From Leptolyngbya sp. CCY15150 (GTDB lineage Bacteria > Cyanobacteriota > Cyanobacteriia > RECH01), in assembly GCF_016888135.1 (NCBI RefSeq), contig NZ_JACSWB010000174.1, forward strand, positions 248,001-312,000: a DNA stretch of 64,000 nucleotides. Reading direction: 5' to 3'. Shown here one piece after another: positions 1 to 64,000 of this stretch (position 1 is its first letter; each line of letters starts with the position of its first letter). A model generated the notes under the pieces. It was not told the DNA's origin, made no database searches, and saw nothing but the letters and a program-made list of their open reading frames with translations. A program made the translations under genes and the position numbers.

Positions 1-519
1 CTGTTCCAGGTTGTAGTCAAGATAGACCGTCCGCATCGCTTCTAAGATATCCTGAGCCTTCTCCGGATCATTGCTGGTGTAGTCAACCTGCAGGATTTTG
101 GTATCAACTTCATCTTCCGTCTCCGTGACACGAGATACGGCCAAGCGAGACTGGATCTCATCGGTTGTAATGTCAGGATACTCAGATTGCAACAGCCCCA
201 CCGCTCGCTCCATCAATTGGGAGCCCTGCATGATTCTGATCTGGGTGGCATAGTCTATTTCAATGGGAGCGCCTTCCGTCAAACGATTTTGCTCAGCCCT
301 GGCCCGAGCTACCTCCGGACGTTCACGGTAATTAGATTCGATCAAAAGCTGCATCGAGCTACGATAGGTGGGCTCTTTTTGTCGCGAGTTATGGGCAGCG
401 ATCGGAATTGTGACCAGCAATGCGCCAATAATCCACAGGCGATGCCGCCACAAAACAGACAGGATTTGGCCGTATCCTAGTTCTCCGGTTGATAGATCTT
501 CGCTACGATTCTCAGGCAT
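1..519 (-). CDS. Wzz-like polysaccharide chain-length / export protein, partial
   Basis: The first 173 residues of a protein that runs off the left edge of the window. A cytoplasmic stretch of about 27 residues precedes a membrane segment at about residues 28-43 (motif LWIIGALLVTIPIAA), followed by a predicted periplasmic part. This is the N-terminal layout of Wzz/GumC chain-length regulators and of BY-kinases, which help polymerise and export exopolysaccharide. The C-terminus is outside the window, so a fused tyrosine-kinase domain can be neither confirmed nor excluded. The ATG is 17 bp downstream of the stop of the glycosyltransferase at 537-1643, so the two probably form an operon. No strong ribosome-binding site is visible. 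Confidence 0.75.
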   Translation of the reverse strand, partial: MPENRSEDLSTGELGYGQILSVLWRHRLWIIGALLVTIPIAAHNSRQKEPTYRSSMQLLIESNYRERPEVARARAEQNRLTEGAPIEIDYATQIRIMQGSQLMERAVGLLQSEYPDITTDEIQSRLAVSRVTETEDEVDTKILQVDYTSNDPEKAQDILEAMRTVYLDYNLEQ

Positions 520-536
520 AGCAGATTCTTAAGATC

Positions 537-1643
537 CTAACTTGCTAAGGCTAAACTTTGGGCTCCACAAACATCTTGGATGGCTTGTTCAACACGTTGG
601 AAAAAGACAGCTTCCGTAAACCGCTGAACAGCATGATCACGAATAGCATCATAATCCCATGACATCTCTTGAAATTTTAGTAGCGTGGCTATCAATGACT
701 CCGGCGTTTGCTGATCAAAAAACAGCCCCGTTGTCCCCGGAACCTGCGTATCTAAAACTCCCCCAGCTCCATAGGCAACCACCGGTGTGCCGCTAAAATT
801 CGCTTCAATCGGCACCAACCCGTAGTCTTCCAAAGCAGCGAGAATCACGCCCTTAGCCCGAGACATTAAGCGACAACGCTCTTCATCACTCACGTATCCC
901 AGAAAGGTAACATTGTCAGCCGCCATAGCCTCTAAGCGGCTACGCTCAGGGCCATCACCGGTGATCAGAAGCGGCCAACCTAGCTGGTTAAACGCTTCAA
1001 CAATGACGTCTATGCGCTTATAGCCTAGCAACCGAGCTGAGGCCAAATAGAAATTATCTTTCTGGGCCGAGAACATAAACCGTTGATCGTCAATTGGGTA
1101 GTTAATCACGATGGCAGGCTTTTTGTAAATACTCTCAACTCGGCGAGCAACGGTACTAGAGTTGGCAATGTACAGGTTTGGCTCTTGGGCATAGCGAATA
1201 TCTGTCTTGCGCATGAACTGAAATATTGTTTTAATAACAGGCGAGAAAGCCTTAAAATCTCGATATTCCTTCAGATAAGTCTGGGTATCCCAAAGAAACC
1301 GCGTAATATTATGACATAGACAAATGTGGTAAGCTCCCTTGGACTTGCGGACAGCCTTGGCAAAACTAGAGGTACTACTGATGATCAGGTCATACCCTTG
1401 AAGATTCAAGGTGCGAAACGCAGGGTAGTACAAAGGAGCTAAAAGCCGAAAGTATTTAGCCGATTTTGGAATAGCTTGGAGAAACGTCGTTTTCACGGGG
1501 CGATCGCCCAAATCAATCGTATGCCCAGGTGCATAGATAGATGTATAGACGTCCGCATCTGGAAAGCGACGGCATATAAGCTCAAATACTCGTTCCGCCC
1601 CTCCCCGCTGGGTAAGGTAATCGTGAACTAGGGCAATCTTCAT
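537..1643 (-). CDS. GT4-family glycosyltransferase
   Basis: 368-residue GT-B fold glycosyltransferase of the GT4 type, probably acting in the cytoplasm on a lipid-linked sugar. The start MKIALVHDYL and following RGGAER are typical of the N-terminal domain. The C-terminal nucleotide-sugar domain shows GDGPE near residue 230 and the E-x7-E region (EDYGLVPIE) near residue 272, followed by GTPVVAYGAGG. The donor and acceptor cannot be read from sequence. Its close spacing to the Wzz-like gene downstream suggests exopolysaccharide synthesis. The start is the first ATG and sits at the conserved N-terminus. Confidence 0.88.
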   Translation of the reverse strand: MKIALVHDYLTQRGGAERVFELICRRFPDADVYTSIYAPGHTIDLGDRPVKTTFLQAIPKSAKYFRLLAPLYYPAFRTLNLQGYDLIISSTSSFAKAVRKSKGAYHICLCHNITRFLWDTQTYLKEYRDFKAFSPVIKTIFQFMRKTDIRYAQEPNLYIANSSTVARRVESIYKKPAIVINYPIDDQRFMFSAQKDNFYLASARLLGYKRIDVIVEAFNQLGWPLLITGDGPERSRLEAMAADNVTFLGYVSDEERCRLMSRAKGVILAALEDYGLVPIEANFSGTPVVAYGAGGVLDTQVPGTTGLFFDQQTPESLIATLLKFQEMSWDYDAIRDHAVQRFTEAVFFQRVEQAIQDVCGAQSLALAS

Positions 1644-2848
1644 AATTTATGATCGTCTCAGGCGATGCAGTGAATGGATGATATGAATGACTGATGAATC
1701 CAGACTATTGATCAAGCCAGTGAAAGTCATATATTCAAGGCTGCCACCGACTTGAACAACCTCCACTCTAAAGCACATTAAGCCATAAATGTCAAATGTC
1801 TAGGCATCTAGTAAGCATGCCCCCATTTTACCCTTAGACTAGAATGTGCCTCCCATTTTACCCTTGGAACAGACTAACAAACCTATGAGCTAGAAATGTC
1901 CCATAACAAACTTATCACAGAAGGTAGACATTGATTAGGGTCTATAGAAGCTAGAAGTTTACAGTAGCTTGCTGAACAAACGCGTTAACCACTAGTATGA
2001 TGCTTTCTTACCTCAAGGATGCGCGATCGCCTACATACTTAACATTGTTGGACATAGCTATGAGGCTAAACGTTCACTATCTCTCGTGTTTCGAGCCTCT
2101 CACACAGGCGAACACCTGTTCACTCCTGCTTAGATCCATAGCTTAATCAGCAATGCCCGTAGTTTGTAAGCCTCAACCATGACATCTTTCCATGAGTATC
2201 CAGACCATCCCATAGCCACGTAGAAGCATCCTATTCAAAGATGCCGTTGACGATAGCTGAGGTTATTCAACGTCTAAGCGTTTAAGTCGTCCCTCCTTTC
2301 AATGAATTCATAGAAGACTACAATAACAACCCTAGCCATTTCGCAAGGGATCTAAAACAATGAACGCTAGGATACTGAAAGTCTTGAACAGTCACGGTTC
2401 TATGCCATAAAGCTTAGCGAAAAGCCTCAGTGTTTCCACGAGCATGAGTTTAAACGGCTTACCCCACACTGCTTGATAGCCCCGTTCATACTTTACACAA
2501 TCTTTAAGTTTTCATGAAGAATCCACAAAGATTGTCAATATTTACTAGCATCTTACAGCGTCTGTCAAGAGGGGCGATTAAGTAGGGTTGGAGCACTAGA
2601 CAATGGCTAATCACCTTTCGGAACTAATTATATCCTAAAAATCAGGGTGTTCTCCGTGTTTATACGCAAGGTATCCTAGGATACCTAGACGATAGCTATA
2701 CCACCGCTCAGATGGATAGAACAAGATAAATGACCTAGATCATGAAGGGTAGGCAGGCACAGAAATGCTACCGGCTAGGGTAACTCTTGAGCGATCGCCC
2801 TTCCCCTACGGCTGGTATCTATCCACCTATCATCCTGATCGACCAGGC
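1644..2848. other. Long non-coding stretch, poor in HIP1
   Basis: About 1.2 kb without a convincing gene on either strand. It has one HIP1 site (near 2022) before about 2780, unlike its neighbours. Two structures stand out: a 30-bp-period imperfect direct repeat sharing CCCATTTTACCCTT (1822-1835 and 1852-1865), and a perfect 18-bp palindrome at 2669-2686. The promoter of the exopolysaccharide genes should lie in the left part. The 76-codon open frame at 2765-2995 overlaps the phosphatase gene and looks like chance. Confidence 0.6.
2669..2686. repeat. Perfect 18-bp palindrome
   Basis: AGGTATCCTAGGATACCT reads identically on both strands. It has no loop, so it looks more like a dimeric-protein site than a terminator. 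It lies in the non-coding stretch between the phosphatase and exopolysaccharide genes. No regulator can be assigned. Confidence 0.5.
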
Positions 2849-3715
2849 TCATCTGTTCTCTTGAAGTGCTTGCTGCACAGCGATCGCCCATCCTCGACTG
2901 CCGGATTCTGGCGCAATCTGCCAACCGCGATCGCTGAGAGCTGGGTGGGCCCCGGCCGAGCCGGGAATCACCACAGGCAGATCAACCGCTTCTAGCATCT
3001 CTAGATCATTAGGACTATTACCTAGCCCTATAGTGTAGATAGATTGTTCAGGAATAGCGCTCTGGTAGGCAGCTATTAACAGCCGCACCGCCCTGCCCTT
3101 ACCGGCATGGGGGCCAATTAAATGAGAAAAGCGATCGCCCACCACCACGCCCATCCCCAGTTGCTGCACAGCCGCATCTAATTGATCAGGTTGATCAGGA
3201 TGAATAGTTTTGGGCATCACAAACGGCTCCGTAAAATCCCGTGCCTGGGCCAGGGGAATCGCGTCCCAGGGGAGACCCGTCAGATCCTGCAACGCTGCTG
3301 CTGAGAGATCGCCAAATCCTTGTAGGGGGATGTTGAGTGACCGGGAAAGCTCGACGAGTGCCCGCCGTGCCTCGTCATAGGTACAGCCTAAGCGACACAT
3401 TTGGAGCGTTTCGGTAGGGTCAGTGTCGGCAGGGTCAGTGATCAATCCATGAACGGCGGCCAGATCAAAACGGCGATCGCCCTTGGGAAAAAAAATTGCG
3501 CTACCATTTTCCACAATAAAGGGATCGTGGGACGCAATCTGCTGGCGGAGAGCAGCCACTTCCCGACGAGTTTTACTAGTCACCGGGATCACCGGAATCT
3601 GCTGCCGGTGTAGAGCCTGAAGCACCGGCAGCGCTGCATCATAGCGGTAATCATCAGCATTGAGTAGCGTGCCATCTAAATCGGTAAAAATGAGCACAGC
3701 GGGGGAGGTAGCCAT
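2849..3715 (-). CDS. HAD phosphatase, mannosyl/glucosyl-3-phosphoglycerate phosphatase family
   Basis: A 288-residue HAD-superfamily phosphatase of the MPGP subgroup. Motif I is DLDGTLL near the N-terminus, VTSKTR stands for motif II, FIVENGSAIFFP is a family signature, and motif IV appears as GLGNSPNDLEM. The family removes phosphate from mannosyl- or glucosyl-3-phosphoglycerate to give the compatible solute. The ATG at 3715 is chosen because family homology begins there; an upstream in-frame ATG at 3760 would add 15 residues without homology. It follows the GH13 phosphorylase gene closely on the same strand, and a GT81-type synthase lies divergently at 6115, so glucosylglycerate is the likely product (inference). 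Confidence 0.8.
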   Translation of the reverse strand: MATSPAVLIFTDLDGTLLNADDYRYDAALPVLQALHRQQIPVIPVTSKTRREVAALRQQIASHDPFIVENGSAIFFPKGDRRFDLAAVHGLITDPADTDPTETLQMCRLGCTYDEARRALVELSRSLNIPLQGFGDLSAAALQDLTGLPWDAIPLAQARDFTEPFVMPKTIHPDQPDQLDAAVQQLGMGVVVGDRFSHLIGPHAGKGRAVRLLIAAYQSAIPEQSIYTIGLGNSPNDLEMLEAVDLPVVIPGSAGAHPALSDRGWQIAPESGSRGWAIAVQQALQENR

Positions 3716-3773
3716 AGGTCTGGGAGAATGCAGGGAACGATGACTACCATACCGCACCATCTAGGAAGCTGAG

Positions 3774-5555
3774 CTACTGCATCTCTCTCACGTCGCTGGG
3801 GTCAAATTTGTTGGTAATCCATGCTGATTGATAGGGTTTGAGGACAAACTTGTCGTAGATATTGTGAATCAACTGACCGCTGAGCAGATCACACCAGGGA
3901 TCGGTAATCACCAGATTGAGGTTGGATAGGGCGAGTTGCTGGGTGCGATCGCTGAGGTTGTGGATCGAGAAAATACTCTGATCTCGAATAATACTCTGCC
4001 GCCAGAAGGCAAACAGCGCCTTATTCATAGGGTGCAGCGTATATTGGGTAGCGTTGGGATGAAAGGCTCCCTGCCGTCGCCGAATTTGAATCCGCCGACA
4101 TAGCTCTTTAAGGACAACGGCCTGGGGTGATGTTTCATCTTCTAGAGCCGCCACCAGTTGATCGTAATCCCACTGATGGCGATTAATAGAACGATGGTGT
4201 CCGGTGCGCGCCATCTTATCTAAATCATTGGTTGTAGCCAAGAGGCTATGGATGTAGAAGGCCGGAACACCTTCCAGAGATAACATAATGGTTTGGGAAC
4301 AGAGAAAGCGCTGCACCTGCCAGCGATCCTGTCCCTTGACGGTGCCTTTCATGGCGTCAAACAAGGAAATATTAATTTCATAGGGACTTTCACTGCCGTC
4401 TGGATGGCGACGCATACTAATCTTGCCGCCAAATCGCTGCATGGTGTCGAGCAGGGCCTGGTATTCATCGTCACTGAGCAAACCTTCCGCCGGTCGTAGC
4501 CCAATGCCGTCATGGGACGCCGTGAAATTGAAATAGGCACAGCCGATGGGGGCCGGCGGCATACTCATCATCCAGGTCTTCAGGTGATCCGATCGCCCCT
4601 GCATCAGCGCATTCAACAGCAGCGGCGGCAGGCTGAAGTTATAGATCATGTGAGCTTCATTGCGGTTGCCAAAGTAGCTGAGGTTTTCCCGATTGGGTAC
4701 ATTCGTTTCGGTAATCAGAGCAACATCTGGGTTCGCCATTTGCAAAACTTCCCGCAATAGGCGAATAATGGCGTGAGTTTCCGGCAAATGAATGCAGGGA
4801 GTGCCCAAACGTTTCCAAAGAAATCCCACCGCATCTAGACGAATGTATTTGGCCCCAACAGCTACGTAAAACAAAATAATCTTGATGAACTCGATTAAAA
4901 CCTCTGGATTCTCAAAATTCAGATCAATCTGATCATCACTAAAGGTTGCCCAGACATACTGTTCTCCCTTTGCTGTATCTATTTTGACTAACAGCGGACT
5001 GCTGCGCGGGCGCACCACTTCAGAAACATCCGTCTCCGGCGACACCGCAATGAAGTAGTCACATCCAGGCTTTTGACCCGCCTTAAACTGTTGAAACCAT
5101 TCACTTTGGCTGGAAATATGGTTCAACACCAAATCCACCATCAGGTCATAGTCCTGAGCGATCGCCCGCACATCATCCCAGGTTCCTAGTTCTGGGCTAA
5201 CGCTGAGGTAGTCTTTGACCGCAAAACCATCATCGGAACTATAGGGACAAAACGGTAGAATATGTACCCCGGTCACGGCTGATTTCAAATAGCCGTCTAG
5301 GATGTTCTTCAGCGTGGCAAGCGGCTTCTCGTCAGGGGTATAGATACTATCTCCGTAGGTAATCAGCAATACATTGTCTTCGCTCCACTTCTGAAAATTT
5401 TCGTCCAGGGAAGCGGCGAAGTGCTCCTCTAGCAGACCATACAGGCGGTCTAGCAGGTTATCAATCTGGTTTTCTGGGTAAACGGCTTCGAGCAACGGGC
5501 GGATGCGACGGGCAACGTAGGGATATCGATCAGCAGGTTGGTTGATGACAGTCAT
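3774..5555 (-). CDS. GH13_18 phosphorylase (glucosylglycerate / sucrose phosphorylase family)
   Basis: 593-residue alpha-amylase-fold protein of the sucrose-phosphorylase subfamily. The catalytic triad is visible: nucleophile Asp in RLDAVGFLWK, acid/base Glu in LITETNVPN, and the stabilising Asp in TASHDGIGLRP. Known members phosphorolyse sucrose, sucrose 6'-phosphate, glucosylglycerol or glucosylglycerate, releasing glucose 1-phosphate. The protein is longer than classic sucrose phosphorylases (about 500 residues), as in the glucosylglycerate branch. Its partners, an MPGP-type phosphatase downstream and a GT81-type synthase upstream, argue for glucosylglycerate as substrate. This is inferred from context; substrate-determining loops were not compared. 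No signal peptide, so cytoplasmic. Confidence 0.82.
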   Translation of the reverse strand: MTVINQPADRYPYVARRIRPLLEAVYPENQIDNLLDRLYGLLEEHFAASLDENFQKWSEDNVLLITYGDSIYTPDEKPLATLKNILDGYLKSAVTGVHILPFCPYSSDDGFAVKDYLSVSPELGTWDDVRAIAQDYDLMVDLVLNHISSQSEWFQQFKAGQKPGCDYFIAVSPETDVSEVVRPRSSPLLVKIDTAKGEQYVWATFSDDQIDLNFENPEVLIEFIKIILFYVAVGAKYIRLDAVGFLWKRLGTPCIHLPETHAIIRLLREVLQMANPDVALITETNVPNRENLSYFGNRNEAHMIYNFSLPPLLLNALMQGRSDHLKTWMMSMPPAPIGCAYFNFTASHDGIGLRPAEGLLSDDEYQALLDTMQRFGGKISMRRHPDGSESPYEINISLFDAMKGTVKGQDRWQVQRFLCSQTIMLSLEGVPAFYIHSLLATTNDLDKMARTGHHRSINRHQWDYDQLVAALEDETSPQAVVLKELCRRIQIRRRQGAFHPNATQYTLHPMNKALFAFWRQSIIRDQSIFSIHNLSDRTQQLALSNLNLVITDPWCDLLSGQLIHNIYDKFVLKPYQSAWITNKFDPSDVREMQ

Positions 5556-6114
5556 AGTTGGTGTTCCACGCGTGAACTGAATAATGGCAAGGTAGATGTC
5601 AGGGAATGCGGACGTTTAAGCCATCGCTGCTCTATCCAGATATCCTGAAGGCTGATTGCTAGCACTTGAATGGTCAAACGGTAAGGCAGAGTCAACGGTG
5701 TAGATGCCTGATGAAACCATAGGACAACAGCCCCATGGGCAAGGGTGATTGCAGCAATAGGGCAACTCAGGACTATACTCATTATGGAGAAGTTTTCTGG
5801 GCAGCCTCAGTAGTTAACACTACGAATTTTGTTGGGGTAGAGATGCACCCTGTGGCGTAGAAACGATGCTACACCACATCATTGCCCATCTTAAACCTGG
5901 TTGATTTTTTTCACCATGCCAACCAGCCTACGCGTGCCCGATCCGCGATCGCCACGTTGATTCATGATGGCGATCGCTCATTTGTAGTCCCTCTGACAGC
6001 GATCGCCTTGGGTTTCTCGGATAATCGAGACCATCCTAATCATGAGGACAACTCTGCTCGTGGGGCATCATCCCGACCCAAACCCTTGACGAATGACCTA
6101 TTTCCGGTGATTGC
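5556..6114. other. Divergent promoter region of the glucosylglycerate locus
   Basis: 559 bp between divergent genes, so it must hold promoters for both directions. It contains several HIP1 sites (around 5945, 5970 and 5998). A 76-codon frame on the minus strand overlaps the phosphorylase start by 4 bp but has no ribosome-binding site or recognisable similarity, so it is not called. No clear operator was seen. Confidence 0.5.
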
Positions 6115-7386
6115 ATGGATTATAAGCAAGAACTTATCACCACGATTCACGACTTTGGATGTGACCTAGGATACATAGAAGACAGACTTATCCACTTAAG
6201 TCAACAATCGTCTACGGCTGTTCTTATTCCAGCGCTGTACGATGAATTAGAGCGTCCTGCCTTAGCTCAAATCCGCGAACACCTTCGTCACTGCGAATTC
6301 GTAGACACAGTGGTTATCTGTCTCTATGCAGATACGCCAGAGCAATATGCTAGAGCCGTCCAGTTTTTTGATCCCCTACCCCAGCAAACGTTGATCATCT
6401 GGGAAAATGGCCCCAGGGTGACCCAAGTATTGCAGCATCTCCGCGATCGCGGCTTAGACTTAACGCGCTTTCGCGGCAAAGGACGTGCTGTTTGGCTAGG
6501 GCTAGGTGTTGCTTCTCTTCAGGCAGAAGCGATCGCCCTCCATGATGCCGACATCACCACCTACGACCGCACCTATCCCCTAAAGCTGCTCTACCCACTG
6601 CTGGAAAAGGAATTTGGCATCGCCTTCAACAAAGCCTTCTATGCACGTCTGGGCAGCTACCCACGCGGGCTCCATGGTCGCGTGTCTCGCCTCTTTGTCA
6701 CGCCGCTGCTCACCGCCATGACCGAGGTGTTTGGCTACCGCGACTACCTGCGCTACCTCAGCGCCTACCGCTATCCCCTGTCTGGTGAATTTGCCCTAAC
6801 CCGCAACCTAGCCCTGAATACCCGCGTTCCGGCCAACTGGGGCCTTGAGGTGGGGCTCTTGGCTGAGGTCTACCGGAATGTGGCGAGGAAGCAAATTTCC
6901 CAAGTGGATCTAGGGGTGTTTGACCATAAACATCAAGGGTTGGGCAACTCGCCGGATGATGGTCTGCAAAAAATGTGTCGAGACATTATGTGCTCGATCC
7001 TGCGCACCCTGACCGAAATGGAGCAGGTGGTGATTTCCATTGACCATATCCATACCCTGCGCGTGAAGTTTCGACGGCGGGCCCAAGACTTTACCCGCCA
7101 GTACTTCGTCGATGCCCGGTTTAACAACATTGCCTACAACCGCCACCAGGAGGAGGAAACCATTGAGCGGTTTGAAAAAGTCATCGAGCGGGCTGGGGAG
7201 CAGTATTTCCATGATCCATCCGGGGCGCAAATCCCAGACTGGACAAGGGCCCTGTCCGTCATGCCCGACCTGCGTGAACAGTTGCGGGATGCAGCGGAAC
7301 ATGATGCTACCGAAAGTGGCGCGATCGCTCAAACCCTAGGTCTATCTATCCCGCAGTTGTCTGTCAATCCAGCTCCGTTGTTCTAG
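6115..7386 (+). CDS. gpgS: GT81-type glucosyl-3-phosphoglycerate synthase
   Basis: 423-residue cytoplasmic glycosyltransferase. It resembles glucosyl-3-phosphoglycerate synthases (GT81), which join glucose from an NDP-glucose to 3-phosphoglycerate, the first step of glucosylglycerate synthesis. Evidence: a GT-A fold with a metal-binding acidic motif (ALHDADITTYD), RGKGRAVWLGLG near residue 120, and the family signature RGLHGRVSRLFVTPLL, with GEFALTRNLA and NWGLEVGLL further on. A mannosyl variant cannot be excluded. The gene stands alone on the plus strand, divergent from the phosphatase and phosphorylase genes. No strong Shine-Dalgarno precedes the ATG, which is common in cyanobacteria. Confidence 0.8.
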   Translation: MDYKQELITTIHDFGCDLGYIEDRLIHLSQQSSTAVLIPALYDELERPALAQIREHLRHCEFVDTVVICLYADTPEQYARAVQFFDPLPQQTLIIWENGPRVTQVLQHLRDRGLDLTRFRGKGRAVWLGLGVASLQAEAIALHDADITTYDRTYPLKLLYPLLEKEFGIAFNKAFYARLGSYPRGLHGRVSRLFVTPLLTAMTEVFGYRDYLRYLSAYRYPLSGEFALTRNLALNTRVPANWGLEVGLLAEVYRNVARKQISQVDLGVFDHKHQGLGNSPDDGLQKMCRDIMCSILRTLTEMEQVVISIDHIHTLRVKFRRRAQDFTRQYFVDARFNNIAYNRHQEEETIERFEKVIERAGEQYFHDPSGAQIPDWTRALSVMPDLREQLRDAAEHDATESGAIAQTLGLSIPQLSVNPAPLF

Positions 7387-7632
7387 CCCATGGCCTGCCC
7401 CCAAGACCCAGCCATGGCTGGTCAGCCCAGGCGTTACACAACGTAACCTAGGGACTGAGTTTTCGGGGCAGGCCACGCTTTAGACTTAATTACAATCGGA
7501 GTGACCATCGGACATCGTTTTGACAGATCGAGTCGCCTCCTCAGCACCAGCGTGGGGATCAAGGGCGATCGCCTGCCCTGCTCCGACTGGTTCCATGAGT
7601 TAGTCACCTCTTAGCGTCTAGAGTTTGAAGCA

Positions 7633-8619
7633 ATGTTTCCAACCCATCGTCCCCGTCGATTGCGTAGCCATCCCCAACTGCGTCGGATGGTGCGTGAAAC
7701 AGTGTTAACCACCAATGATCTGATCTATCCCCTGTTTGCGGTGCCCGGTGAGCGCATTGCCAGCGAAGTCAAGTCTATGCCAGGGGTCTATCAGCTTTCC
7801 ATCGACAAAATTGTTGAAGAAGCCAAAGAGGTCTACGACCTAGGCATTCCAGCCATCATCCTGTTCGGCATTCCTGAAACCAAGGATGTGGAAGCGACAG
7901 GTGCCTGGCACGATCATGGGATTGTGCAGCTAGCCGCAACGGCGGTGAAAGAAGCCGTGCCCGATCTGATCGTGATGGTCGATACCTGCCTGTGTGAATA
8001 TACCTCCCACGGTCACTGCGGCTATCTAGAGGTCGGGGATTTGTCGGGTCGAGTGCTCAATGATCCCACCCTAGAGCTGCTGAAGAAAACGGCGGTGTCT
8101 CAGGCCAAAGCCGGTGCCGATATTATTGCCCCCTCCGGCATGATGGATGGCTTCGTGCAGGCGATTCGCCAAGGGCTAGATGAAGGTGGATTTGCCCATA
8201 TTCCCATCATGTCCTACGCCGCCAAATACGCATCGGCCTACTATGGCCCGTTCCGCGATGCCGCCGACTCCGCCCCCCAGTTTGGCGATCGCCGCACCTA
8301 CCAAATGGATCCAGCCAACGGCACCGAAGCCCTCAAGGAAATTGAGCTAGACATTGCCGAAGGCGCAGACATGCTGATGGTGAAACCGGCTCTCTCCTAC
8401 ATGGACATTATCTGGCGCGTCAAGGAAGCCACCAACCTGCCGGTCGCTGCCTACAACGTCTCTGGGGAATATTCCATGATCAAGGCTGCGGCTCTCAATG
8501 GCTGGATTGATGAACAAAAGATCACCTTGGAAACCTTGACCAGCTTTAAGCGGGCCGGTGCTGACATGATCCTCACCTACCATGCCAAAGATGCCGCCCG
8601 CTGGCTAGCGGAAGGCTAG
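7633..8619 (+). CDS. hemB: Delta-aminolevulinic acid dehydratase (porphobilinogen synthase)
   Basis: 328 residues, the normal family length. The enzyme condenses two 5-aminolevulinate molecules into porphobilinogen for haem, chlorophyll and bilin synthesis in the cytoplasm. The two active-site lysines lie in [14 protein letters not shown] and [10 protein letters not shown]. The metal loop reads [14 protein letters not shown], with three cysteines, the zinc-binding type rather than the aspartate-rich magnesium type of plants. The start [11 protein letters not shown] fits the family. The gene appears monocistronic. Confidence 0.97.
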
Positions 8620-8805
8620 CGGCAATTCTGCACCGGTGTGAACGAATGCAACAGAGTTGCAACACAGTAGATACCTTTCTCAGTACAACTGAGTAGAAGC
8701 ACTACAGTATGTGACGAGCGTGCAATAGTCGCCCCCGTACATCTGCGATTGATGATAGATATGAACTTAGTCAAGCTATCATCAGACGTTACGCCGGTGC
8801 ATAAC

Positions 8806-8922
8806 ATGGACGTTGAATCACTTTTAGTCGTCGCTCTGATTGTTTCTATTCCCGTATGCTGCCTCACGGTTTACAACCGCGTTATGCAGGGTGGAGCCTT
8901 GATTCCACGTCAGTTTGACTGA
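8806..8922 (+). CDS. 38-residue single-pass membrane peptide
   Basis: A small open frame from ATG to TGA starting MDVESLLVVALIVSIP, with one membrane helix (about residues 5-23) and a short polar tail ending PRQFD. Size and layout match the small membrane subunits of cyanobacterial photosystems, cytochrome b6f or NDH-1, but I do not recognise it as any named one. It lies alone downstream of hemB, followed by an inverted repeat (AGATACC / GGTATCT at about 8923-8952). The ribosome-binding site is weak. It could be a chance frame. Confidence 0.45.
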   Translation: MDVESLLVVALIVSIPVCCLTVYNRVMQGGALIPRQFD

Positions 8923-9111
8923 AGATACCGGCTACGCAAAGCGTGAATGTCGGGTATCTGGTTGACGGCTCAAAGCCTGATGCGCAGAGGCTTGAGTGCA
9001 GCCCAACCTATGACTAGAGGGTTGAGCGCAGCCGAAACCCGACAGCTTCATTTCTTTAAGTCTGCCGTAGCGGCAGGCAAGGGTTAAGATGACCATCGTT
9101 GAAATGGCTGT
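8923..9111. repeat. Non-coding stretch with short inverted and direct repeats
   Basis: It holds an inverted repeat with arms AGATACC and GGTATCT, and two imperfect direct repeats around GGCTTGAGTGCAGCCCAACC and GGGTTGAGCGCAGCCGAAAC (about 8986-9045). This looks like small dispersed palindromic repeat material between convergent genes. No T-run marks a classical terminator. Confidence 0.4.
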
Positions 9112-10266
9112 CTATCGTGATTCAGTACTGGATTCCAGCAATAGAGCCAGCACATATTCCCCCTCGTTCACCGCCTGATTAATACCGCGATCCAACACAA
9201 GACCGGCCTGCATAGCGCGCATTTCCATCAGATGGGGATAGTCATCGCCCCCTTTAGGAACCTGTAAGATCTCACAGAGAACCTGCCCTTGGGCAACGCG
9301 ATCGCCCAAGGACACCCGCGATCGCACTATGCCACCCGTGGGAGCATAGTATCGCTGGATATCGCTGGATCGGTAAAGTTGGGGCGTTGCTAGGGGTAGC
9401 GGTGTTGTCCAACGCTGAGTGATCACTTGCTTTTCGTACAGGTAGGCTTGAATGCCCTGCACACCGCGTTCTACGGAATCTGGCTGCATCTGCATCGCCG
9501 ATCCGAGTTCTAGGGTGTAGGCTTCCAGATCAAATCGCAGCGATCGCCCCAGAATCTCTAATTCCCGCTCCAGCGCCAGCCAGGGTTTGATAAACGCTTC
9601 ATCGAAGGCATCACCATCGTAGCGATCCAGTTGGATGGCTAGATCGAAGCCAAACAGAGCCGCTCCCAGGTGGCGATCGCCCCCATAGTAGAGATAGGTC
9701 AATCCATCGTTGGATGAGCTATGCAGATCAATCACCGTATCGGCATCCAGAGCTAGGGACTGCAGGCAGTTGCGATAGCGATGGTGGATGGGTGCGCCGC
9801 CGCCCTGGGCCTCCTGCTGCTGATCGGCTAGAAATTGCTGGTGAATCCTGTGGCGATAGGCAGCTTGGAGGGTTGCCAACGAGGACTTGAGATGGGTCTG
9901 GGCAAATTGCTGAATGCAGCTGCGATCCACCTGCTTTTCATAGTCCCAAAAGATGCGATTCCAATCGCGCCCGTCGTAGGGGTTATAGCGTCCAGTCGCA
10001 AAATGGTGCGATCGCTGATTGACGCCCAAAGGATTACAGAGCGGTACCAGCCAAATTTCACCCCGCAGGTCTGCATCATCTAGGGTTTGTAGCCCTGCTA
10101 AAACCTCGTGGATCACGGCATTGCCCGCCAACTCCGCACCGTGGAGATTAGCCTGAATATAGATTTTCTTGCCGGGATGCCGGCCCACATATCGATAGAC
10201 CTGCAGCGAAAGGCGATCGCCCGATGCTAGCTGCAGCAAGGGCACGGTTATAATCTCTGGCACCAT
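9112..10266 (-). CDS. M14 / succinylglutamate desuccinylase-aspartoacylase family protein
   Basis: 384-residue zinc-dependent hydrolase of the AstE/AspA branch of the M14 carboxypeptidase clan. Zinc ligands are visible: His and Glu in NLHGAELAGN (near residue 41) and the third His in DTVIDLHSSSND. Members deacylate small amides such as N-acetylaspartate or N-succinylglutamate; the substrate here is unknown. The C-terminal part (GGIVRSRVSLGDRVAQGQ) resembles the lipoyl/biotinyl-like barrel often found there. It lies just downstream of a YjbQ-family gene on the same strand (5-bp gap), so they are probably co-transcribed. Confidence 0.8.
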   Translation of the reverse strand: MVPEIITVPLLQLASGDRLSLQVYRYVGRHPGKKIYIQANLHGAELAGNAVIHEVLAGLQTLDDADLRGEIWLVPLCNPLGVNQRSHHFATGRYNPYDGRDWNRIFWDYEKQVDRSCIQQFAQTHLKSSLATLQAAYRHRIHQQFLADQQQEAQGGGAPIHHRYRNCLQSLALDADTVIDLHSSSNDGLTYLYYGGDRHLGAALFGFDLAIQLDRYDGDAFDEAFIKPWLALERELEILGRSLRFDLEAYTLELGSAMQMQPDSVERGVQGIQAYLYEKQVITQRWTTPLPLATPQLYRSSDIQRYYAPTGGIVRSRVSLGDRVAQGQVLCEILQVPKGGDDYPHLMEMRAMQAGLVLDRGINQAVNEGEYVLALLLESSTESR

Positions 10267-10271
10267 CGTTC

Positions 10272-10688
10272 TTACTGCCCCATGAGCTGCACCACCACCT
10301 CCCGCCGCTGGCCGCGCTGGCGATGTTCCCAGAGGTAAATGCCCTGCCAGGTGCCGAGCATCAGTCGGCCATTGGCCAGGGGAATCTGCTCCGATGTATG
10401 GGTGAGCACCGTGCGGATATGGGCCGGCATATCGTCCGCCCCCTCTAGACTGTGGATGTAGTGCGCATCTTCGGGCACTAGCCGCGCAAAAAAGTTAGCC
10501 AGATCTTTCAAAACATCCGGATCGGCATTTTCCTGAATCACTAAACTAGCAGAGGTATGGCGCAGGAAGAGCTGGCAGAGCCCGACTTGAAAACCAGACT
10601 GGGTCACAATATCCTGCACCGGATTTGTGATCTTACACAGCGACTTGCCATCGGTTTTGACGGTGAGGATTTGTTGGTAAAGTTGCAT
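10272..10688 (-). CDS. YjbQ / UPF0047 family protein
   Basis: 138 residues from the chosen ATG, the usual length for this family; an open frame extends upstream to 10760 but adds 24 residues without homology. Motifs include LFLRHTSASLVIQENADPDV and the C-terminal GTWQGIYLWEHR. E. coli YjbQ has weak thiamine-phosphate synthase activity, but the physiological role is unsettled. The HTSASL and WEHR motifs carry the putative active-site residues. Cytoplasmic, probably co-transcribed with the M14 hydrolase. Confidence 0.88.
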   Translation of the reverse strand: MQLYQQILTVKTDGKSLCKITNPVQDIVTQSGFQVGLCQLFLRHTSASLVIQENADPDVLKDLANFFARLVPEDAHYIHSLEGADDMPAHIRTVLTHTSEQIPLANGRLMLGTWQGIYLWEHRQRGQRREVVVQLMGQ

Positions 10689-10785
10689 CCCATGTCCCTT
10701 ACATACCAAACGGTCAAGGGAGACGGTAGCCTCTAGGGCGATCGCCTCCCTTCTATACACCGTAGATCATCAGCCTCCCGATCGC

Positions 10786-12753
10786 CTAGCGCACCAAGCG
10801 AATCGAGGCATCCAACTCTTGAGGCGATGTAGCACCTACCGCCGCCCAAGAAATCTGATCAATCGTTGCTTCCGTTGTATCAGGACTCAGGGTAAAGTCA
10901 CTGCGGAACGGAATCGTTTGCCCTGGCGCTAGATCATTGAAGTTCAAGCGTCCTTCCACCGTCTGTTCAGCATCAGGACTGTCTTGATAGGCGATACTCA
11001 CATTGCCAATTACTTGGTCGGTATGGTTGGTAATACAGCCCACGATGTAGGTGATTTGGCTGTTGCCCGTCGGTGCATTGAACTGAACATTGGTGAGCTC
11101 TAGGGGCGGTGATTCCTGGGTCGAGCGCACCGTGCGACAGCTTCCAGCATTGGAGATTGTCACAGTCGTTGAAGGCAACGACTCGGTACCCGGTGGCAAC
11201 GCTGCCTGCTGTTCAACAATCGCCAAGGACTCTTCATAGTTAGGCAAGGCGGCCTGAGCATCAGCATAGTTCGGGTCATCCTCCGGCACGCTGCGCAGCA
11301 GGGCTACAGCTTGTTGCCATTGACTCGCCGCTAAGGCCCAATCATCCTGCGATTGAGCATTGGCCGCTAAACGATTGGCCTGATTCGCCAGGGCGATCGC
11401 GTCTTGATAAGCGTTGTCTGCCTCAACGGCCTCACCTTCTGGGGCATCAGGAGCGGGTTCAGGAGTCGTGGGCAAATCTGCCGTCGTACCGTCTTCCGGC
11501 TCATTCATGGTCTGCCAGGCGTTATAGCCCATCAGGCCACCAATCCAAGCAATAATCAACGCCAAGATCACGCCAAAGATTGCCCCAGCGCCGACCCCAG
11601 ATCGCTGAGGTTCAGTTTCCTCGGGCAGAGCCGGTGGCGGTGACGAAGCTGGGGGCAAGGACAAAGGCTCTTCTGGGGTGCTGGCCTCAAGCTGCGGTTG
11701 CTCTACATCCTGATCAGACCTAAGTTCCTCGTCATCGGGGGGCTCCCAGGTGTCTACCTCGGCCGGATCGCTCCCCGGCGATGTCTCCATCAAGGGCTCC
11801 TCCAGATCCGATGAGCGCCGATCATCCGCCGCTACATCCGCATCTGGCTCGGGCGTCATGGCCGGATCGCTAGGGCGGAGGTCTGGATCCGTTAGCCCTA
11901 CCAAATCAGCTAAGACATTATTACTCAACCCCAGCAAATCACTCTCGGCATCATCGAGGGCGAGACTGATCTCCTCGTCATCTTCAATCGTCGTCTGTGC
12001 CTCTGTATTGAAGAGATCATCAATCAACGACTCAGAATAGGCGTCGGCATCGGAGTCACTGGCGGGCTGCAAATCAAAGGAGATATCGTCATCCCGATTC
12101 AGGTCAAGATCTAACTCCGATGCCGTGAAGTCATCATCAAGGCTCGGCAAGACGGTTGTGTCATCAGGAATGAAGGACTCAATTTCCTCATCGTCGTCAT
12201 CCTGTACCGATGTCCGCCCCAACGACAGCCCATCCAGGTGCGGCGGCGGTGGCGGCGGCACGCGCTTGGGAATCACATCGGGCGATCGCTCCGGGGAATC
12301 CTGAGCTGGGGCAGCCAGACCCTCACCACTAAACCGCATTCTGCCAGGGGGTGGGGGCGGCGGCAGGGGACGAATCACCGGCGGGGCTGCTGCATCCACC
12401 TGGGAGACTTGGGAAACTGGGGGGGCAGGCGGCTTCGGTGCGGCGATCGCGGCCCCCTGCTCCGAGAGTTCAAGCTCCTGTACCCAAGCCGCTTGGTCAT
12501 CTCCCGTCTTTTTGCCCAAAATCCGAATGAGGCGGATGGAGTCTAGCTCCAGACCATTGATGCCATTGCGCACAAAGTTAGTCATAACCATGCGGTTTGG
12601 CACCTGTGCAGCCTCAGTCATGATCAAGAGGCGATCGCCCTGACGCGCCACTCTAGCATTCATGCCTTGAGTGTGAAGCGTGCGATTCATTAAGGTGGCG
12701 ATCGCCTGAGGATCACCTTGTTTTGCCAATTCTAAAATCGTCGGCTGTGTCAT
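10786..12753 (-). CDS. Large acidic cyanobacterial membrane protein with C-terminal FxLYD-like domain
   Basis: 655 residues, not assigned to a named function. An N-terminal domain of about 95 residues begins MTQPTILELAKQGDPQAIAT, a form seen in many cyanobacterial proteins of unknown role. It is followed by a Pro-rich stretch, then a very acidic Asp/Glu/Ser linker (about residues 180-390). One membrane helix lies near residues 393-415 (GAIFGVILALIIAWIGG). Beyond it are an Ala/Gln-rich helical part (about 445-520) and a beta-rich end around ELTNVQFNAPTG, resembling the FxLYD domains of extracytoplasmic proteins. Probably anchored with the acidic part inside the cell and the C-terminus outside. 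Monocistronic. Confidence 0.75.
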   Translation of the reverse strand: MTQPTILELAKQGDPQAIATLMNRTLHTQGMNARVARQGDRLLIMTEAAQVPNRMVMTNFVRNGINGLELDSIRLIRILGKKTGDDQAAWVQELELSEQGAAIAAPKPPAPPVSQVSQVDAAAPPVIRPLPPPPPPGRMRFSGEGLAAPAQDSPERSPDVIPKRVPPPPPPHLDGLSLGRTSVQDDDDEEIESFIPDDTTVLPSLDDDFTASELDLDLNRDDDISFDLQPASDSDADAYSESLIDDLFNTEAQTTIEDDEEISLALDDAESDLLGLSNNVLADLVGLTDPDLRPSDPAMTPEPDADVAADDRRSSDLEEPLMETSPGSDPAEVDTWEPPDDEELRSDQDVEQPQLEASTPEEPLSLPPASSPPPALPEETEPQRSGVGAGAIFGVILALIIAWIGGLMGYNAWQTMNEPEDGTTADLPTTPEPAPDAPEGEAVEADNAYQDAIALANQANRLAANAQSQDDWALAASQWQQAVALLRSVPEDDPNYADAQAALPNYEESLAIVEQQAALPPGTESLPSTTVTISNAGSCRTVRSTQESPPLELTNVQFNAPTGNSQITYIVGCITNHTDQVIGNVSIAYQDSPDAEQTVEGRLNFNDLAPGQTIPFRSDFTLSPDTTEATIDQISWAAVGATSPQELDASIRLVR

Positions 12754-13702
12754 AGCGTACCCAGATGTGGCAGTGGAAATTGATGACCCAAGAGACTATC
12801 CAATCAAAGCTTATGTGACAGCAATTCAGCAAGCCCATCTTCATGTCATGAAAGCCATGACTGTCAACCGATGAACGTCATCCTGCAATCGTGCTTAGAT
12901 TTTATCAAGCCCTCAGCAGTTTGACCGGTCTGCAGACTTCTCAGTGTCTAGTCTTGGTTGGTAGGCGGCTGAGCTGTTGCGCAGCATCAGTCTTACCAAA
13001 GTTAAGCAACCCTCTGATGAATACGTCTAGAGTAGCAAGATAATTTAATAGTCAGACTAAATCGCGAGAAAATACCTGCAAAGAGCTTGACATCCCCTCC
13101 ACCCAAGCCCAAGGCGATCGGAGTGGAGAGTCTCTCGATCGCCCCAAAGATGTCCTGCCTAGATGTCCTGCTCACAAGATGCCAGGCTGAGCGCCCCCAG
13201 CCGCTGCCCCTTCCCAGGCATGTTGAACAACCCCTTGCCCACGGGCAGAGATCACGCAGAAGTGGCGCGCATCATCGCTGTTGGCATTGCCCATCAACAG
13301 CGATCGCCGGCAGGGTTCTAAGCCCCAGGCTGCTGCCGACCGCGTTCATACCCCTTGGGGCAGATCCTATGGGTTGCCACGAATCTAGTTGCATCTCTCG
13401 GAAAATGTGTTTAGCTTTTGCTTTACAATCTTGGCAGCAGCCCACCCTAACTGCATGACTGCTAGGTATGTCATGGTTTGACATAGGTAGCCGATTTCTA
13501 GCGTGCTACCCTCGCGTATGGAGAAGCCGATTGGGTTTTCATCACCGGTGCTTCCTGCCGCACAACCTAGCCCGTAGCAGGGAGGACACTATCTGCTTTT
13601 ATAGACTGCTTTTATTGAACAACACCCGTTAATACATCCGACGTCATTTTTAATGTTGTTTCAGCCCGCCCACCTCTCGGCCACCATGCACCCCTAGCGC
13701 TT
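12754..13702. other. Non-coding stretch upstream of the branching enzyme
   Basis: About 950 bp with no convincing gene. On the minus strand around 13005-13230 an open frame contains GLGGGDVKLFAG, like the second active-site motif of type IV prepilin peptidases, but nothing else of that family is readable. A minus-strand frame at 13272-13484 has clustered cysteines but no recognised family. The promoter of the GH57 gene presumably lies in 13500-13700. Confidence 0.5.
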
Positions 13703-15292
13703 ATGAGTATTGGATACGTCGCTCTGGTTCTCCACGCTCACCTTCCCTTCGTTCGCCACCCGGAAAGCGACTATGTGTTGGAAGAGGAATGGCTCTACGA
13801 AGCCATCACCGAAACCTACATTCCCTTGCTGCAAATGTTCGATGGGCTGAAGCGCGACGGGGTAGACTTCAAAATGACCATGAGCATGACGCCGCCCCTG
13901 GTGTCGATGCTGCAAGATCCGCTGCTCCAAGAGCGCTATGACGCCCACCTAGCCAAGCTAGAAGAGCTGGCAGAGATGGAAGTTGAGCGCAACACCCACA
14001 ATGGCCATCTACGCTACCTATCTGAGCATTATGCTTCGGAATATAACCAGGTGCGGGAAGTCTGGGAACGCTACGATGGCAACCTGATCACAGGCTTTCG
14101 CAACTATCTCGAAAGCAATAACCTAGACATCATCACCTGCGGGGCTACCCATGGCTATCTGCCCCTGATGAAAATGTATCCCCAAGCGGTTTGGGCACAG
14201 GTGCAGGTGGCTTGTGAGCATTATGAGCAAACCTTTGGGCGACCAGCCAAGGGCATCTGGTTGCCAGAATGTGCTTACTACGAAGGGCTAGAGCGCATGT
14301 TGGCCGATGCCGGGCTGCGGTACTTCTTAAGTGATGGCCACGGCATTCTCTATGCTCGCCCGCGCCCACGCTTTGGCACCTATGCCCCGATCTATACAGA
14401 AACCGGGGTGGCCGCCTTTGGACGTGACCACGAATCCTCCCAGCAGGTATGGTCTTCGGTAGTGGGCTATCCTGGCGCGGCGGAATATCGCGAGTTCTAC
14501 CGTGACTTGGGCTGGGATGCGGAATACGAATACATCAAGCCTTACATCATGCCCAACGGGCAGCGGAAGAATGTGGGCATCAAGTACCACAAGATTACCG
14601 GCAAGGGGCTAGGGCTGAGCGACAAAGATTGGTATGACCCCTACTGGGCCAGGGAAAAGGCGGCGGAACATGCGGGTAACTTCATGTGGAATCGCCAGAA
14701 GCAGGTGGAACACCTCCACGGCATCATGCAGCGCCCGCCGATTATTGTGTCGCCCTACGATGCTGAGCTGTTTGGGCATTGGTGGTATGAGGGGCCGTGG
14801 TTTATTGACTACCTGTTCCGCAAAACCTGGTTTGACCAAAACACCTATGAAATGACCCACCTGGCCGATTACATCCAAGAGCATCCCACCCAGCAGGTTT
14901 GTCGTCCATCTCAGTCGAGCTGGGGCTTTAGGGGCTTCCATGAATATTGGTTGAACGAAACCAATGCTTGGATCTATCCTCACCTACATAAGGCCGCTGA
15001 GCGGATGATTGAGCTATCAGAACGAGAGCCGGCGGATGAGTTAGAGTGGCGATCGCTTAACCAAGCGGCTCGGGAACTCCTGTTGGCCCAGTCGTCGGAT
15101 TGGGCGTTCATCATGCGCACCGGCACCATGGTGCCCTATGCCGTACGGCGGACGCGATCGCACCTCATGCGCTTCAACAAACTGCGGGAGGATATTTTGG
15201 GCGGCAAAATTGATTCCGGCTGGCTAGAGAAGGTGGAAGCGATCGACAACATTTTCCCCGACATCAACTATCGGGTGTATCGCCCTCTCTAA
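13703..15292 (+). CDS. GH57 1,4-alpha-glucan branching enzyme
   Basis: 529 residues, typical for cyanobacterial GH57 branching enzymes, which create alpha-1,6 branches in glycogen. The N-terminus (GYVALVLHAHLPFVRHPE) is the family signature with its catalytic-site His. GIWLPECAYY carries the presumed nucleophile Glu, and SPYDAELFGHWWYEGP carries the acid/base Asp region; a C-terminal helical domain follows. Cytoplasmic. Monocistronic, ending just before a strong hairpin shared with the convergent petH gene. Confidence 0.93.
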   Translation: MSIGYVALVLHAHLPFVRHPESDYVLEEEWLYEAITETYIPLLQMFDGLKRDGVDFKMTMSMTPPLVSMLQDPLLQERYDAHLAKLEELAEMEVERNTHNGHLRYLSEHYASEYNQVREVWERYDGNLITGFRNYLESNNLDIITCGATHGYLPLMKMYPQAVWAQVQVACEHYEQTFGRPAKGIWLPECAYYEGLERMLADAGLRYFLSDGHGILYARPRPRFGTYAPIYTETGVAAFGRDHESSQQVWSSVVGYPGAAEYREFYRDLGWDAEYEYIKPYIMPNGQRKNVGIKYHKITGKGLGLSDKDWYDPYWAREKAAEHAGNFMWNRQKQVEHLHGIMQRPPIIVSPYDAELFGHWWYEGPWFIDYLFRKTWFDQNTYEMTHLADYIQEHPTQQVCRPSQSSWGFRGFHEYWLNETNAWIYPHLHKAAERMIELSEREPADELEWRSLNQAARELLLAQSSDWAFIMRTGTMVPYAVRRTRSHLMRFNKLREDILGGKIDSGWLEKVEAIDNIFPDINYRVYRPL

Positions 15293-15338
15293 GCCTGTCC
15301 GCCTGAGGGCTCTGAGCCTAGTTTCAACACCCATGCAA

Positions 15339-15368
15339 AAGGGAGCGATCGAGGGCGATCGCTCCCTT
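15339..15368. terminator. Bidirectional hairpin built from two HIP1 sites
   Basis: Perfect 13-bp stem (AAGGGAGCGATCG / CGATCGCTCCCTT) with a 4-base loop, between the convergent branching-enzyme and petH genes. Each arm is essentially a HIP1 palindrome. A-rich and T-containing flanks make it a plausible terminator in both directions. Confidence 0.65.
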
Positions 15369-15464
15369 ACTGTTTCCTGAAATGAAGCCGTTTGCCTAGC
15401 CAAGCTCCTAGGGCAACATCCTGAGCGAGCGATTGCCCACCTTGGAATGTTGCCACCCGTGCGC

Positions 15465-16706
<1,242 letters not shown>

Positions 16707-17495
16707 TCAGAATTAGGTGTTTTTAAGTCAAACCTACCACAGCGCGGGGCATATATCACCCACACTGCACCACAGATCAAGCTATCAGAATAAAGCCCTC
16801 TGATCCACAAAACGCTTGAATCTCAACTCAATTCTTGACCTGTGCATCCCGATCGCTGATGTCTCCCCAACACAGACTCCCTTCTCAGAGCATGGCAGCC
16901 CTCACCGCACAAACGACTGGCCTCGCTACCGCGCCCAATCTCTCAACCCATAGGGATCATTTCGCCTTACATGATCAAGACGAACTATGACTGAGGTTAG
17001 CGAAAAGCCGACGTGAAAAATGTTGCCAGCGCGTCACTTTTAGATTCTCTGTGGAATTCCGAGTCCTAGCCAAAGGCACCATGAGGCTACCTACCCTAGC
17101 AAGATGGAGCTAGCGCCTATCTGTGTCTTGATGGGGTAGGCATCAGTCTGGTAGCATGATTATTAATGGATAGTATTAAATACTCACCAGTTATTCCTGG
17201 GCAATTTCAAGCATTTCCCTAACCAACTTGACACGTCTGCGTCAAGGCTAACCGTCAAGACTCAGTGATTTCAGAATTGGATTGAGTGACGCTCAGTCTG
17301 CGTCTAAGATTCTGAAACAGTTGGGAAAGACTTGATTTTTAATTGGGCGTCAATCATATTTACGCCTACGCTCAGCGGTATAATTTGCGAAATACAATTT
17401 GCGGAACTGCTGGCCTGGGGGAATTGCTCTGCGGGGATGCTGTTGTTCCAGATTTAAGAGTGTTGAGTCGTTGTCATTCGTGTTTAGAGGTACCT
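16707..17495. other. Divergent petH/prk control region
   Basis: About 790 bp containing promoters for petH (left) and prk (right). It is AT-rich around 17155-17190 (TGATTATTAATGG and TATTAAATACTC), the kind of sequence bound by LysR-type carbon regulators, though no exact consensus was found. A 9-bp inverted repeat lies at 17269-17317. The open frame extends upstream of prk into this region but has no family homology there. Confidence 0.5.
17269..17317. promoter_or_regulatory. 9-bp inverted repeat upstream of prk
   Basis: TTTCAGAAT (17269-17277) and ATTCTGAAA (17309-17317) are perfect reverse complements separated by 31 bp, about 180 bp before the prk start. It could be an operator or a leader structure. 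CTTGAC / GTCAAG (about 17227-17246) is a second, shorter one nearby. Confidence 0.35.
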
Positions 17496-18497
17496 ATGAG
17501 CAGTAAGCCAGATCGCATTGTCTTAATTGGCGTAGCCGGAGATTCCGGATGTGGTAAGTCAACCTTTTTGCGCCGTTTGGCGGATCTGTTCGGGGAAGAG
17601 TTGATGACCGTCATCTGTTTAGATGACTACCATAGCCTTGACCGCAAGGGGCGGAAGGTGGCTGGCGTCACGGCGCTGAACCCCAAGGCCAACAACTTTG
17701 ATTTGATGTATGAGCAAATCAAGGCGCTCAAAGAGGGCAATGCGATCGATAAGCCCATCTACAATCACGAGACGGGTGAACTGGATCCGCCAGAGCGGGT
17801 TGAGCCTAACCATATCGTGGTGATTGAAGGGCTGCACCCCATGTATGACGAGCGGGTGCGATCGCTCTTAGACTTCAGCGTGTACCTCGACATCAGCGAC
17901 GAGGTGAAAATCTCTTGGAAGATCCAGCGAGATATGGCTGAGCGTGGGCACACCTACGAGGATATTTTGGCCTCCATCAACGCCCGCCGCCCTGACTTTG
18001 AAGCTTACGTAGACGTCCAAAAGCAGTATGCGGATGTCGTCATTCAAATCCTACCCACCAAGCTGATTCCCAACGATGAAGAGCGCAAAGTGCTGCGAGT
18101 GCGCCTCATCCAAAAAGAAGGTGTGGCAGACTTCGAGCCGGTATATCTCTTTGATGAGGGCTCAACCATCGACTGGATTCCTTGTGGACGGAAACTCACC
18201 TGTTCCTACCCCGGCATTCGGATGTTCTACGGCCCCGATACCTACTACGGCAATAATGTGTCGGTGCTAGAGGTTGATGGTCAGTTTGAGAAGCTTGAGG
18301 AACTCATCTATATTGAGAATCACCTCAGCAATACCTCAACGAAGCACTACGGCGAGATGACCGAGTTGCTGCTGAAGCATAAGGAATATCCGGGTTCGAA
18401 CAACGGTAGCGGACTCTTCCAAGTGTTAGTGGGTCTCAAGATGCGCGCGACCTACGAACATCTCGTCCAAGAGGCTAAGGTTGCTGCTAACGTCTAG
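17496..18497 (+). CDS. prk: Phosphoribulokinase
   Basis: 333 residues from the ATG at 17496, which follows AGAGG by a normal distance; the open frame continues upstream but family homology starts here. It phosphorylates ribulose 5-phosphate to the CO2 acceptor ribulose bisphosphate in the Calvin cycle. The P-loop is GDSGCGKS. Redox cysteines are all present: Cys19 in the P-loop, Cys41 in VICLDDYH, and the C-terminal pair in WIPCGRKLTC. It should therefore be under thioredoxin/CP12 control; cp12 itself is not in the window. Followed by a strong terminator. Confidence 0.98.
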   Translation: MSSKPDRIVLIGVAGDSGCGKSTFLRRLADLFGEELMTVICLDDYHSLDRKGRKVAGVTALNPKANNFDLMYEQIKALKEGNAIDKPIYNHETGELDPPERVEPNHIVVIEGLHPMYDERVRSLLDFSVYLDISDEVKISWKIQRDMAERGHTYEDILASINARRPDFEAYVDVQKQYADVVIQILPTKLIPNDEERKVLRVRLIQKEGVADFEPVYLFDEGSTIDWIPCGRKLTCSYPGIRMFYGPDTYYGNNVSVLEVDGQFEKLEELIYIENHLSNTSTKHYGEMTELLLKHKEYPGSNNGSGLFQVLVGLKMRATYEHLVQEAKVAANV

Positions 18498-18527
18498 ACC
18501 AACCGATGCTAACTTAAGATGATGATC

Positions 18528-18555
18528 AAGGGTGAGCTGAAGCTCACCCTTTTTG
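18528..18555 (+). terminator. Intrinsic terminator of prk
   Basis: An 11-bp stem (AAGGGTGAGCT / AGCTCACCCTT), practically GAGC-TGAA-GCTC at the tip, followed by TTTT. It lies 31 bp after the prk stop codon. Confidence 0.9.
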
Positions 18556-18591
18556 ATGGCTGGTTGTATAGCTTGAAGTCAGGGAGAGACG

Positions 18592-19221
18592 ATGTCGGTT
18601 GCAGAGGATCTATGGCAGGCTAATCAAGACTTAGCGATCGCTTGTTTCAAGAATGCCTTCGTCCAAGGAATTTACAGCGGCACCTTACCCCGCCATAAGT
18701 TTGCCTACTACGTTGGGCAAGATGCCTTTTTTCTAGAATCCTTTGCCCGGGCCTATAGCATTGCCGCGGCCAAAGCTCCGACTTGGGAAGGGTTTGGCAC
18801 CTTCCATGACCTAGCGGGAGGGGTGTTATCCGAGCTGCGGCTACACCAGAGCTATGCTCAATCCTGGCAGGTAGACCTCACGCAAATAACACCAGGGGCC
18901 GCCACCCGCCGCTATACCGATTTCCTACTAGCCACCGCATGGAGCCAGGATACCAGCGTCACCACTGCCGCCATGCTGCCCTGCATGAAACTCTACGCCT
19001 ACTTGGGGCAGCAGCTCGCCCAGCCTGCCATTCCCGAGCACGACTATACCGATTGGATTAGAACCTACAGCAGCCCTGAGTTTGATGATCTAGCTCAGCA
19101 GCTTGCCACCCTAGCGGAACAGGCTCCCCGCACAGCCGCTGTAGATGCCGCCTATCGCTATGCCATGGAATGTGAACGAGATTTCTTCCAGGCCGCCTGG
19201 GAGATTGAGACCGAGACCTGA
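18592..19221 (+). CDS. tenA: TenA-family thiaminase II / thiamine salvage enzyme
   Basis: 209 residues, all-helical TenA/haem-oxygenase-like fold. TenA hydrolyses aminopyrimidines from thiamine breakdown so they can be re-used. Active-site residues appear: Asp in YVGQDAFFLESFARAY, the catalytic Cys in LPCMKLYAYLG (near residue 127), and the C-terminal FFQAAWE. No thiamine genes or TPP riboswitch adjoin it. The start MSVAEDLWQANQD is consistent with the family. Confidence 0.88.
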   Translation: MSVAEDLWQANQDLAIACFKNAFVQGIYSGTLPRHKFAYYVGQDAFFLESFARAYSIAAAKAPTWEGFGTFHDLAGGVLSELRLHQSYAQSWQVDLTQITPGAATRRYTDFLLATAWSQDTSVTTAAMLPCMKLYAYLGQQLAQPAIPEHDYTDWIRTYSSPEFDDLAQQLATLAEQAPRTAAVDAAYRYAMECERDFFQAAWEIETET

Positions 19222-19523
19222 GAGCGATCGCCCTTGTCCTGCAACCCGTGACTTTAACGACGATCATCAGCCTCGTCGCTCATCCTGAGCTGGTCGAAGG
19301 ATGGAGATGAACTCCAGGAGGCGATCGCTCTTGGTCTGCAATGGTTGTGTGAAGACGCGGCAAAGACAGTGTGAAGGCGATCGCCTTTTTCTGTGAGACA
19401 AATCATATCCAAGGGCTAGACAGATCACCCAAGACCGTTGAATAGCCTCCTAGAATGGCATTATGCACCCCAAACTACTGAGCGTGCTCAGTTGCCAATG
19501 GTTTTACCCTAGGAGGAACAGCC
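19222..19523. repeat. Short non-coding stretch with HIP1 and REP-like hairpin
   Basis: Contains a small hairpin CATCCT-(11 nt)-AGGATG at 19281-19303 with the core CCTGAGC..GTCGAAGG, a form widely found as dispersed REP elements, plus HIP1 sites at about 19227, 19321 and 19376. The last (AAGGCGATCGCCTTTTT) could act as a terminator for tenA. Confidence 0.45.
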
Positions 19524-19667
19524 ATGATTAAAGTTTGTAGCCAACCCCTACGCCCCAATCCATTCATGGTCTACCGCGACCCCAAAACCGGGGTTTGGAA
19601 GGTTCTCAAGCCGTCCACAGGCTATACAGACGGTTCATCCGTGCCCCTCACCTCCGCAGGCACCTGA
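19524..19667 (+). CDS. 47-residue conserved cyanobacterial protein
   Basis: A short protein beginning MIKVCSQPLRPNPFMVYRDP, with TGVWKV in the middle and a Ser/Thr/Pro-rich end. An excellent Shine-Dalgarno (AGGAGG, 19511-19516) precedes the ATG by 7 nt, which decides the start. The NPF-x-x-YRDP-x-TG-x-W pattern is one I recognise from small hypothetical proteins of other cyanobacteria; the function is unknown. Its last 46 bp overlap the 3' end of the psbQ gene on the opposite strand, so the two messages are complementary there. Confidence 0.75.
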   Translation: MIKVCSQPLRPNPFMVYRDPKTGVWKVLKPSTGYTDGSSVPLTSAGT

Positions 19668-20095
19668 TTGAGAAATGCGGCTAGATCCTCGATCGCACCG
19701 TTATAGTTCACAATTGCCTTGACCGAGGCTCGACCGCGAGCCGCCTCATCTAATTTCACCAGATGCCCAAAAACATCCCGCGCAGTCTGTTGAGACTGGG
19801 ATTGCAGTTTGGGCTCTAGGCTGCGAGTTAGCGATGCCATTTTGGTTCGCAATTCTCCCAAGGGGCCATGGATAAACGTTTCAACATCCAGCCACTCTTC
19901 GTTGGCAATCATGGGGGGTACCGCCTCGGTCAGGCGATCGCGCAGATCGGAAACCTCAGTGGTATACCGCTGGATTTGCGCAATCTCCTCGGGGGTATAG
20001 ACGGGGCCAGCGTTAGTCGGCGCAGAACCGCAGCCCACCACCAAAACGGCGATCGCCACCAGCACCCAAGTCATCATGGATCGAGTCCAATTCAT
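19622..20095 (-). CDS. psbQ: Photosystem II lipoprotein CyanoQ (PsbQ)
   Basis: 157 residues. A lipoprotein signal peptide ends with a lipobox (VLVVGC, Cys at residue 22), so the protein is anchored on the lumenal side of the thylakoid. The helical-bundle domain matches CyanoQ: YTPEEIAQIQ, then FIHGPLGELRTKM with SLTRSLEP, then the FGHLVKLDEAA helix. CyanoQ stabilises the oxygen-evolving side of photosystem II. The ATG at 20095 is chosen because GGAGTG lies properly upstream; a frame extension to 20116 adds 7 residues. It ends overlapping a 47-aa gene on the other strand. Confidence 0.9.
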   Translation of the reverse strand: MNWTRSMMTWVLVAIAVLVVGCGSAPTNAGPVYTPEEIAQIQRYTTEVSDLRDRLTEAVPPMIANEEWLDVETFIHGPLGELRTKMASLTRSLEPKLQSQSQQTARDVFGHLVKLDEAARGRASVKAIVNYNGAIEDLAAFLNQVPAEVRGTDEPSV

Positions 20096-20279
20096 AGTTG
20101 ATATCACTCCTGTCAAAACTAATCAGTCTGTTGAGACTATCTGCACTCTAGACTAGATCAGCTTGGCTAGGCACAACAGACACCATCGGAGGACGGTGCC
20201 GTTGGGAGCATCTTTTGAACTATCCAAGATTAATTCAGGGATGAGCAGCGGTTGATCAGGGGTTGATCAGGGGCGATCG

Positions 20280-20849
20280 CTAGTTCATCATCTTGTCTAG
20301 CGCCGAGTCAGCCTCATCATTGGCATCCAGCAGCACCCCATCGGCCGCCTTATTGGCTGCTTCATCGACCGCTTCAGCACCTGCAGCCGCCTCATCCAGA
20401 GCGTCACTCATGTCTTGCCTCACAGCAGAATCCTCAGGCTCATCGATCAGCTCATCTTCGTCCTCGCAGTCGCGATTGGAGATGCGTCCACTGGGAATAG
20501 TGGTGTTGCAGACATAGGCTCCACCCAGTTCCGTGCCAAACACACTCACCCCACGGAGATTGGCATCAAGCAGATTTACGGCAAACATCAACGCCTCATC
20601 CAGCGTCGCTCCCTCCAGGTTTGCCCCCATTAAATTCACCGCCATCAGGTTAGCGCGGGAGAGATTAGCCCTTTCCAAAGTGACCCCACTCAGATTGGAG
20701 CCTCGTAGATCAATGTCTTGGAGGTCACACTCAACACAAGCACGGGTAGCAATGAGCTGATCCAGATCAGCAGTCTGAAAAGCGTAGGCTGGCGCTCCCC
20801 ACATAACTACAGCCATCAAAAGGGCGATTAAAAAGCATTTGAGTTTCAT
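20280..20849 (-). CDS. Secreted pentapeptide-repeat protein
   Basis: 189 residues from the second ATG, which has AAGGAGAC at better spacing than the first (20855). A signal peptide (MKLKCFLIALLMAVV..., cleaved near AYA-FQ) sends it to the periplasm or lumen. Then come about ten pentapeptide repeats of the A(D/N)Lxx type (LSGVTLERANLSRANL and onwards), which fold as a right-handed beta helix, and an acidic Ala/Asp/Glu-rich tail. Two cysteine pairs (ACVEC and CNTT/DCED) may form disulfides. The role is unknown; such lumenal proteins are common in cyanobacteria. Confidence 0.82.
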   Translation of the reverse strand: MKLKCFLIALLMAVVMWGAPAYAFQTADLDQLIATRACVECDLQDIDLRGSNLSGVTLERANLSRANLMAVNLMGANLEGATLDEALMFAVNLLDANLRGVSVFGTELGGAYVCNTTIPSGRISNRDCEDEDELIDEPEDSAVRQDMSDALDEAAAGAEAVDEAANKAADGVLLDANDEADSALDKMMN

Positions 20850-21298
20850 GACCATGTCTCCTTGGGTTTCTCTCTAAAAGTAGGGTGACGCTGCATCTAC
20901 CGTTTGAAACACATCCTGATGGCATCGCCACATACCAGGGATCTAAACGCGTATCTAAGATGGCTGGTTGACTGATAAATCTTTTTACCTAGGCTGGGTT
21001 GAGCAACGTAAAACCCAATACCAGCTTAGATTCCGTTGGGTTACGCTGACGCTAACCCAACCTACAAGAGAATCAAGATCGCAGGAGTTTTGTCCGTCAA
21101 TCAGCCAAGATGGACTTACGTTAGACCGAGTCGATCGGACGATAGAGACCACAAATTATTAAATAGATACAGCAGGGACATCTCTCATTTCGGACAAGAT
21201 GGTTCGCAAATTTGTAGATACTGGTCAACCCGGCGCGGATCCATCAGGATAGAACAAGGAGTATCCCTCATCGTTAACCCATCTCGCCTGCGATCGCT
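20850..21298. other. Non-coding stretch with a palindromic repeat
   Basis: About 450 bp between a minus-strand and a plus-strand gene, so it carries both promoters. At about 21032-21064, GTTGGGTTACGC-TGAC-GCTAACCCAAC forms an inverted repeat of a kind scattered through many cyanobacterial genomes. Otherwise nothing was recognised. Confidence 0.45.
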
Positions 21299-23629
21299 AT
21301 GCCTGGCCCATCTCTTCATTGGCAGCTACAGCCTGCCTCTAGTGTGCCCGATTGGTTTCTGAAAACCGTCCAAGACCATGTGAGCAGTTCTGGGCAGTTT
21401 GCCGCTCAGCTTCTATGGCAGCGAGGTATTCGCACCGCAGAGACCTTAACGGGATTCCTCAATCCTGATCACTATCAACCCACCAGCCCCTCAGCCTTTG
21501 GGGTTGAAATAGACTGGGCGATCGCTCGTATCCAGCAGGCCTGCGATCGCCAAGAGCGAGTAGCGATCTGGGGCGATTTTGATGCCGATGGGGTGACAGC
21601 AACCTCGGTGCTGTGGGAAGGGCTGGGCGACTTTTTTCCGGCACCCGAGCAACTGCGCTACGTCATTCCCAATCGCCTGAAAGAATCCCACGGTCTCACC
21701 TGCCAAGGGCTCGATGACCTGGCCCAGGAAGGGGTGACCTTGGTGATCACCTGCGATACCGGCAGCACCAATCTAGCGGAACTGGATCATGCTCAAACCC
21801 TAGGCATCGACGTGATTGTCACCGATCACCACACCCTGCCCGACACCCGTCCTGCGGTTGTCGCCTTGATCAATCCCCGCAGTCTGCCCCGCGACCATCC
21901 CCTAGCCCACCTCTCCGGCGTGGCCGTGGCCTACAAACTAGTGGAAGCACTTTACCAAGCCAGCCCCAAGGTTGCCGGCCGTTCCCTAGAATCGCTGCTG
22001 GATCTGGTTGCCATTGGTCTCATTGCCGATTTGGTGCAGCTTAGCGGCGACTGTCGCTATTTGGCGCAGCGTGGCATTCAGCGGCTGCAACTGCAGAGCG
22101 GCAAAACACCCACACGACCGGGCGTGGCAAGGCTGCTAGAACTCTGTAAGCGATCGGGCGATCGCCCCACGGATATTTCCTATGGTCTAGGGCCGCGCAT
22201 TAATGCCATCAGTCGCGTGCAGGGAGATGCCCGCTTTTGCGTGGAGTTACTCACCAGTGCCGACAGCGATCGCTGTCGGCAGTTGGCTGAACAAACGGAA
22301 TTGGCCAATGCCCGCCGTAAGTCGCTGCAGAGAGATGTCGTGCGAGATGTGCGTCTGCGTCTGGCGCAGGTGGATTTATCGACGACCTATGTAATTGTGC
22401 TGGACGATCCGCAGTGGTCGGTAGGCGTCTTGGGTCTCGTAGCCGGACAAATTGCCCGCGAGTATGGCCGCCCCACCATTCTGCTGAACAGCGAGGTGAC
22501 GACGGAACACCCCATGGCCCGAGGCTCCGCCCGATCGCTGCACCAGATAGATCTATACGATCTAATGCAGGGACAGCAGCATTTACTCCATCGCTTTGGC
22601 GGTCATCCCTTTGCTGCCGGCCTGAGTCTACCGGTGGAGCATCTGCCCCTATTTGCCGATGCCATCAATCGAGACTATCGCCAGCGCTACGGCTCCATCG
22701 AACCGGTGGTCACCCTAGATGCAGACTTGGTGGTGACCGTAGCTCAGCTTGGCCCAGATCTATTTCGGGAACTGAAGCTGCTGGAACCTTGTGGTATCGG
22801 CAATCCAGCACCGCTACTGCTGATCCAAAACTGCTGGTTTGAGAAAGTGTCGAACCAGAATATTAAAGACTGGCGCGGTCGCAAGGTGCAGTACATCAAA
22901 ACCCAGTTTGAGCTATGGGACAACTCAGTGCCCCAAGGGTTTCCGGGGGTGTGGTGGGAGCATTATCGAGACGAGGTGCCCCGCGATCGCTGCGATGCTC
23001 TTGTGGAACTCGACTTTAATGCCTACCGCAAACGGTATGAGGTGCGGCTAGTAGCCGTGCGCTCCCAGGGAAAGGCCATGGCCACAACTCCGCCCAAGGA
23101 CTGGATTCTCGACTGGCGAGGGCGATCGCTCCAAGACATCCCTACCGATCCAACCTACCTAGTGGTCGAGCATTGTCCTACCACCTGGAACGACCTCTAT
23201 GCTTGGTTTCGCCGCGCCCATCACCAAGGTTGTGCCCTAGCGATCGCCTACCCCCAGCCCTCTGCCCAGCCACCAAGGCTGATCTGGCAAGAGCTGGTGG
23301 GCATTGCCAAATATCTCAGCCGCACCCAGCAGCCCGTCAGCCGTCAACGGCTGCTGCAGAAGCTAGGCATCCGCGATCGCTCCCTCCAGGTTGGCATCCA
23401 GGCCCTGCAAACCCTGGGCTTCACCGTCACATCCTCACCCGAGGGTCTACAAATGGGCTACGAAGCAGCGATCGCTGAGGAAAACCATGCACTGGAGAAC
23501 CATGAGAGAGCGATCGCCCTATTCCTGGCCGCCCTACAAGAAGAGCAGTTCCGGCAGCGCTATTTTTACCAAATTCCCATCGACACCATTCGTTCCCTAG
23601 CTCAGCAAGCCCTGATGGCTGACGCCTGA
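21299..23629 (+). CDS. recJ: Single-stranded-DNA-specific exonuclease RecJ
   Basis: 776 residues. A 5'-3' exonuclease for single-stranded DNA in recombination and mismatch repair. DHH-domain motifs appear in order: GDFDADGVTATSV (motif I), TCDTGSTN (motif II), VTDHHTLPD (the DHH motif, near residue 181) and NPRSLP (motif IV). The DHHA1 part includes GRPTILLN and HRFGGHPFAAGLSLP near residue 430. The C-terminal extension of about 200 residues is longer than in E. coli RecJ (577 aa) but usual for cyanobacteria. It includes an OB-like region and a winged-helix-like end. Confidence 0.93.
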   Translation: MPGPSLHWQLQPASSVPDWFLKTVQDHVSSSGQFAAQLLWQRGIRTAETLTGFLNPDHYQPTSPSAFGVEIDWAIARIQQACDRQERVAIWGDFDADGVTATSVLWEGLGDFFPAPEQLRYVIPNRLKESHGLTCQGLDDLAQEGVTLVITCDTGSTNLAELDHAQTLGIDVIVTDHHTLPDTRPAVVALINPRSLPRDHPLAHLSGVAVAYKLVEALYQASPKVAGRSLESLLDLVAIGLIADLVQLSGDCRYLAQRGIQRLQLQSGKTPTRPGVARLLELCKRSGDRPTDISYGLGPRINAISRVQGDARFCVELLTSADSDRCRQLAEQTELANARRKSLQRDVVRDVRLRLAQVDLSTTYVIVLDDPQWSVGVLGLVAGQIAREYGRPTILLNSEVTTEHPMARGSARSLHQIDLYDLMQGQQHLLHRFGGHPFAAGLSLPVEHLPLFADAINRDYRQRYGSIEPVVTLDADLVVTVAQLGPDLFRELKLLEPCGIGNPAPLLLIQNCWFEKVSNQNIKDWRGRKVQYIKTQFELWDNSVPQGFPGVWWEHYRDEVPRDRCDALVELDFNAYRKRYEVRLVAVRSQGKAMATTPPKDWILDWRGRSLQDIPTDPTYLVVEHCPTTWNDLYAWFRRAHHQGCALAIAYPQPSAQPPRLIWQELVGIAKYLSRTQQPVSRQRLLQKLGIRDRSLQVGIQALQTLGFTVTSSPEGLQMGYEAAIAEENHALENHERAIALFLAALQEEQFRQRYFYQIPIDTIRSLAQQALMADA

Positions 23630-23810
23630 TTGTTGATGTTGAACGAGCTGTGAGGCATTGCAGGCGATCGCCCAGCCTATGTCAGGGTTTGTAAACTTAT
23701 TGGGCCCAATACCCAGATCTAGGCTTCATTCTGTAAAAATGAATACAGAAATAATCTTAGTCTCCCTCACGTAAAGAAGAGGCAAGGATTTTGATCAGAC
23801 GCTAGGCAAG

Positions 23811-24062
23811 ATGGAGAACATGATGTCCTTGATCACCACCGATTCACCCGACACCTCGGTTCAAGGAGCTGCGATCGCATGGCAGCATCCGGTTTGTCAT
23901 ATCACCTATAACCGTGATACGTGGGTGCAGTTGTTTCACCCGCCCAGCGAGTATGGGGCACAGGAAGCGAAGCTGCTATGTCAATCCTCGCAAACAGCAT
24001 GGGTTGCCTGGGTGCCCAATCACGGCGAGATCGTGTTGGATAGAAGCCATTTCTATTGCTAG
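23811..24062 (+). CDS. Small conserved cyanobacterial protein
   Basis: 83 residues, no signal peptide. The central and C-terminal part (AKLLCQSSQTAWVAWVPNHG, then EIVLDRSHFY) is a pattern I know from short cyanobacterial hypothetical proteins. Function unknown. The start is uncertain: three ATGs lie within 15 bases, and GGAG lies just before the second and third. Expressed alone as far as can be seen. Confidence 0.6.
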   Translation: MENMMSLITTDSPDTSVQGAAIAWQHPVCHITYNRDTWVQLFHPPSEYGAQEAKLLCQSSQTAWVAWVPNHGEIVLDRSHFYC

Positions 24063-24210
24063 ATCTGGCATGAATCTGGATTGGTCTGGATTGATCTGGA
24101 CTTTCTAGTATCTAAGGTTAACCACCCATGGTCGCGATACATCTGGCAGGGTGTGGCTGGCCTTAGATACTCCACAGACGTAACCATTTGTTGATTAAAG
24201 CAGTAGGGCC

Positions 24211-24441
24211 ATGGAGTCAAGTATTGACTGGGATGAAATGTTCGAATATCTGCCAGGCATGGTGGTAGAACTCAAGGAGCGTCCTGGCGTTACCTATGAA
24301 ATCGATTGCTATGAAGCCATGCTGGTGCCGCCCGTGTGGTTGGTGGGCGATCCACGACCGCGCTATCCCCACGAGCTGACGATCCTTTCCCGTCAAGCTA
24401 TCCAAACCTGTGACTTGGAGTTACACACGTCCCTGGCATAA
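24211..24441 (+). CDS. Small conserved acidic protein of unknown function
   Basis: 76 residues, acidic N-terminal half (SSIDWDEMFEYLPGMVVELKE), soluble, one cysteine near the end of the body. No recognised domain, but composition and codon use are gene-like and there is no competing frame. It is followed by a dispersed repeat copy (24468-24579). Confidence 0.5.
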   Translation: MESSIDWDEMFEYLPGMVVELKERPGVTYEIDCYEAMLVPPVWLVGDPRPRYPHELTILSRQAIQTCDLELHTSLA

Positions 24442-24467
24442 CGTTTCCCCACCCCCGACAACTTAAA

Positions 24468-24579
24468 TATCGTTCCTACGCTGAGCATGGGAATGATCCA
24501 AGCGGCGCTCCTGCGCCCAGACCTAGCCGCAGGAGCAACCAAGACAGGTGACAACGCGGGACGCTGGCACCATAAGAAG
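24468..24579. repeat. Dispersed repeat family, copy A
   Basis: Starts TATCGTTCCTACGCTGAGCATGG and ends GCTGGCACCATAAGAAG. It shares with copies at 59908-60084 and 62618-62878 an identical 18-base core, GCTCCTGCGCCCAGACCT (here 24507-24524). In this copy the core opens a perfect 9-bp hairpin: GCTCCTGCG / CGCAGGAGC. No open frame. It lies between a small gene and the end of the gas-vesicle operon. Confidence 0.75.
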
Positions 24580-24605
24580 AGACTGTTGAGGCTAAGCGAG
24601 TCTAG

Positions 24606-24869
24606 CTATTCCTCATCATCCTCTGCTGCATTGCGTCGCGCTTCATCTTCCATAGCTTGAATCGCCAGCAGCAATTCCTCTTCTTGCAGTTCAAACTCCT
24701 CTTCCTCAAGATCACCCATATCAAACCGCAACTGCAGTTCTAACAGTTGCTTTTTCAAGTTCTCGGTATCGTCAAGCTGGGTGTCTGCCTGTTCTAGAAT
24801 TTTCTCGCCAATCCAGGACAGACCCTTCAGGGGAGCCGTAATGGGAGATATGAGCAGATCAAAAAACAT
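24606..24869 (-). CDS. gvpG: Gas vesicle protein GvpG
   Basis: 87 residues, the family length. The N-terminus MFFDLLISPITAPLKGLSWIGEKI is the GvpG signature, followed by a charged helix rich in Glu with LLELQLRFDMGDLEEEEFE. GvpG is a minor protein needed for gas-vesicle assembly, interacting with GvpF/L. Last gene of the operon as visible; it starts 29 bp after gvpF/L. Confidence 0.93.
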   Translation of the reverse strand: MFFDLLISPITAPLKGLSWIGEKILEQADTQLDDTENLKKQLLELQLRFDMGDLEEEEFELQEEELLLAIQAMEDEARRNAAEDDEE

Positions 24870-24898
24870 GGTACATGCCTCGCAGCAATGAGGGGGCG

Positions 24899-25642
24899 TT
24901 AATTCAACGTATCAAGCTGAGCAAAGTTAAAGGGCGCAGTGAAGTTGTTGTAGCGAATACGTAACCGATCATCAAAGGTTTGATCCAGCTCCTCCACGCG
25001 ATCGCCAAAGGCTGGTTCGTCATCCCAAGGAATTAAATAGGCAGCATTGTAGATCATGGTATCGGTGAGCGGATCGTTTTCAACCACCTCAGCCGCTAGG
25101 GGATTGAGGGCATCCTGGAAGGTTTTGATCACCGCCTGCTTGCGATCGCCCATGGCTTCATCAATCGCCTGACCAATTTGGATCACCTGCTCCATACTCA
25201 ACGATTTACCCATGAGGCGATCGCGCTCTGCCCGTAGATCCTCATGCTCGGCCATCAGCGATTCCAGCTCCGTAGCCGTTTCCCAATAGACCTTGATACC
25301 CACCTCCCGCTGACCGTCTAGCCGCTCTAGCAGCGTCTTCAGACCAGCGGCGTGAGGGATAATCAACTGCGCTTCCACTGCCGTCCAGTCTTCAATAATC
25401 AAACCGAAGCGTAGAGGCAATAGGGTACGATAGCCACTTTCCATCGCTTGTTCCAGCACCCGCTCATGGCCTAAGAGATTGCGGCGGCTGGCCAGATAGC
25501 GCTCTTGCTGAGCTTCAGAATATAAGAAAGTGAAGGAATCAATGCGATGCGTATGAACCGGTTGTTGATCCAGCCCAACTAGCTCTAAGTTGCGCGGGCC
25601 AGGATATGGAAAGATGCCATATAAATAAAGACCGTATCCCAT
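24899..25642 (-). CDS. gvpF: Gas vesicle protein GvpF/GvpL
   Basis: 247 residues. The two-domain GvpF/L family protein begins GYGLYLYGIFPYPGP and contains LLPLRFGLII and VGIKVYWE; the end DRLRIRYNNFTAPFNFAQLD is characteristic. GvpF lies at the gas-facing side or acts as an assembly factor contacting GvpA. Only one GvpF/L is seen in this window. It lies 91 bp downstream of gvpK. Confidence 0.93.
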   Translation of the reverse strand: MGYGLYLYGIFPYPGPRNLELVGLDQQPVHTHRIDSFTFLYSEAQQERYLASRRNLLGHERVLEQAMESGYRTLLPLRFGLIIEDWTAVEAQLIIPHAAGLKTLLERLDGQREVGIKVYWETATELESLMAEHEDLRAERDRLMGKSLSMEQVIQIGQAIDEAMGDRKQAVIKTFQDALNPLAAEVVENDPLTDTMIYNAAYLIPWDDEPAFGDRVEELDQTFDDRLRIRYNNFTAPFNFAQLDTLN

Positions 25643-25733
25643 AACAATAAGCCTGATGATAAGTGCCGTGTCTCTACCCTTTCCAGTCGAGTCTAGGGTA
25701 TTTCCGTGCAGTCTGCCGGATTGTTCACCAGGC

Positions 25734-26279
25734 TTAAGAATCTTTCGCTGGCCCTAGGCTGGCTTGCTCTCGAAGAGTTGGAGCAGGCAAACTGGAGAGG
25801 GGGCGCGACGTCAACACCAGGCGCAGTTTGGCTTGAATCAGGTTCAGGTCAGCGAGACCTAGGTTCACATCCCCTTCCACGACAACACCGGTATGGAGCA
25901 GGCGATCGAGGAGTTCTAGGATCGATGGGTTGGCCGACGACTCACCGGGATAGTAGCTATTATCCTTGGGCAACAAGGTGCCAAATTCGCCCAGATCAAG
26001 GTTGAGGTCGGCGGGATCGACATCAAAGAAATCACACAGCTTCAGCACCTGTTCTTCCAGTTGACGGATGCTGTCGGCGGCCCGCTCTAGGTCGCGATCG
26101 CTCAATTCTCCAGCCTCCATGCGGCGGATCACCTGAGCTTCCATGAGCTGGCGCACCAGCTCAATGACCGTTAGCAAGAGCGGAGCCAGCCCGGCATCCG
26201 ATGAACTGCCCGACGAAAAGGACGGCTTGATGAGGAGTTCCTCAGGGGCAGGTTGAAACGGTAGATCTGAGGAAGTCAT
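25734..26279 (-). CDS. gvpK: Gas vesicle protein GvpK with GvpA-like C-terminal segment
   Basis: 181 residues. The GvpK core is GLAPLLLTVIELVRQLMEAQVIRRME followed by a helix and LCDFFDVDPADLNLDLGEFG. After it comes a segment of about 45 residues (PSILELLDRLLHTGVVVEGD, then VNLGLADLNLIQAKLRLVL) that lines up with GvpA: helix, DR-x-L-x-x-G-x-V-V, two strands and helix 2. GvpK is a regulatory or assembly factor of the shell. It starts 9 bp after the 55-aa ORF upstream. Confidence 0.93.
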   Translation of the reverse strand: MTSSDLPFQPAPEELLIKPSFSSGSSSDAGLAPLLLTVIELVRQLMEAQVIRRMEAGELSDRDLERAADSIRQLEEQVLKLCDFFDVDPADLNLDLGEFGTLLPKDNSYYPGESSANPSILELLDRLLHTGVVVEGDVNLGLADLNLIQAKLRLVLTSRPLSSLPAPTLREQASLGPAKDS

Positions 26280-26288
26280 GAACGCATG

Positions 26289-26456
26289 TTAGGTCTGACG
26301 GGATTGCTCGGTCTGACGGGATTGACTGGTCTGACGAGTAAAGTCTTGTTGATACTTTAGAAAGGCTGTATGCCATTCTCGAAAGCGACGTTCGCCATCA
26401 CGCACCAGCATTTGACGATAGTGCTCAGAATCAAGATAGGGTTTAGTTTGGCTCAT
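26289..26456 (-). CDS. 55-residue protein in the gas-vesicle operon
   Basis: Small basic, helical protein starting MSQTKPYLDSEHYRQM with RDGERRFREWHTAFLKYQQ. It ends in a six-residue tandem repeat (RQTSQS / RQTEQS / RQT) encoded by an 18-bp DNA repeat at about 26292-26340. AGGAG sits 8 nt before the ATG, giving good support for translation. It lies 9 bp from gvpK, between gvpJ and gvpK, where Microcystis has its gvpX gene; I cannot confirm homology. It could be an assembly or interaction factor (inference). Confidence 0.7.
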   Translation of the reverse strand: MSQTKPYLDSEHYRQMLVRDGERRFREWHTAFLKYQQDFTRQTSQSRQTEQSRQT

Positions 26457-26664
26457 GGTTGGGCTCCTACTCTAGGATAACGATTTTGGCATGAGAGTTG
26501 TATGTGCCAACGCGATCGCCTATGGGTTTCACTAGCGATCGCATCCAAGTGGTTAGATCCTACCCTGTCCATTCAACGCTAAACGATTATGCCGAGGATG
26601 CCTACCCCTTGGGTTGTAATTTGGGATCAAAATCTGGAGACAAACTACGGCATGTGCTACGGCG

Positions 26665-26853
26665 CTAGCGATCGATCCATTGGTGAATACGCCACTGGCG
26701 ATGCTGCTCGTGGGAGCGCTGGGCTCCTTGGGCGGCTTGAATACGGCCGCTATCGAGGGCAACCCACGATAGACGGCTGAGCGTTGAACTAGCGCGAAAA
26801 CTGGGAATAGCACGGCAGGTAGCAATCTGCCGCATGGATTTGACAGTAATCAA
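26665..26853 (-). CDS. Possible 62-residue protein in the gas-vesicle operon (TTG start)
   Basis: An Arg/Gln/His-rich frame between gvpJ and the 55-aa ORF. It starts at TTG with a strong GGAGG 8 nt upstream; an in-frame ATG follows at codon 7. Codon choice and amphipathic composition (RQIATCRAIPSFRASS at the start, HEQHRQWRIHQWIDR at the end) are gene-like, but no family is recognised. An opposite-strand frame (26589-26780) competes for the same DNA, so confidence is limited. Confidence 0.4.
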   Translation of the reverse strand: MITVKSMRQIATCRAIPSFRASSTLSRLSWVALDSGRIQAAQGAQRSHEQHRQWRIHQWIDR

Positions 26854-26938
26854 CGACCTATCCTCCGGGTCTGTAGGACAGCTAGATGAGAGATGGGGCT
26901 GATGGGATGAACAACGCTAGCTGGCTAGCCATCTGCCT

Positions 26939-27301
26939 CTAGTCTAACCGAGCATCAGATGTAGCTGGAGCCGCCTTGAGAGCTTTTAACTCGTTTTCCA
27001 AACCCTCCAGCCGCGCCTGTAGTTCTTGGTTGGTTTCCATGAGCTGACGGGCCTGGCCACTCAGGAAAGGATCGCTTTCCCACCAGTTGATGCCAATTTC
27101 ACGAGCTTTATCGACGGACGAAATCAGCAGGCGAATCCGAATGCTGAGGAGTTCAGTCGATCCAACGGAAACGGAGATATCGCCTGCAATCACGATGCCT
27201 TTATCCAACACCCGCTCTAAAACATCCGCTAAGGTTGATCCCTGAGTTGAGGTGGTAATCGTGCGCTGGGGGTTGGTAGTGCGTGCGGGGGTAGCGTTCA
27301 T
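26939..27301 (-). CDS. gvpJ: Gas vesicle protein GvpJ (GvpA-family minor shell protein)
   Basis: 120 residues. A GvpA-like core (STLADVLERVLDKGIVIAGD, then ISVSVGSTELLSIRIRLLI) is followed by NWWESDPFLSG and a coiled-coil-like helix (TNQELQARLEGLENELKAL). That extension distinguishes GvpJ from GvpA. GvpJ is a minor structural protein, thought to sit at the tips or help nucleation. It starts 20 bp after gvpN. Confidence 0.92.
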   Translation of the reverse strand: MNATPARTTNPQRTITTSTQGSTLADVLERVLDKGIVIAGDISVSVGSTELLSIRIRLLISSVDKAREIGINWWESDPFLSGQARQLMETNQELQARLEGLENELKALKAAPATSDARLD

Positions 27302-27321
27302 GGGGGGTCACGGGTAAGACA

Positions 27322-28749
27322 TCAAGACAAGTCAGTCAGGGGCAGTCTATCACGGGATAGATCGCTGAGGCGGTAGATCGACGTAGCGTCGCCGGTGCTC
27401 TGCTTGGCGAGAAAGCCCTTCGCTAGGAGCGATCGCAACGCATTCACCGACTGAACGCGATTGATACCCAAGGCCGCTTCTACATCCGACGGACGGGCCG
27501 CTTCTACCTCTTGGAAATAAGCATAGACATCTGCCACAAAGGGCGTTGGATCTGCGATCGCTGCTTGATCAACGGGTTCCTCGACCGCTAGGTCGCTGGA
27601 CAGATCGTCTAGGCTTGGAGACTTTGGGGGCAAGGGGTTCTCCGGCTGCGCCAGATCCTCTGCAATGGGCTGTTCTACCACATCTTCAACCACGGGGGTA
27701 GCAGGGGTGGGTACGGCGGACGATACGGGCTCATCCAAGACAGTAGGCTGGGCAGACTCAAACGGGTCGGCGATCGCGCTCGATTGGGCGATCGCGTCGG
27801 CTTCAGGGCGATCGCTAACGGGCGCTTGACCGGGAGCCCCAACCGGTATGGTGATCGTGGTATCGCCACAGATCAGGCTATTGAACACTTCCCATAGCGC
27901 TTGGGTGGCATCTGCTAGCGAACCATCCGTACGCGACAGCAGCATATCTTGACAGATATCGCGGAATTCTTCATTGGTTGTGATGACCTCAACCTCATGC
28001 TCAAAGCAAACTTTGGCAATCATCAAGCAGGGACGTAGTCCTGAAGAATTCACGGCTCCGGTGTTCGCGCGGAACGCCCGCACCAGTTTGACAATCAACG
28101 AAGCACTCAAGCGATCGATGCCGGTTTTATGGACAACAATTTCTTGCTGAGTTAGCTCATCGGGCTCGGGAATATTGATGGTGATCATCCGATCCAGAAG
28201 AGCATCCTGGGTGTCGTGTACCCCGCAATATTCCTCAGGGTTAGAGGTAAAGATGGCGCGGAAGTTAGGATCGACCCGAATATATTCCGTGCGGTTGCCG
28301 TTGGGCGGCAGCACCAAGAGCTTTTCTTCCAACGCCGACAGGAGAACGTTGTTCACCTCCGGGCGCGATCGGTTGAATTCGTCATACACCAGGGTGAAGC
28401 CTTCACGGCAGGCCAGGGTGAGGCGCGAATCAACCCAGTTGTGGCGCAGTTCGTCTTCCATCTTGACGACACTGTGGATAAAGTTATCCACCACTTTTTT
28501 GCGGGTGTAGCCAAGTTGGTTGCCAATCAGGTCAGAGGTTTTAAACTCATCATCCCCAAACAGCAGCATGATCGGACGGCTGATCAAATCTGCCAGATGT
28601 AGGGCAAGGGTGGTTTTACCGGTGCCGGCAGGGCCCCGTAGATGCACCGGATAGCCTGATTGTAGGTAGCGCAAGGCGCGGGTCGCGACACGCTCAATAG
28701 ATGGGGTTGAAACAAATCGCCGGGGCCGGGCTTGGAGAACAGTGGTCAC
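27322..28749 (-). CDS. gvpN: Gas vesicle ATPase GvpN with C-terminal winged-helix-like domain
   Basis: 475 residues, well above the usual 300-370. An AAA+ MoxR-type ATPase with Walker A GPAGTGKT (residues 39-46), Walker [10 protein letters not shown] and sensor [12 protein letters not shown]; it drives vesicle growth or assembly. After the AAA+ part comes an acidic, Pro/Val-rich linker (about 310-400). A final domain of about 70 residues (405-475) follows, with [20 protein letters not shown]. The same domain type is at the end of the neighbouring GvpC. It overlaps gvpC by 4 bp (ATGA), so translation is coupled. Confidence 0.92.
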
Positions 28750-29888
28750 AGGCTAGCTTCCTCTTGTACTAAATAGACGCGATCGCGCTGGGTGACAACG
28801 CCTTCTCGAATCAAAAGGCGAAGCGCATCGACAGCCTGAAAGCGGTTAATGCTGAGCTCTTCCTCAATTTCCGGTAGCCGCGCGCCGTGCCGCTGCCGAA
28901 TCAGAGCATAAATACTGCTGGCCAAGTCTTTGGGACTTGGGGCATCGGGAACGCTGGGAGGTAAAGGCTCTGCCACCGTTTCATCAAAGGGAGATACCTG
29001 AGCCGGTGGAGCATAGACGACAGGCGGGGTAGCGGGTGCCGGAGGAGCCTGCATGACCGGTGGCGGGCTGGGTGCGGCCGCTGGTACAGGCGCTGCTGGT
29101 GCAGGCGGTGCAGCGGGTGCAGCAGGCGGTGCTACGGGCGCAGCAGATCGGGTGAAAAATCTGGGTTGAGCGGCGGGTGCTGGCGCGGGTGCCGGTGCAG
29201 TAACTGGAGCAGGTGCCGAAGCAGCGCTACCCGTTCCCCACACCGATTGCCGAAGGTCAGCACAGTAAGCAGCTAGCTCGGTGCGGAAGGCGGCAAATTC
29301 ATGGAATAGCGCATCCACATCGGCGAGACGTAGCTCACGGCTGGTGTTGAGCATGGTCTGTACTGCCTGAGCGCGATCGCCCCGCAACACCTCCAGTTCT
29401 GCCAAGTAGCACTGCACATCCGACTGCAGCGCCGTTACATAGGCGGAAAGCTCTGCCCGCAGTTGTTCGCGGTTTAAGGCACGGCTCTGCTGCAAGGTTT
29501 CCAGCATCGCAGCAACGGTATTGCTCAGTTGGCCACGAAACTCCGACAGAAACCGTTTGAGTTCTTCGGCCTGCAAAAGACGATTGCTTGCAGTCTGAGA
29601 TAAAAATTCTGCCGTCTGCCGCTGCAGCGCTTGAGTAAAGTTATGTAGCTCTTGGAAAAGTCGCTGCGCTTGAAGCTGGCGCTGCTGACTGGCCTGGGCT
29701 AGAAACGTCTGGGTTTCTTGCTGAAGCTGAAGCTGGAAGAGACTGAGGTCTTGACGGAGTTGAGCCGCTTGGGTTTGGCGATCGCTTTGAAATGTATCCA
29801 GGGTTTGCCGAACATCTTGCCGCCGTTGGGCTAACTCTTGCTGACGTCTTTGCCGTAGCTCTAACCACGAATCTCGCAACGAATTCAT
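28746..29888 (-). CDS. gvpC: Gas vesicle outer protein GvpC, extended with linker and winged-helix-like domain
   Basis: 380 residues, about twice the classic Anabaena GvpC (193 aa). The N-terminal half holds at least four 33-residue helical repeats, e.g. starting [28 protein letters not shown] and [14 protein letters not shown], the form that clamps the ribbed GvpA shell. Residues about 220-300 are an almost pure Pro/Ala/Val linker. Residues about 318-380 form a winged-helix-like domain with [19 protein letters not shown], matching the end of GvpN. No signal peptide. It stiffens the vesicle; the extra domain is unexplained. Confidence 0.9.
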
Positions 29889-30079
29889 GGGATGATTCTC
29901 CTACAGGATGGGAAAGGATAGCTCAAACTAAAGTCAGAACTTACACTACTGAAACGTCATTTTTAAGCGAAAACCTGATTACTAAAATTAAATGTCATCC
30001 CGTGACATGGGGCAGAGCGAATCGCTGAAATGACAGACATGATGGGACAGCGCATAAGCCTCTGAGGCTAAAAAGAAGA

Positions 30080-30128
30080 TGAGGGGATGCCGATAGGAAA
30101 ACCAATGCATCCGTTGGGCAACCCCTCA
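30080..30128 (-). terminator. Stem-loop between gvpA and gvpC
   Basis: TGAGGGG (30080-30086) pairs with CCCCTCA (30122-30128), 42 bp downstream of gvpA. Cyanobacterial gvpA messages are made far in excess of gvpC, and an intergenic stem-loop that stops or protects transcripts is the usual explanation. No T-run follows, so RNA processing or protection is as likely as termination. The rest of 29889-30170 shows nothing recognisable. Confidence 0.5.
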
Positions 30129-30170
30129 GTCGTAAGTTAGGCTGTCCGATGGACGAACAGCGATTTAGAC

Positions 30171-30386
30171 CTATGCAGGTACAGCGGCTTGGGAGGTTAG
30201 ACCCACGGCTTCAGCGTACTTCAGGTAGGTTTCAACCGAAGCAATCACAACCCGGGCTTCAATTGCCAAGAGTTCAATACCGACCAAGGACACACGAACC
30301 CAAGCATCAATCACGATCCCTTTGTCGAGGATGCGGTCGATTACTTCAGCCAAGCTAGAGGAGGAGTTTACCTTTTCAACAGCCAT
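30171..30386 (-). CDS. gvpA: Major gas vesicle structural protein GvpA
   Basis: 71 residues, the canonical length. The sequence is near-identical to the cyanobacterial consensus: [20 protein letters not shown], then [20 protein letters not shown] and [11 protein letters not shown]. GvpA polymerises into the ribbed, gas-permeable, water-tight wall. AGGTGA precedes the ATG at normal distance. First gene of the operon; only one gvpA copy is in this window. A 9-bp inverted repeat lies in its leader. Confidence 0.99.
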
Positions 30387-31244
30387 GATTAGTCACCTAA
30401 AACTTGATTATGGATTGGAACTGAATAGACAGCCAACAACTGTGATTTGAATAGTGTTCAGTTGTTGAAGAATTGAATAGAGAGCAGAACCCCCATATTC
30501 TGAGCGAGAGTTCGACAGTAGTAAAGAGGTCTATAGTCCGACAAGATTCTAACAGAAAATCTGGAAATAGTTCCCAAACTTCTTAAGAAGAATTAAGCCC
30601 AATGAGAGCTCCTTCTTTGACCCTGCCAGCACCCCTTTGATGCTACCACCGATGCTTCGAAGACGTTAGAAAAATCTAGAATTGCTAGAACTTAAACTTG
30701 AACCCTAGATAAATCTCTCCTCGGAGACTATTTCATTGTTCCCGCTAATTAAACTCTGCTAACACAGTCAACAAAAGTCTACAATTTACACGACTATCTC
30801 GATGATCCAGCAGAACGTTCTAGACAGTAGGAATTGAGATTTGTTTCACGCTGCATCATGCTCTTGCCAATTGACTATGGTTGTCTCAACAATTTACTGC
30901 TGGCATTGCCTCCTGTCGGCTGATGGATGTCAACACCAGACAGGTAAGCGCTCCTAGCCCTAGACCCTAGAAGCATTGCCTGTTAGTACTTTTCGTTTCT
31001 AGCCCCTTGGATCCGGACAGTTTTTTGACTGTCTACTTGAAAGTATCCGAGGGCTATCAATCCTTGAGACCATGAGCGATCGCTCACCCAAACGTGACCA
31101 GAATAAACCAAATTGTTGTGAACGTTTCCCGTACATGTACGGATTATTTTGGATAGATTCCAATCAACTTAATAGCAGGAACGTCTATGGCCTGAACACC
31201 TTTGAGGGCTTGACGATGAGTGCCATCAACGTGACGTTGATCAA
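30387..31244. other. gvpA upstream region
   Basis: 858 bp between gvpA and the end of dprA, AT-rich near gvpA, with only one HIP1 (about 31077). It must hold the gas-vesicle promoter and its regulation. Apart from the leader inverted repeat I see ATCAACG-TGA-CGTTGAT near 31227-31243, just after dprA. No gene is supported. Confidence 0.5.
30434..30467 (-). promoter_or_regulatory. Inverted repeat in the gvpA leader
   Basis: CAACAACTG (30434-30442) and CAGTTGTTG (30459-30467) are perfect complements with a 16-bp spacer, 48 to 81 bp before the gvpA start. In RNA it would form a 9-bp stem in the 5' leader; in DNA it could be an operator. Both fit tight control or long message life of gvpA. Confidence 0.5.
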
Positions 31245-32357
31245 CTAACAGCGTTGGTAGCGGGATCCGGGTAATTGGGTAACCAGGCCCATCATTTCAA
31301 GTTGGGTCAAGCTGCCTAAGACCAGTCCTGTAGCTAATCCAGTGGTTTGAACGATGCCATCCAAGGCGATCGCCTCTAGGGACATGGCGTTCAAAATTGT
31401 TGCCAGATCAGGGGTGAGAGATGGTGGCGGCAGTAAGGAAAGCTGTTCAACCGGCGCGGGCAGGAAGCTGGGCAGGCTGCCGAGGCGTTCTAATAAATCT
31501 GCCTCACCCAACACCACCTGAGCCCCTTGATTGAGCAGTTCTAAACAGCCCAGGGAGCGTTCATTATCGAGAGAACCGGGCAGGGCATAGACATCCCGCC
31601 CGCAATCATTGGCTAGACGTGCGGTAATCAGCGCCCCAGAACGACTGGGGGCTTCCAGAACCAGCGTGGCACGGCTAAGACCAGCAATCATGCGGTTGCG
31701 GCGGGGAAAGTGGGCGCGGTCGGGTTTCGTGCCCGCCGGATATTCGCTGAGGATCAGTCCCTGTTCAAGAATACGTTGGGCCAGCGCGCGGTTGGAGCTG
31801 GGATAGACAATATCCACCCCCGTTCCCACAACAGCAACGGTACGTCCACCTGCTTCAAGACAGGTTTTGTGGGCCAGGGTATCAATACCGTCCGCCAGAC
31901 CGGAGATGATCGTCCAGCCGCTCTCTGTCAGGGCTTGGGTGAGGCGCTGAGTCCATCGCCGTCCATAGTCGGAGGGAGAACGGGTACCCACGAGGGCGAT
32001 CGCCGGCAGGATTCCTTGATTTTCCTGAGGGTTCACCTGTCCGCGATAGTACAGCACTGGCGGCGGATCGGGAATTTCCAACAGCAGGCGCGGGTAGTCC
32101 GGATCGGCGGGTGTCCAAAAGTTAGGATTGTGGTCACTGTGGGTGGCGAGGAGTTCGGCTGGATCCAGTTGCGATCGCTCCCGCAGGATGGAGTCGCAGG
32201 TTTGCCGCCCAAAGCCATCCACCTCTCCGAGGGCGGCCGCCGGAGCATCCCAGGCCGCCGCTAGGGTGCCAAAGTGCCGCTGCAGCCGCTGGAGGAGGAT
32301 AGGCCCAATGCCGGTCAGCGTTGACCAGGCTAACCAATAGGCGCGATCGCTTGTCAA
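31245..32357 (-). CDS. dprA: DNA-processing protein DprA (Smf)
   Basis: 370 residues. It loads RecA on incoming single strands during natural transformation. It has a helix-hairpin-helix start (LTGIGPILLQRL), then the extended Rossmann domain with LVGTRSPSDYGRR, SGLADGIDTLAH, VGTGVDIVYP and FPRRNRMIAGLS. The C-terminal winged-helix domain (about 310-370) is present. It suggests natural competence, which many cyanobacteria have. Same strand as the small secreted-protein gene upstream, separated by 30 bp. Confidence 0.95.
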   Translation of the reverse strand: MTSDRAYWLAWSTLTGIGPILLQRLQRHFGTLAAAWDAPAAALGEVDGFGRQTCDSILRERSQLDPAELLATHSDHNPNFWTPADPDYPRLLLEIPDPPPVLYYRGQVNPQENQGILPAIALVGTRSPSDYGRRWTQRLTQALTESGWTIISGLADGIDTLAHKTCLEAGGRTVAVVGTGVDIVYPSSNRALAQRILEQGLILSEYPAGTKPDRAHFPRRNRMIAGLSRATLVLEAPSRSGALITARLANDCGRDVYALPGSLDNERSLGCLELLNQGAQVVLGEADLLERLGSLPSFLPAPVEQLSLLPPPSLTPDLATILNAMSLEAIALDGIVQTTGLATGLVLGSLTQLEMMGLVTQLPGSRYQRC

Positions 32358-32387
32358 GATTGTATATGCCCCTGATGTGACGATGAT

Positions 32388-32741
32388 TTACAAACTGGGC
32401 TGGATCAATTGCTCCAGTTGCTCCAAAAGCTCTGGATGCTGCTGCAGCTCCTGCATAAGATCATCGCTTTGCCCGGCTAATTGCTGTACCAGTTGAGGAT
32501 TTTGCATCAGGTATTGCACCAGTTGAGGATTTTGTTCCAGGGTAGTTTGTACTAGTTGCAGTACCCGTTGCGGATCGTTGCGCAGCATTTGGATGGCCTC
32601 CTGCTCCGCCGCCGCAGTCTCTTCCTGGGATATTCCGTCTGGTAGTTGAGCGATCGCCCGTGGCTGCAAACTGGGCATCAGCCATGAGCCGACAGACAGA
32701 GCTGTGGTCAGGATCAAGGTGGGAAGAAATTTGAGTGTCAT
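32388..32741 (-). CDS. Small secreted Gln/Leu-rich protein
   Basis: 117 residues with a signal peptide (MTLKFLPTLILTTALSVG, cleavage probably after RAIA). The mature part is helical and repetitive: QNPQLVQYLMQ, QNPQLVQQLAG, QHPELLEQLEQL, an 11-13-residue repeat. The DNA shows the matching repeat (TGAGGATTTTG). Unknown role; no enzymatic motif. It could be co-transcribed with dprA. Confidence 0.7.
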   Translation of the reverse strand: MTLKFLPTLILTTALSVGSWLMPSLQPRAIAQLPDGISQEETAAAEQEAIQMLRNDPQRVLQLVQTTLEQNPQLVQYLMQNPQLVQQLAGQSDDLMQELQQHPELLEQLEQLIQPSL

Positions 32742-32989
32742 GTATATAGATCTAGAAGGATAGGGATTGCGATGGACGGGAACGATGGACAGGAGCGATC
32801 GCCCCCAAATCAGCTACCATGCTAGCGCAGGGCAAGATGGCTGCAATCGGTGGTTCTTGGGAATTTGTCGTCGGATCGAGTTCCTCCAAGACCATCCCCA
32901 AGACCCAGAGCATCGTTAGCTAGAATAGTGACAAGCCAAGGGCGATCGCCCCTGCCCATTGCCCCGTTCAGAATCTTCATGTTGCCCCT

Positions 32990-33967
32990 ATGCCCACCTA
33001 CCCCGGACTGTCGAGTGCTGCCTTTCGCCACCCCCAAGATGAGCAAGCCGAACAGGCATTGCGCAGTGTGCCTGGATTTGACCTTGTAGCCCGCAAATTT
33101 GTGGAATTCGTCTACGAACGTCCGCGCTACGTCTATCTCATGGGCAACAGCATTGAAGTTGGGCCGCGCCAATATGCGTCGGTTTACCACATTTTCCGCG
33201 ATTGCATCCTGTCCCTTGATATCTATCCCGAACCCACGCTGTTTGTGTCCCAAGCGCCCTTGGTGAATGCCTATGCCCTCGGGCAAGAGCGCCCCTGCGT
33301 GGTGTTGAATACCGGGCTATTGGATTTACTCGATGAAACCGAGTTGCGATCGGTGATGGCCCACGAACTCGGTCATATTAAATGCGGTCACACCACGCTC
33401 AACCAGATGGCAAGCTGGGCCATTACGCTGGTGTTTGGACTATCGAGCATGACCTTTGGTCTGAGCAGCTTGGTGAGCACAGGCTTAATCCTGGCGTTTT
33501 ATGAATGGTTGCGGAAGGCAGAACTATCGGCCGATCGCGCTGCGCTGTTGGTGATGGATGAGCTGGATCCAGTCTTGCGCAATATGATGAGGCTGGCAGG
33601 AGGCAGTAGCCGCTATGCCCATGAGCTAGATCTGCGGGAATTTGTACGCCAGTCGGAACGCTACCACGATCTAGACGAAGACGGGCTGAATCAGGTGTAT
33701 AAGTTTTTTCTGTATAATAACGTATCCCAGGGCGTTTTTCTAACCCATCCGTTTACAGTAGAGCGGGTTAAATATCTCCAGGAATGGTCTCAGTCACCCG
33801 ACTTTCAAGCGATTCGGACGGGCAACTACGCGCGATCGGAAGATAATGCGGTGGATGTGGAACCGGAACGGAAGTCGGCAACCCGCAGCGAGGCAGACAG
33901 GCTCCGCGATGAAATCGATCAGCTTCAGCAAGAACTGGAGCGTCTGCGGCGATCGCGCCCTGAATAA
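32990..33967 (+). CDS. M48-family zinc metalloprotease
   Basis: 325 residues. The zinc motif HELGHIKCGHTT is preceded by LLDLLDETELRSVMA, with a third ligand Glu in EWLRKAELSADRAAL. Family members (HtpX-like, YggG-like) degrade damaged or membrane proteins. One hydrophobic stretch after the HExxH (ITLVFGLSSMTFGLSSLV) may be a membrane hairpin. The C-terminal 40 residues are charged and coiled-coil-like. The start MPTYPGLSSAAFRHP is family-like. Monocistronic. Confidence 0.88.
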   Translation: MPTYPGLSSAAFRHPQDEQAEQALRSVPGFDLVARKFVEFVYERPRYVYLMGNSIEVGPRQYASVYHIFRDCILSLDIYPEPTLFVSQAPLVNAYALGQERPCVVLNTGLLDLLDETELRSVMAHELGHIKCGHTTLNQMASWAITLVFGLSSMTFGLSSLVSTGLILAFYEWLRKAELSADRAALLVMDELDPVLRNMMRLAGGSSRYAHELDLREFVRQSERYHDLDEDGLNQVYKFFLYNNVSQGVFLTHPFTVERVKYLQEWSQSPDFQAIRTGNYARSEDNAVDVEPERKSATRSEADRLRDEIDQLQQELERLRRSRPE

Positions 33968-34005
33968 CCCAAGGCTCTCTTAGATAAGTATAGATTCAGC
34001 CAAGA

Positions 34006-34037
34006 GGGCGATCGCTTCTAGAGAGGAGCGATCGCCC
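34006..34037. terminator. Hairpin built from two HIP1 sites
   Basis: GGGCGATCGCT (34006-34016) pairs with AGCGATCGCCC (34027-34037), an 11-bp stem with a 10-base loop, in the 86-bp gap between convergent genes. Both arms are HIP1 sites, as in the hairpin at 15339-15368. Probably acts as a two-way terminator. Confidence 0.55.
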
Positions 34038-34053
34038 GATCGTCGATATTAGG

Positions 34054-35148
34054 CTAGGCGCTCAGCACCTTTTGTCGCGCTACCTCTGGGCTAGCTACCT
34101 GTTGAATATAGTTAGCTAGATACTGGACATGATTCTCGCTGGTAAAGCGCTGCATCACCGCCTCATACCCGCGCTGGGCAAGCGTATCAGCAAAGCTGCG
34201 ATCGCTCAAGAGCCAGCGAATAGAGGCACTGAGCGCCTCAGGATTGAGGGGAGGAATGCCCAAGACAACTCCTTCAGCAATCAGCTCCTCTGCCAAGCCT
34301 GGCGTGCGGGTCATGATCACAGGACGGCGACAGGCCATAGCTTCGATGAGCGTGGTCAAACCCGCAGAGTAATCATTGGGCAACAGGCTCACAACCACAA
34401 CATCCGCATCACGATAGAGTTGACGTAGGTCTGGCCAGTCATAGTGCTGCATCGTCATATAGCTAGGCACTGGATCCGGAAGGGATACCCTGGTATTCGA
34501 TGATGCATTGGGGGAAACAGCACAGATATGAACGTCAACATCTAGATCGCTAGTAGCCACAGCCAAGGTTTGATAGTCGCGCTGCTCTAATCCTCCACTG
34601 GCAATCAGAGGCCGTTTTTTATCCGCAAGACAGGCACCAGGCGTAAAAAATCGTACATCCGTTTGTTCTGGCAAGATGCAGATGCGATCGCTGGGCAGCG
34701 ACAGCCAATCCATCAACGACTTAGCTTTCCTTTGGGTATTCACCACAAACGTTGGAATATGGTGTTGCAGATTAAACATCTTAAGGACACCACGTACTCG
34801 GGAGCGATCGGGAGCCATGACCGAGACCACAAACTTAGTTCTTGCCTGCTTCCAACCTGCGAGGATAGCAAGAGGCAAACCTACGTCCTCCCCGGCACAA
34901 AACACAACATCATTATCACCTAGATAAGGCAGCAGGCAGCGGGCCAGCGCCCAGTGCTCAGGCTGTCCAATAATTTTTGCTAGGATCTTATCGTGTACGG
35001 TTACCTGTTTTTGATCCGGCTGATGCACCTGTGCATTTAACTGTTGACGCAAGGCCCATAACGCATGACGTGGCTTCTGATCGTTGGCAGCAGCTTCCTC
35101 TATCCCGTCTAGGTCAAACGGGCGGCTCAAGACAATATGATAAGCCAT
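34054..35148 (-). CDS. GT4-family glycosyltransferase
   Basis: 364 residues from the ATG at 35148, which has GGAG at good spacing; another in-frame ATG is 12 bp upstream. GT-B fold: the N-terminal half is variable, and the C-terminal half has YRDADVVVVSLLPNDYSAGL with TTLIEAMACRRPVIMT, the nucleotide-sugar binding region with its EAMACxxPV motif. Substrates unknown. It stands alone, so it could serve exopolysaccharide or glycolipid synthesis. Confidence 0.82.
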   Translation of the reverse strand: MAYHIVLSRPFDLDGIEEAAANDQKPRHALWALRQQLNAQVHQPDQKQVTVHDKILAKIIGQPEHWALARCLLPYLGDNDVVFCAGEDVGLPLAILAGWKQARTKFVVSVMAPDRSRVRGVLKMFNLQHHIPTFVVNTQRKAKSLMDWLSLPSDRICILPEQTDVRFFTPGACLADKKRPLIASGGLEQRDYQTLAVATSDLDVDVHICAVSPNASSNTRVSLPDPVPSYMTMQHYDWPDLRQLYRDADVVVVSLLPNDYSAGLTTLIEAMACRRPVIMTRTPGLAEELIAEGVVLGIPPLNPEALSASIRWLLSDRSFADTLAQRGYEAVMQRFTSENHVQYLANYIQQVASPEVARQKVLSA

Positions 35149-36146
35149 GTAACACTCCATGAGCGAAGACTTAGCGGGGTTAATAAAAAATTATGTCTGA
35201 AGGAACATCAGGGGATAGAGCAAGTCTGACCTAGAATACTAGAACCTGAAAGCTTCCAGTCTTGAAGAGCTGACGACCTGCTTGTGTCGATATCTCCTGC
35301 CTAATACTCGAAAAGGATGCACCAACCAATGGAAATAAGATGAGTAAGACGATGGCTGTATATAGCACTACAGTAGCGCCTTATGATCCTATCTGGCAAG
35401 TAGCTTTACGGTAACTTTATGGTCACCTGAGCATAACAATTGCCGCTGAACTTGCATCATTATCCATAGAGTATCCTCTATAAATCAAGACGGCTGCCGA
35501 ATTGTGTTCCAACGACAGGATTAAAGCTGTGATCGTTGAATTATCTAAGTTGTGAGCATTTTACAAGGTATGGAATCACCTAGGTTGTGAGCATTGTGGG
35601 GGGCATTGACGATGTCCCACCCCAGTTCTAGATCTAGACGCTGCTAAGCAATGCGCTAGAAGTGCGCGCTCTGACTACCAAGCTAGCCATGGGGAAACTA
35701 CGGACGATAGGAAGAACCCAATGGGTCAACAGATAGTGTTGCTAAATCAGGGCAGCAACCTCTAGCTAGAAGCTCTGAAACTCCATGCGGCGTTGCTGAA
35801 TACAGGTATGAATTGCTCAATCTGCCCTCACCCTAGCCCTCTTCCTAGGATAAGGGAACAGGCGTTCTAACTCCCTTCTCCCTGGGGAGAAGGGTTGGGG
35901 ATGAGGGCAAATCATCTATCGATTCAGCAATGCCCTCCATGCAAAGTGTTCCGGAATCATACTGCTATTCAGCAAAGCCTTCCATCGTTTAACATCTATC
36001 CAGCTCAAGGTTCTGCCTGTAGCTCAACAGATAGCAACCTCAGCTCACTAGATCGATCCTTGACTCAGGATCTGGAATGGGGAAGGCGATCGCGTTAGTA
36101 TAGCAATCAACTCACCCCGTCACCCCCTTCCTGTCGCCTAGCTGCC
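35149..36146. other. Intergenic region with a MITE-like element
   Basis: About 1 kb between divergent genes. The left half shows no structure apart from a short direct repeat TA(A/G)GTTGTGAGCATT (about 35547 and 35582). The right half contains the inverted-repeat element at 35789-35934. The 67-codon frame at 35895-36098 starts inside that element and is judged spurious. Confidence 0.5.
35789..35934. mobile_element. MITE-like inverted-repeat element, 146 bp
   Basis: Ends are a 13-bp terminal inverted repeat with one mismatch: GGCGTTGCTGAAT (35789-35801) and ATTCAGCAATGCC (35922-35934). Inside, a second inverted repeat has outer arms TGCCCTCA / TGAGGGCA (35823-35830, 35902-35909), continued by imperfect pairing of the CCCT..CTTC and GAAGGGTTGGGG stretches. 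No coding capacity. The same end word occurs at about 2149 (AATCAGCAATGCC) and 43609 (CCTTGCTGAATGC), so the ends may be dispersed. Confidence 0.55.
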
Positions 36147-36737
36147 ATGTCTCCAGATTCACAGCTCAACCTGTCTCACCAATTGCAAAAACTGCGCCAG
36201 CAGCGCTATGCCGATCGCCAGGTTAGCAAAACGCGATCGCTGCAAATCCAAGCGTTGCTCCAGCGCCTCACAGATCATCTTGAACAGGATGTGTTCATTC
36301 AGCAGCAGACGGATCACGTGCGGCGATCGCTGCAGTGCGATCGGGTGGTGATCTACTACTTTTACTATGAATGGAAGGGGCAGGTGACCTTCGAGTCCTT
36401 GAGCCAGCCGATCTACTCCATCTATGGATCCACCGGAGCGGATGACTGCTTCAATGATGAGTATGCCCAACGCTACCTCGAAGGGCGCTATAGCTACATC
36501 TCCGACCTCGATACAGCTCCCATCCATCCCTGTCATCGAGACTTTTTGTCTAGCATTCAGGTCAAAGCCAGCCTAGTGATGCCAATTTTGCCAGAGCGGC
36601 CCGATCATAAGCGCCTGTGGGGGTTGCTGGCTGCCCACCACTGCGCAGAACCGCGTTGGTGGTCTACATCCGACATGGAAGCCATGCAGACCGCAGCCCA
36701 GGAGCTAGCCCAACGGTCATCCATCCAGAACCTGTGA
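36147..36737 (+). CDS. Stand-alone DXCF-type cyanobacteriochrome GAF protein
   Basis: 196 residues: one GAF domain (about 35-190) and no output domain. It carries both cysteine motifs of DXCF cyanobacteriochromes. The first is DDCF at residues 99-102 (Cys101). The second is the canonical bilin-binding Cys-His at 129-130 in HPCHRDFL, followed by QVKASLVMPI. The two cysteines are 28 residues apart, as Cys494 and Cys522 in TePixJ. LWGLLAAHHCAEPRWW completes the CBCR signature. It should bind a phycocyanobilin/phycoviolobilin chromophore and sense blue/green light (inference). No kinase, GGDEF or MCP module is fused; a partner is unknown. Divergent from the GT4 gene, downstream of a MITE-like element. 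Confidence 0.82.
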   Translation: MSPDSQLNLSHQLQKLRQQRYADRQVSKTRSLQIQALLQRLTDHLEQDVFIQQQTDHVRRSLQCDRVVIYYFYYEWKGQVTFESLSQPIYSIYGSTGADDCFNDEYAQRYLEGRYSYISDLDTAPIHPCHRDFLSSIQVKASLVMPILPERPDHKRLWGLLAAHHCAEPRWWSTSDMEAMQTAAQELAQRSSIQNL

Positions 36738-36766
36738 GCCTCTTAGGTGTTGCTCATTCTGGATAT

Positions 36767-37360
36767 CTAGGTCAAAAATAATTCGCGAATGCCACCGCTG
36801 CCGATTTCCACCGCGAGGGCGGCCAGCAGGAAGCCGAGGATTTTGGTAATAATCACAGCACCTTCAGCTCCAATCCAGCGATCGATGCGGGATGACTGGC
36901 GCACAATAAACCAGGTGACGATCATGGCGCTGATGATGCCACCCACAACACTAACGCGGGCGGTGGGCGATTCCGACATGAGAATCATCACGGTGGTGAG
37001 GGTGCCAGGCCCAGCCATGAGGGGGAGTGCTAGGGGGGTAATGGCTACGTCGCGCTCTTCATCCACCAAGGGGGTATCCATCCCACCTTGCAACATGTCT
37101 AAGGCAATCAGCAGCAGCAGCAGCCCCCCGGCTACCTTGAGAGATGCCATGCTGATGTGTAAATAGCCCAAAATTGCTTGGCCGCCAAAGGCAAAGCCTA
37201 GCAACACAGCCGTTGCCACCACGGAGGCTCGATCCACAACTCGGCGTTTTTGAGCAACATCCATGCCTTTCGTTAGAACGATAAAAATAGGCGCATTGCC
37301 AAGGGCATCCGCCAATACAAAGACGGCTACAAAGGTTTGTACAAAGATTGAGCTATCCAT
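36767..37360 (-). CDS. MarC-family (UPF0056) membrane protein
   Basis: 197 residues from the ATG at 37360, supported by GGGGGA just upstream; a longer frame adds 21 non-homologous residues. Six predicted membrane helices, e.g. FVQTFVAVFVLADALGNAPI, LLLLLIALDMLQGG and LPLMAGPGTLTTVMIL. The NAPIF and GPGT motifs are typical of MarC. Function unsettled; once linked to antibiotic resistance, later disputed. Inner membrane. Convergent with the GAF gene. Confidence 0.9.
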   Translation of the reverse strand: MDSSIFVQTFVAVFVLADALGNAPIFIVLTKGMDVAQKRRVVDRASVVATAVLLGFAFGGQAILGYLHISMASLKVAGGLLLLLIALDMLQGGMDTPLVDEERDVAITPLALPLMAGPGTLTTVMILMSESPTARVSVVGGIISAMIVTWFIVRQSSRIDRWIGAEGAVIITKILGFLLAALAVEIGSGGIRELFLT

Positions 37361-37448
37361 TCTTCCCCCTGTTTGATTGACCCAGAATGTGATGTGAGGT
37401 TCAGCATAGGCATCTGCAGGCATCTGTGCTGCTATGGATGAACAAACA

Positions 37449-37474
37449 GCCCCCTCAGGTGTGTTCGAGGGGGC
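37449..37474 (-). terminator. Terminator of acnB
   Basis: An 8-bp GC-rich stem (GCCCCCTC / GAGGGGGC) with a 10-base loop, followed on the minus strand by TGTTTGTT. It lies 33 bp after the acnB stop. Confidence 0.75.
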
Positions 37475-37506
37475 TTATGCATCCTAGATTCTAGGATGGC
37501 TATATG

Positions 37507-40113
37507 CTAACGAGTAGCGGCTGGCATTCCTAAAATATCCTCGATCTTAGGCATTTGATCCAGCGGAATCACACGACCCTCGTCCTCAAACTTGGCAATT
37601 TGGTCGAAGTTCAAGTATCGGTATAGCTCCGATGCAAAGGGATTGATCTTATTCGCCACTACTTCCAGATATTCCTCCATCGTGGGAATACGACCCAACA
37701 GTGCGCAGGCTGCCGACAGCTCTGCTGAACCTAGATAAACCTGGGCTCCCTTACCCATGCGGTTGTTGAAGTTGCGGGTTGAGGTAGACATCACTGTTGT
37801 TTCATCGGCCACGCGAGCTTGGTTGCCCATGCAGAGGGAACAGCCCGGCATCTCCGTGCGAGCACCGGCTGCGGCAAAAATGCCGTAGTATCCCTCTTCC
37901 CGCAGTTGTTTTTCATCCATACGGGTAGGCGGACAGATCCACAAGCGTCCCTGCACTGGCCCCGCTCCTTCCATCACCTTCGCTGCTGCTCGGTAGTGAC
38001 CAATGTTGGTCATGCAGGAGCCGATGAAAATTTCATGGATAGGATCGCCAGCGACTTCAGATAAGGTTTTGATGTTATCTGGATCGTTGGGAGCCGCCAC
38101 CAGCGGTTCTTTGATCTCGTTCAGGTCAATCTCGATAATTTCTGCATACTCCGCATCTGGATCCGCAGACATCAAGTAAGGATTGGCCAGCCACTCTTCC
38201 ATCTTAGCGATGCGACGGGTGAGGGTACGAGCATCTTGGTAACCGCGGGCGATCATATTCTTCATCAAGGCAATGTTCGATCGCAGATATTCCGCTACGG
38301 TCTCTTCACTGAGCTTGATGGTACAGCCTGCACAGGAGCGTTCTGCGGTGGCATCGGTCAGTTCAAAGGCTTGCTCTAGTTTTAGGTCAGGTAAGCCTTC
38401 CATTTCCATGATCCGACCAGAGAAGACATTTTTCTTATTTTTCTTCTCCACGGTCAGCAAGCCCTTCTGGATAGCCACATAGGGAATGGCATTCACTACA
38501 TCCCGCAGGGTGATGCCGGGCTGCAACTCACCGGTGAAGCGCACCAGCACCGACTCCGGCATATCTAAGGGCATGGCTCCGATCGCTGCCGCAAAGGCGA
38601 CCAGACCAGATCCAGCGGGGAAAGAAATGCCCATGGGGAAACGGGTGTGGGAATCGCCGCCGGTACCTACCGTATCGGGGAGCAACATGCGGTTCAGCCA
38701 AGAGTGGATGATGCCGTCTCCCGGCCGCAGGGCCACGCCGCCCCGCTCGGCGAAGAAGTCGGGTAGGTCTTGGTGGGTTTTGATGTCCACGGGCTTGGGA
38801 TAGGCGGCGGTGTGGCAGAAGCTTTGCATCACCAGATCAGCGCTGAACCCAAGGCAGGCGAGTTCTTTCATCTCGTCGCGGGTCATGGGGCCGGTGGTGT
38901 CTTGGGAGCCGACGGTGGTCATCATCGGTTCGCAGGACGTACCCGGACGCACGCCGGGTAGGCCGCAGGCCTTGCCCACCATTTTTTGCGCCAGGGTAAA
39001 GCCCTTGCCGGTGTCTGCAGGCGTCGCCGGCCGGACAAAGAGATCGCTGGGGGGCAATCCTAGGGCAATACGGGTTTTGTCGGTGAGCGATCGCCCAATG
39101 AGGAGAGGAATGCGACCGCCAGCCCGCACTTCATCCAAAATAGTTTCTGGCTTGAGGCTGAAGGTGGAGATCACCTCGCCCGCTTCGTTGGTGATTTCGC
39201 CCTTGTAGGGGTAGATGGTAATCACATCGCCGGTTTCCATCTGAGCAACGTCGCACTCGATGGGCAAGGCACCGGAATCTTCAGCGGTGTTGAAGAAAAT
39301 GGGGGCGATCGCTCCTCCCAGAATATAGCCACCCGATCGCTTGTTGGGGACACAGGGAATGTCGTCGCCAATGTGCCACAGCACCGAGTTGATGGCGGAC
39401 TTCCGCGACGAACCCGTGCCAACCACATCACCCACATAGGCAACGGGATGACCCTTGGCTTTTAGCTGTTCCAGAATGGTCAGCGCTCCAGGAATGCGCG
39501 ACTCCAACATCACCAAGGCATGGAGGGGAATATCAGGGCGGGTGGTGGCGTGGGGGGCGGGGGATAGGTCGTCAGTATTGGTTTCCCCTGGCACCTTAAA
39601 CACCGTGACGGTAATCTGCTCGGGCACGGTAGGACGCTTGGTAAACCAAACGGCATTAGCCCAAGAGTCTACCACCTGTTTAGCATAGGCATTGACCTCC
39701 GCCAACTCCATGACGTCATGAAAAGCATCATAGACCAGCAGAGTTTTGCTCAAAGCCTCGGCAGCCGTCTGCGCCAAGGCTGCATCATCTAGCTTGATCA
39801 CCTCAATCAACGCCTGGACGCTATAGCCACCCATCATCGTACCCAACAGCACTACTGCATCGTGGGGCGGCAGTAGCGGGCTGGTCACCTCACCCTTGGC
39901 GATCGCGGTCAAGAACGATGCCTTGACATAGGATGCCTGGTCTACACCGGGGGGAATGCGATCGCGCAGAAGGGCGAGGAGGGTGTCTTCTTCCCCAGCC
40001 GGCGGGTTTTTGAGTAGTTCACAGAGGTCAGCCGTTTGCTCAGCGGTGAGGGGAAGGGGGGGAATGCCCAACGCAGCCCGCTCAGCCACGTGTTGACGAT
40101 ATTGCTCTAACAT
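37507..40113 (-). CDS. acnB: Aconitate hydratase B
   Basis: 868 residues, the length of bacterial AcnB. It interconverts citrate and isocitrate in the TCA cycle. The HEAT-like N-terminal domain (about 1-160) is followed by the swivel domain ([19 protein letters not shown]) and the catalytic domains. Cluster-binding residues are seen in SCAGCTIKL and [13 protein letters not shown]; substrate residues include [17 protein letters not shown]. AcnB can bind RNA when it loses its cluster. Cytoplasmic, single gene. Confidence 0.98.
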
Positions 40114-40453
40114 AGTTGATCCTCTCCAAGCGATAGCGCGAGTCTATAATTATTGTGGCAATTTCTTGCCATTACAATAGCGCGATCGCTCTACAAGTCT
40201 ATCAAGAAGTCCTAACTCGGCTGCCGTCCCATCTCCACAACCGATGATGCCCTTGTCCTAGAGCAATCCTAGACCAAGGTGGGGACAGTCTCTGAGACCT
40301 GCTCAACATGGCACCGCAGACTACGATCTCTGGGCAAAAGCAGTTCGCCAAAGACAACAAGGCGATAAGATGGAGAGAAGTTTCTGGATCGGTGGTCGTG
40401 CGATCGCCCCCAGAGTTGCTCCAGGTAGTTCTAGCGTCTCATTTTTGGTGTCT
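40114..40453. other. Divergent acnB/ndhL promoter region
   Basis: 340 bp with one HIP1 (about 40181). TATAATTATTG near 40145 on the plus strand is AT-rich and could be part of the acnB promoter. No operator recognised. An open frame runs into ndhL from 40370 but its first 28 codons lack homology. Confidence 0.4.
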
Positions 40454-40666
40454 ATGGTTATCACCCTATTAGTCTATGCTGCCCTAGGCGGTGCCTATTT
40501 GTTGGTCATGCCAGTGGCTATCTTTTTCTACCTCCAGCAGCGTTGGTACATCGCCAGTTCCATTGAGCGGGTGCTGATGTATTTCATGGTCTTTTTCTTC
40601 TTCCCAGGGCTGTTAGTGCTCAGTCCTTTTGTCAATCTTCGCCCCAAAAAACGGCAATTGTCCTAA
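40454..40666 (+). CDS. ndhL: NAD(P)H-quinone oxidoreductase subunit L
   Basis: 70 residues. Two membrane helices ([20 protein letters not shown] and [18 protein letters not shown]) around the conserved [14 protein letters not shown]. NdhL is a cyanobacteria/plant-specific subunit of the NDH-1 complex that serves cyclic electron flow and CO2 uptake; it was first found as ictA. The start at 40454 fits the family; the upstream extension in the same frame does not. It is followed by DUF3007 and trpA, the arrangement conserved in many cyanobacteria. Confidence 0.95.
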
Positions 40667-40719
40667 GCGATCGCCGGTTCATGATGGGGACGTTCCATAC
40701 TGTTTCGGGATAGCAAGCC

Positions 40720-41052
40720 ATGCGGCGAATTGATGTAATTGGCGTTGGTTTCGGCATCTTTGCCGCCGGAGGGCTCATCTATTTGGGTCTCCGGGGTGCT
40801 GGTCTCGAAGGAGCCAATGCTGGCATCTGGAGCCAGGTCGTCTTGCTGGGTGGCGTGGGCGGATGGTTGGTGACCTACCTATTTCGGGCCGGCACGCACA
40901 CGATGACCTACAACCAACAGCTTCGCGACTATGAAGACGCGGTTTTGCAAAAACGTCTGGATGAAATGACCCCCGAGGAACTGGCTGCCCTGCAGGCCAA
41001 ACTCGACCAAGAGTCTGAATCATCCGAGGATGCGATTGCTGATTCAGAGTAA
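40720..41052 (+). CDS. DUF3007 membrane protein
   Basis: 110 residues: two membrane helices (VIGVGFGIFAAGGLIYLGL and QVVLLGGVGGWLVTYLFRAG), then a cytoplasmic charged helix with TYNQQLRDYEDAVLQKR and LDEMTPEELAALQAKL. This DUF3007 family is common to cyanobacteria and plastids. Position between ndhL and trpA is conserved. A role in NDH-1 or thylakoid function is a guess from context. Confidence 0.85.
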   Translation: MRRIDVIGVGFGIFAAGGLIYLGLRGAGLEGANAGIWSQVVLLGGVGGWLVTYLFRAGTHTMTYNQQLRDYEDAVLQKRLDEMTPEELAALQAKLDQESESSEDAIADSE

Positions 41053-41161
41053 TGCCGGAGTGATCACAGCTCCTGCCTGAAAAAAAAGGAGAGCGATCGC
41101 CTGTTGGGTCAAAATGCGCCGTAGAATGGGGAACGGTCAGCGCGTTTTGGTGGGGTTTGTT

Positions 41162-41968
41162 ATGGTTTCTGTCTCTCAACGGATGAATGCACTACGGGAT
41201 CGGGGCCAATGTGCGCTGGTGCCGTTCATTACAGCAGGGGATCCAGATTTAGAGACAACCGCTAAAGCATTGCGGCTGTTGGATGCCAACGGCGCTGATT
41301 TCATCGAGCTGGGGGTGCCCTACTCTGACCCGCTGGCGGATGGCCCAGTGATCCAAGCGGCTGCCACCCGAGCCCTCGCCAACGGCACCAAGCTGGAGCA
41401 GGTGCTCGATATGGTGCGCACCGTCTCCCCCGATCTGCAAGCTCCAATCATTTTGTTTACCTACTACAACCCCATTTTGAATCGTGGGCTGGAGAAATTC
41501 TTCCAAACCATTGCCGAGGCAGGGGTGAAGGGGATTGTCATTCCCGACTTGCCCCTAGAGGAAGTGGGAGATGTGATGGCGGCGGCTAATCAAGCGGCGG
41601 TGGAGGTGACGTTGCTGGTGGCTCCCACCAGTCCCATGGAACGTATTCAGGCGATCGCTGCCCAGTCCCAAGGGTTTATCTATCTTGTCAGCGTGACCGG
41701 CGTGACCGGGATGCGCACCCAAATGGGCAACCGCGCCAAGGAGCTGCTCAGCGATCTGCGGGGGGTCACGGATAAGTCCATCGGCGTGGGCTTTGGTATT
41801 TCCCAGCCAGAACAGGCCCGGCAGGTGATGGAATGGGGGGCAGATGCGGTAATTGTGGGCAGTGCTTTTGTGAAGCGATTGGCCGAGGGCAGTCCCGAGC
41901 AAGGTCTAAAAGCGATCGCTGCCTTTTGCCAAAGCCTGAAAGCTGCCATTACCGCTGACCAAGGCTAA
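41162..41968 (+). CDS. trpA: Tryptophan synthase alpha chain
   Basis: 268 residues, family length. It cleaves indole-3-glycerol phosphate to indole and glyceraldehyde 3-phosphate and passes indole to TrpB. Catalytic Glu in [17 protein letters not shown] and Asp in VIPDLPLEE; phosphate loop [14 protein letters not shown]. The ATG at 41162 starts the conserved N-terminus [15 protein letters not shown]; the frame extends 16 codons upstream. No other trp genes adjoin it, as usual in cyanobacteria. Confidence 0.98.
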
Positions 41969-41985
41969 GTCTTCACAGTCCCACG

Positions 41986-43287
41986 TTAAATACCAAAGGC
42001 ACGCTTAGCGGCAGTGAGCTTGGCCTTGCGATCATCCAACCCGTTATAGCCACCGTTAATCATCAGAGTAACCTGTTCCACATTGTCGCGGTCGGCCCAG
42101 ACGTTGATCTGTCGCGAATCCCAATACCAGCCAGCACTACGGCAGGCTAAGACATCGGTGACGAGCAGGGTAGGCTGCTGAACTAAGTCAACCCCTAGGG
42201 CATCGCCACATTGGCGATAGTTGAAGCGGCCGGTAATCTGGATCAGACCGCGGCCCTTATAGCGCCGTCCATCGCCGGCAAAGAAGTTGCCCAAATCTGC
42301 GCGCCCTTCATAGTCACTGCCATCAGCAAATTCTTCCACCGCGTTGAAGTTGGCCGATTCGTGGGCCACCTGAGATAAGAAATGGGCTTTGCGCAAGGGC
42401 GTGCTGATGTTGAACTCCACTAGGGTGGCATTGAGGTGGGGCAAAAACTTACGGAGCTGCGATCGCTGCGCCGTGGGAGCAATCTGCACCAGTTGCGATT
42501 CCGTCACTTCTTGAATAGTGGGGAACAGTCCTTGATAGGGCAAGCGCTCGACGGGGCGTCCTGGAAGCTGATTGAGCCCGCGCAGGGTGGTAATTTTGCG
42601 GATCACATCATCCACTACGGCATCGGTTGATCCTAAGCGATCGCTGTTGATATTGGTGATAAACACCTGCAGCGCATCCGCTGCCCGGCGACGAAATTCT
42701 GGAAATGGGATAGAGTCCGGCAGAACAATCACCCCTTGATAGGGCAGGCGATTACTCGGCCGCCCCGGCTGCCGCCCTAGAGCCCGTAATAAGGAATCGG
42801 CCAGATCATCCGCTGCTGTCGGCGTTATATCTGGAATTTCCGCCACCAATCGCCGTAGATGTTGCCCGCCCTGCTGCCGCCAAAGCTGAAGCTGTAGGGT
42901 ACTAATATTGACTTGAGTGTAGCCAAACAAGCCTTCATAGGGATAGACGCCTACTGGGCGGGTGATGGAAAATCCCTTGAGAGAACGGATCAGAGCATCA
43001 GCCTGTTCATCCATCGGCAAAATGCTAGGAAGGCGGAGTCGCTCTAGGTAAACTTGCACACCGGCCGCAGCCTGCTGCCGTAGCTCATTCACGGGCTTTT
43101 GCCCAAATAATCCCACATAGGGATCTCGTCCCAGGGCCCGAGGTGGCTGTTCGCCGAGAGCCCTCAATAGGTCATCGACCAAGCCATCGGTAGCGGTGAG
43201 CGTTGAACTCGCAATCCTTGGTATCAAAACCCTGAGGGTGCTGCCTGCTTGGGTGCGCCAAGTTTGGAGATGAGAGGAAGTGTTCAT
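41986..43287 (-). CDS. GH19-family lysin/chitinase with four N-terminal repeats
   Basis: 433 residues. The C-terminal part (about 270-433) is a GH19 chitinase/endolysin domain: catalytic Glu in LSQVAHESANFNAVEEF and the substrate motif RYKGRGLIQITGRFNY. Such enzymes split chitin or peptidoglycan. Before it are four repeats of about 65-70 residues, each ending in a PYxG motif (DPYVGLFG, YPYEGLFG, LPYQGVIV, LPYQGLFP) and carrying (V/A)DDL/ADSL-x-R-x-L in the middle. I do not recognise these as a known binding domain. No signal peptide is evident from the ATG at 43287, chosen by homology. Convergent with trpA. Confidence 0.82.
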   Translation of the reverse strand: MNTSSHLQTWRTQAGSTLRVLIPRIASSTLTATDGLVDDLLRALGEQPPRALGRDPYVGLFGQKPVNELRQQAAAGVQVYLERLRLPSILPMDEQADALIRSLKGFSITRPVGVYPYEGLFGYTQVNISTLQLQLWRQQGGQHLRRLVAEIPDITPTAADDLADSLLRALGRQPGRPSNRLPYQGVIVLPDSIPFPEFRRRAADALQVFITNINSDRLGSTDAVVDDVIRKITTLRGLNQLPGRPVERLPYQGLFPTIQEVTESQLVQIAPTAQRSQLRKFLPHLNATLVEFNISTPLRKAHFLSQVAHESANFNAVEEFADGSDYEGRADLGNFFAGDGRRYKGRGLIQITGRFNYRQCGDALGVDLVQQPTLLVTDVLACRSAGWYWDSRQINVWADRDNVEQVTLMINGGYNGLDDRKAKLTAAKRAFGI

Positions 43288-43785
43288 GGTGAGGAGCGAT
43301 CGCCCGCGTCTGCTAACGACAGGGTGGCGTAGACTACACCACCATCCTGAAGAGTACTGCAATTTTGGTCATTCAGCATCCGGTCTTGTTGCGCATGTAT
43401 AGCATGGGTGCGATGACGTTGGGGCTCCAGACATTCCAAGCCTTTGGGCGATCGCCGATACCGTTCAGACGTGAGCCAGCGCAGGGTGAATGACGAGGCT
43501 GATGATCGCCGTTGCATTTCTCTATCGAATCCATAGATGAGATAGCCGCATCTTATCTGATGATGTCGTTTAGCAACACTGCTAGGCTTGATGACTACTG
43601 GCTTGGGCCTTGCTGAATGCAGATAACTTGGCTATGGCGTCTAGCCTCTATGCCTCCTTTTAAACCAAGAATCCCGAGAGCTTCCAACCCTCGGGATCCT
43701 ATCGATGGGCAAGCGATCGCCCTTGAACACCTCAACTCTCAGCCTTTAGCCTCCAAGCCAAACGTCTGAGGTACGGGGATCAGTG
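43288..43785. other. Intergenic region between GH19 gene and nucleotidyltransferase gene
   Basis: About 500 bp. It contains the hairpin at 43671-43697 and a GCCTTGCTGAATGC word near 43608 resembling the ends of the MITE-like element. A 78-codon minus frame overlapping the GH19 start has no homology and is not called. Confidence 0.4.
43671..43697 (-). terminator. Hairpin downstream of the nucleotidyltransferase gene
   Basis: ATCCCGAG / CTCGGGAT, an 8-bp stem with an 11-base loop, followed on the minus strand by TTGGTTTAAAA. It lies about 90 bp after the stop codon. Confidence 0.5.
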
Positions 43786-44961
43786 CTAGAGAAGGCTGCC
43801 GACTTCTGCGCCCAACAGTTCAGCGATCGCTTGGCCCTCTGCGGGTGGTTCCGACGGCATCACCTGCCGGGCATCGGTAATCAACCAATCTAGCGCCGCC
43901 GCCTGCACATCAATGGATGCACCGGTTTTGTCTACACAATAGCGACCAAACACCAGCTTATCGACCAAGCGCACCCCTGCACCCAGACGCGAATATTCGA
44001 AGATAACGCTATTGTCTACCGTTGCACCGCTGCAAATGTAGCAATTTGGGCCAATCATCGACGGGCCAATAATAGTTGCACCATCTTCAATGCGAGACAT
44101 GCCGCCAATGTAGACCGGCCCTTGGATGTCAACCTTGTCCCAGTTCACATCCACATTCAACCCTACATAGACCCCAGGCTGGACTTCGCGTCCAGGAATC
44201 TCGACATTCTTAACCTCGCCGCTCAAGACACCACGAATGGCACGCCAGTAGTCAGGCACCCGACCAATGTCAACCCATTCGAAGTCCATCGCCACGCCAA
44301 AGAAGGGCGCATTGTCGGCCACCAAACGCGGGAACAGGTCACCCCCAATATCGAAGGTTTCCCCAGATGGAATGTAGTCAAAAATTTCTGGCTCGAAGAT
44401 ATAAATCCCAGTGTTGATGTCGGTGCTCAGAGCTTCATCCACCGAAGGCTTTTCTTGGAAACTCTTAATGCGTCCCTCATCATCCGTGACCACGACGCCG
44501 TAGCTAGAGACCTCATCCAGCGGCACAGACTTCATCACCACCGTGGCGATCGCCCCTTTCTCCCGATGCACGCGCACAGCTTCAGTCAAATCAAGGTCAA
44601 TCAGGGCATCACCGCAGAGCACCACGAATGTGCCATCAAAAAATGGCGAAAAGTCTTGAATGCGACGCATTCCACCCGCTGAGCCCAGGGCTTCCCCAAT
44701 CAGCTCACCGTCTACGATTCGTCCCTCGAACGAATAGGCAATTTGCACCCCAAAGCGCTGACCATCTCGGAAATAACCCTCAATTTCATTAGCAAGATGG
44801 CTAACGTTGACCATGATTTCATCAAAGCCATGCTGGCGCAGTAGCTCTAGCAGAAATTCCATCACAGGTTTCTGCAAAATCGGGATCATGGGCTTGGGAA
44901 TGGTGTAGGTAATCGGGCGAACACGAGTTCCCTTGCCAGCAGCCAGAATCATAGCTTTCAT
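43786..44961 (-). CDS. Sugar-phosphate nucleotidyltransferase with left-handed beta-helix
   Basis: 391 residues. N-terminal nucleotidyltransferase domain with the GxGTRxRPxTxxxPKP signature (AAGKGTRVRPITYTIPKPM), GDALIDLDL for metal binding, and VVLCGDA. The C-terminal part (about 240-345) shows hexapeptide repeats (IEDGATIIGPSMIGPNCYIC). It is of the mannose-1-phosphate guanylyltransferase / glucose-1-phosphate nucleotidyltransferase type; the sugar is not determined. A short helical tail follows. It probably supplies NDP-sugar for glycans. Single gene. Confidence 0.88.
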   Translation of the reverse strand: MKAMILAAGKGTRVRPITYTIPKPMIPILQKPVMEFLLELLRQHGFDEIMVNVSHLANEIEGYFRDGQRFGVQIAYSFEGRIVDGELIGEALGSAGGMRRIQDFSPFFDGTFVVLCGDALIDLDLTEAVRVHREKGAIATVVMKSVPLDEVSSYGVVVTDDEGRIKSFQEKPSVDEALSTDINTGIYIFEPEIFDYIPSGETFDIGGDLFPRLVADNAPFFGVAMDFEWVDIGRVPDYWRAIRGVLSGEVKNVEIPGREVQPGVYVGLNVDVNWDKVDIQGPVYIGGMSRIEDGATIIGPSMIGPNCYICSGATVDNSVIFEYSRLGAGVRLVDKLVFGRYCVDKTGASIDVQAAALDWLITDARQVMPSEPPAEGQAIAELLGAEVGSLL

Positions 44962-45592
44962 AAATGTCTATCCCTCTACCTTGGGTTTAACGTCAATGTA
45001 GTTGGTTGGTGTGGTTGCTGAGGCATCCCCCTTGAATGAACAAGCGTTGACCCTACCCAACATCACACTGGGTAAGTCTAGGAATGGTGTCACTCCTGCA
45101 TTCAAGCGATGCATGTACTCGGCAGCCCAGATCGACCCGTGGAAATATGCGGATAGCTCTAAATAGGGCATTCGTTTGAGGCTAATGGTGAGTACAGACC
45201 TTACTACTTGAAACCTTAGCTTCATCAGGGGTAACTTGCCAATTGTCTGGCCACTAACTAACGCCTCCACCCGAGAAACAACCCTCAACCTGACACACTT
45301 CCATTGCAATGAGCAGCGTTCCACCACAGTTCAAACGATCTGTAGGAGCATCACAAGCAGTGGCTTGCCATAGAGCAGTTGCCTGAAAACATTGCTGAGA
45401 GACTTTTGCCAAATGCAAAGGCGTAACTTCTCATTCGACAAAACTTCAACGAATCTTAACAATCTATGCTCGCTGTCTAGTTTAGCAGGTTGTTATGGTC
45501 GTATTTGGTGGTGATCATCACAGGACTGTTGGTGGTTGCGGGCTAGGTGCCGATTGCAACGCTAGCCCCCAAGCCCTGCGCAGAATGCCCCC
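44962..45592. other. Non-coding region
   Basis: About 630 bp with no HIP1 site I noticed. A 119-codon minus frame (44968-45327) has no recognisable motif and odd composition and is rejected. I see no other structure. Confidence 0.4.
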
Positions 45593-46471
45593 TTAATCTG
45601 GTAATACAACAGCAGACAGTTCAGACAGTTCACTGGCGGCCAGAGCTTGGGCGTCTAAACTGCGCAAATGCAAATCTTGGTAGAACTGTTCTTGGGCTAA
45701 TTCCACCTTCGACTGAGACGATAGGTAGAGCAAGGCCCAAAAGACGCCGACGCGATCGCCCTGTTCGGAGTGAGCTTCACTACCGGAATCAGGCTTAACA
45801 AACTCAGAGAGCCCGTGGCCAGGCGGATCCATCCAATAGTCTAGTAGGCGTTCAAATTCGATCCATTCGTCATCTGCACTGAGCTGGGGCCAAAAGTCCG
45901 TCAAAAATTGTTCGAGAGCAGCGGCAATTTCCGAAAGATTTTCGTGGTGGGCAAGCTGGGCGATGGTCTTCACCGCCTTGCTGTGGGACTGGGGTCTGGG
46001 CCGACGCGATCGCCCCCGCCGAGACCGGGGTTCGTTCATGGTCTTGGCCATCACCTCAAGCTGGGCGATCAGTTCCTGGAGCGTCACCCGTCGCTGCTGC
46101 GGTGGGTTGACCGATGCCCGGCGGCGCAGTTGCTTTTCTAGGCGGCTGGGCAGAGGCGGCTGATCTAGATCGCTAGCACATTCAGACTCTGCCTCTAGGT
46201 CATCCGAGGTATCCTCAGTGGCACTAAGCCGGGCCAGGCTATCGGCCTTGAGCAGCACCAGCATGGCTGCATAGAGCAAGGCCTGCCCCGATTCCGATAA
46301 ATCTGCCTCATAGGGCGCACGCCCCTCCACCACAGGCGTTTCCAAGGAGCGAATTTGCAGCAAGACGCGATCGATCACATCAATCACCTGCACATCCCAG
46401 GGATCGAGTTCTCCTTGCTCCGCCATTTCAATCAAAAGGGCGATCGCGTTATGGGCAATGGAACGGGCCAT
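45593..46471 (-). CDS. scpA: Segregation and condensation protein A
   Basis: 292 residues. ScpA is the kleisin of the bacterial SMC-ScpAB complex that compacts chromosomes. Its N-terminal Smc-binding helix shows IALLIEMAEQGELDPWDVQV with DVIDRVLLQI; the middle has YAAMLVLLKADSLARL; the C-terminal winged helix is at about 220-285. A charged Arg/Ser linker (RSRRGRSRRPRPQS) is in the middle. It lies 35 bp downstream of the LapA-like gene, so probably in one operon. scpB is not in the window. Confidence 0.9.
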   Translation of the reverse strand: MARSIAHNAIALLIEMAEQGELDPWDVQVIDVIDRVLLQIRSLETPVVEGRAPYEADLSESGQALLYAAMLVLLKADSLARLSATEDTSDDLEAESECASDLDQPPLPSRLEKQLRRRASVNPPQQRRVTLQELIAQLEVMAKTMNEPRSRRGRSRRPRPQSHSKAVKTIAQLAHHENLSEIAAALEQFLTDFWPQLSADDEWIEFERLLDYWMDPPGHGLSEFVKPDSGSEAHSEQGDRVGVFWALLYLSSQSKVELAQEQFYQDLHLRSLDAQALAASELSELSAVVLPD

Positions 46472-46506
46472 AGGCTCACGATAGATAGGGCACGGTAGAT
46501 TCCAGG

Positions 46507-46881
46507 CTAAGCGCTTTGGGCAGCAGGATCGGTAGTGTCATCCTCTTGGTCGCCACTTGGGGGTGAGGCCGGTAGCTGCAACGGTTGATTCTCCAACTGC
46601 AGCTTGTACTGCTCTAAATCCTTTTCAAGCTGCTTGATTTGGGTATCTCGCTGTTTAATGGTTTGACGGTTAGCGACTAGGCTTTGCAGCCGTGACCAAA
46701 CACTAAAGACCCAGGCCATCATCGCCCCAGCTCCCATGGCCACCAGCAGCTCAATGGCTAGGGGAGCCCGAAACTCAATTCCCTGCATGACGTGAATGGC
46801 AACGATGTCCGTATTTTGAATACTAAACAACATCAAGCCCAAACCCAGCACAAAAATGAGTACGGAGTTAATCTGACGCAT
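46507..46881 (-). CDS. LapA-domain (DUF1049) membrane protein
   Basis: 124 residues: two membrane helices (VLIFVLGLGLMLFSIQNTD and LAIELLVAMGAGAMMAWVF) and a coiled-coil (QTIKQRDTQIKQLEKDLEQY), ending in a low-complexity acidic tail. SIQNTDIVAIHVM is the LapA signature. In enterobacteria LapA belongs to the LPS synthesis control module; in cyanobacteria the role is unknown. First gene of the scpA operon. Confidence 0.88.
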   Translation of the reverse strand: MRQINSVLIFVLGLGLMLFSIQNTDIVAIHVMQGIEFRAPLAIELLVAMGAGAMMAWVFSVWSRLQSLVANRQTIKQRDTQIKQLEKDLEQYKLQLENQPLQLPASPPSGDQEDDTTDPAAQSA

Positions 46882-47145
46882 GGGCTTCTCCTTTAGGCAG
46901 CGGTGTGGCGTAGCTGCAGTATGTACTATGCCGCCAAAAGTCTAACAGGTTATGGCCGAGAATGACGGCGATCGCTCAAAGTTAGACCAAGTTCACCCTG
47001 ACTGGATATCGATCAGTCTTACTGGAGACCTCTCGGCCGATCGCTCTTGACATGGTGTGGGTCAATGGAGCTACGGATTAAACAAAGACCACCTGGCGAT
47101 GATTCATACGTCATCATCTCGGTAGTCCAAAAAGCCTTTAAACAG

Positions 47146-47250
47146 AAAAGTTCTCGGGAGTCTTTCCGTGTTTCGACCCCGAGAACTTTTGCTTTCGCTT
47201 CGTTACTCCTCACACTGTACTTATCATACACCATCCTCATAGGGAGCGCT
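47146..47250 (+). ncRNA. Candidate small RNA: long hairpin followed by Yfr1 core word
   Basis: A 13-bp perfect stem (AAAAGTTCTCGGG at 47146-47158, CCCGAGAACTTTT at 47178-47190, 19-base loop) is followed after 14 bases by ACTCCTCACAC (47205-47215). That word is identical to the ultraconserved unpaired motif of the cyanobacterial sRNA Yfr1. Yfr1 has a 5' hairpin, this motif and a 3' terminator. Against it: the only 3' stem (CATCCT / AGGATG, about 47231-47259) lacks a U-run, and the 5' stem is longer than known ones. The hairpin may instead be a terminator. Confidence 0.3.
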
Positions 47251-47279
47251 AGCTAGGATGACAGTTTGTAAAATGGCAC

Positions 47280-47339
47280 ACTTGCCTGGACACTTGCCTG
47301 GACACTTGCCTGGACACTTGCCTGGACACTCGCCCAGAT
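47280..47339. repeat. 12-bp minisatellite
   Basis: Four perfect units of ACTTGCCTGGAC (47280-47327) followed by one diverged unit, in the non-coding region before glmM. The length is likely to vary between strains. Confidence 0.9.
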
Positions 47340-47744
47340 ACTGGCACAAATGTCCTCCAGCATGATGCCTCACGCTTCCAGAATGCAGACCTCTAGGCAT
47401 CTGACAATTCTAGTTTCCAAAATTGTCACAAATCTTGTCAGAGTTTTTGCCAGAGGTGCTATGCTCCACTGTGAATAGCTCATCAACGTAGGTTGCCTTG
47501 CAGGTGGTTAGATACCCATGCAAGGGGTGTACCCGCGTTGAGCGGCAAGCCAGGCTGAGTGAGGGATAAAACAGGTCTGGAGGTTGGTACATGCGATACG
47601 TCTCTAGGTATGACGCTTGTCATCTATCAATGATCTCTAGATGGTCTCTGAAGATGGTCTCTGACATCAATGATCTCTGATGGGCAGGAGTCTGTAGCCT
47701 AGAATCCCTCAGTCTTAATGGTGTGATGTGTGGAGTGTGTAGCA

Positions 47745-49187
47745 ATGGTTGTATCGGCTGTAATCAATGGTGCAGGGCATGAGCCCCCCCAAGCGGGATC
47801 GGCAGAATGGCAAGCGATCGCCCTGCCTGAGACTCAGTTATTTGGTACCGATGGTATTCGTGGGCGGGTGGGAGATGTCTTAACGGCTCCCCTAGCGCTC
47901 AAGGTCGGGTTCTGGGCGGGACAGGTGCTGCAAGCCTCGTCTCCCTCGGTGGGCCCAGTGCTGATTGGGCAAGATTCTCGCAATTCTGGCCCCATGTTGG
48001 CCATGGCGCTGTCCGCAGGGCTAACGGCGGCAGGGCTGGAGGTGTGGAACCTGGGCCTCTGTCCTACGCCCACGGTGGCCTATCTCACCCATGCCTTGGA
48101 TGCTGTTGGCGGCGTGATGATTTCCGCGAGCCATAACCCGCCGGGAGATAACGGCATTAAGTTTTTTGGAGCCGGGGGCAGTAAGCTATCGCCTGATCTC
48201 CAGCGTCAGATTGAGGCCGGTCTGCGAGGTGGGCAAGATGGCCCTTCAGCGGCAACGGGATGGGGGCAGCATTACCACCGTCCTGAGTTGGTCAGTCAAT
48301 ATGCCGAGTCGCTCCAGGCTCCCCTGCGATCGCGGGTGAGTTTTTCGGGGTTGCGGGTCGTGTTAGATCTGGCTTGGGGCGCAGCAGCAGAGGTTGCCCC
48401 GCAGGTGTTCCGCCAACTGGGCGCTGAGGTGATCTGCCTGCACAATCGTCCCGACGGCGATCGCATTAATGTCAACTGTGGATCAACCCACCTAGGGCCC
48501 CTGCGAGCAGCCGTGCAAGAGCATCAAGCCGATCTAGGGTTTGCCTTCGATGGCGATGCCGATCGGGTGCTGGCGGTCGATCGCCAGGGTCGCGTCGTTG
48601 ATGGCGACTATATTCTGTATTTCTGGGGACAACTGCTGCGTCAACAAAACCAGCTCCCTCAAAACCTGATTATCTCCACCGTGATGGCGAACCTAGGCTT
48701 TGAGCACGCTTGGCTGCAGCAGGGCGGCCAGTTGATTCGGACGGCCGTTGGCGATCAGCATGTCCATGCGGAAATGGTGCGCCAAGGGGCCATGCTGGGC
48801 GGTGAACAGTCGGGCCACATCCTCTGTCCCCACTACGGCGTCTCCGGAGATGGTCTGCTCACGGCGCTGCACTTGGCGGCATTGGTGCAGCAATCGGGTC
48901 TATCCTTGGCTGAATGGATGGATCAAAGCTTCCAAACCTATCCTCAACTGCTGAAAAATGTGCGCGTTGAAGATCGCGATCGCCGTCTGCAGTGGCACAC
49001 CTCTGAGATGCTCCAGGAAGCGATCGCCCAAGCCGAAGCCGCCATGGTAGATCAGGGCCGCGTGCTCGTGCGGGCCTCGGGTACCGAACCGTTGATTCGG
49101 GTCATGGTCGAGGCGGCCAGCGAAGAGCTCACCCACTACTGGACGAACACGTTGGTCTCCGTAGTTGAGCAATACGCTGCCTGCTAA
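47745..49187 (+). CDS. glmM: Phosphoglucosamine mutase
   Basis: 480 residues from the ATG at 47745; an in-frame GTG at 47730 would add five. It converts glucosamine 6-phosphate to glucosamine 1-phosphate for UDP-GlcNAc and peptidoglycan. The phosphoserine loop is [17 protein letters not shown], the metal loop FDGDADRVL, the sugar loop GEQSGH, and the phosphate loop [13 protein letters not shown]. The start region [12 protein letters not shown] is typical. Followed by a strong hairpin. Confidence 0.96.
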
Positions 49188-49207
49188 TGGAGCCGCCTGT
49201 ATCGACG

Positions 49208-49233
49208 CCCCCTCAAGTTTTGGATTGAGGGGG
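49208..49233. terminator. Bidirectional hairpin after glmM
   Basis: CCCCCTCAA (49208-49216) / TTGAGGGGG (49225-49233), a 9-bp stem with an 8-base loop, in the gap between glmM and the convergent QueD-like gene. Confidence 0.7.
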
Positions 49234-49253
49234 ATTGCCAACGTGTTTCAGCC

Positions 49254-50120
49254 TTACACCAAAGCCGGAACTTGCGCTTGAGCTGCGGGATATCCCGATT
49301 CCACAGCAGAGCCGTAGACCTCACAAGAATTGTTTGGACTCTCAATCAACCGCACTTTATAGAGCGTTGCGCCAATATCGCGGATCGGGGCTTCTAGCAC
49401 CTGGCGAATATACACAGCAATCTGTTCAGCCGTGGGCACAATCTCCTTAAAGTAGGGAATGTCGTAGTTGAGGAACGTGTGATCCAGGGGTTCCGTTACA
49501 TAATCCTCGACGATCTGTTGAAAGGCACCGAGATCGGCAATCATGCCCGTGCGTTCATCCATCTCACCCGCGATCGTCACTTCTAGGTGATAGTTATGTC
49601 CGTGACCATGAACTCGGGCACATTTACCGTAGATCTCTAAATTTTCCTCTAGAGACAGATGGGGCAAGGCCAACCGGTGGGCGGCGCTGAAATGGGTGCT
49701 CAGGGTTAGATGTGCGTTCATAGATTGTCCGTGGTATTCTGCCCAAAGTTCAGGATGTTCGAAAAGCTGAATGCGTACCAGCGGCAGGTGAGGAGCAAGA
49801 CGCTGCCAGATCACCCGCGCTAGATTCTCGGTTGTGGGTAGGCTTTGGCTAAATTCTGGCCAAGCTTGGTTGAGGGACGAAAAGTCGAGTTGGCTGGTCA
49901 CCTCTCGCTTAATGACATGCTTCACATCCGATAGGTTCAGCACCATGCCGTATCGGTCAAGGTCTCCCTCCATCGAAACGTAGAGGACGTAGTTGTGACC
50001 ATGGCCTGGAGCGTCAGCACAGCGACCAAAACGTTCGGCATTCTCCGCATCGCTTAGCTCTGGCAACCAATATCGATGACTCGCCGAGAACTGGGCTCGA
50101 CGATTGATGATGCATTTCAT
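49254..50120 (-). CDS. Tandem-duplicated 6-pyruvoyl-tetrahydropterin synthase / QueD-like protein
   Basis: 288 residues made of two complete PTPS/QueD domains (about 1-130 and 135-275). Each has the zinc histidines and catalytic Cys: FSASHRYWLPE with GRCADAPGHGHNY in the first, FSAAHRLALPH with GKCARVHGHGHNY in the second. Family members make 6-carboxytetrahydropterin for queuosine or 6-pyruvoyl-tetrahydropterin for biopterin. The halves have diverged, with PTTENLARVIWQR versus PTAEQIAVYIRQV, so they may be pseudo-dimer partners. No que genes adjoin it. Confidence 0.9.
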   Translation of the reverse strand: MKCIINRRAQFSASHRYWLPELSDAENAERFGRCADAPGHGHNYVLYVSMEGDLDRYGMVLNLSDVKHVIKREVTSQLDFSSLNQAWPEFSQSLPTTENLARVIWQRLAPHLPLVRIQLFEHPELWAEYHGQSMNAHLTLSTHFSAAHRLALPHLSLEENLEIYGKCARVHGHGHNYHLEVTIAGEMDERTGMIADLGAFQQIVEDYVTEPLDHTFLNYDIPYFKEIVPTAEQIAVYIRQVLEAPIRDIGATLYKVRLIESPNNSCEVYGSAVESGYPAAQAQVPALV

Positions 50121-50375
50121 AGGCTTAAGGGGCGGACTTGTGAAGTTCCGTAAAGTAGCTTCTTTCAGAATACCGAATTATCTGATAGATGACCCGATCG
50201 CCTCTTCAATCGTTTCAATTCAAACGTCCTGGAGATTGCATCCAGATCTTCACCTTCAGCTAGGGCGATCGCTGGTGATTAGGCTACCTCTGGAGCCTAG
50301 ACAACCCATATACTATTGGGGAAGGTCGAGACTTTGCGCAGACGCCAGCCCTATTGTTGTTATTCGAGGATGTTC

Positions 50376-51137
50376 ATGTCTAGAGTGATTTCGATCCACT
50401 CCTATCGGGGTGGAACCGGCAAGTCAAACTCCACCGCAAACTTAGCAGCATTAGTGGCCGCCGAAGGGAAACGCGTTGGGATTGTAGACACGGACATTCA
50501 GTCACCTGGCATTCATGTGTTGTTTGGGTTTGATGATCAAAAAATTGATCGATCGCTCAATGATTACCTCTGGGGGCGTTGTTCCATTGCTGAAGTCGCC
50601 TACGATGTCACCTACGCGATCGGTGAGAGTGCCAAGCCCAACAGCAAAATTTATTTGATCCCCGCCAGCGTCAAGGCAGGGGAAATTGCCCGAGTGCTGC
50701 GGGAAGGGTATGATGTCGGCTTACTCAATGAAGGCTTTCAAGACCTGATTGAAAATCTGGAGCTGGACTATCTCTTTATCGATACCCATCCGGGTCTCAA
50801 CGAAGAAACCCTGCTGTCCATCACCATTTCTGATGTGCTGTTGCTCATCCTCCGGCCAGATTCCCAAGACTACCAAGGGACTGCCGTTACGGTGGATGTG
50901 GCCCGTAAGCTAGAGGTGCCCAGCTTGTTGATGGTCGTCAACAAGGCTCCCATGGTGTTTGACTTTGACGAACTAAAGCGTCGGGTAGAGCAAACCTATG
51001 GTGCAACCGTGGCGGGCGTTTTACCCCATTCCGATGAAATGATGGTGTTGGCCAGTAGCGGGCTCTTTTCGGTGAAATATCCAGACCACAGCTTTACCCA
51101 AGTGCTGCGCAATATTGCTGACCACCTTATGGCTTAG
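50376..51137 (+). CDS. ParA/MinD-like ATPase with non-standard Walker A
   Basis: 253 residues from the ATG at 50376 (CGAGGA upstream); a frame extends to 50316. Deviant Walker A YRGGTGKSNSTANLAAL: the signature Lys before GG is Arg. Walker A' VDTDIQSPGIHVLFGF and Walker B LDYLFIDTHPGLNEETL are intact. Such ATPases position cargo (plasmids, carboxysomes, chemoreceptors) on the nucleoid or membrane. No ParB-like partner is adjacent. There is no clear membrane-targeting helix at the end. It overlaps the convergent menE by 11 bp. Confidence 0.85.
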   Translation: MSRVISIHSYRGGTGKSNSTANLAALVAAEGKRVGIVDTDIQSPGIHVLFGFDDQKIDRSLNDYLWGRCSIAEVAYDVTYAIGESAKPNSKIYLIPASVKAGEIARVLREGYDVGLLNEGFQDLIENLELDYLFIDTHPGLNEETLLSITISDVLLLILRPDSQDYQGTAVTVDVARKLEVPSLLMVVNKAPMVFDFDELKRRVEQTYGATVAGVLPHSDEMMVLASSGLFSVKYPDHSFTQVLRNIADHLMA

Positions 51138-52554
51138 GTGTGGCATGTTGGGTCATCCACTGATGAGCGATCGCTTTTAAATCCGCGCGCTGCAGCTTTT
51201 CTTGAGCAGTGCGGGGCAAGTGATCCACGGGAATCCAATATTTAGGATGCTTAAAGCGACTGAGATGCGGGCGGAGGGCGATCGCCATCTGGGCCAGCAT
51301 CTGATCCGTGGCGGGGGTCTCTGCAGCGGGCACATAGACCGCCGTCACTGCCTCTCCCCACTGGCGATCGGGCAGACCGACGACACCAATATCCGCCACG
51401 AGTCCAGTAGACCGAATAGCAGCTTCTATCTCCTCTGGAGCAACATTTTCGCCCCCCGTAATCAGGGTATGGCTCCTGCGTCCCACTAGGTGGAGATCAC
51501 CGGCGGAGGTTAGATAGCCAAGATCCTCGGTGAGCAAGGGCTGTCCGGCGATCGCCTCCCGATCCGGCGATGCCGGTAGATAGCCAAGGCACTGGGATGA
51601 GCTATGCAACACCACGCGCCCAGGCTGGTTCCTAGGGAGAGGCTGCCCTTGATCATCGACGATGGCGATCGCGCTGTGGGGCAGGGCCGGGCCACAACTG
51701 CGATCGCCCTGCAAAAAACGGTGAGGCGATAGGGTGGCAACCTGGGCAGCGGTTTCCGTCATGCCGTAGGTCAGGGCAATGGGAATCTGGCGGCGCTGGG
51801 CATCATCCAGCAAGGTCGGCCAGGCTGGCGCACCGCCCAGTAAAACAGCACGAAACTGGGATAGCCACGGGGCAGACGAGGGTGAATCTAACAGGCGCTG
51901 GAGCTGGGTTGGTACCAGGGAGATAAAAAACTGTTGGGGATCAAACCCTTGGGGCCCATGCTCCATCAGGTCGGGCAGGGTGGCGATCGCTAGCTGTCCC
52001 TGGGATTGCCAGACTCGCATCGCCTGCATCAGACCACTGACATGGTAGAGCGGCAGTAGGCAACAGCTTTTGACGGACTGGCAGTGGAAATGCTGCTGAA
52101 ACCCCACGGCGGCGGCCATGAGCGTTGCCCAGGTGTGGATGGCAAACCGCAACTGTCCTGAGGTTCCGCCAGTGGGAATCAAAATCCAGCCAGGGGGCAG
52201 GGGAGATGCCGTGGTAGGCAACGCTAAGGGTGGCGGTGATCCCCAAACATGCGTGGGTTGCGCGACGTCCAGCACCGTCTGCCATTCCGCGATCGCCCAC
52301 TTGGGATTACCCAACACCACCGGACAACCTGCCTGGCAAGCCGCTAGAAAACTAGCCAGATAGGCGGCGGGGTTATCGTCTGCGATCGCCACCGTGGGCA
52401 GCACTCCTGCCTGGATCCATGGCTGAACGTCAGCGTGGCGAGCATCTAAGACCTGCTGAAACTGGATCTGCAGATCCGAGGCGCGATCGCCCAGCAACCA
52501 CGATCGCCCTCGGCATTGCTGCTCTACGTCCTTAGGGGTGGGAGCGTTGCCCAT
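51127..52554 (-). CDS. menE: o-Succinylbenzoate-CoA ligase
   Basis: 475 residues, ANL-superfamily adenylating enzyme. ATP-binding motif PTGGTSGQLRF, then ALTYGMTETAAQVA, hinge GRRSHTLITGGENVAPEEIE, and catalytic Lys near the end (TAQEKLQRADL). It makes OSB-CoA in phylloquinone synthesis, needed for photosystem I. Its start overlaps the end of menC by 31 bp, so the two are translationally linked. The extent of the N-terminus is uncertain. Confidence 0.9.
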   Translation of the reverse strand: MGNAPTPKDVEQQCRGRSWLLGDRASDLQIQFQQVLDARHADVQPWIQAGVLPTVAIADDNPAAYLASFLAACQAGCPVVLGNPKWAIAEWQTVLDVAQPTHVWGSPPPLALPTTASPLPPGWILIPTGGTSGQLRFAIHTWATLMAAAVGFQQHFHCQSVKSCCLLPLYHVSGLMQAMRVWQSQGQLAIATLPDLMEHGPQGFDPQQFFISLVPTQLQRLLDSPSSAPWLSQFRAVLLGGAPAWPTLLDDAQRRQIPIALTYGMTETAAQVATLSPHRFLQGDRSCGPALPHSAIAIVDDQGQPLPRNQPGRVVLHSSSQCLGYLPASPDREAIAGQPLLTEDLGYLTSAGDLHLVGRRSHTLITGGENVAPEEIEAAIRSTGLVADIGVVGLPDRQWGEAVTAVYVPAAETPATDQMLAQMAIALRPHLSRFKHPKYWIPVDHLPRTAQEKLQRADLKAIAHQWMTQHATPKP

Positions 52555-53495
52555 AGATCCTCATCCTCCAATCCGTGACACCCTGCATCGACAAACCAAT
52601 GGTTAATCCCAAAGCCTACGGCGCGATCGCCCGCCACGGGGGCAAGATGCTGGGCAATAAATCGCTGGGTCATGGGTGTTTCAAACACAGACGACCATAC
52701 AACATCCAGCCCTACGTCGGTGCAAACCTGGCGAATCGTTTGGGGAAAACCGGCGATCGCTGGCTTGACGACTCCAATCCCCCGCCAGCCTTGCTGATGC
52801 CAATGCCGCACATGATGCATGGTAGCCAGCGACTCATCGAGGGCAATGGGCGTGGTGTAGCGATCGCCCAACTGCTGCATCTGCGGCACCTGATCCGCTG
52901 GCAGGGGCTGTTCCAAAAATTCAATCACCGGGGTGGACTGATTGAGGCGATCGCAGACCTGCAACCAAGCGATCGCCGCCGCCTGATCCAAGCCACCATT
53001 CGCGTCCAGCCGTAGTTTTGCGCCTAGGGGCCAATCCTGCAACCGTTCCTGTAGCCATTGCTGTTCCTGCTGCCGGGATTGCACCCCAATCTTCCACTTG
53101 TAGGTACCGCCCGGCACGAGGGGAACCTGCAGGGCCGCAACTCCCGTGGGCAGCAGGTGACTACAGTTCCAGGTGATCGGGGATCGCGCCCCATGGCCCA
53201 GCCGCTCTAGCGCCATGCCCAGGCCAAACTGAGTGGCTGGCAGCGTATCGGGGATTTGCATGATCTGCTCCGCCGTCACCATCGGCAAGCAGCGCCGACA
53301 AAACGCGATCGCCCTTTCCAACGACTCACTACCCAACCAAGACAGAGGCGCAATTTCCCCAAATCCCACCTGCCCCGCCCTGTTCTCCAGCCGCACGATT
53401 AAGCCATCCCGCACCTGCCAACGTCCATGACTCGTCTGCAAAGGCATTCGAAAGGGCCGTTGATAGATGCGCACCTCCAGCCGATAGCAGTCCAC
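52524..53495 (-). CDS. menC: o-Succinylbenzoate synthase
   Basis: 323 residues, enolase superfamily. It dehydrates SHCHC to o-succinylbenzoate in the phylloquinone pathway. Key residues are the Lys in TYKWKIG, metal ligands Asp in LRLDANGGLD, Glu in EFLEQPL and Asp in ALDESL, and the second Lys in GIGVVKPAIAG. First gene of the menC-menE pair; the other men genes are not in the window. Confidence 0.92.
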   Translation of the reverse strand: MDCYRLEVRIYQRPFRMPLQTSHGRWQVRDGLIVRLENRAGQVGFGEIAPLSWLGSESLERAIAFCRRCLPMVTAEQIMQIPDTLPATQFGLGMALERLGHGARSPITWNCSHLLPTGVAALQVPLVPGGTYKWKIGVQSRQQEQQWLQERLQDWPLGAKLRLDANGGLDQAAAIAWLQVCDRLNQSTPVIEFLEQPLPADQVPQMQQLGDRYTTPIALDESLATMHHVRHWHQQGWRGIGVVKPAIAGFPQTIRQVCTDVGLDVVWSSVFETPMTQRFIAQHLAPVAGDRAVGFGINHWFVDAGCHGLEDEDLWATLPPLRT

Positions 53496-53564
53496 TGTCC
53501 CTCCTTCCTGATCTCGCCGCCTTGATCTGCCAGGGTTTACCTACCAAGCGATCGCGATCCAGCC

Positions 53565-53616
53565 TTGACATAGCTTCAACCCATCTGTCATGATAAATTG
53601 CTAACTATTTATCATG
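53565..53616 (+). promoter_or_regulatory. rplU promoter overlapped by a 10-bp inverted repeat
   Basis: A -35 box TTGACA (53565-53570) and a -10-like CATGAT (53589-53594) stand 18 bp apart. The -10 is part of a perfect inverted repeat: CATGATAAAT (53589-53598) and ATTTATCATG (53607-53616), 8-bp spacer. It could be an operator that blocks RNA polymerase or, if transcribed, a leader stem in the L21 message. Confidence 0.5.
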
Positions 53617-53703
53617 CTCGGATCAGGTGCGGCCCTGTCAACAACTGGTTGCGATCGCCGATCTATCGACCAGTGACCTGTACGGCATCCTACGGAGAAT
53701 CCC

Positions 53704-54108
53704 ATGGCATACGCAATTATTGAAGCTGGCGGCACTCAACTACGAGTTGAGCCAGGGCGGTTTTATGACCTCAATCGCTTCGACGTGGAAGATGACGGTA
53801 GCGTCACCCTCGACCAAGTGCTCTACATCGACAACGATGGAGACATTTCCGTTGGGCAGCCCACCGTTGCCGGTGCTACGGTAGAAGCAACCGTTCTCCG
53901 CCATTTGCGCGGACGCAAAATCATCGTCTACAAGATGCGTCCGAAGAAGAAAACGCGGAAAAAGCAAGGACACCGTCAAGAATTAACCCGCTTGATGATC
54001 AACTCGATCAATCTCAATGGCACCGTGCTAGCTGGAACAGAAGCAGCAGCGGCTCCTGCGGATGTAGATGGAGCAGATGAACCGCAGGACGCGGTGGTTG
54101 CAGATTAG
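53704..54108 (+). CDS. rplU: Ribosomal protein L21
   Basis: 134 residues. Conserved [16 protein letters not shown] start, then [15 protein letters not shown] and the RNA-binding basic run [21 protein letters not shown]. The last 20 or so residues are an Ala/Asp-rich acidic extension absent from E. coli L21 (103 aa). Large ribosomal subunit. Operon with rpmA, 97 bp apart. Confidence 0.98.
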
Positions 54109-54205
54109 TCCAACGACGTCCAAGGTTCGTTAGGCTAAAATAGAATGCTGAACAAACTTAGCGTCAGCGTTGTTGTGAATACGTGCATGGAGTTGAGAGA
54201 GAGCT

Positions 54206-54472
54206 ATGGCTCATAAGAAAGGAACAGGTAGTACTCGGAACGGTCGGGACTCTAATGCTCAGCGACTCGGCGTTAAGCGCTTCGGTGGGCAAGTGGTTCG
54301 GGCTGGCAACATTTTGATCCGCCAACGAGGCACCAAGGTGCATCCTGGTGTTAATGTGGGCCGCGGCAGTGATGACACGCTGTTTGCCCTCGTTGATGGG
54401 GTTGTAACCTTCGAACGTAAAGGACGAAGCCGTAAGCGGGTCAGCGTTTACCCAGCTATGGCTGAAGCTTAG
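54206..54472 (+). CDS. rpmA: Ribosomal protein L27
   Basis: 88 residues. Starts [21 protein letters not shown] after Met, so the flexible tail reaching the peptidyl-transferase centre is present and there is no cleaved leader as in Firmicutes. [15 protein letters not shown] follows. Ribosome-binding site GAGAGAG upstream. Followed by an intrinsic terminator. Confidence 0.99.
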
Positions 54473-54508
54473 ATCGCTTTCGTTATCTAACGATCGGTCA
54501 TTGATATC

Positions 54509-54550
54509 CATGAAAACGGAGTCCTGCTAGGGGCTCCGTTTTTTCATGGG
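54509..54550 (+). terminator. Intrinsic terminator of rplU-rpmA
   Basis: AAAACGGAG (54513-54521) pairs with CTCCGTTTT (54534-54542), extended by CATG ends, followed by TTTTTT. It lies about 40 bp after rpmA. Confidence 0.92.
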
Positions 54551-54634
54551 ATCTCGTAGGCGGCGCAAGCAGTCCAGGATCAACACCATCCCAGGGGCGA
54601 TGCTGATCTGAGCGAAGTCGTATCTAGCATCTAG

Positions 54635-54670
54635 CTCTGGTTCCCTTCAACTTCGCTCAGGGAACCAGAG
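54635..54670. repeat. REP-like hairpin
   Basis: CTCTGGTTCCCT / AGGGAACCAGAG, a perfect 12-bp stem around TCAACTTCGCTC. Read on the other strand it contains CCCTGAGCGAAGTTGAAGGG, the common bacterial REP core. The fragments CAGGGAACG repeat twice to its right. It lies between the convergent rpmA and the GGDEF gene. Confidence 0.6.
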
Positions 54671-54707
54671 ATCAGGGAACGAAACTCAGGGAACGATGGC
54701 TGTAACT

Positions 54708-56597
54708 TCACGTAGGTCGCGATGACCGGACTTCTGTGGATGAATAGTCCAGGCTCAAGGGTTGGTTGAACAATGAGACACCAAGCAGCGGTTGCAGTGA
54801 CTCCGGTGGCATAGGTTTTGCAAAGAGGAAGCCTTGACCACGAGCACAGTTCAGCCGCTGGAGATCCCGAAGCTGGGGCAAGGATTCAATCCCTTCTGCA
54901 ATCACCTGAATCTTCAAGGTTTGGGCGATCGCCATGATGGCCGGCACTAGATTCACGGATTCACTAGAGGTGTGATCCAACCGCTGAATGAAGGATTTAT
55001 CAATCTTGAGCAAATCAAACGGAAAGGCATGTAAATAGCTGAGGGACGAAAAGCCCGTGCCAAAATCGTCGAGGCTGAGGAGAATTTGCCGCGCTTTGAT
55101 TTGGTGCAGCATATTCATGGTGGGCATCAGCCCTTCCATAATTACGCTTTCAGTAATTTCTAAGTCTAAGTTTTGAGGACGGACTTGGGTTGCCTGTAAA
55201 ATCTGGTCGATGTGGTCAATCAAATGGGGATCATGGAACTGTTGCACCGACAAATTGATGCTCATGCTAAAGCTTTCATCAACCTGCTGATTGACTTGCC
55301 ACTGCCGCAACTGTCGGCACCCTTCCAACAACACCCAATTGCCCAGGGGATGGATCAATCCTGTTTCTTCGGCAACCGGAATGAAGTCAACAGGGGAAAT
55401 CATGCCATGGGCTTCATGGAACCACCGCACTAAGGCCTCCACGGCCACAATTCGCCCCGTTTTCAGACATACGATGGGTTGGTAGTATAGGGTGAGCCCT
55501 CCTTGTTCAATAGCTCGCCGTAGATCCACTTCGAGCTGTAGACGCTGCAGGGCCTCCTGATGCATGGATGCATCGAAGACATGATATCGATGATTTTTTG
55601 AAGCCTTAGCCCGATACATAGCATTATCGGCATCGCGCAGAATGTACTCGGGTTTGGAGTATGTTTTATTTCCCACCACAATGCCAACACTGGCATCTAA
55701 AAAGATTTCCCGTCCTTCAATTTGAAAGGGATGGCTAAAGGTTTGGAGCAAAGCCTCAGTGCGAGCGATCGCTTGATCGCTATGGAGAATATTGGGTAAG
55801 AGAACGGCAAATTCGTCACCGCCCAGTCGTGCTAGGAGGTCGGTCGGCTCTAGGTTGGAGCGCAGTCGCTGGCTGATGTGGATCAACACCGCATCGCCAA
55901 AGCAATGACCGAGGGAATCGTTGACGATTTTGAAGCGATCGCAGTCTAGAAACAAAACGGCAAAGGTTTCATTGCCTTGATGGTGAGCATCCAGGGCTCC
56001 TTGCAGCTCTTGCATGAAAAGGGCTCGATTAGGCAGCCCTGTGAGCATATCGTGGAGCGCCATGTCTAGGAGCTGCTGATTGGCAGACTGAAGCTGTTGG
56101 GTGCGCTCAATCACCCGTTCCTCTAACTCCGCATTGAGGTGGCGCATCCGCTCCTCCGATAGCTTGAGCATCACCTGGTTACGGATGCGGATCAAGACTT
56201 CTTCAATTTGAAACGGTTTAGTAATGTAGTCAGAACCACCTACATCAAATGCCTTGACCTTATCAAAGGCTTCGTTGAGAGCCGTGAGAAAAATAATTGG
56301 AATTTCAGTGGTATGAGGATTATCCTTCAACCGCTTGCATACTTCATACCCATCCAGACCAGGCATCATAATGTCTAGCAAAACTAGATCGGGGGAAAGG
56401 GTATTGATTGCAGTGATCGCCATTTCTCCATCAAGGGCCTTGCGAACGCTATAGCCTTCGCGTTCTAAAAGAGTGGATAGGAGACGTAGATTGTTGGGTT
56501 TGTCGTCCACAATCAAAATATCAATGGAGACGTGATCAAACGACTGGATAAAGTGACGATCAGGCATAGGGATAGGCGGCAAATGTGCAACGCTCAT
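54708..56597 (-). CDS. Response regulator with GGDEF and EAL domains
   Basis: 629 residues. REC domain (about 25-145) with phospho-acceptor Asp in LVLLDIMMPGLDG; a coiled-coil linker; GGDEF (about 180-345) with intact RLGGDEF; EAL (about 360-605) with EALVRW, INLSVQQFHD, LEITESVIME, DDFGTGFSSL, LKIDKSFIQ and IAEGIES, all catalytic residues present. The usual RxxD inhibitory site before GGDEF reads EPTD, so product inhibition may be lost. It should make or break cyclic di-GMP in response to an unidentified histidine kinase. Alone in its transcription unit. Confidence 0.93.
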   Translation of the reverse strand: MSVAHLPPIPMPDRHFIQSFDHVSIDILIVDDKPNNLRLLSTLLEREGYSVRKALDGEMAITAINTLSPDLVLLDIMMPGLDGYEVCKRLKDNPHTTEIPIIFLTALNEAFDKVKAFDVGGSDYITKPFQIEEVLIRIRNQVMLKLSEERMRHLNAELEERVIERTQQLQSANQQLLDMALHDMLTGLPNRALFMQELQGALDAHHQGNETFAVLFLDCDRFKIVNDSLGHCFGDAVLIHISQRLRSNLEPTDLLARLGGDEFAVLLPNILHSDQAIARTEALLQTFSHPFQIEGREIFLDASVGIVVGNKTYSKPEYILRDADNAMYRAKASKNHRYHVFDASMHQEALQRLQLEVDLRRAIEQGGLTLYYQPIVCLKTGRIVAVEALVRWFHEAHGMISPVDFIPVAEETGLIHPLGNWVLLEGCRQLRQWQVNQQVDESFSMSINLSVQQFHDPHLIDHIDQILQATQVRPQNLDLEITESVIMEGLMPTMNMLHQIKARQILLSLDDFGTGFSSLSYLHAFPFDLLKIDKSFIQRLDHTSSESVNLVPAIMAIAQTLKIQVIAEGIESLPQLRDLQRLNCARGQGFLFAKPMPPESLQPLLGVSLFNQPLSLDYSSTEVRSSRPT

Positions 56598-56654
56598 TGG
56601 GCGAGAGCCATAACCAAGCGATATGAATGGTAAGAAGAACTGGCAGCGTTCAGA

Positions 56655-56718
56655 ATCGGTCTACGTTTTTTTCGGGGGGATGGGGTGATCGGTCTACGGT
56701 TTTTCGGGGGATGGGCTG
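56655..56718. repeat. 33-bp-period tandem repeat
   Basis: Two imperfect copies of ATCGGTCTACG followed by a T-run and CGGGGG(G)ATGGG (copies start at 56655 and 56688), upstream of the GGDEF gene. They might be a duplicated regulatory site. Confidence 0.6.
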
Positions 56719-56835
56719 AGTGGATGGAATGTTCCCACACAAATGAACCCTGTAACCTAGGATACCCAAAACAGCCGCGCTTGTTTGGGTGAGGACAGGG
56801 TTTATAACGAGTTTCCTCGTCCGTGGAGCGTTAGT

Positions 56836-58218
56836 TTAATTGTCGCTTTCTAAAAATGTTTGCACGGTTCCTGCGGGACTGAGAAGCAAACGGATTTGCA
56901 GCGATTGGCCAGGGGTCGGCGAAACAAAGGGCTGATCGCTGCTGGGCATGGCCGTGCTGTCCAGATAATCGCGCGAGGGTTGCCCCAGGGGAGTGACCGA
57001 CTGTAGCACGCCGCTGCTGTCAATCGATAGTCGATATTCCAAGGACTGGGTTAAGTCTGACGGCGGTGTCCAGGTTTGTTGAAAATAGTCGCGAACTTCT
57101 GACACTTGAGGGAGCCGATCAAAGGCCGTACCGGGGGCGATCGGCGCGCGGGGCGTACCTCGTTCTTCTGGACTAAAGTCGTCAAGCTCAAAGGGTTCGA
57201 TGATATCTGCCTGCTCTGCTTGCCCTGACGACTCTGCTGATGGCGACATCTCACGTTGCCCCGCATTAGGAACAGTCAAGGTAGAGGGGGCAGATTCGCT
57301 GGCGATCGCTGGCTCTTGGGGCAGATCAGTGGGCGATCTAGGAGACTCTCTAGATAAATCTCTAGGGGATGGCGTAGGCGGTACTTGCCTCCCCTGGCGC
57401 GATCGCCCTTCGCCCCGACGGGGAGCACCAGCAGGAGGCAGATCTAGACCGGGATCGTCGGCTAGGAGATCATCTGGTAAAGGATCGGCAGATTCATTAG
57501 CCTCATCCTCGGCCCGCTGGCGACGGTTGGGGCGCTGGTTGGGGCGCTGGCTGGCGGGGGCGCTGGCGCTGCTCTCGATCTCATCACCACGGGAGGCCGC
57601 ATCCGATTCACTCACTGTTTCCATCGACATCTGCGATGGCAAAAACTGCACGGCAGACACCGTAGTTCCCATCACAAAAACAGCGATCGCCGCCACTTGC
57701 CACCACCCTTGGATAACGCCCAGGCCCTTGGGCTGAGCTAGGGTCGGGATCGCCACAGCATCCGCCTGATATGCATCTAACGCCGTCGATAAATCTGCCA
57801 GTTGGGTCACACTCAGAGCAATGGTCGGCCCCGATTCTGGGGTCGCCAAATGCCCCAACGATAGCTGATGGTAGAGCAACCCTTGGGGCGTAATCGCTAT
57901 ATCCGTCAACGGTGCCGGGGCTTGCCTTGCCAATGGCGGAGCGTCCAGCAACAACAGAGGACGGGGAGAGAGGGATGGCGGTGTATACAGCATCGTCTGC
58001 ACATAGTCCGTCACCACTTGGCAGAGCGCCTCAAGCTGTTGGCGATCGCCACTGATGCTCTGCTGCTTATCCTTGGGAATACGCGGATCGTCAAAATGTA
58101 GACGAAATTTGACCTGTTTGAGCACCTGGCGATCGGTCCATCGGGACAGCGCAGACCCTTGGGCCATAATTTCCAGGGTGCAGGTGGGTGGAGTATATCG
58201 GCGGAGCACTGAAGGCAT
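56836..58218 (-). CDS. DUF4335 protein, membrane-anchored
   Basis: 460 residues from the ATG at 58218, where family homology begins (PSVLRRYTPPTCTLEIMAQG). The N-terminal soluble domain of about 170 residues holds VKFRLHFDDPRIP and LEALCQVVTDYVQ. A membrane helix is near 205-225 (WQVAAIAVFVMGTTVSAVQF), followed by a long disordered Ser/Pro/Arg/Asp linker and a C-terminal domain of about 100 residues. The function of DUF4335 is unknown. It directly follows the DUF3038 gene; the coding regions are 36 bp apart or overlap, depending on start. Confidence 0.8.
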   Translation of the reverse strand: MPSVLRRYTPPTCTLEIMAQGSALSRWTDRQVLKQVKFRLHFDDPRIPKDKQQSISGDRQQLEALCQVVTDYVQTMLYTPPSLSPRPLLLLDAPPLARQAPAPLTDIAITPQGLLYHQLSLGHLATPESGPTIALSVTQLADLSTALDAYQADAVAIPTLAQPKGLGVIQGWWQVAAIAVFVMGTTVSAVQFLPSQMSMETVSESDAASRGDEIESSASAPASQRPNQRPNRRQRAEDEANESADPLPDDLLADDPGLDLPPAGAPRRGEGRSRQGRQVPPTPSPRDLSRESPRSPTDLPQEPAIASESAPSTLTVPNAGQREMSPSAESSGQAEQADIIEPFELDDFSPEERGTPRAPIAPGTAFDRLPQVSEVRDYFQQTWTPPSDLTQSLEYRLSIDSSGVLQSVTPLGQPSRDYLDSTAMPSSDQPFVSPTPGQSLQIRLLLSPAGTVQTFLESDN

Positions 58219-58253
58219 GGCGATTGGGCAGAAGAAGTAAACGGAGGATGAAG

Positions 58254-58838
58254 TTATGGATGATGAACGCGCGTGAATAATGCTAGCCAAAGCCGTTGAG
58301 AGCCATTCGGCAAACTATAAAACAGCAGATCAATCAACAGCTTCAGAGCCAGATAGGTTTGCTCATCGCTGGAGATCTGATGGGATTCATCCATCCGCTC
58401 TTCATAGGTATTGCCGAAGCGATCGAGGTAGTCACCCAGCAAAGCCGCCTGGTGGGGAGGACGACCTTGCTCCGTGAGTTGCTCCAAAAGAGAGACGCTG
58501 CGCCGAATTAACTCGGCATGCTGCTGGGCAAGGTGGCAGATGATCAGCACCAGCGATCGCGCTTCATCGACATCCAAGCGCTTCCGTCCCTGCCCCTTAC
58601 GCAGAGGGCTAGATTGCCGCAATCGCCATAGGGCGACGCGATCGCCCACAACGTCAGACAAGCCCAAGTCTTGAGCCGCCTGCAGCATGGCATCTGACCC
58701 AATGGTGGCCAACGCCTCGATCGCCATCAAAATTAAGTCGAGTTGCGCTTTGATGTCATCGAGCTGGTCGGGGTCAGGCTGCTGGGCTAACGGAAAGCGG
58801 TCTTGAATCGATGGGGAGGGTTGAGCAATGGAGGGCAT
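58254..58838 (-). CDS. DUF3038 protein
   Basis: 194 residues, helical and soluble, with LDLILMAIEALATIGSDAML and RLDVDEARSLVLIICHLAQQ, the DUF3038 signature. This family is cyanobacterial and of unknown function; it is regularly found beside DUF4335, as here. The pair probably works together. Confidence 0.82.
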   Translation of the reverse strand: MPSIAQPSPSIQDRFPLAQQPDPDQLDDIKAQLDLILMAIEALATIGSDAMLQAAQDLGLSDVVGDRVALWRLRQSSPLRKGQGRKRLDVDEARSLVLIICHLAQQHAELIRRSVSLLEQLTEQGRPPHQAALLGDYLDRFGNTYEERMDESHQISSDEQTYLALKLLIDLLFYSLPNGSQRLWLALFTRVHHP

Positions 58839-59265
58839 AGGGTCTACACCGATGGCGATAGGAGCTGGGTGGCGTCAGAGCCAACCTAGCCAACAAAGAT
58901 GAAAGGTCTGCTCTAGTTAAGACTTGAGTGTGCCATGAAAAGTTCACCAGGATCAGCGATGAACCAGCGATCGCTAAGTTGACCATCGACATTGTTACGT
59001 TCATCCCGAGATCAAAGGCTGAATGTAACGGCATGTCACTTATATATTAAGAAAACATAAAATTCTTGTTTTTCTTCAAAACTGTTAAATACGATACAGA
59101 TATGGAGCATTTTAAGAGACAGATGAAGTAGCTACTAAGCCTGCTTAGGTATTCTTCACGCTCCATCGTGTCATGGGACTGACGTCCAACGGGCTGACCT
59201 GAGACGATGGCATCTAGTCCATAGGTTTATTGCTGCACTAGGATCTGTTATTGAGAGGCCAAGTC
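58839..59265. other. Non-coding divergent region
   Basis: About 430 bp, AT-rich between 59036 and 59110 (TATATATTAAGAAAAC and similar), the likely promoter area of the DUF4278 gene. Apart from that I see nothing. Confidence 0.4.
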
Positions 59266-59685
59266 ATGAAATTACGGTATCGGGGTACGGACTATCTTCA
59301 CAACCCCACTATTATCGATGATATAGAACATAGAGGCGTGGGTCACTATCGAGGACATCAGATCGAATTTGCCTATCCTCGCCATATCCCGGTTCCTCAG
59401 TCCCTAGATGGATTGACCTACCGCGGTGTGCAGTACAGCGTTAACGAGAGTGGACAGGTTGAGACAGCTCCTGCTGCACCTCGGGTTGTAGCCACCCCCG
59501 CTATGCAGGACAAGGTGACAACCAGGGTTTTTGCCAATGCTCGCAAGGCCCTGCCACGGGAGGTGGCGATGGTTCACCAGGAAAACATCCGCCGACGTCT
59601 ACAGCAACGTCTAGACACGGCTCGCAATCAAGGCAATGATCAGCTGATCCACCAGCTTGAAGTTGAAATGCAGCAATTTGCCTAG
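59266..59685 (+). CDS. DUF4278 protein
   Basis: 139 residues from the ATG at 59266 (GAGAGG upstream; a TTG 15 bp earlier is in frame). The N-terminal DUF4278 unit is MKLRYRGTDYL; a second YRG unit follows (GLTYRGVQYSVN, with HYRGHQIEFAYPR between). The C-terminal half is helical and basic (NIRRRLQQRLDTARNQGN). Short proteins of this type are common in cyanobacteria and have been linked to stress responses; no function is proven. Followed by a hairpin. Confidence 0.8.
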   Translation: MKLRYRGTDYLHNPTIIDDIEHRGVGHYRGHQIEFAYPRHIPVPQSLDGLTYRGVQYSVNESGQVETAPAAPRVVATPAMQDKVTTRVFANARKALPREVAMVHQENIRRRLQQRLDTARNQGNDQLIHQLEVEMQQFA

Positions 59686-59700
59686 GCTGAAGCTTCATAT

Positions 59701-59732
59701 CGGTTGAGGGGCAGGAGATTGGCCTCTCAACC
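59701..59732 (+). terminator. Hairpin after the DUF4278 gene
   Basis: CGGTTGAG (59701-59708) pairs with CTCAACCG (59725-59732), with partial inner pairing, 15 bp after the stop. No T-run. Confidence 0.55.
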
Positions 59733-59907
59733 GTAGCCGATTAGCCGATCCATCTTGGGGGCTGGGATCATTCATGGGTTGCCCTCAGAGCATAATCCGG
59801 CAGGGTAGTGCTCTTAGCTGCACTTGCCACGTCAGCAATTCTTATGTTGACCCGTAGCTTTTCCAAGCAATCTATTCATCCTGTTTTCAAGCAGATCGGG
59901 GCATATC

Positions 59908-60084
59908 TATAGTGCCTACGCTGAGCGTGGGACTGCTCCCAGGGTTGCTCCTGCGCCCAGACCTTAAGTTGTGAGCTGCAGGAGGAAGAGTCGCAGGAGT
60001 GTCTAAGCCAGGCGTTAACGCGAGAGCGCTGGCACCCTACGACACAACTTTCAGCAAGCTCGGGCAAGATGTTCAACCTGAGAA
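59908..60084. repeat. Dispersed repeat family, copy B
   Basis: Begins TATAGTGCCTACGCTGAGCGTGG, contains the 18-base core (59947-59964), a GCAGGAG..TCGCAGGAG region and GAGCGCTGGCACC, and ends AGCTCGGGCAAGATGTTCAACCTGAGAA. The last part is shared with copy C but absent from copy A. Remaining sequence to 60234 shows nothing recognisable. A short minus-strand frame inside it is spurious. Confidence 0.75.
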
Positions 60085-60234
60085 GGGCGGTTGCCCCATG
60101 AAGGATGCCTGAGGAAATCTTGTTCGTGCTGTTGATGAAGGCATCGCTCTAAAAAGCCCTACGGTTCCTTGGCGCAAATCCTATCGCGAATAAACCAGCA
60201 GGAGCCGTGAGGGCAATCTCTAGAAGGCGATTCC

Positions 60235-60777
60235 CTAGGGTCGCGGATTGATCTGATGGGTGAGATGGGCTAGCTCGGGCAAAATGAGCTTCTGCATGGC
60301 AAGAACCACCGCATTCGTAGACCCTGGCAGGGAAAAAATTAGCGTATTGTTGCGGATGCCGGCGATCGCCCTTGATGCCATGGCCCGCGAGCCAATTTCT
60401 TGGTAGCTCAGGGAACGAAAAAGCTCACCAAAACCCGGCAGGGTTTTCTCCAGCAAACGTTCAATCGCATCATAGGTGGTGTCGCGAGGGGCAATGCCCG
60501 TGCCGCCATTCAAGATGATGGCGTAGAGATCGGGCTGCTGACACAGCAGGTCTACTTGGTGGTGGATCTCGTCGGGCTCATCGCGAATCAGGTCATAGTG
60601 CAAAATTGGGTGATGGGCTTCATCGAGCAGTTGCTGAATCATTTGCCCGCTGCGATCGCTGTCGGGGGTGCGAGTATCGCTGACGGTGATCACAGCACAG
60701 GTAATCGGATGATGGGGAATGTCAGGATGGGGAAGCACAGGCTGAGGGGGGTAAGTGGATCGGGAGCGATCGCCCAT
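60235..60777 (-). CDS. moaB: MoaB/MogA-type molybdopterin adenylyltransferase
   Basis: 180 residues. MoaB/MogA domain with ITVSDTRTPDSDRSGQMI, NGGTGIAPRDTTYDAIE and SLPGSTNAVVLAM. It adenylylates molybdopterin (MogA role) or is a MoaB relative; the cofactor serves nitrate reductase. The first 25 or so residues (Pro/His-rich) are an extension, and the real start may be internal. No other moa genes are in the window. Confidence 0.9.
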   Translation of the reverse strand: MGDRSRSTYPPQPVLPHPDIPHHPITCAVITVSDTRTPDSDRSGQMIQQLLDEAHHPILHYDLIRDEPDEIHHQVDLLCQQPDLYAIILNGGTGIAPRDTTYDAIERLLEKTLPGFGELFRSLSYQEIGSRAMASRAIAGIRNNTLIFSLPGSTNAVVLAMQKLILPELAHLTHQINPRP

Positions 60778-60819
60778 AGATATATCGCCCAGTATCGCCC
60801 ACAGATGGGATGAGGGGTG

Positions 60820-60857
60820 ATAAAAGGGGGTCGCCCACCCATGAAGGGAAGTGGGCG
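60820..60857 (-). terminator. Intrinsic terminator of psb28
   Basis: On the minus strand CGCCCAC (60851-60857) pairs with GTGGGCG (60832-60838), followed by ACCCCCTTTTATC. It lies about 28 bp after the psb28 stop. Confidence 0.75.
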
Positions 60858-60884
60858 CTCATGGAGACTCGGGATAGAAGAGGT

Positions 60885-61220
60885 CTAGGTCTTGTTAAAT
60901 CCTAGTTCATTCTCCTCTGCGTAGCGATTCATGAACCGGATAAAGCGATCCCATTCCTCAGCACTTTTCATGACATAAATGGCTTCAATGGCTTCCGGTT
61001 GCCCGTTGACAAACTTGGCCTTAACTTCACGAGTGACCAATTCACCCTCGCTATCCACCATATACATGCCCGTAATTTCATTGGTGCTATCTCTCGATAG
61101 GGCATCAGGATTTTCAAAATAAAAGATGGCTTGCCCATTACTACCGTCGCGTGCGCGGGTTAGGCGAACGTCGGGAATCACGGTCTCGGGTACACCCACA
61201 GAAAATTGAATTTGAGCCAT
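60885..61220 (-). CDS. psb28: Photosystem II assembly protein Psb28
   Basis: 111 residues, the family length, from the ATG at 61220; the frame extends upstream without homology. Signature [19 protein letters not shown] with [13 protein letters not shown] and the end of the fold in [16 protein letters not shown]. Psb28 binds the cytoplasmic side of photosystem II assembly intermediates lacking CP43 or during repair. Followed by a terminator. Confidence 0.97.
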
Positions 61221-61761
61221 AACTATATGTCCAGTCTTTTTTACAGGTGTGATTCGATGCAGAGTCAACGAAAGCGAACGATCTAAACTGATAAGAGAAC
61301 ATTAAGACGACCGTGCCGACAATACCCCAAGGGCGATCGCCGGCCAGTTTGTTTAAACCTCTGCCGAAGTACCATTGTCTCATCATCCCTTCACCCCGTC
61401 ACCAGACGAATGGGCTAGCATAATTGACGAGGGATCAGCGGCTTCCATGGCGTCACTCAATCTACAGCCCGTGGTAGACATGGTCTATGTTGCAATTTAT
61501 AAACCCCACTGCCTCCCTATTGCCCGTGCTTACACTGACGCAATAGGCAGCAAGAGACTGGTATGCCTAGCTTGAATCCGTACTTATGCTCTCTGATTTT
61601 CTGGTAGCGATCGCTACGATACCCCTAGAGGGCGATCGATCCCCAGTACAGAACAAGGCTGGAGACACGGTCGAGGCGACATGCCTATGGAGCAGGATCA
61701 GACATCTCTGGCAGGTGTGTAGCCCAAACGATCTAACCATCAGACAAGTAGGGGATGAGGG
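61221..61761. other. Non-coding divergent region
   Basis: About 540 bp between psb28 and the membrane-protein gene, with HIP1 (about 61333) and partial HIP1 sites (61608, 61632). It carries both promoters. The 66-codon plus-strand frame at 61375 is not gene-like. Confidence 0.4.
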
Positions 61762-62595
61762 ATGAAAATTATCAAGCAGACTGGCTCACGTCTAATTCTT
61801 AAAAATGGCTTAGGTAATTTTGCTTCCCTGCTGGGATGGGGAGGAGTGCTGGGAGGACTCCCCTTAGTGATGGCTGGGCTGATTGTGGCCAATGCTGGCG
61901 TAACGAAGCTTTCGTGTCAGCGGCAGATAGCTAACAGCGTCACCTGTGAGCAGACCCAGTCTCGTATGCTAGGGCTAGTGCAAGATAGCCGTCGCTCCAT
62001 TGGCGATGTAACAGGCACTGAAGTCCGAACAGAACTGCATTCCCGCAGCGATGGCTACTTCGAGCCTCACTATCGGCTGTTGCTTGGGCAAGCCAGCCAG
62101 CAGATGGAAGTGCCGATTTCTGAACAGCACCATGAAGTGGCTGAACAAATTGACTTGTTTTTACAATCCACTGAACCGCTGCTGCTGATCGAACAAGATA
62201 CCCGCATGGCTCAGTCCGTGGTGATTGGCGTGCCCCTCTTGCTCCTCGTCTCTGCCATGACCCTCGGCACCCTCCTCCGCCTCATTCGCTTGGAGGTGCT
62301 AGAGTTTGACCGACTCCACAATCGCTTCCATTCCCGTCAATGGCTCCTGTTTCGTTGGCGAGAACGATCGGGAACCTTAGCCGATGTAGCTGGCGTACAA
62401 ATTCGAGACCTTGGCCGGGATGAACCCATTTACTCAGCAGAATTGCTGTTTGCGTCTGGGCAACGTCATAAGCTCGCCGCCAGCCTCAACCAAACTGAGA
62501 TCGAACAATTTGTAGAACGCATCAAAGCCTTTCTCCAACTCGACGACGATAGCGACTCGGAGCGACTCGGCTCAAAGCTAGACCTGGTTGACTAA
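61762..62595 (+). CDS. Membrane protein of unknown function
   Basis: 277 residues: helix 1 at about 25-45 (WGGVLGGLPLVMAGLIVANAG), a loop of about 110 residues on the other side with a Cys pair (KLSCQRQ, VTCEQTQ), helix 2 at about 152-172 (VVIGVPLLLLVSAMTLGTLL) and a cytoplasmic domain of about 100 residues with a PH-like beta pattern (WLLFRWRERSGTLADVAGV). ATG preceded by GATGAGGGATG. No recognised family; single gene. Confidence 0.65.
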   Translation: MKIIKQTGSRLILKNGLGNFASLLGWGGVLGGLPLVMAGLIVANAGVTKLSCQRQIANSVTCEQTQSRMLGLVQDSRRSIGDVTGTEVRTELHSRSDGYFEPHYRLLLGQASQQMEVPISEQHHEVAEQIDLFLQSTEPLLLIEQDTRMAQSVVIGVPLLLLVSAMTLGTLLRLIRLEVLEFDRLHNRFHSRQWLLFRWRERSGTLADVAGVQIRDLGRDEPIYSAELLFASGQRHKLAASLNQTEIEQFVERIKAFLQLDDDSDSERLGSKLDLVD

Positions 62596-62617
62596 CCCAT
62601 TTTTTGCCTCGGCTTGC

Positions 62618-62878
62618 TATCGTTCCTATGCTAAGCGTGAGAATGCTCCTGCGCCCAGACCTCAAGAGTCGCAGGAGAGTGGTCGCAGGAGCGACCAAGA
62701 CAGGTGTCAGAGCGGAGCGCTGGCACCATAAAAGGCAGGGAACACTGGCACCATAAGAGTCAAGGAGCGCTGGCACCATAAGAGGCAGGGAACGCTGGCA
62801 CCATAAGAGCCCACGCGGGAGCACTGGTACCGTAACATTCCTTCTCAACCAGCTCGGGCAAGAGGTTCAACCTGAGAA
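62618..62878. repeat. Dispersed repeat family, copy C, with 25-bp internal tandem array
   Basis: Begins TATCGTTCCTATGCTAAGCGTGAG, carries the 18-base core (62645-62662) and the hairpin partner CGCAGGAGC, and ends AGCTCGGGCAAGAGGTTCAACCTGAGAA. Between lies a tandem array of GGA(G/A)C(G/A)CTGGCACCATAA units starting at 62714, 62739, 62764, 62789 (25-bp period) and 62818. Longer than copies A and B owing to this expansion. Confidence 0.8.
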
Positions 62879-63098
62879 TTGCTGGTCAACATGCCAGATA
62901 CTTGCATATTCGGCAACTCTACACTCACAATGAACGTAACCCCTCTAAAACATTCACCCGTTTAGAATGGGGCTACGTCTAGCGCAATATCCAGCAGGTG
63001 CCTGCGATTGCCATGTAGATTCAGCGATCTAGACGTTTGCTCGATCGTCGCGATTGAGCCCACTCTGACTCTGTCGCATCGAGGACGTAAGCTGCTCT
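62879..63098. other. Non-coding region upstream of the helicase gene
   Basis: 220 bp after the repeat. GAGGACG (63080-63086) may serve as a weak ribosome-binding site for the helicase. Nothing else recognised. Confidence 0.35.
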
Positions 63099-64000
63099 TT
63101 GATTTCGCCTAATCTTGACCTCAGTAAACTCTATCCCTTTCCGTTAGACGATTTCCAAACCCAGGCGATCGCCGCGTTGGATGATGGCAAATCCGTCGTC
63201 GTCTGTGCGCCCACCGGGTCGGGGAAGACGTTGATTGGGGAATATGCCATCCATCGCGCCTTGGCCAGCAATCGACGGGTGTTCTACACCACGCCTCTGA
63301 AAGCCCTGTCGAACCAAAAGCTGCGAGACTTTCGCGATCGCTTTGGCGCAGACAATGTCGGTTTGCTCACCGGTGACGTCTCGATCAATCGCCACGCCCC
63401 GGTGCTGGTGATGACCACCGAAATTTTCCGCAACATGCTCTACGGTACCGCCATTGGCGCTGTGGGCACATCCTTGGTGGACGTGCAGGCGGTGGTGCTC
63501 GACGAATGCCACTATATGAACGATCGCCAACGGGGCACGGTCTGGGAAGAGTCGATTATCTACTGTCCCCCCGAGATTCAGCTTGTGGCCCTGTCAGCCA
63601 CGGTGGACAACAGCGATCAGTTGACCGACTGGATTTGTCAGGTGCATGGCCCCACAGAGTTGATCTATTCTGACTTCCGGCCAGTACCCCTAGAATTTAA
63701 TTTCTGCAAGCCCAACGGTCTGTTCCCGCTGCTCAATTCTACGAACACCAAGATCAATCCTCGCCTCAAGCCCAAGGGAGGCAAGAAACGCAGTCGCCAA
63801 GATTCTCCGGCCCTTGGCTACGTGATCAGCCAACTCAGCCAGCGGGATATGCTGCCGGCCATCTACTTCATCTTCAGCCGCAAGGGGTGCGATCGCGCCG
63901 TGGAGGAGGTGAGCCAGATGAGCTTGGTGACGGAGCAGGAGCAGGCGAAGCTCAAGCGTTATATTGACGAGTTCTTGTCCCACAACCCTGATGCTGCGAG
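63099..64000 (+). CDS. Ski2/Mtr4-like DEAD/DEAH-box RNA helicase, partial
   Basis: The first 300 residues of an SF2 helicase cut by the right edge. FPLDDFQTQAI (Q-motif region), Walker A APTGSGKT (near residue 32), TTPLKALSNQK (Ia), LLTGDVSINRHAP (Ib), the DExH-like box DECHYM (II) and LSATV (III). Domain 2 begins with PAIYFIFSRKGCDRAV. Full-length cyanobacterial homologues have a DSHCT domain and about 900 residues. They presumably unwind RNA for degradation. The start is inferred as TTG at 63099, since a stop lies in frame upstream and there is no nearby ATG. Confidence 0.88.
   Translation, partial: MISPNLDLSKLYPFPLDDFQTQAIAALDDGKSVVVCAPTGSGKTLIGEYAIHRALASNRRVFYTTPLKALSNQKLRDFRDRFGADNVGLLTGDVSINRHAPVLVMTTEIFRNMLYGTAIGAVGTSLVDVQAVVLDECHYMNDRQRGTVWEESIIYCPPEIQLVALSATVDNSDQLTDWICQVHGPTELIYSDFRPVPLEFNFCKPNGLFPLLNSTNTKINPRLKPKGGKKRSRQDSPALGYVISQLSQRDMLPAIYFIFSRKGCDRAVEEVSQMSLVTEQEQAKLKRYIDEFLSHNPDAA

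Follow-up and report, generated by a model that had tools for sequence, protein, structure and literature searches.

The window, a 64,000-nucleotide stretch of Leptolyngbya sp. CCY15150 DNA, carries a gene for a 196-residue protein which, judged from its sequence and those of its relatives, is a member of a dedicated lineage of stand-alone DXCF cyanobacteriochromes. This assignment is based on the single clade formed by the family, its invariant cysteines, the near-constant C-terminus and the short open reading frames found throughout. Cyanobacteriochromes have been studied almost wholly as sensor parts of bigger signalling proteins; the protein class is already known, and it is the always-solo habit that is the interesting part. 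The features of the locus are as follows.

36147..36737, forward strand: predicted solo GAF protein of the DXCF cyanobacteriochrome class, 196 aa (ORF, Pfam, PDB sequence matches, family profile and tree)
36147..36245, forward strand: N-terminal extension, residues 1-33, inside modelled helix 3-62 (AlphaFold2 model; conserved in the closest relative only)
36441..36452, forward strand: DDCF motif, residues 99-102, with C101 the presumed second cysteine forming the C10 adduct (motif positions, profile alignment and family alignment)
36531..36536, forward strand: C129-H130, putative canonical bilin-attachment cysteine and histidine (motif positions, profile alignment and family alignment)
36615..36644, forward strand: LWGLLAAHHC, GAF core motif, residues 157-166 (motif positions and family alignment)
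25809-30356, reverse strand: three gvpA-family (PF00741) gas vesicle genes, approximately 6-10 kb upstream of the solo gene (Pfam family match)

Gene, protein and photochemical class

The solo GAF gene lies on the forward strand with an ATG at 36147 and a stop codon at 36735-36737. A reverse-strand ORF at 36159-36536 (125 aa) was rejected as a gene and is taken to be a frame shadow, the conserved family being in the forward frame. GAF was the sole Pfam domain of the protein (residues 51-189, E=9.2e-17); no output domain was identified by Pfam in ORF 36147-36737, and the orthologue frames are too short for one. The best PDB sequence matches were cyanobacteriochromes. An AlphaFold2 model (mean pLDDT 77, with low confidence around residues 93-98 in the DXCF loop) gave a GAF fold and, at the N-terminus, one long helix spanning residues 3-62, and when this model was used in a Foldseek search cyanobacteriochromes ranked first with TePixJ among the best matches, the structural comparison that had been proposed in the preliminary description. 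Four cysteines are present in total, at positions 64, 101, 129 and 166; C101 and C129 are separated by 28 residues, and LWGLL (residues 157-161) is followed by H164 and C166. When the family profile was aligned with TePixJ (3vv4), C101 fell on the cysteine of its DPCF motif and C129 on its CH cysteine. The preliminary description had reported one GAF domain with DDCF at residues 99-102, C129-H130, this same spacing and LWGLLxxHxC in 196 residues, and every one of these details was confirmed. A four-residue insertion ahead of LWGLL (residues 151-154; 36597-36608) was observed only in the window protein and its nearest relative, L030.

The protein has a GAF domain of the phytochrome/cyanobacteriochrome type, a canonical cysteine followed by histidine (C129-H130 in 62/62 orthologues, aligned to TePixJ) and, 28 residues ahead of that cysteine, a further one within Asp-Xaa-Cys-Phe, all consistent with the DXCF class. 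Fusion to a kinase, GGDEF/EAL or chemotaxis output, the typical cyanobacteriochrome architecture, was not observed. The host genome encodes a ferredoxin-dependent bilin reductase (PF05996, E=2e-73), assigned to the family rather than to PcyA specifically, and through this reductase the host is classed as phycocyanobilin-capable. DXCF domains bind phycocyanobilin covalently, isomerise it to phycoviolobilin and have a blue-absorbing dark state with a reversible C10 adduct (PMC11284453), and their photoproducts include teal, yellow and orange besides green forms (PMC5240096). By analogy with its class, the window protein would bind phycoviolobilin and could have a blue/green, blue/teal or blue/orange colour pair. 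Caution on colour is advisable because of the acidic second DXCF position and the unusual GSTG stretch, and the colour pair may differ from that of the usual DXCF type.

Orthologues and genomic setting

At a threshold of E<=1e-40, which confines the survey, for fused and solo proteins alike, to close orthologues within the solo clade, the gene was found in 57 of 386 cyanobacterial genomes sampled across the phylum and in 32 of 143 genera. All 57 orthologues, without exception, are encoded by frames of 165-213 aa. The 62 orthologues collected for alignment and tree construction have ORFs of 162-196 residues, and in nearly all of these the C-terminus lies approximately 36 residues past LWGLL. 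In a tree that also included TePixJ, two further structures and 18 phytochrome-type GAF domains from the genome of the window, the 62 solo proteins formed a single clade with support of 100/100, the tree positions of some long rows outside this clade being uncertain. The absence of an output module claimed in the preliminary description is thus strengthened, as the whole family is stand-alone. Homologues lacking the two cysteines, which that description had named as evidence against its proposal, were not encountered, C101 and C129 both being present in 62/62.

Also invariant across all 62 are F102, H130, Y73, W76, G97, Y106 and A107, and W158 and H164 are likewise kept in 62/62. D99 is retained in 56/62 (S, E or N in the other six) and C166 in 59/62. 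Y73 and G97 differ from the residues found at these sites in the other DXCF domains compared, and at the second DXCF position the family mostly carries an acidic residue in place of the usual P. Family-specific motifs are YxFYxxW, GSTG and NDEYA, with the GSTG stretch before DXCF being unlike that of other DXCF domains. The N-terminal extension is poorly shared, and is kept only between the window protein and its closest relative. Comparison of the window gene with that relative (about 92-93% identical) gave 9/5/32 differences at the three codon positions, with dN 0.037, dS 0.267 and a dN/dS of about 0.14. The solo gene is evolving as coding sequence under purifying selection.

In Nostocales the solo gene often has ndhH on one side and a MidA-like methyltransferase gene on the other, both named by sequence recognition, and ndhH is directly upstream in 11 Nostocales loci. 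The order ndhH, solo GAF, MidA-like methyltransferase and dehydrogenase on one strand was observed in the Nostocales loci L084, L092, L105 and L109. A mitochondrial methyltransferase (MidA/NDUFAF7-like) modifies the NdhH homologue. An operon of the solo gene with ndhH and the MidA/NDUFAF7-like methyltransferase gene, an attractive reading in view of this modification, was considered and rejected since ndhH and midA adjoin without the GAF gene both in G233 and in the genome of the window itself (G000, C146). The flanking genes therefore provide no evidence of function, the solo gene simply lying between them in some genomes. Immediately upstream of the window ORF, nearly 1 kb (35161-36146) contains no convincing gene and has short direct and inverted repeats. 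It includes a palindromic intergenic repeat (35815-35913) with 40 whole or partial matches in the genome at 73-100% identity, and this repeat is probably a mobile or MITE-like element.

Since ndhH lies upstream in the 11 Nostocales loci and alr3355 of Anabaena sp. PCC 7120 is ndhH (PMC8147232, PMC12923008), Alr3356 of Anabaena/Nostoc sp. PCC 7120 is a probable orthologue of the window protein on the basis of gene order. PMC4788461 treats Alr3356 as a phytochrome-like cyanobacteriochrome whose GAF domain binds the chromophore and as a direct target of FurA, which binds its promoter, and cites the FEBS J study of Ma et al. 2012 for it. The photochemistry of an orthologue has probably already been measured. 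That FEBS J study reportedly covered seven GAF domains of the DXCF type from Anabaena sp. PCC 7120.

Mode of action and competing interpretations

The window protein is likely to be a single-domain DXCF photoreceptor, working in trans as a bilin photoswitch that absorbs blue light. The GAF domain would take up phycocyanobilin, become covalently linked to it via Cys129 and perhaps convert it into its isomer phycoviolobilin. In the dark Cys101 would add to C10, giving the blue-absorbing state, and blue light would isomerise C15=C16 with release of Cys101 and formation of a longer-wavelength state absorbing somewhere between teal and orange. A separate partner protein would then read the conformational change. 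Signalling in trans, if there is a signal at all, is suggested by the lack of an output domain together with the lack of a common neighbour, as no adjacent partner gene shared between lineages was found among the loci compared.

Some weight, although clearly the lesser, may be given to a role as sensor subunit that joins the cell's multi-GAF receptors in mixed dimers or bundles and tunes their light response, instead of signalling via its own partner. The genome encodes over a dozen further GAF domains of the phytochrome type, all in frames of 509-2168 aa (best match 41% identity), and the long N-terminal helix predicted by the model is consistent with this role. Phytochrome-type receptors dimerise through helices. 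Variation of the N-terminal extension across the family and the absence of a consistently adjoining kinase gene argue against it. It is rather improbable that the protein takes no part in signalling and serves instead as a pigment or bilin-handling protein, either a bilin store or a chromoprotein for photoprotection or light filtering. Such a role would fit the missing output domain, the bilin-binding residues being the best conserved, and the 3.9-fold rise in transcript of the probable orthologue alr3356 on furA switch-off, where it is listed together with nblA and pcyA (PMC4788461). For a mere store, however, the photoswitching second cysteine, invariant in 62/62, would be superfluous. Receptors of the cyanobacteriochrome class are normally scarce, which also speaks against a pigment role.

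A light and buoyancy sensor tied to gas vesicles, as suggested in the preliminary description, is highly improbable. The nearest gvpA-type gene is approximately 6 kb from the solo gene, and among the 386 genomes the two occur together in 29 against 8.3 expected. As a marker for filamentous lineages, hetR was found in 52 of the 57 solo-gene genomes, an association uncorrected for ancestry which may reflect descent alone. When hetR-bearing genomes only were considered, gvpA was present in 26/52 carriers of the solo gene and 13/28 others (p=0.82), and the raw association thus vanished; both genes are frequent in filamentous lineages. Moreover, gvpA is absent from 28/57 solo-gene genomes, and in complete genomes where coordinates were comparable the two genes lie hundreds of kilobases or more apart (for example in G022, G027, G064, G103 and G245). 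The upstream region of L030 is also unlike that of the window, synteny ending near 36048. Neither the conserved gvp linkage nor, within hetR-bearing genomes, the co-occurrence expected of a gas-vesicle regulator was therefore observed, and the proposed link with buoyancy is not upheld. The filamentous distribution directs tests to filament biology (motility, hormogonia and heterocysts) instead. Derivation of the window protein by decay of a larger receptor, which its one domain without output might suggest, can be discounted for practical purposes given the constant length, single clade, purifying selection and absence of a fused close relative among the 57 orthologues.

Beyond the free photoswitch signalling in trans, we tentatively suggest that the family could be a separate cyanobacteriochrome branch that is free in every known member and found almost only in filamentous hetR-bearing hosts, with an unlinked partner and a signalling surface of its own (YxFYxxW, GSTG and NDEYA). 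Its solo state would then be a lasting design and not the result of loss.

Comparison with known systems

No dedicated description of stand-alone cyanobacteriochromes was found among the open-access papers searched. NpF1000 was considered as a solo GAF example and rejected, being annotated as CikA (PMC12691664). A never-fused lineage conserved for photochemistry offers a simple system in which to learn how a free bilin photoswitch transmits its signal, and gives protein engineers a small natural photoswitch with two cysteines. The GAF domain of TePixJ (PDB 3vv4, 4glq), the prototype blue/green DXCF domain, resembles the window protein in both cysteines, the following histidine, the 28-residue spacing and the GAF fold. 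It differs in being part of a methyl-accepting chemotaxis protein and in having DPCF, whereas the window protein has DDCF, YxFYxxW and GSTG and no output domain. The best match in the PDB by both sequence and fold is NpR3784/miRFP670nano, which belongs to the red/green class and lacks the DXCF cysteine (aligned DRYF); miRFP670nano is an engineered fluorescent protein (PMC6336887). Single-domain response regulators provide an analogy only: they too consist of a regulatory domain without output that acts via partners, but their fold and chemistry are unrelated to those of the window protein.
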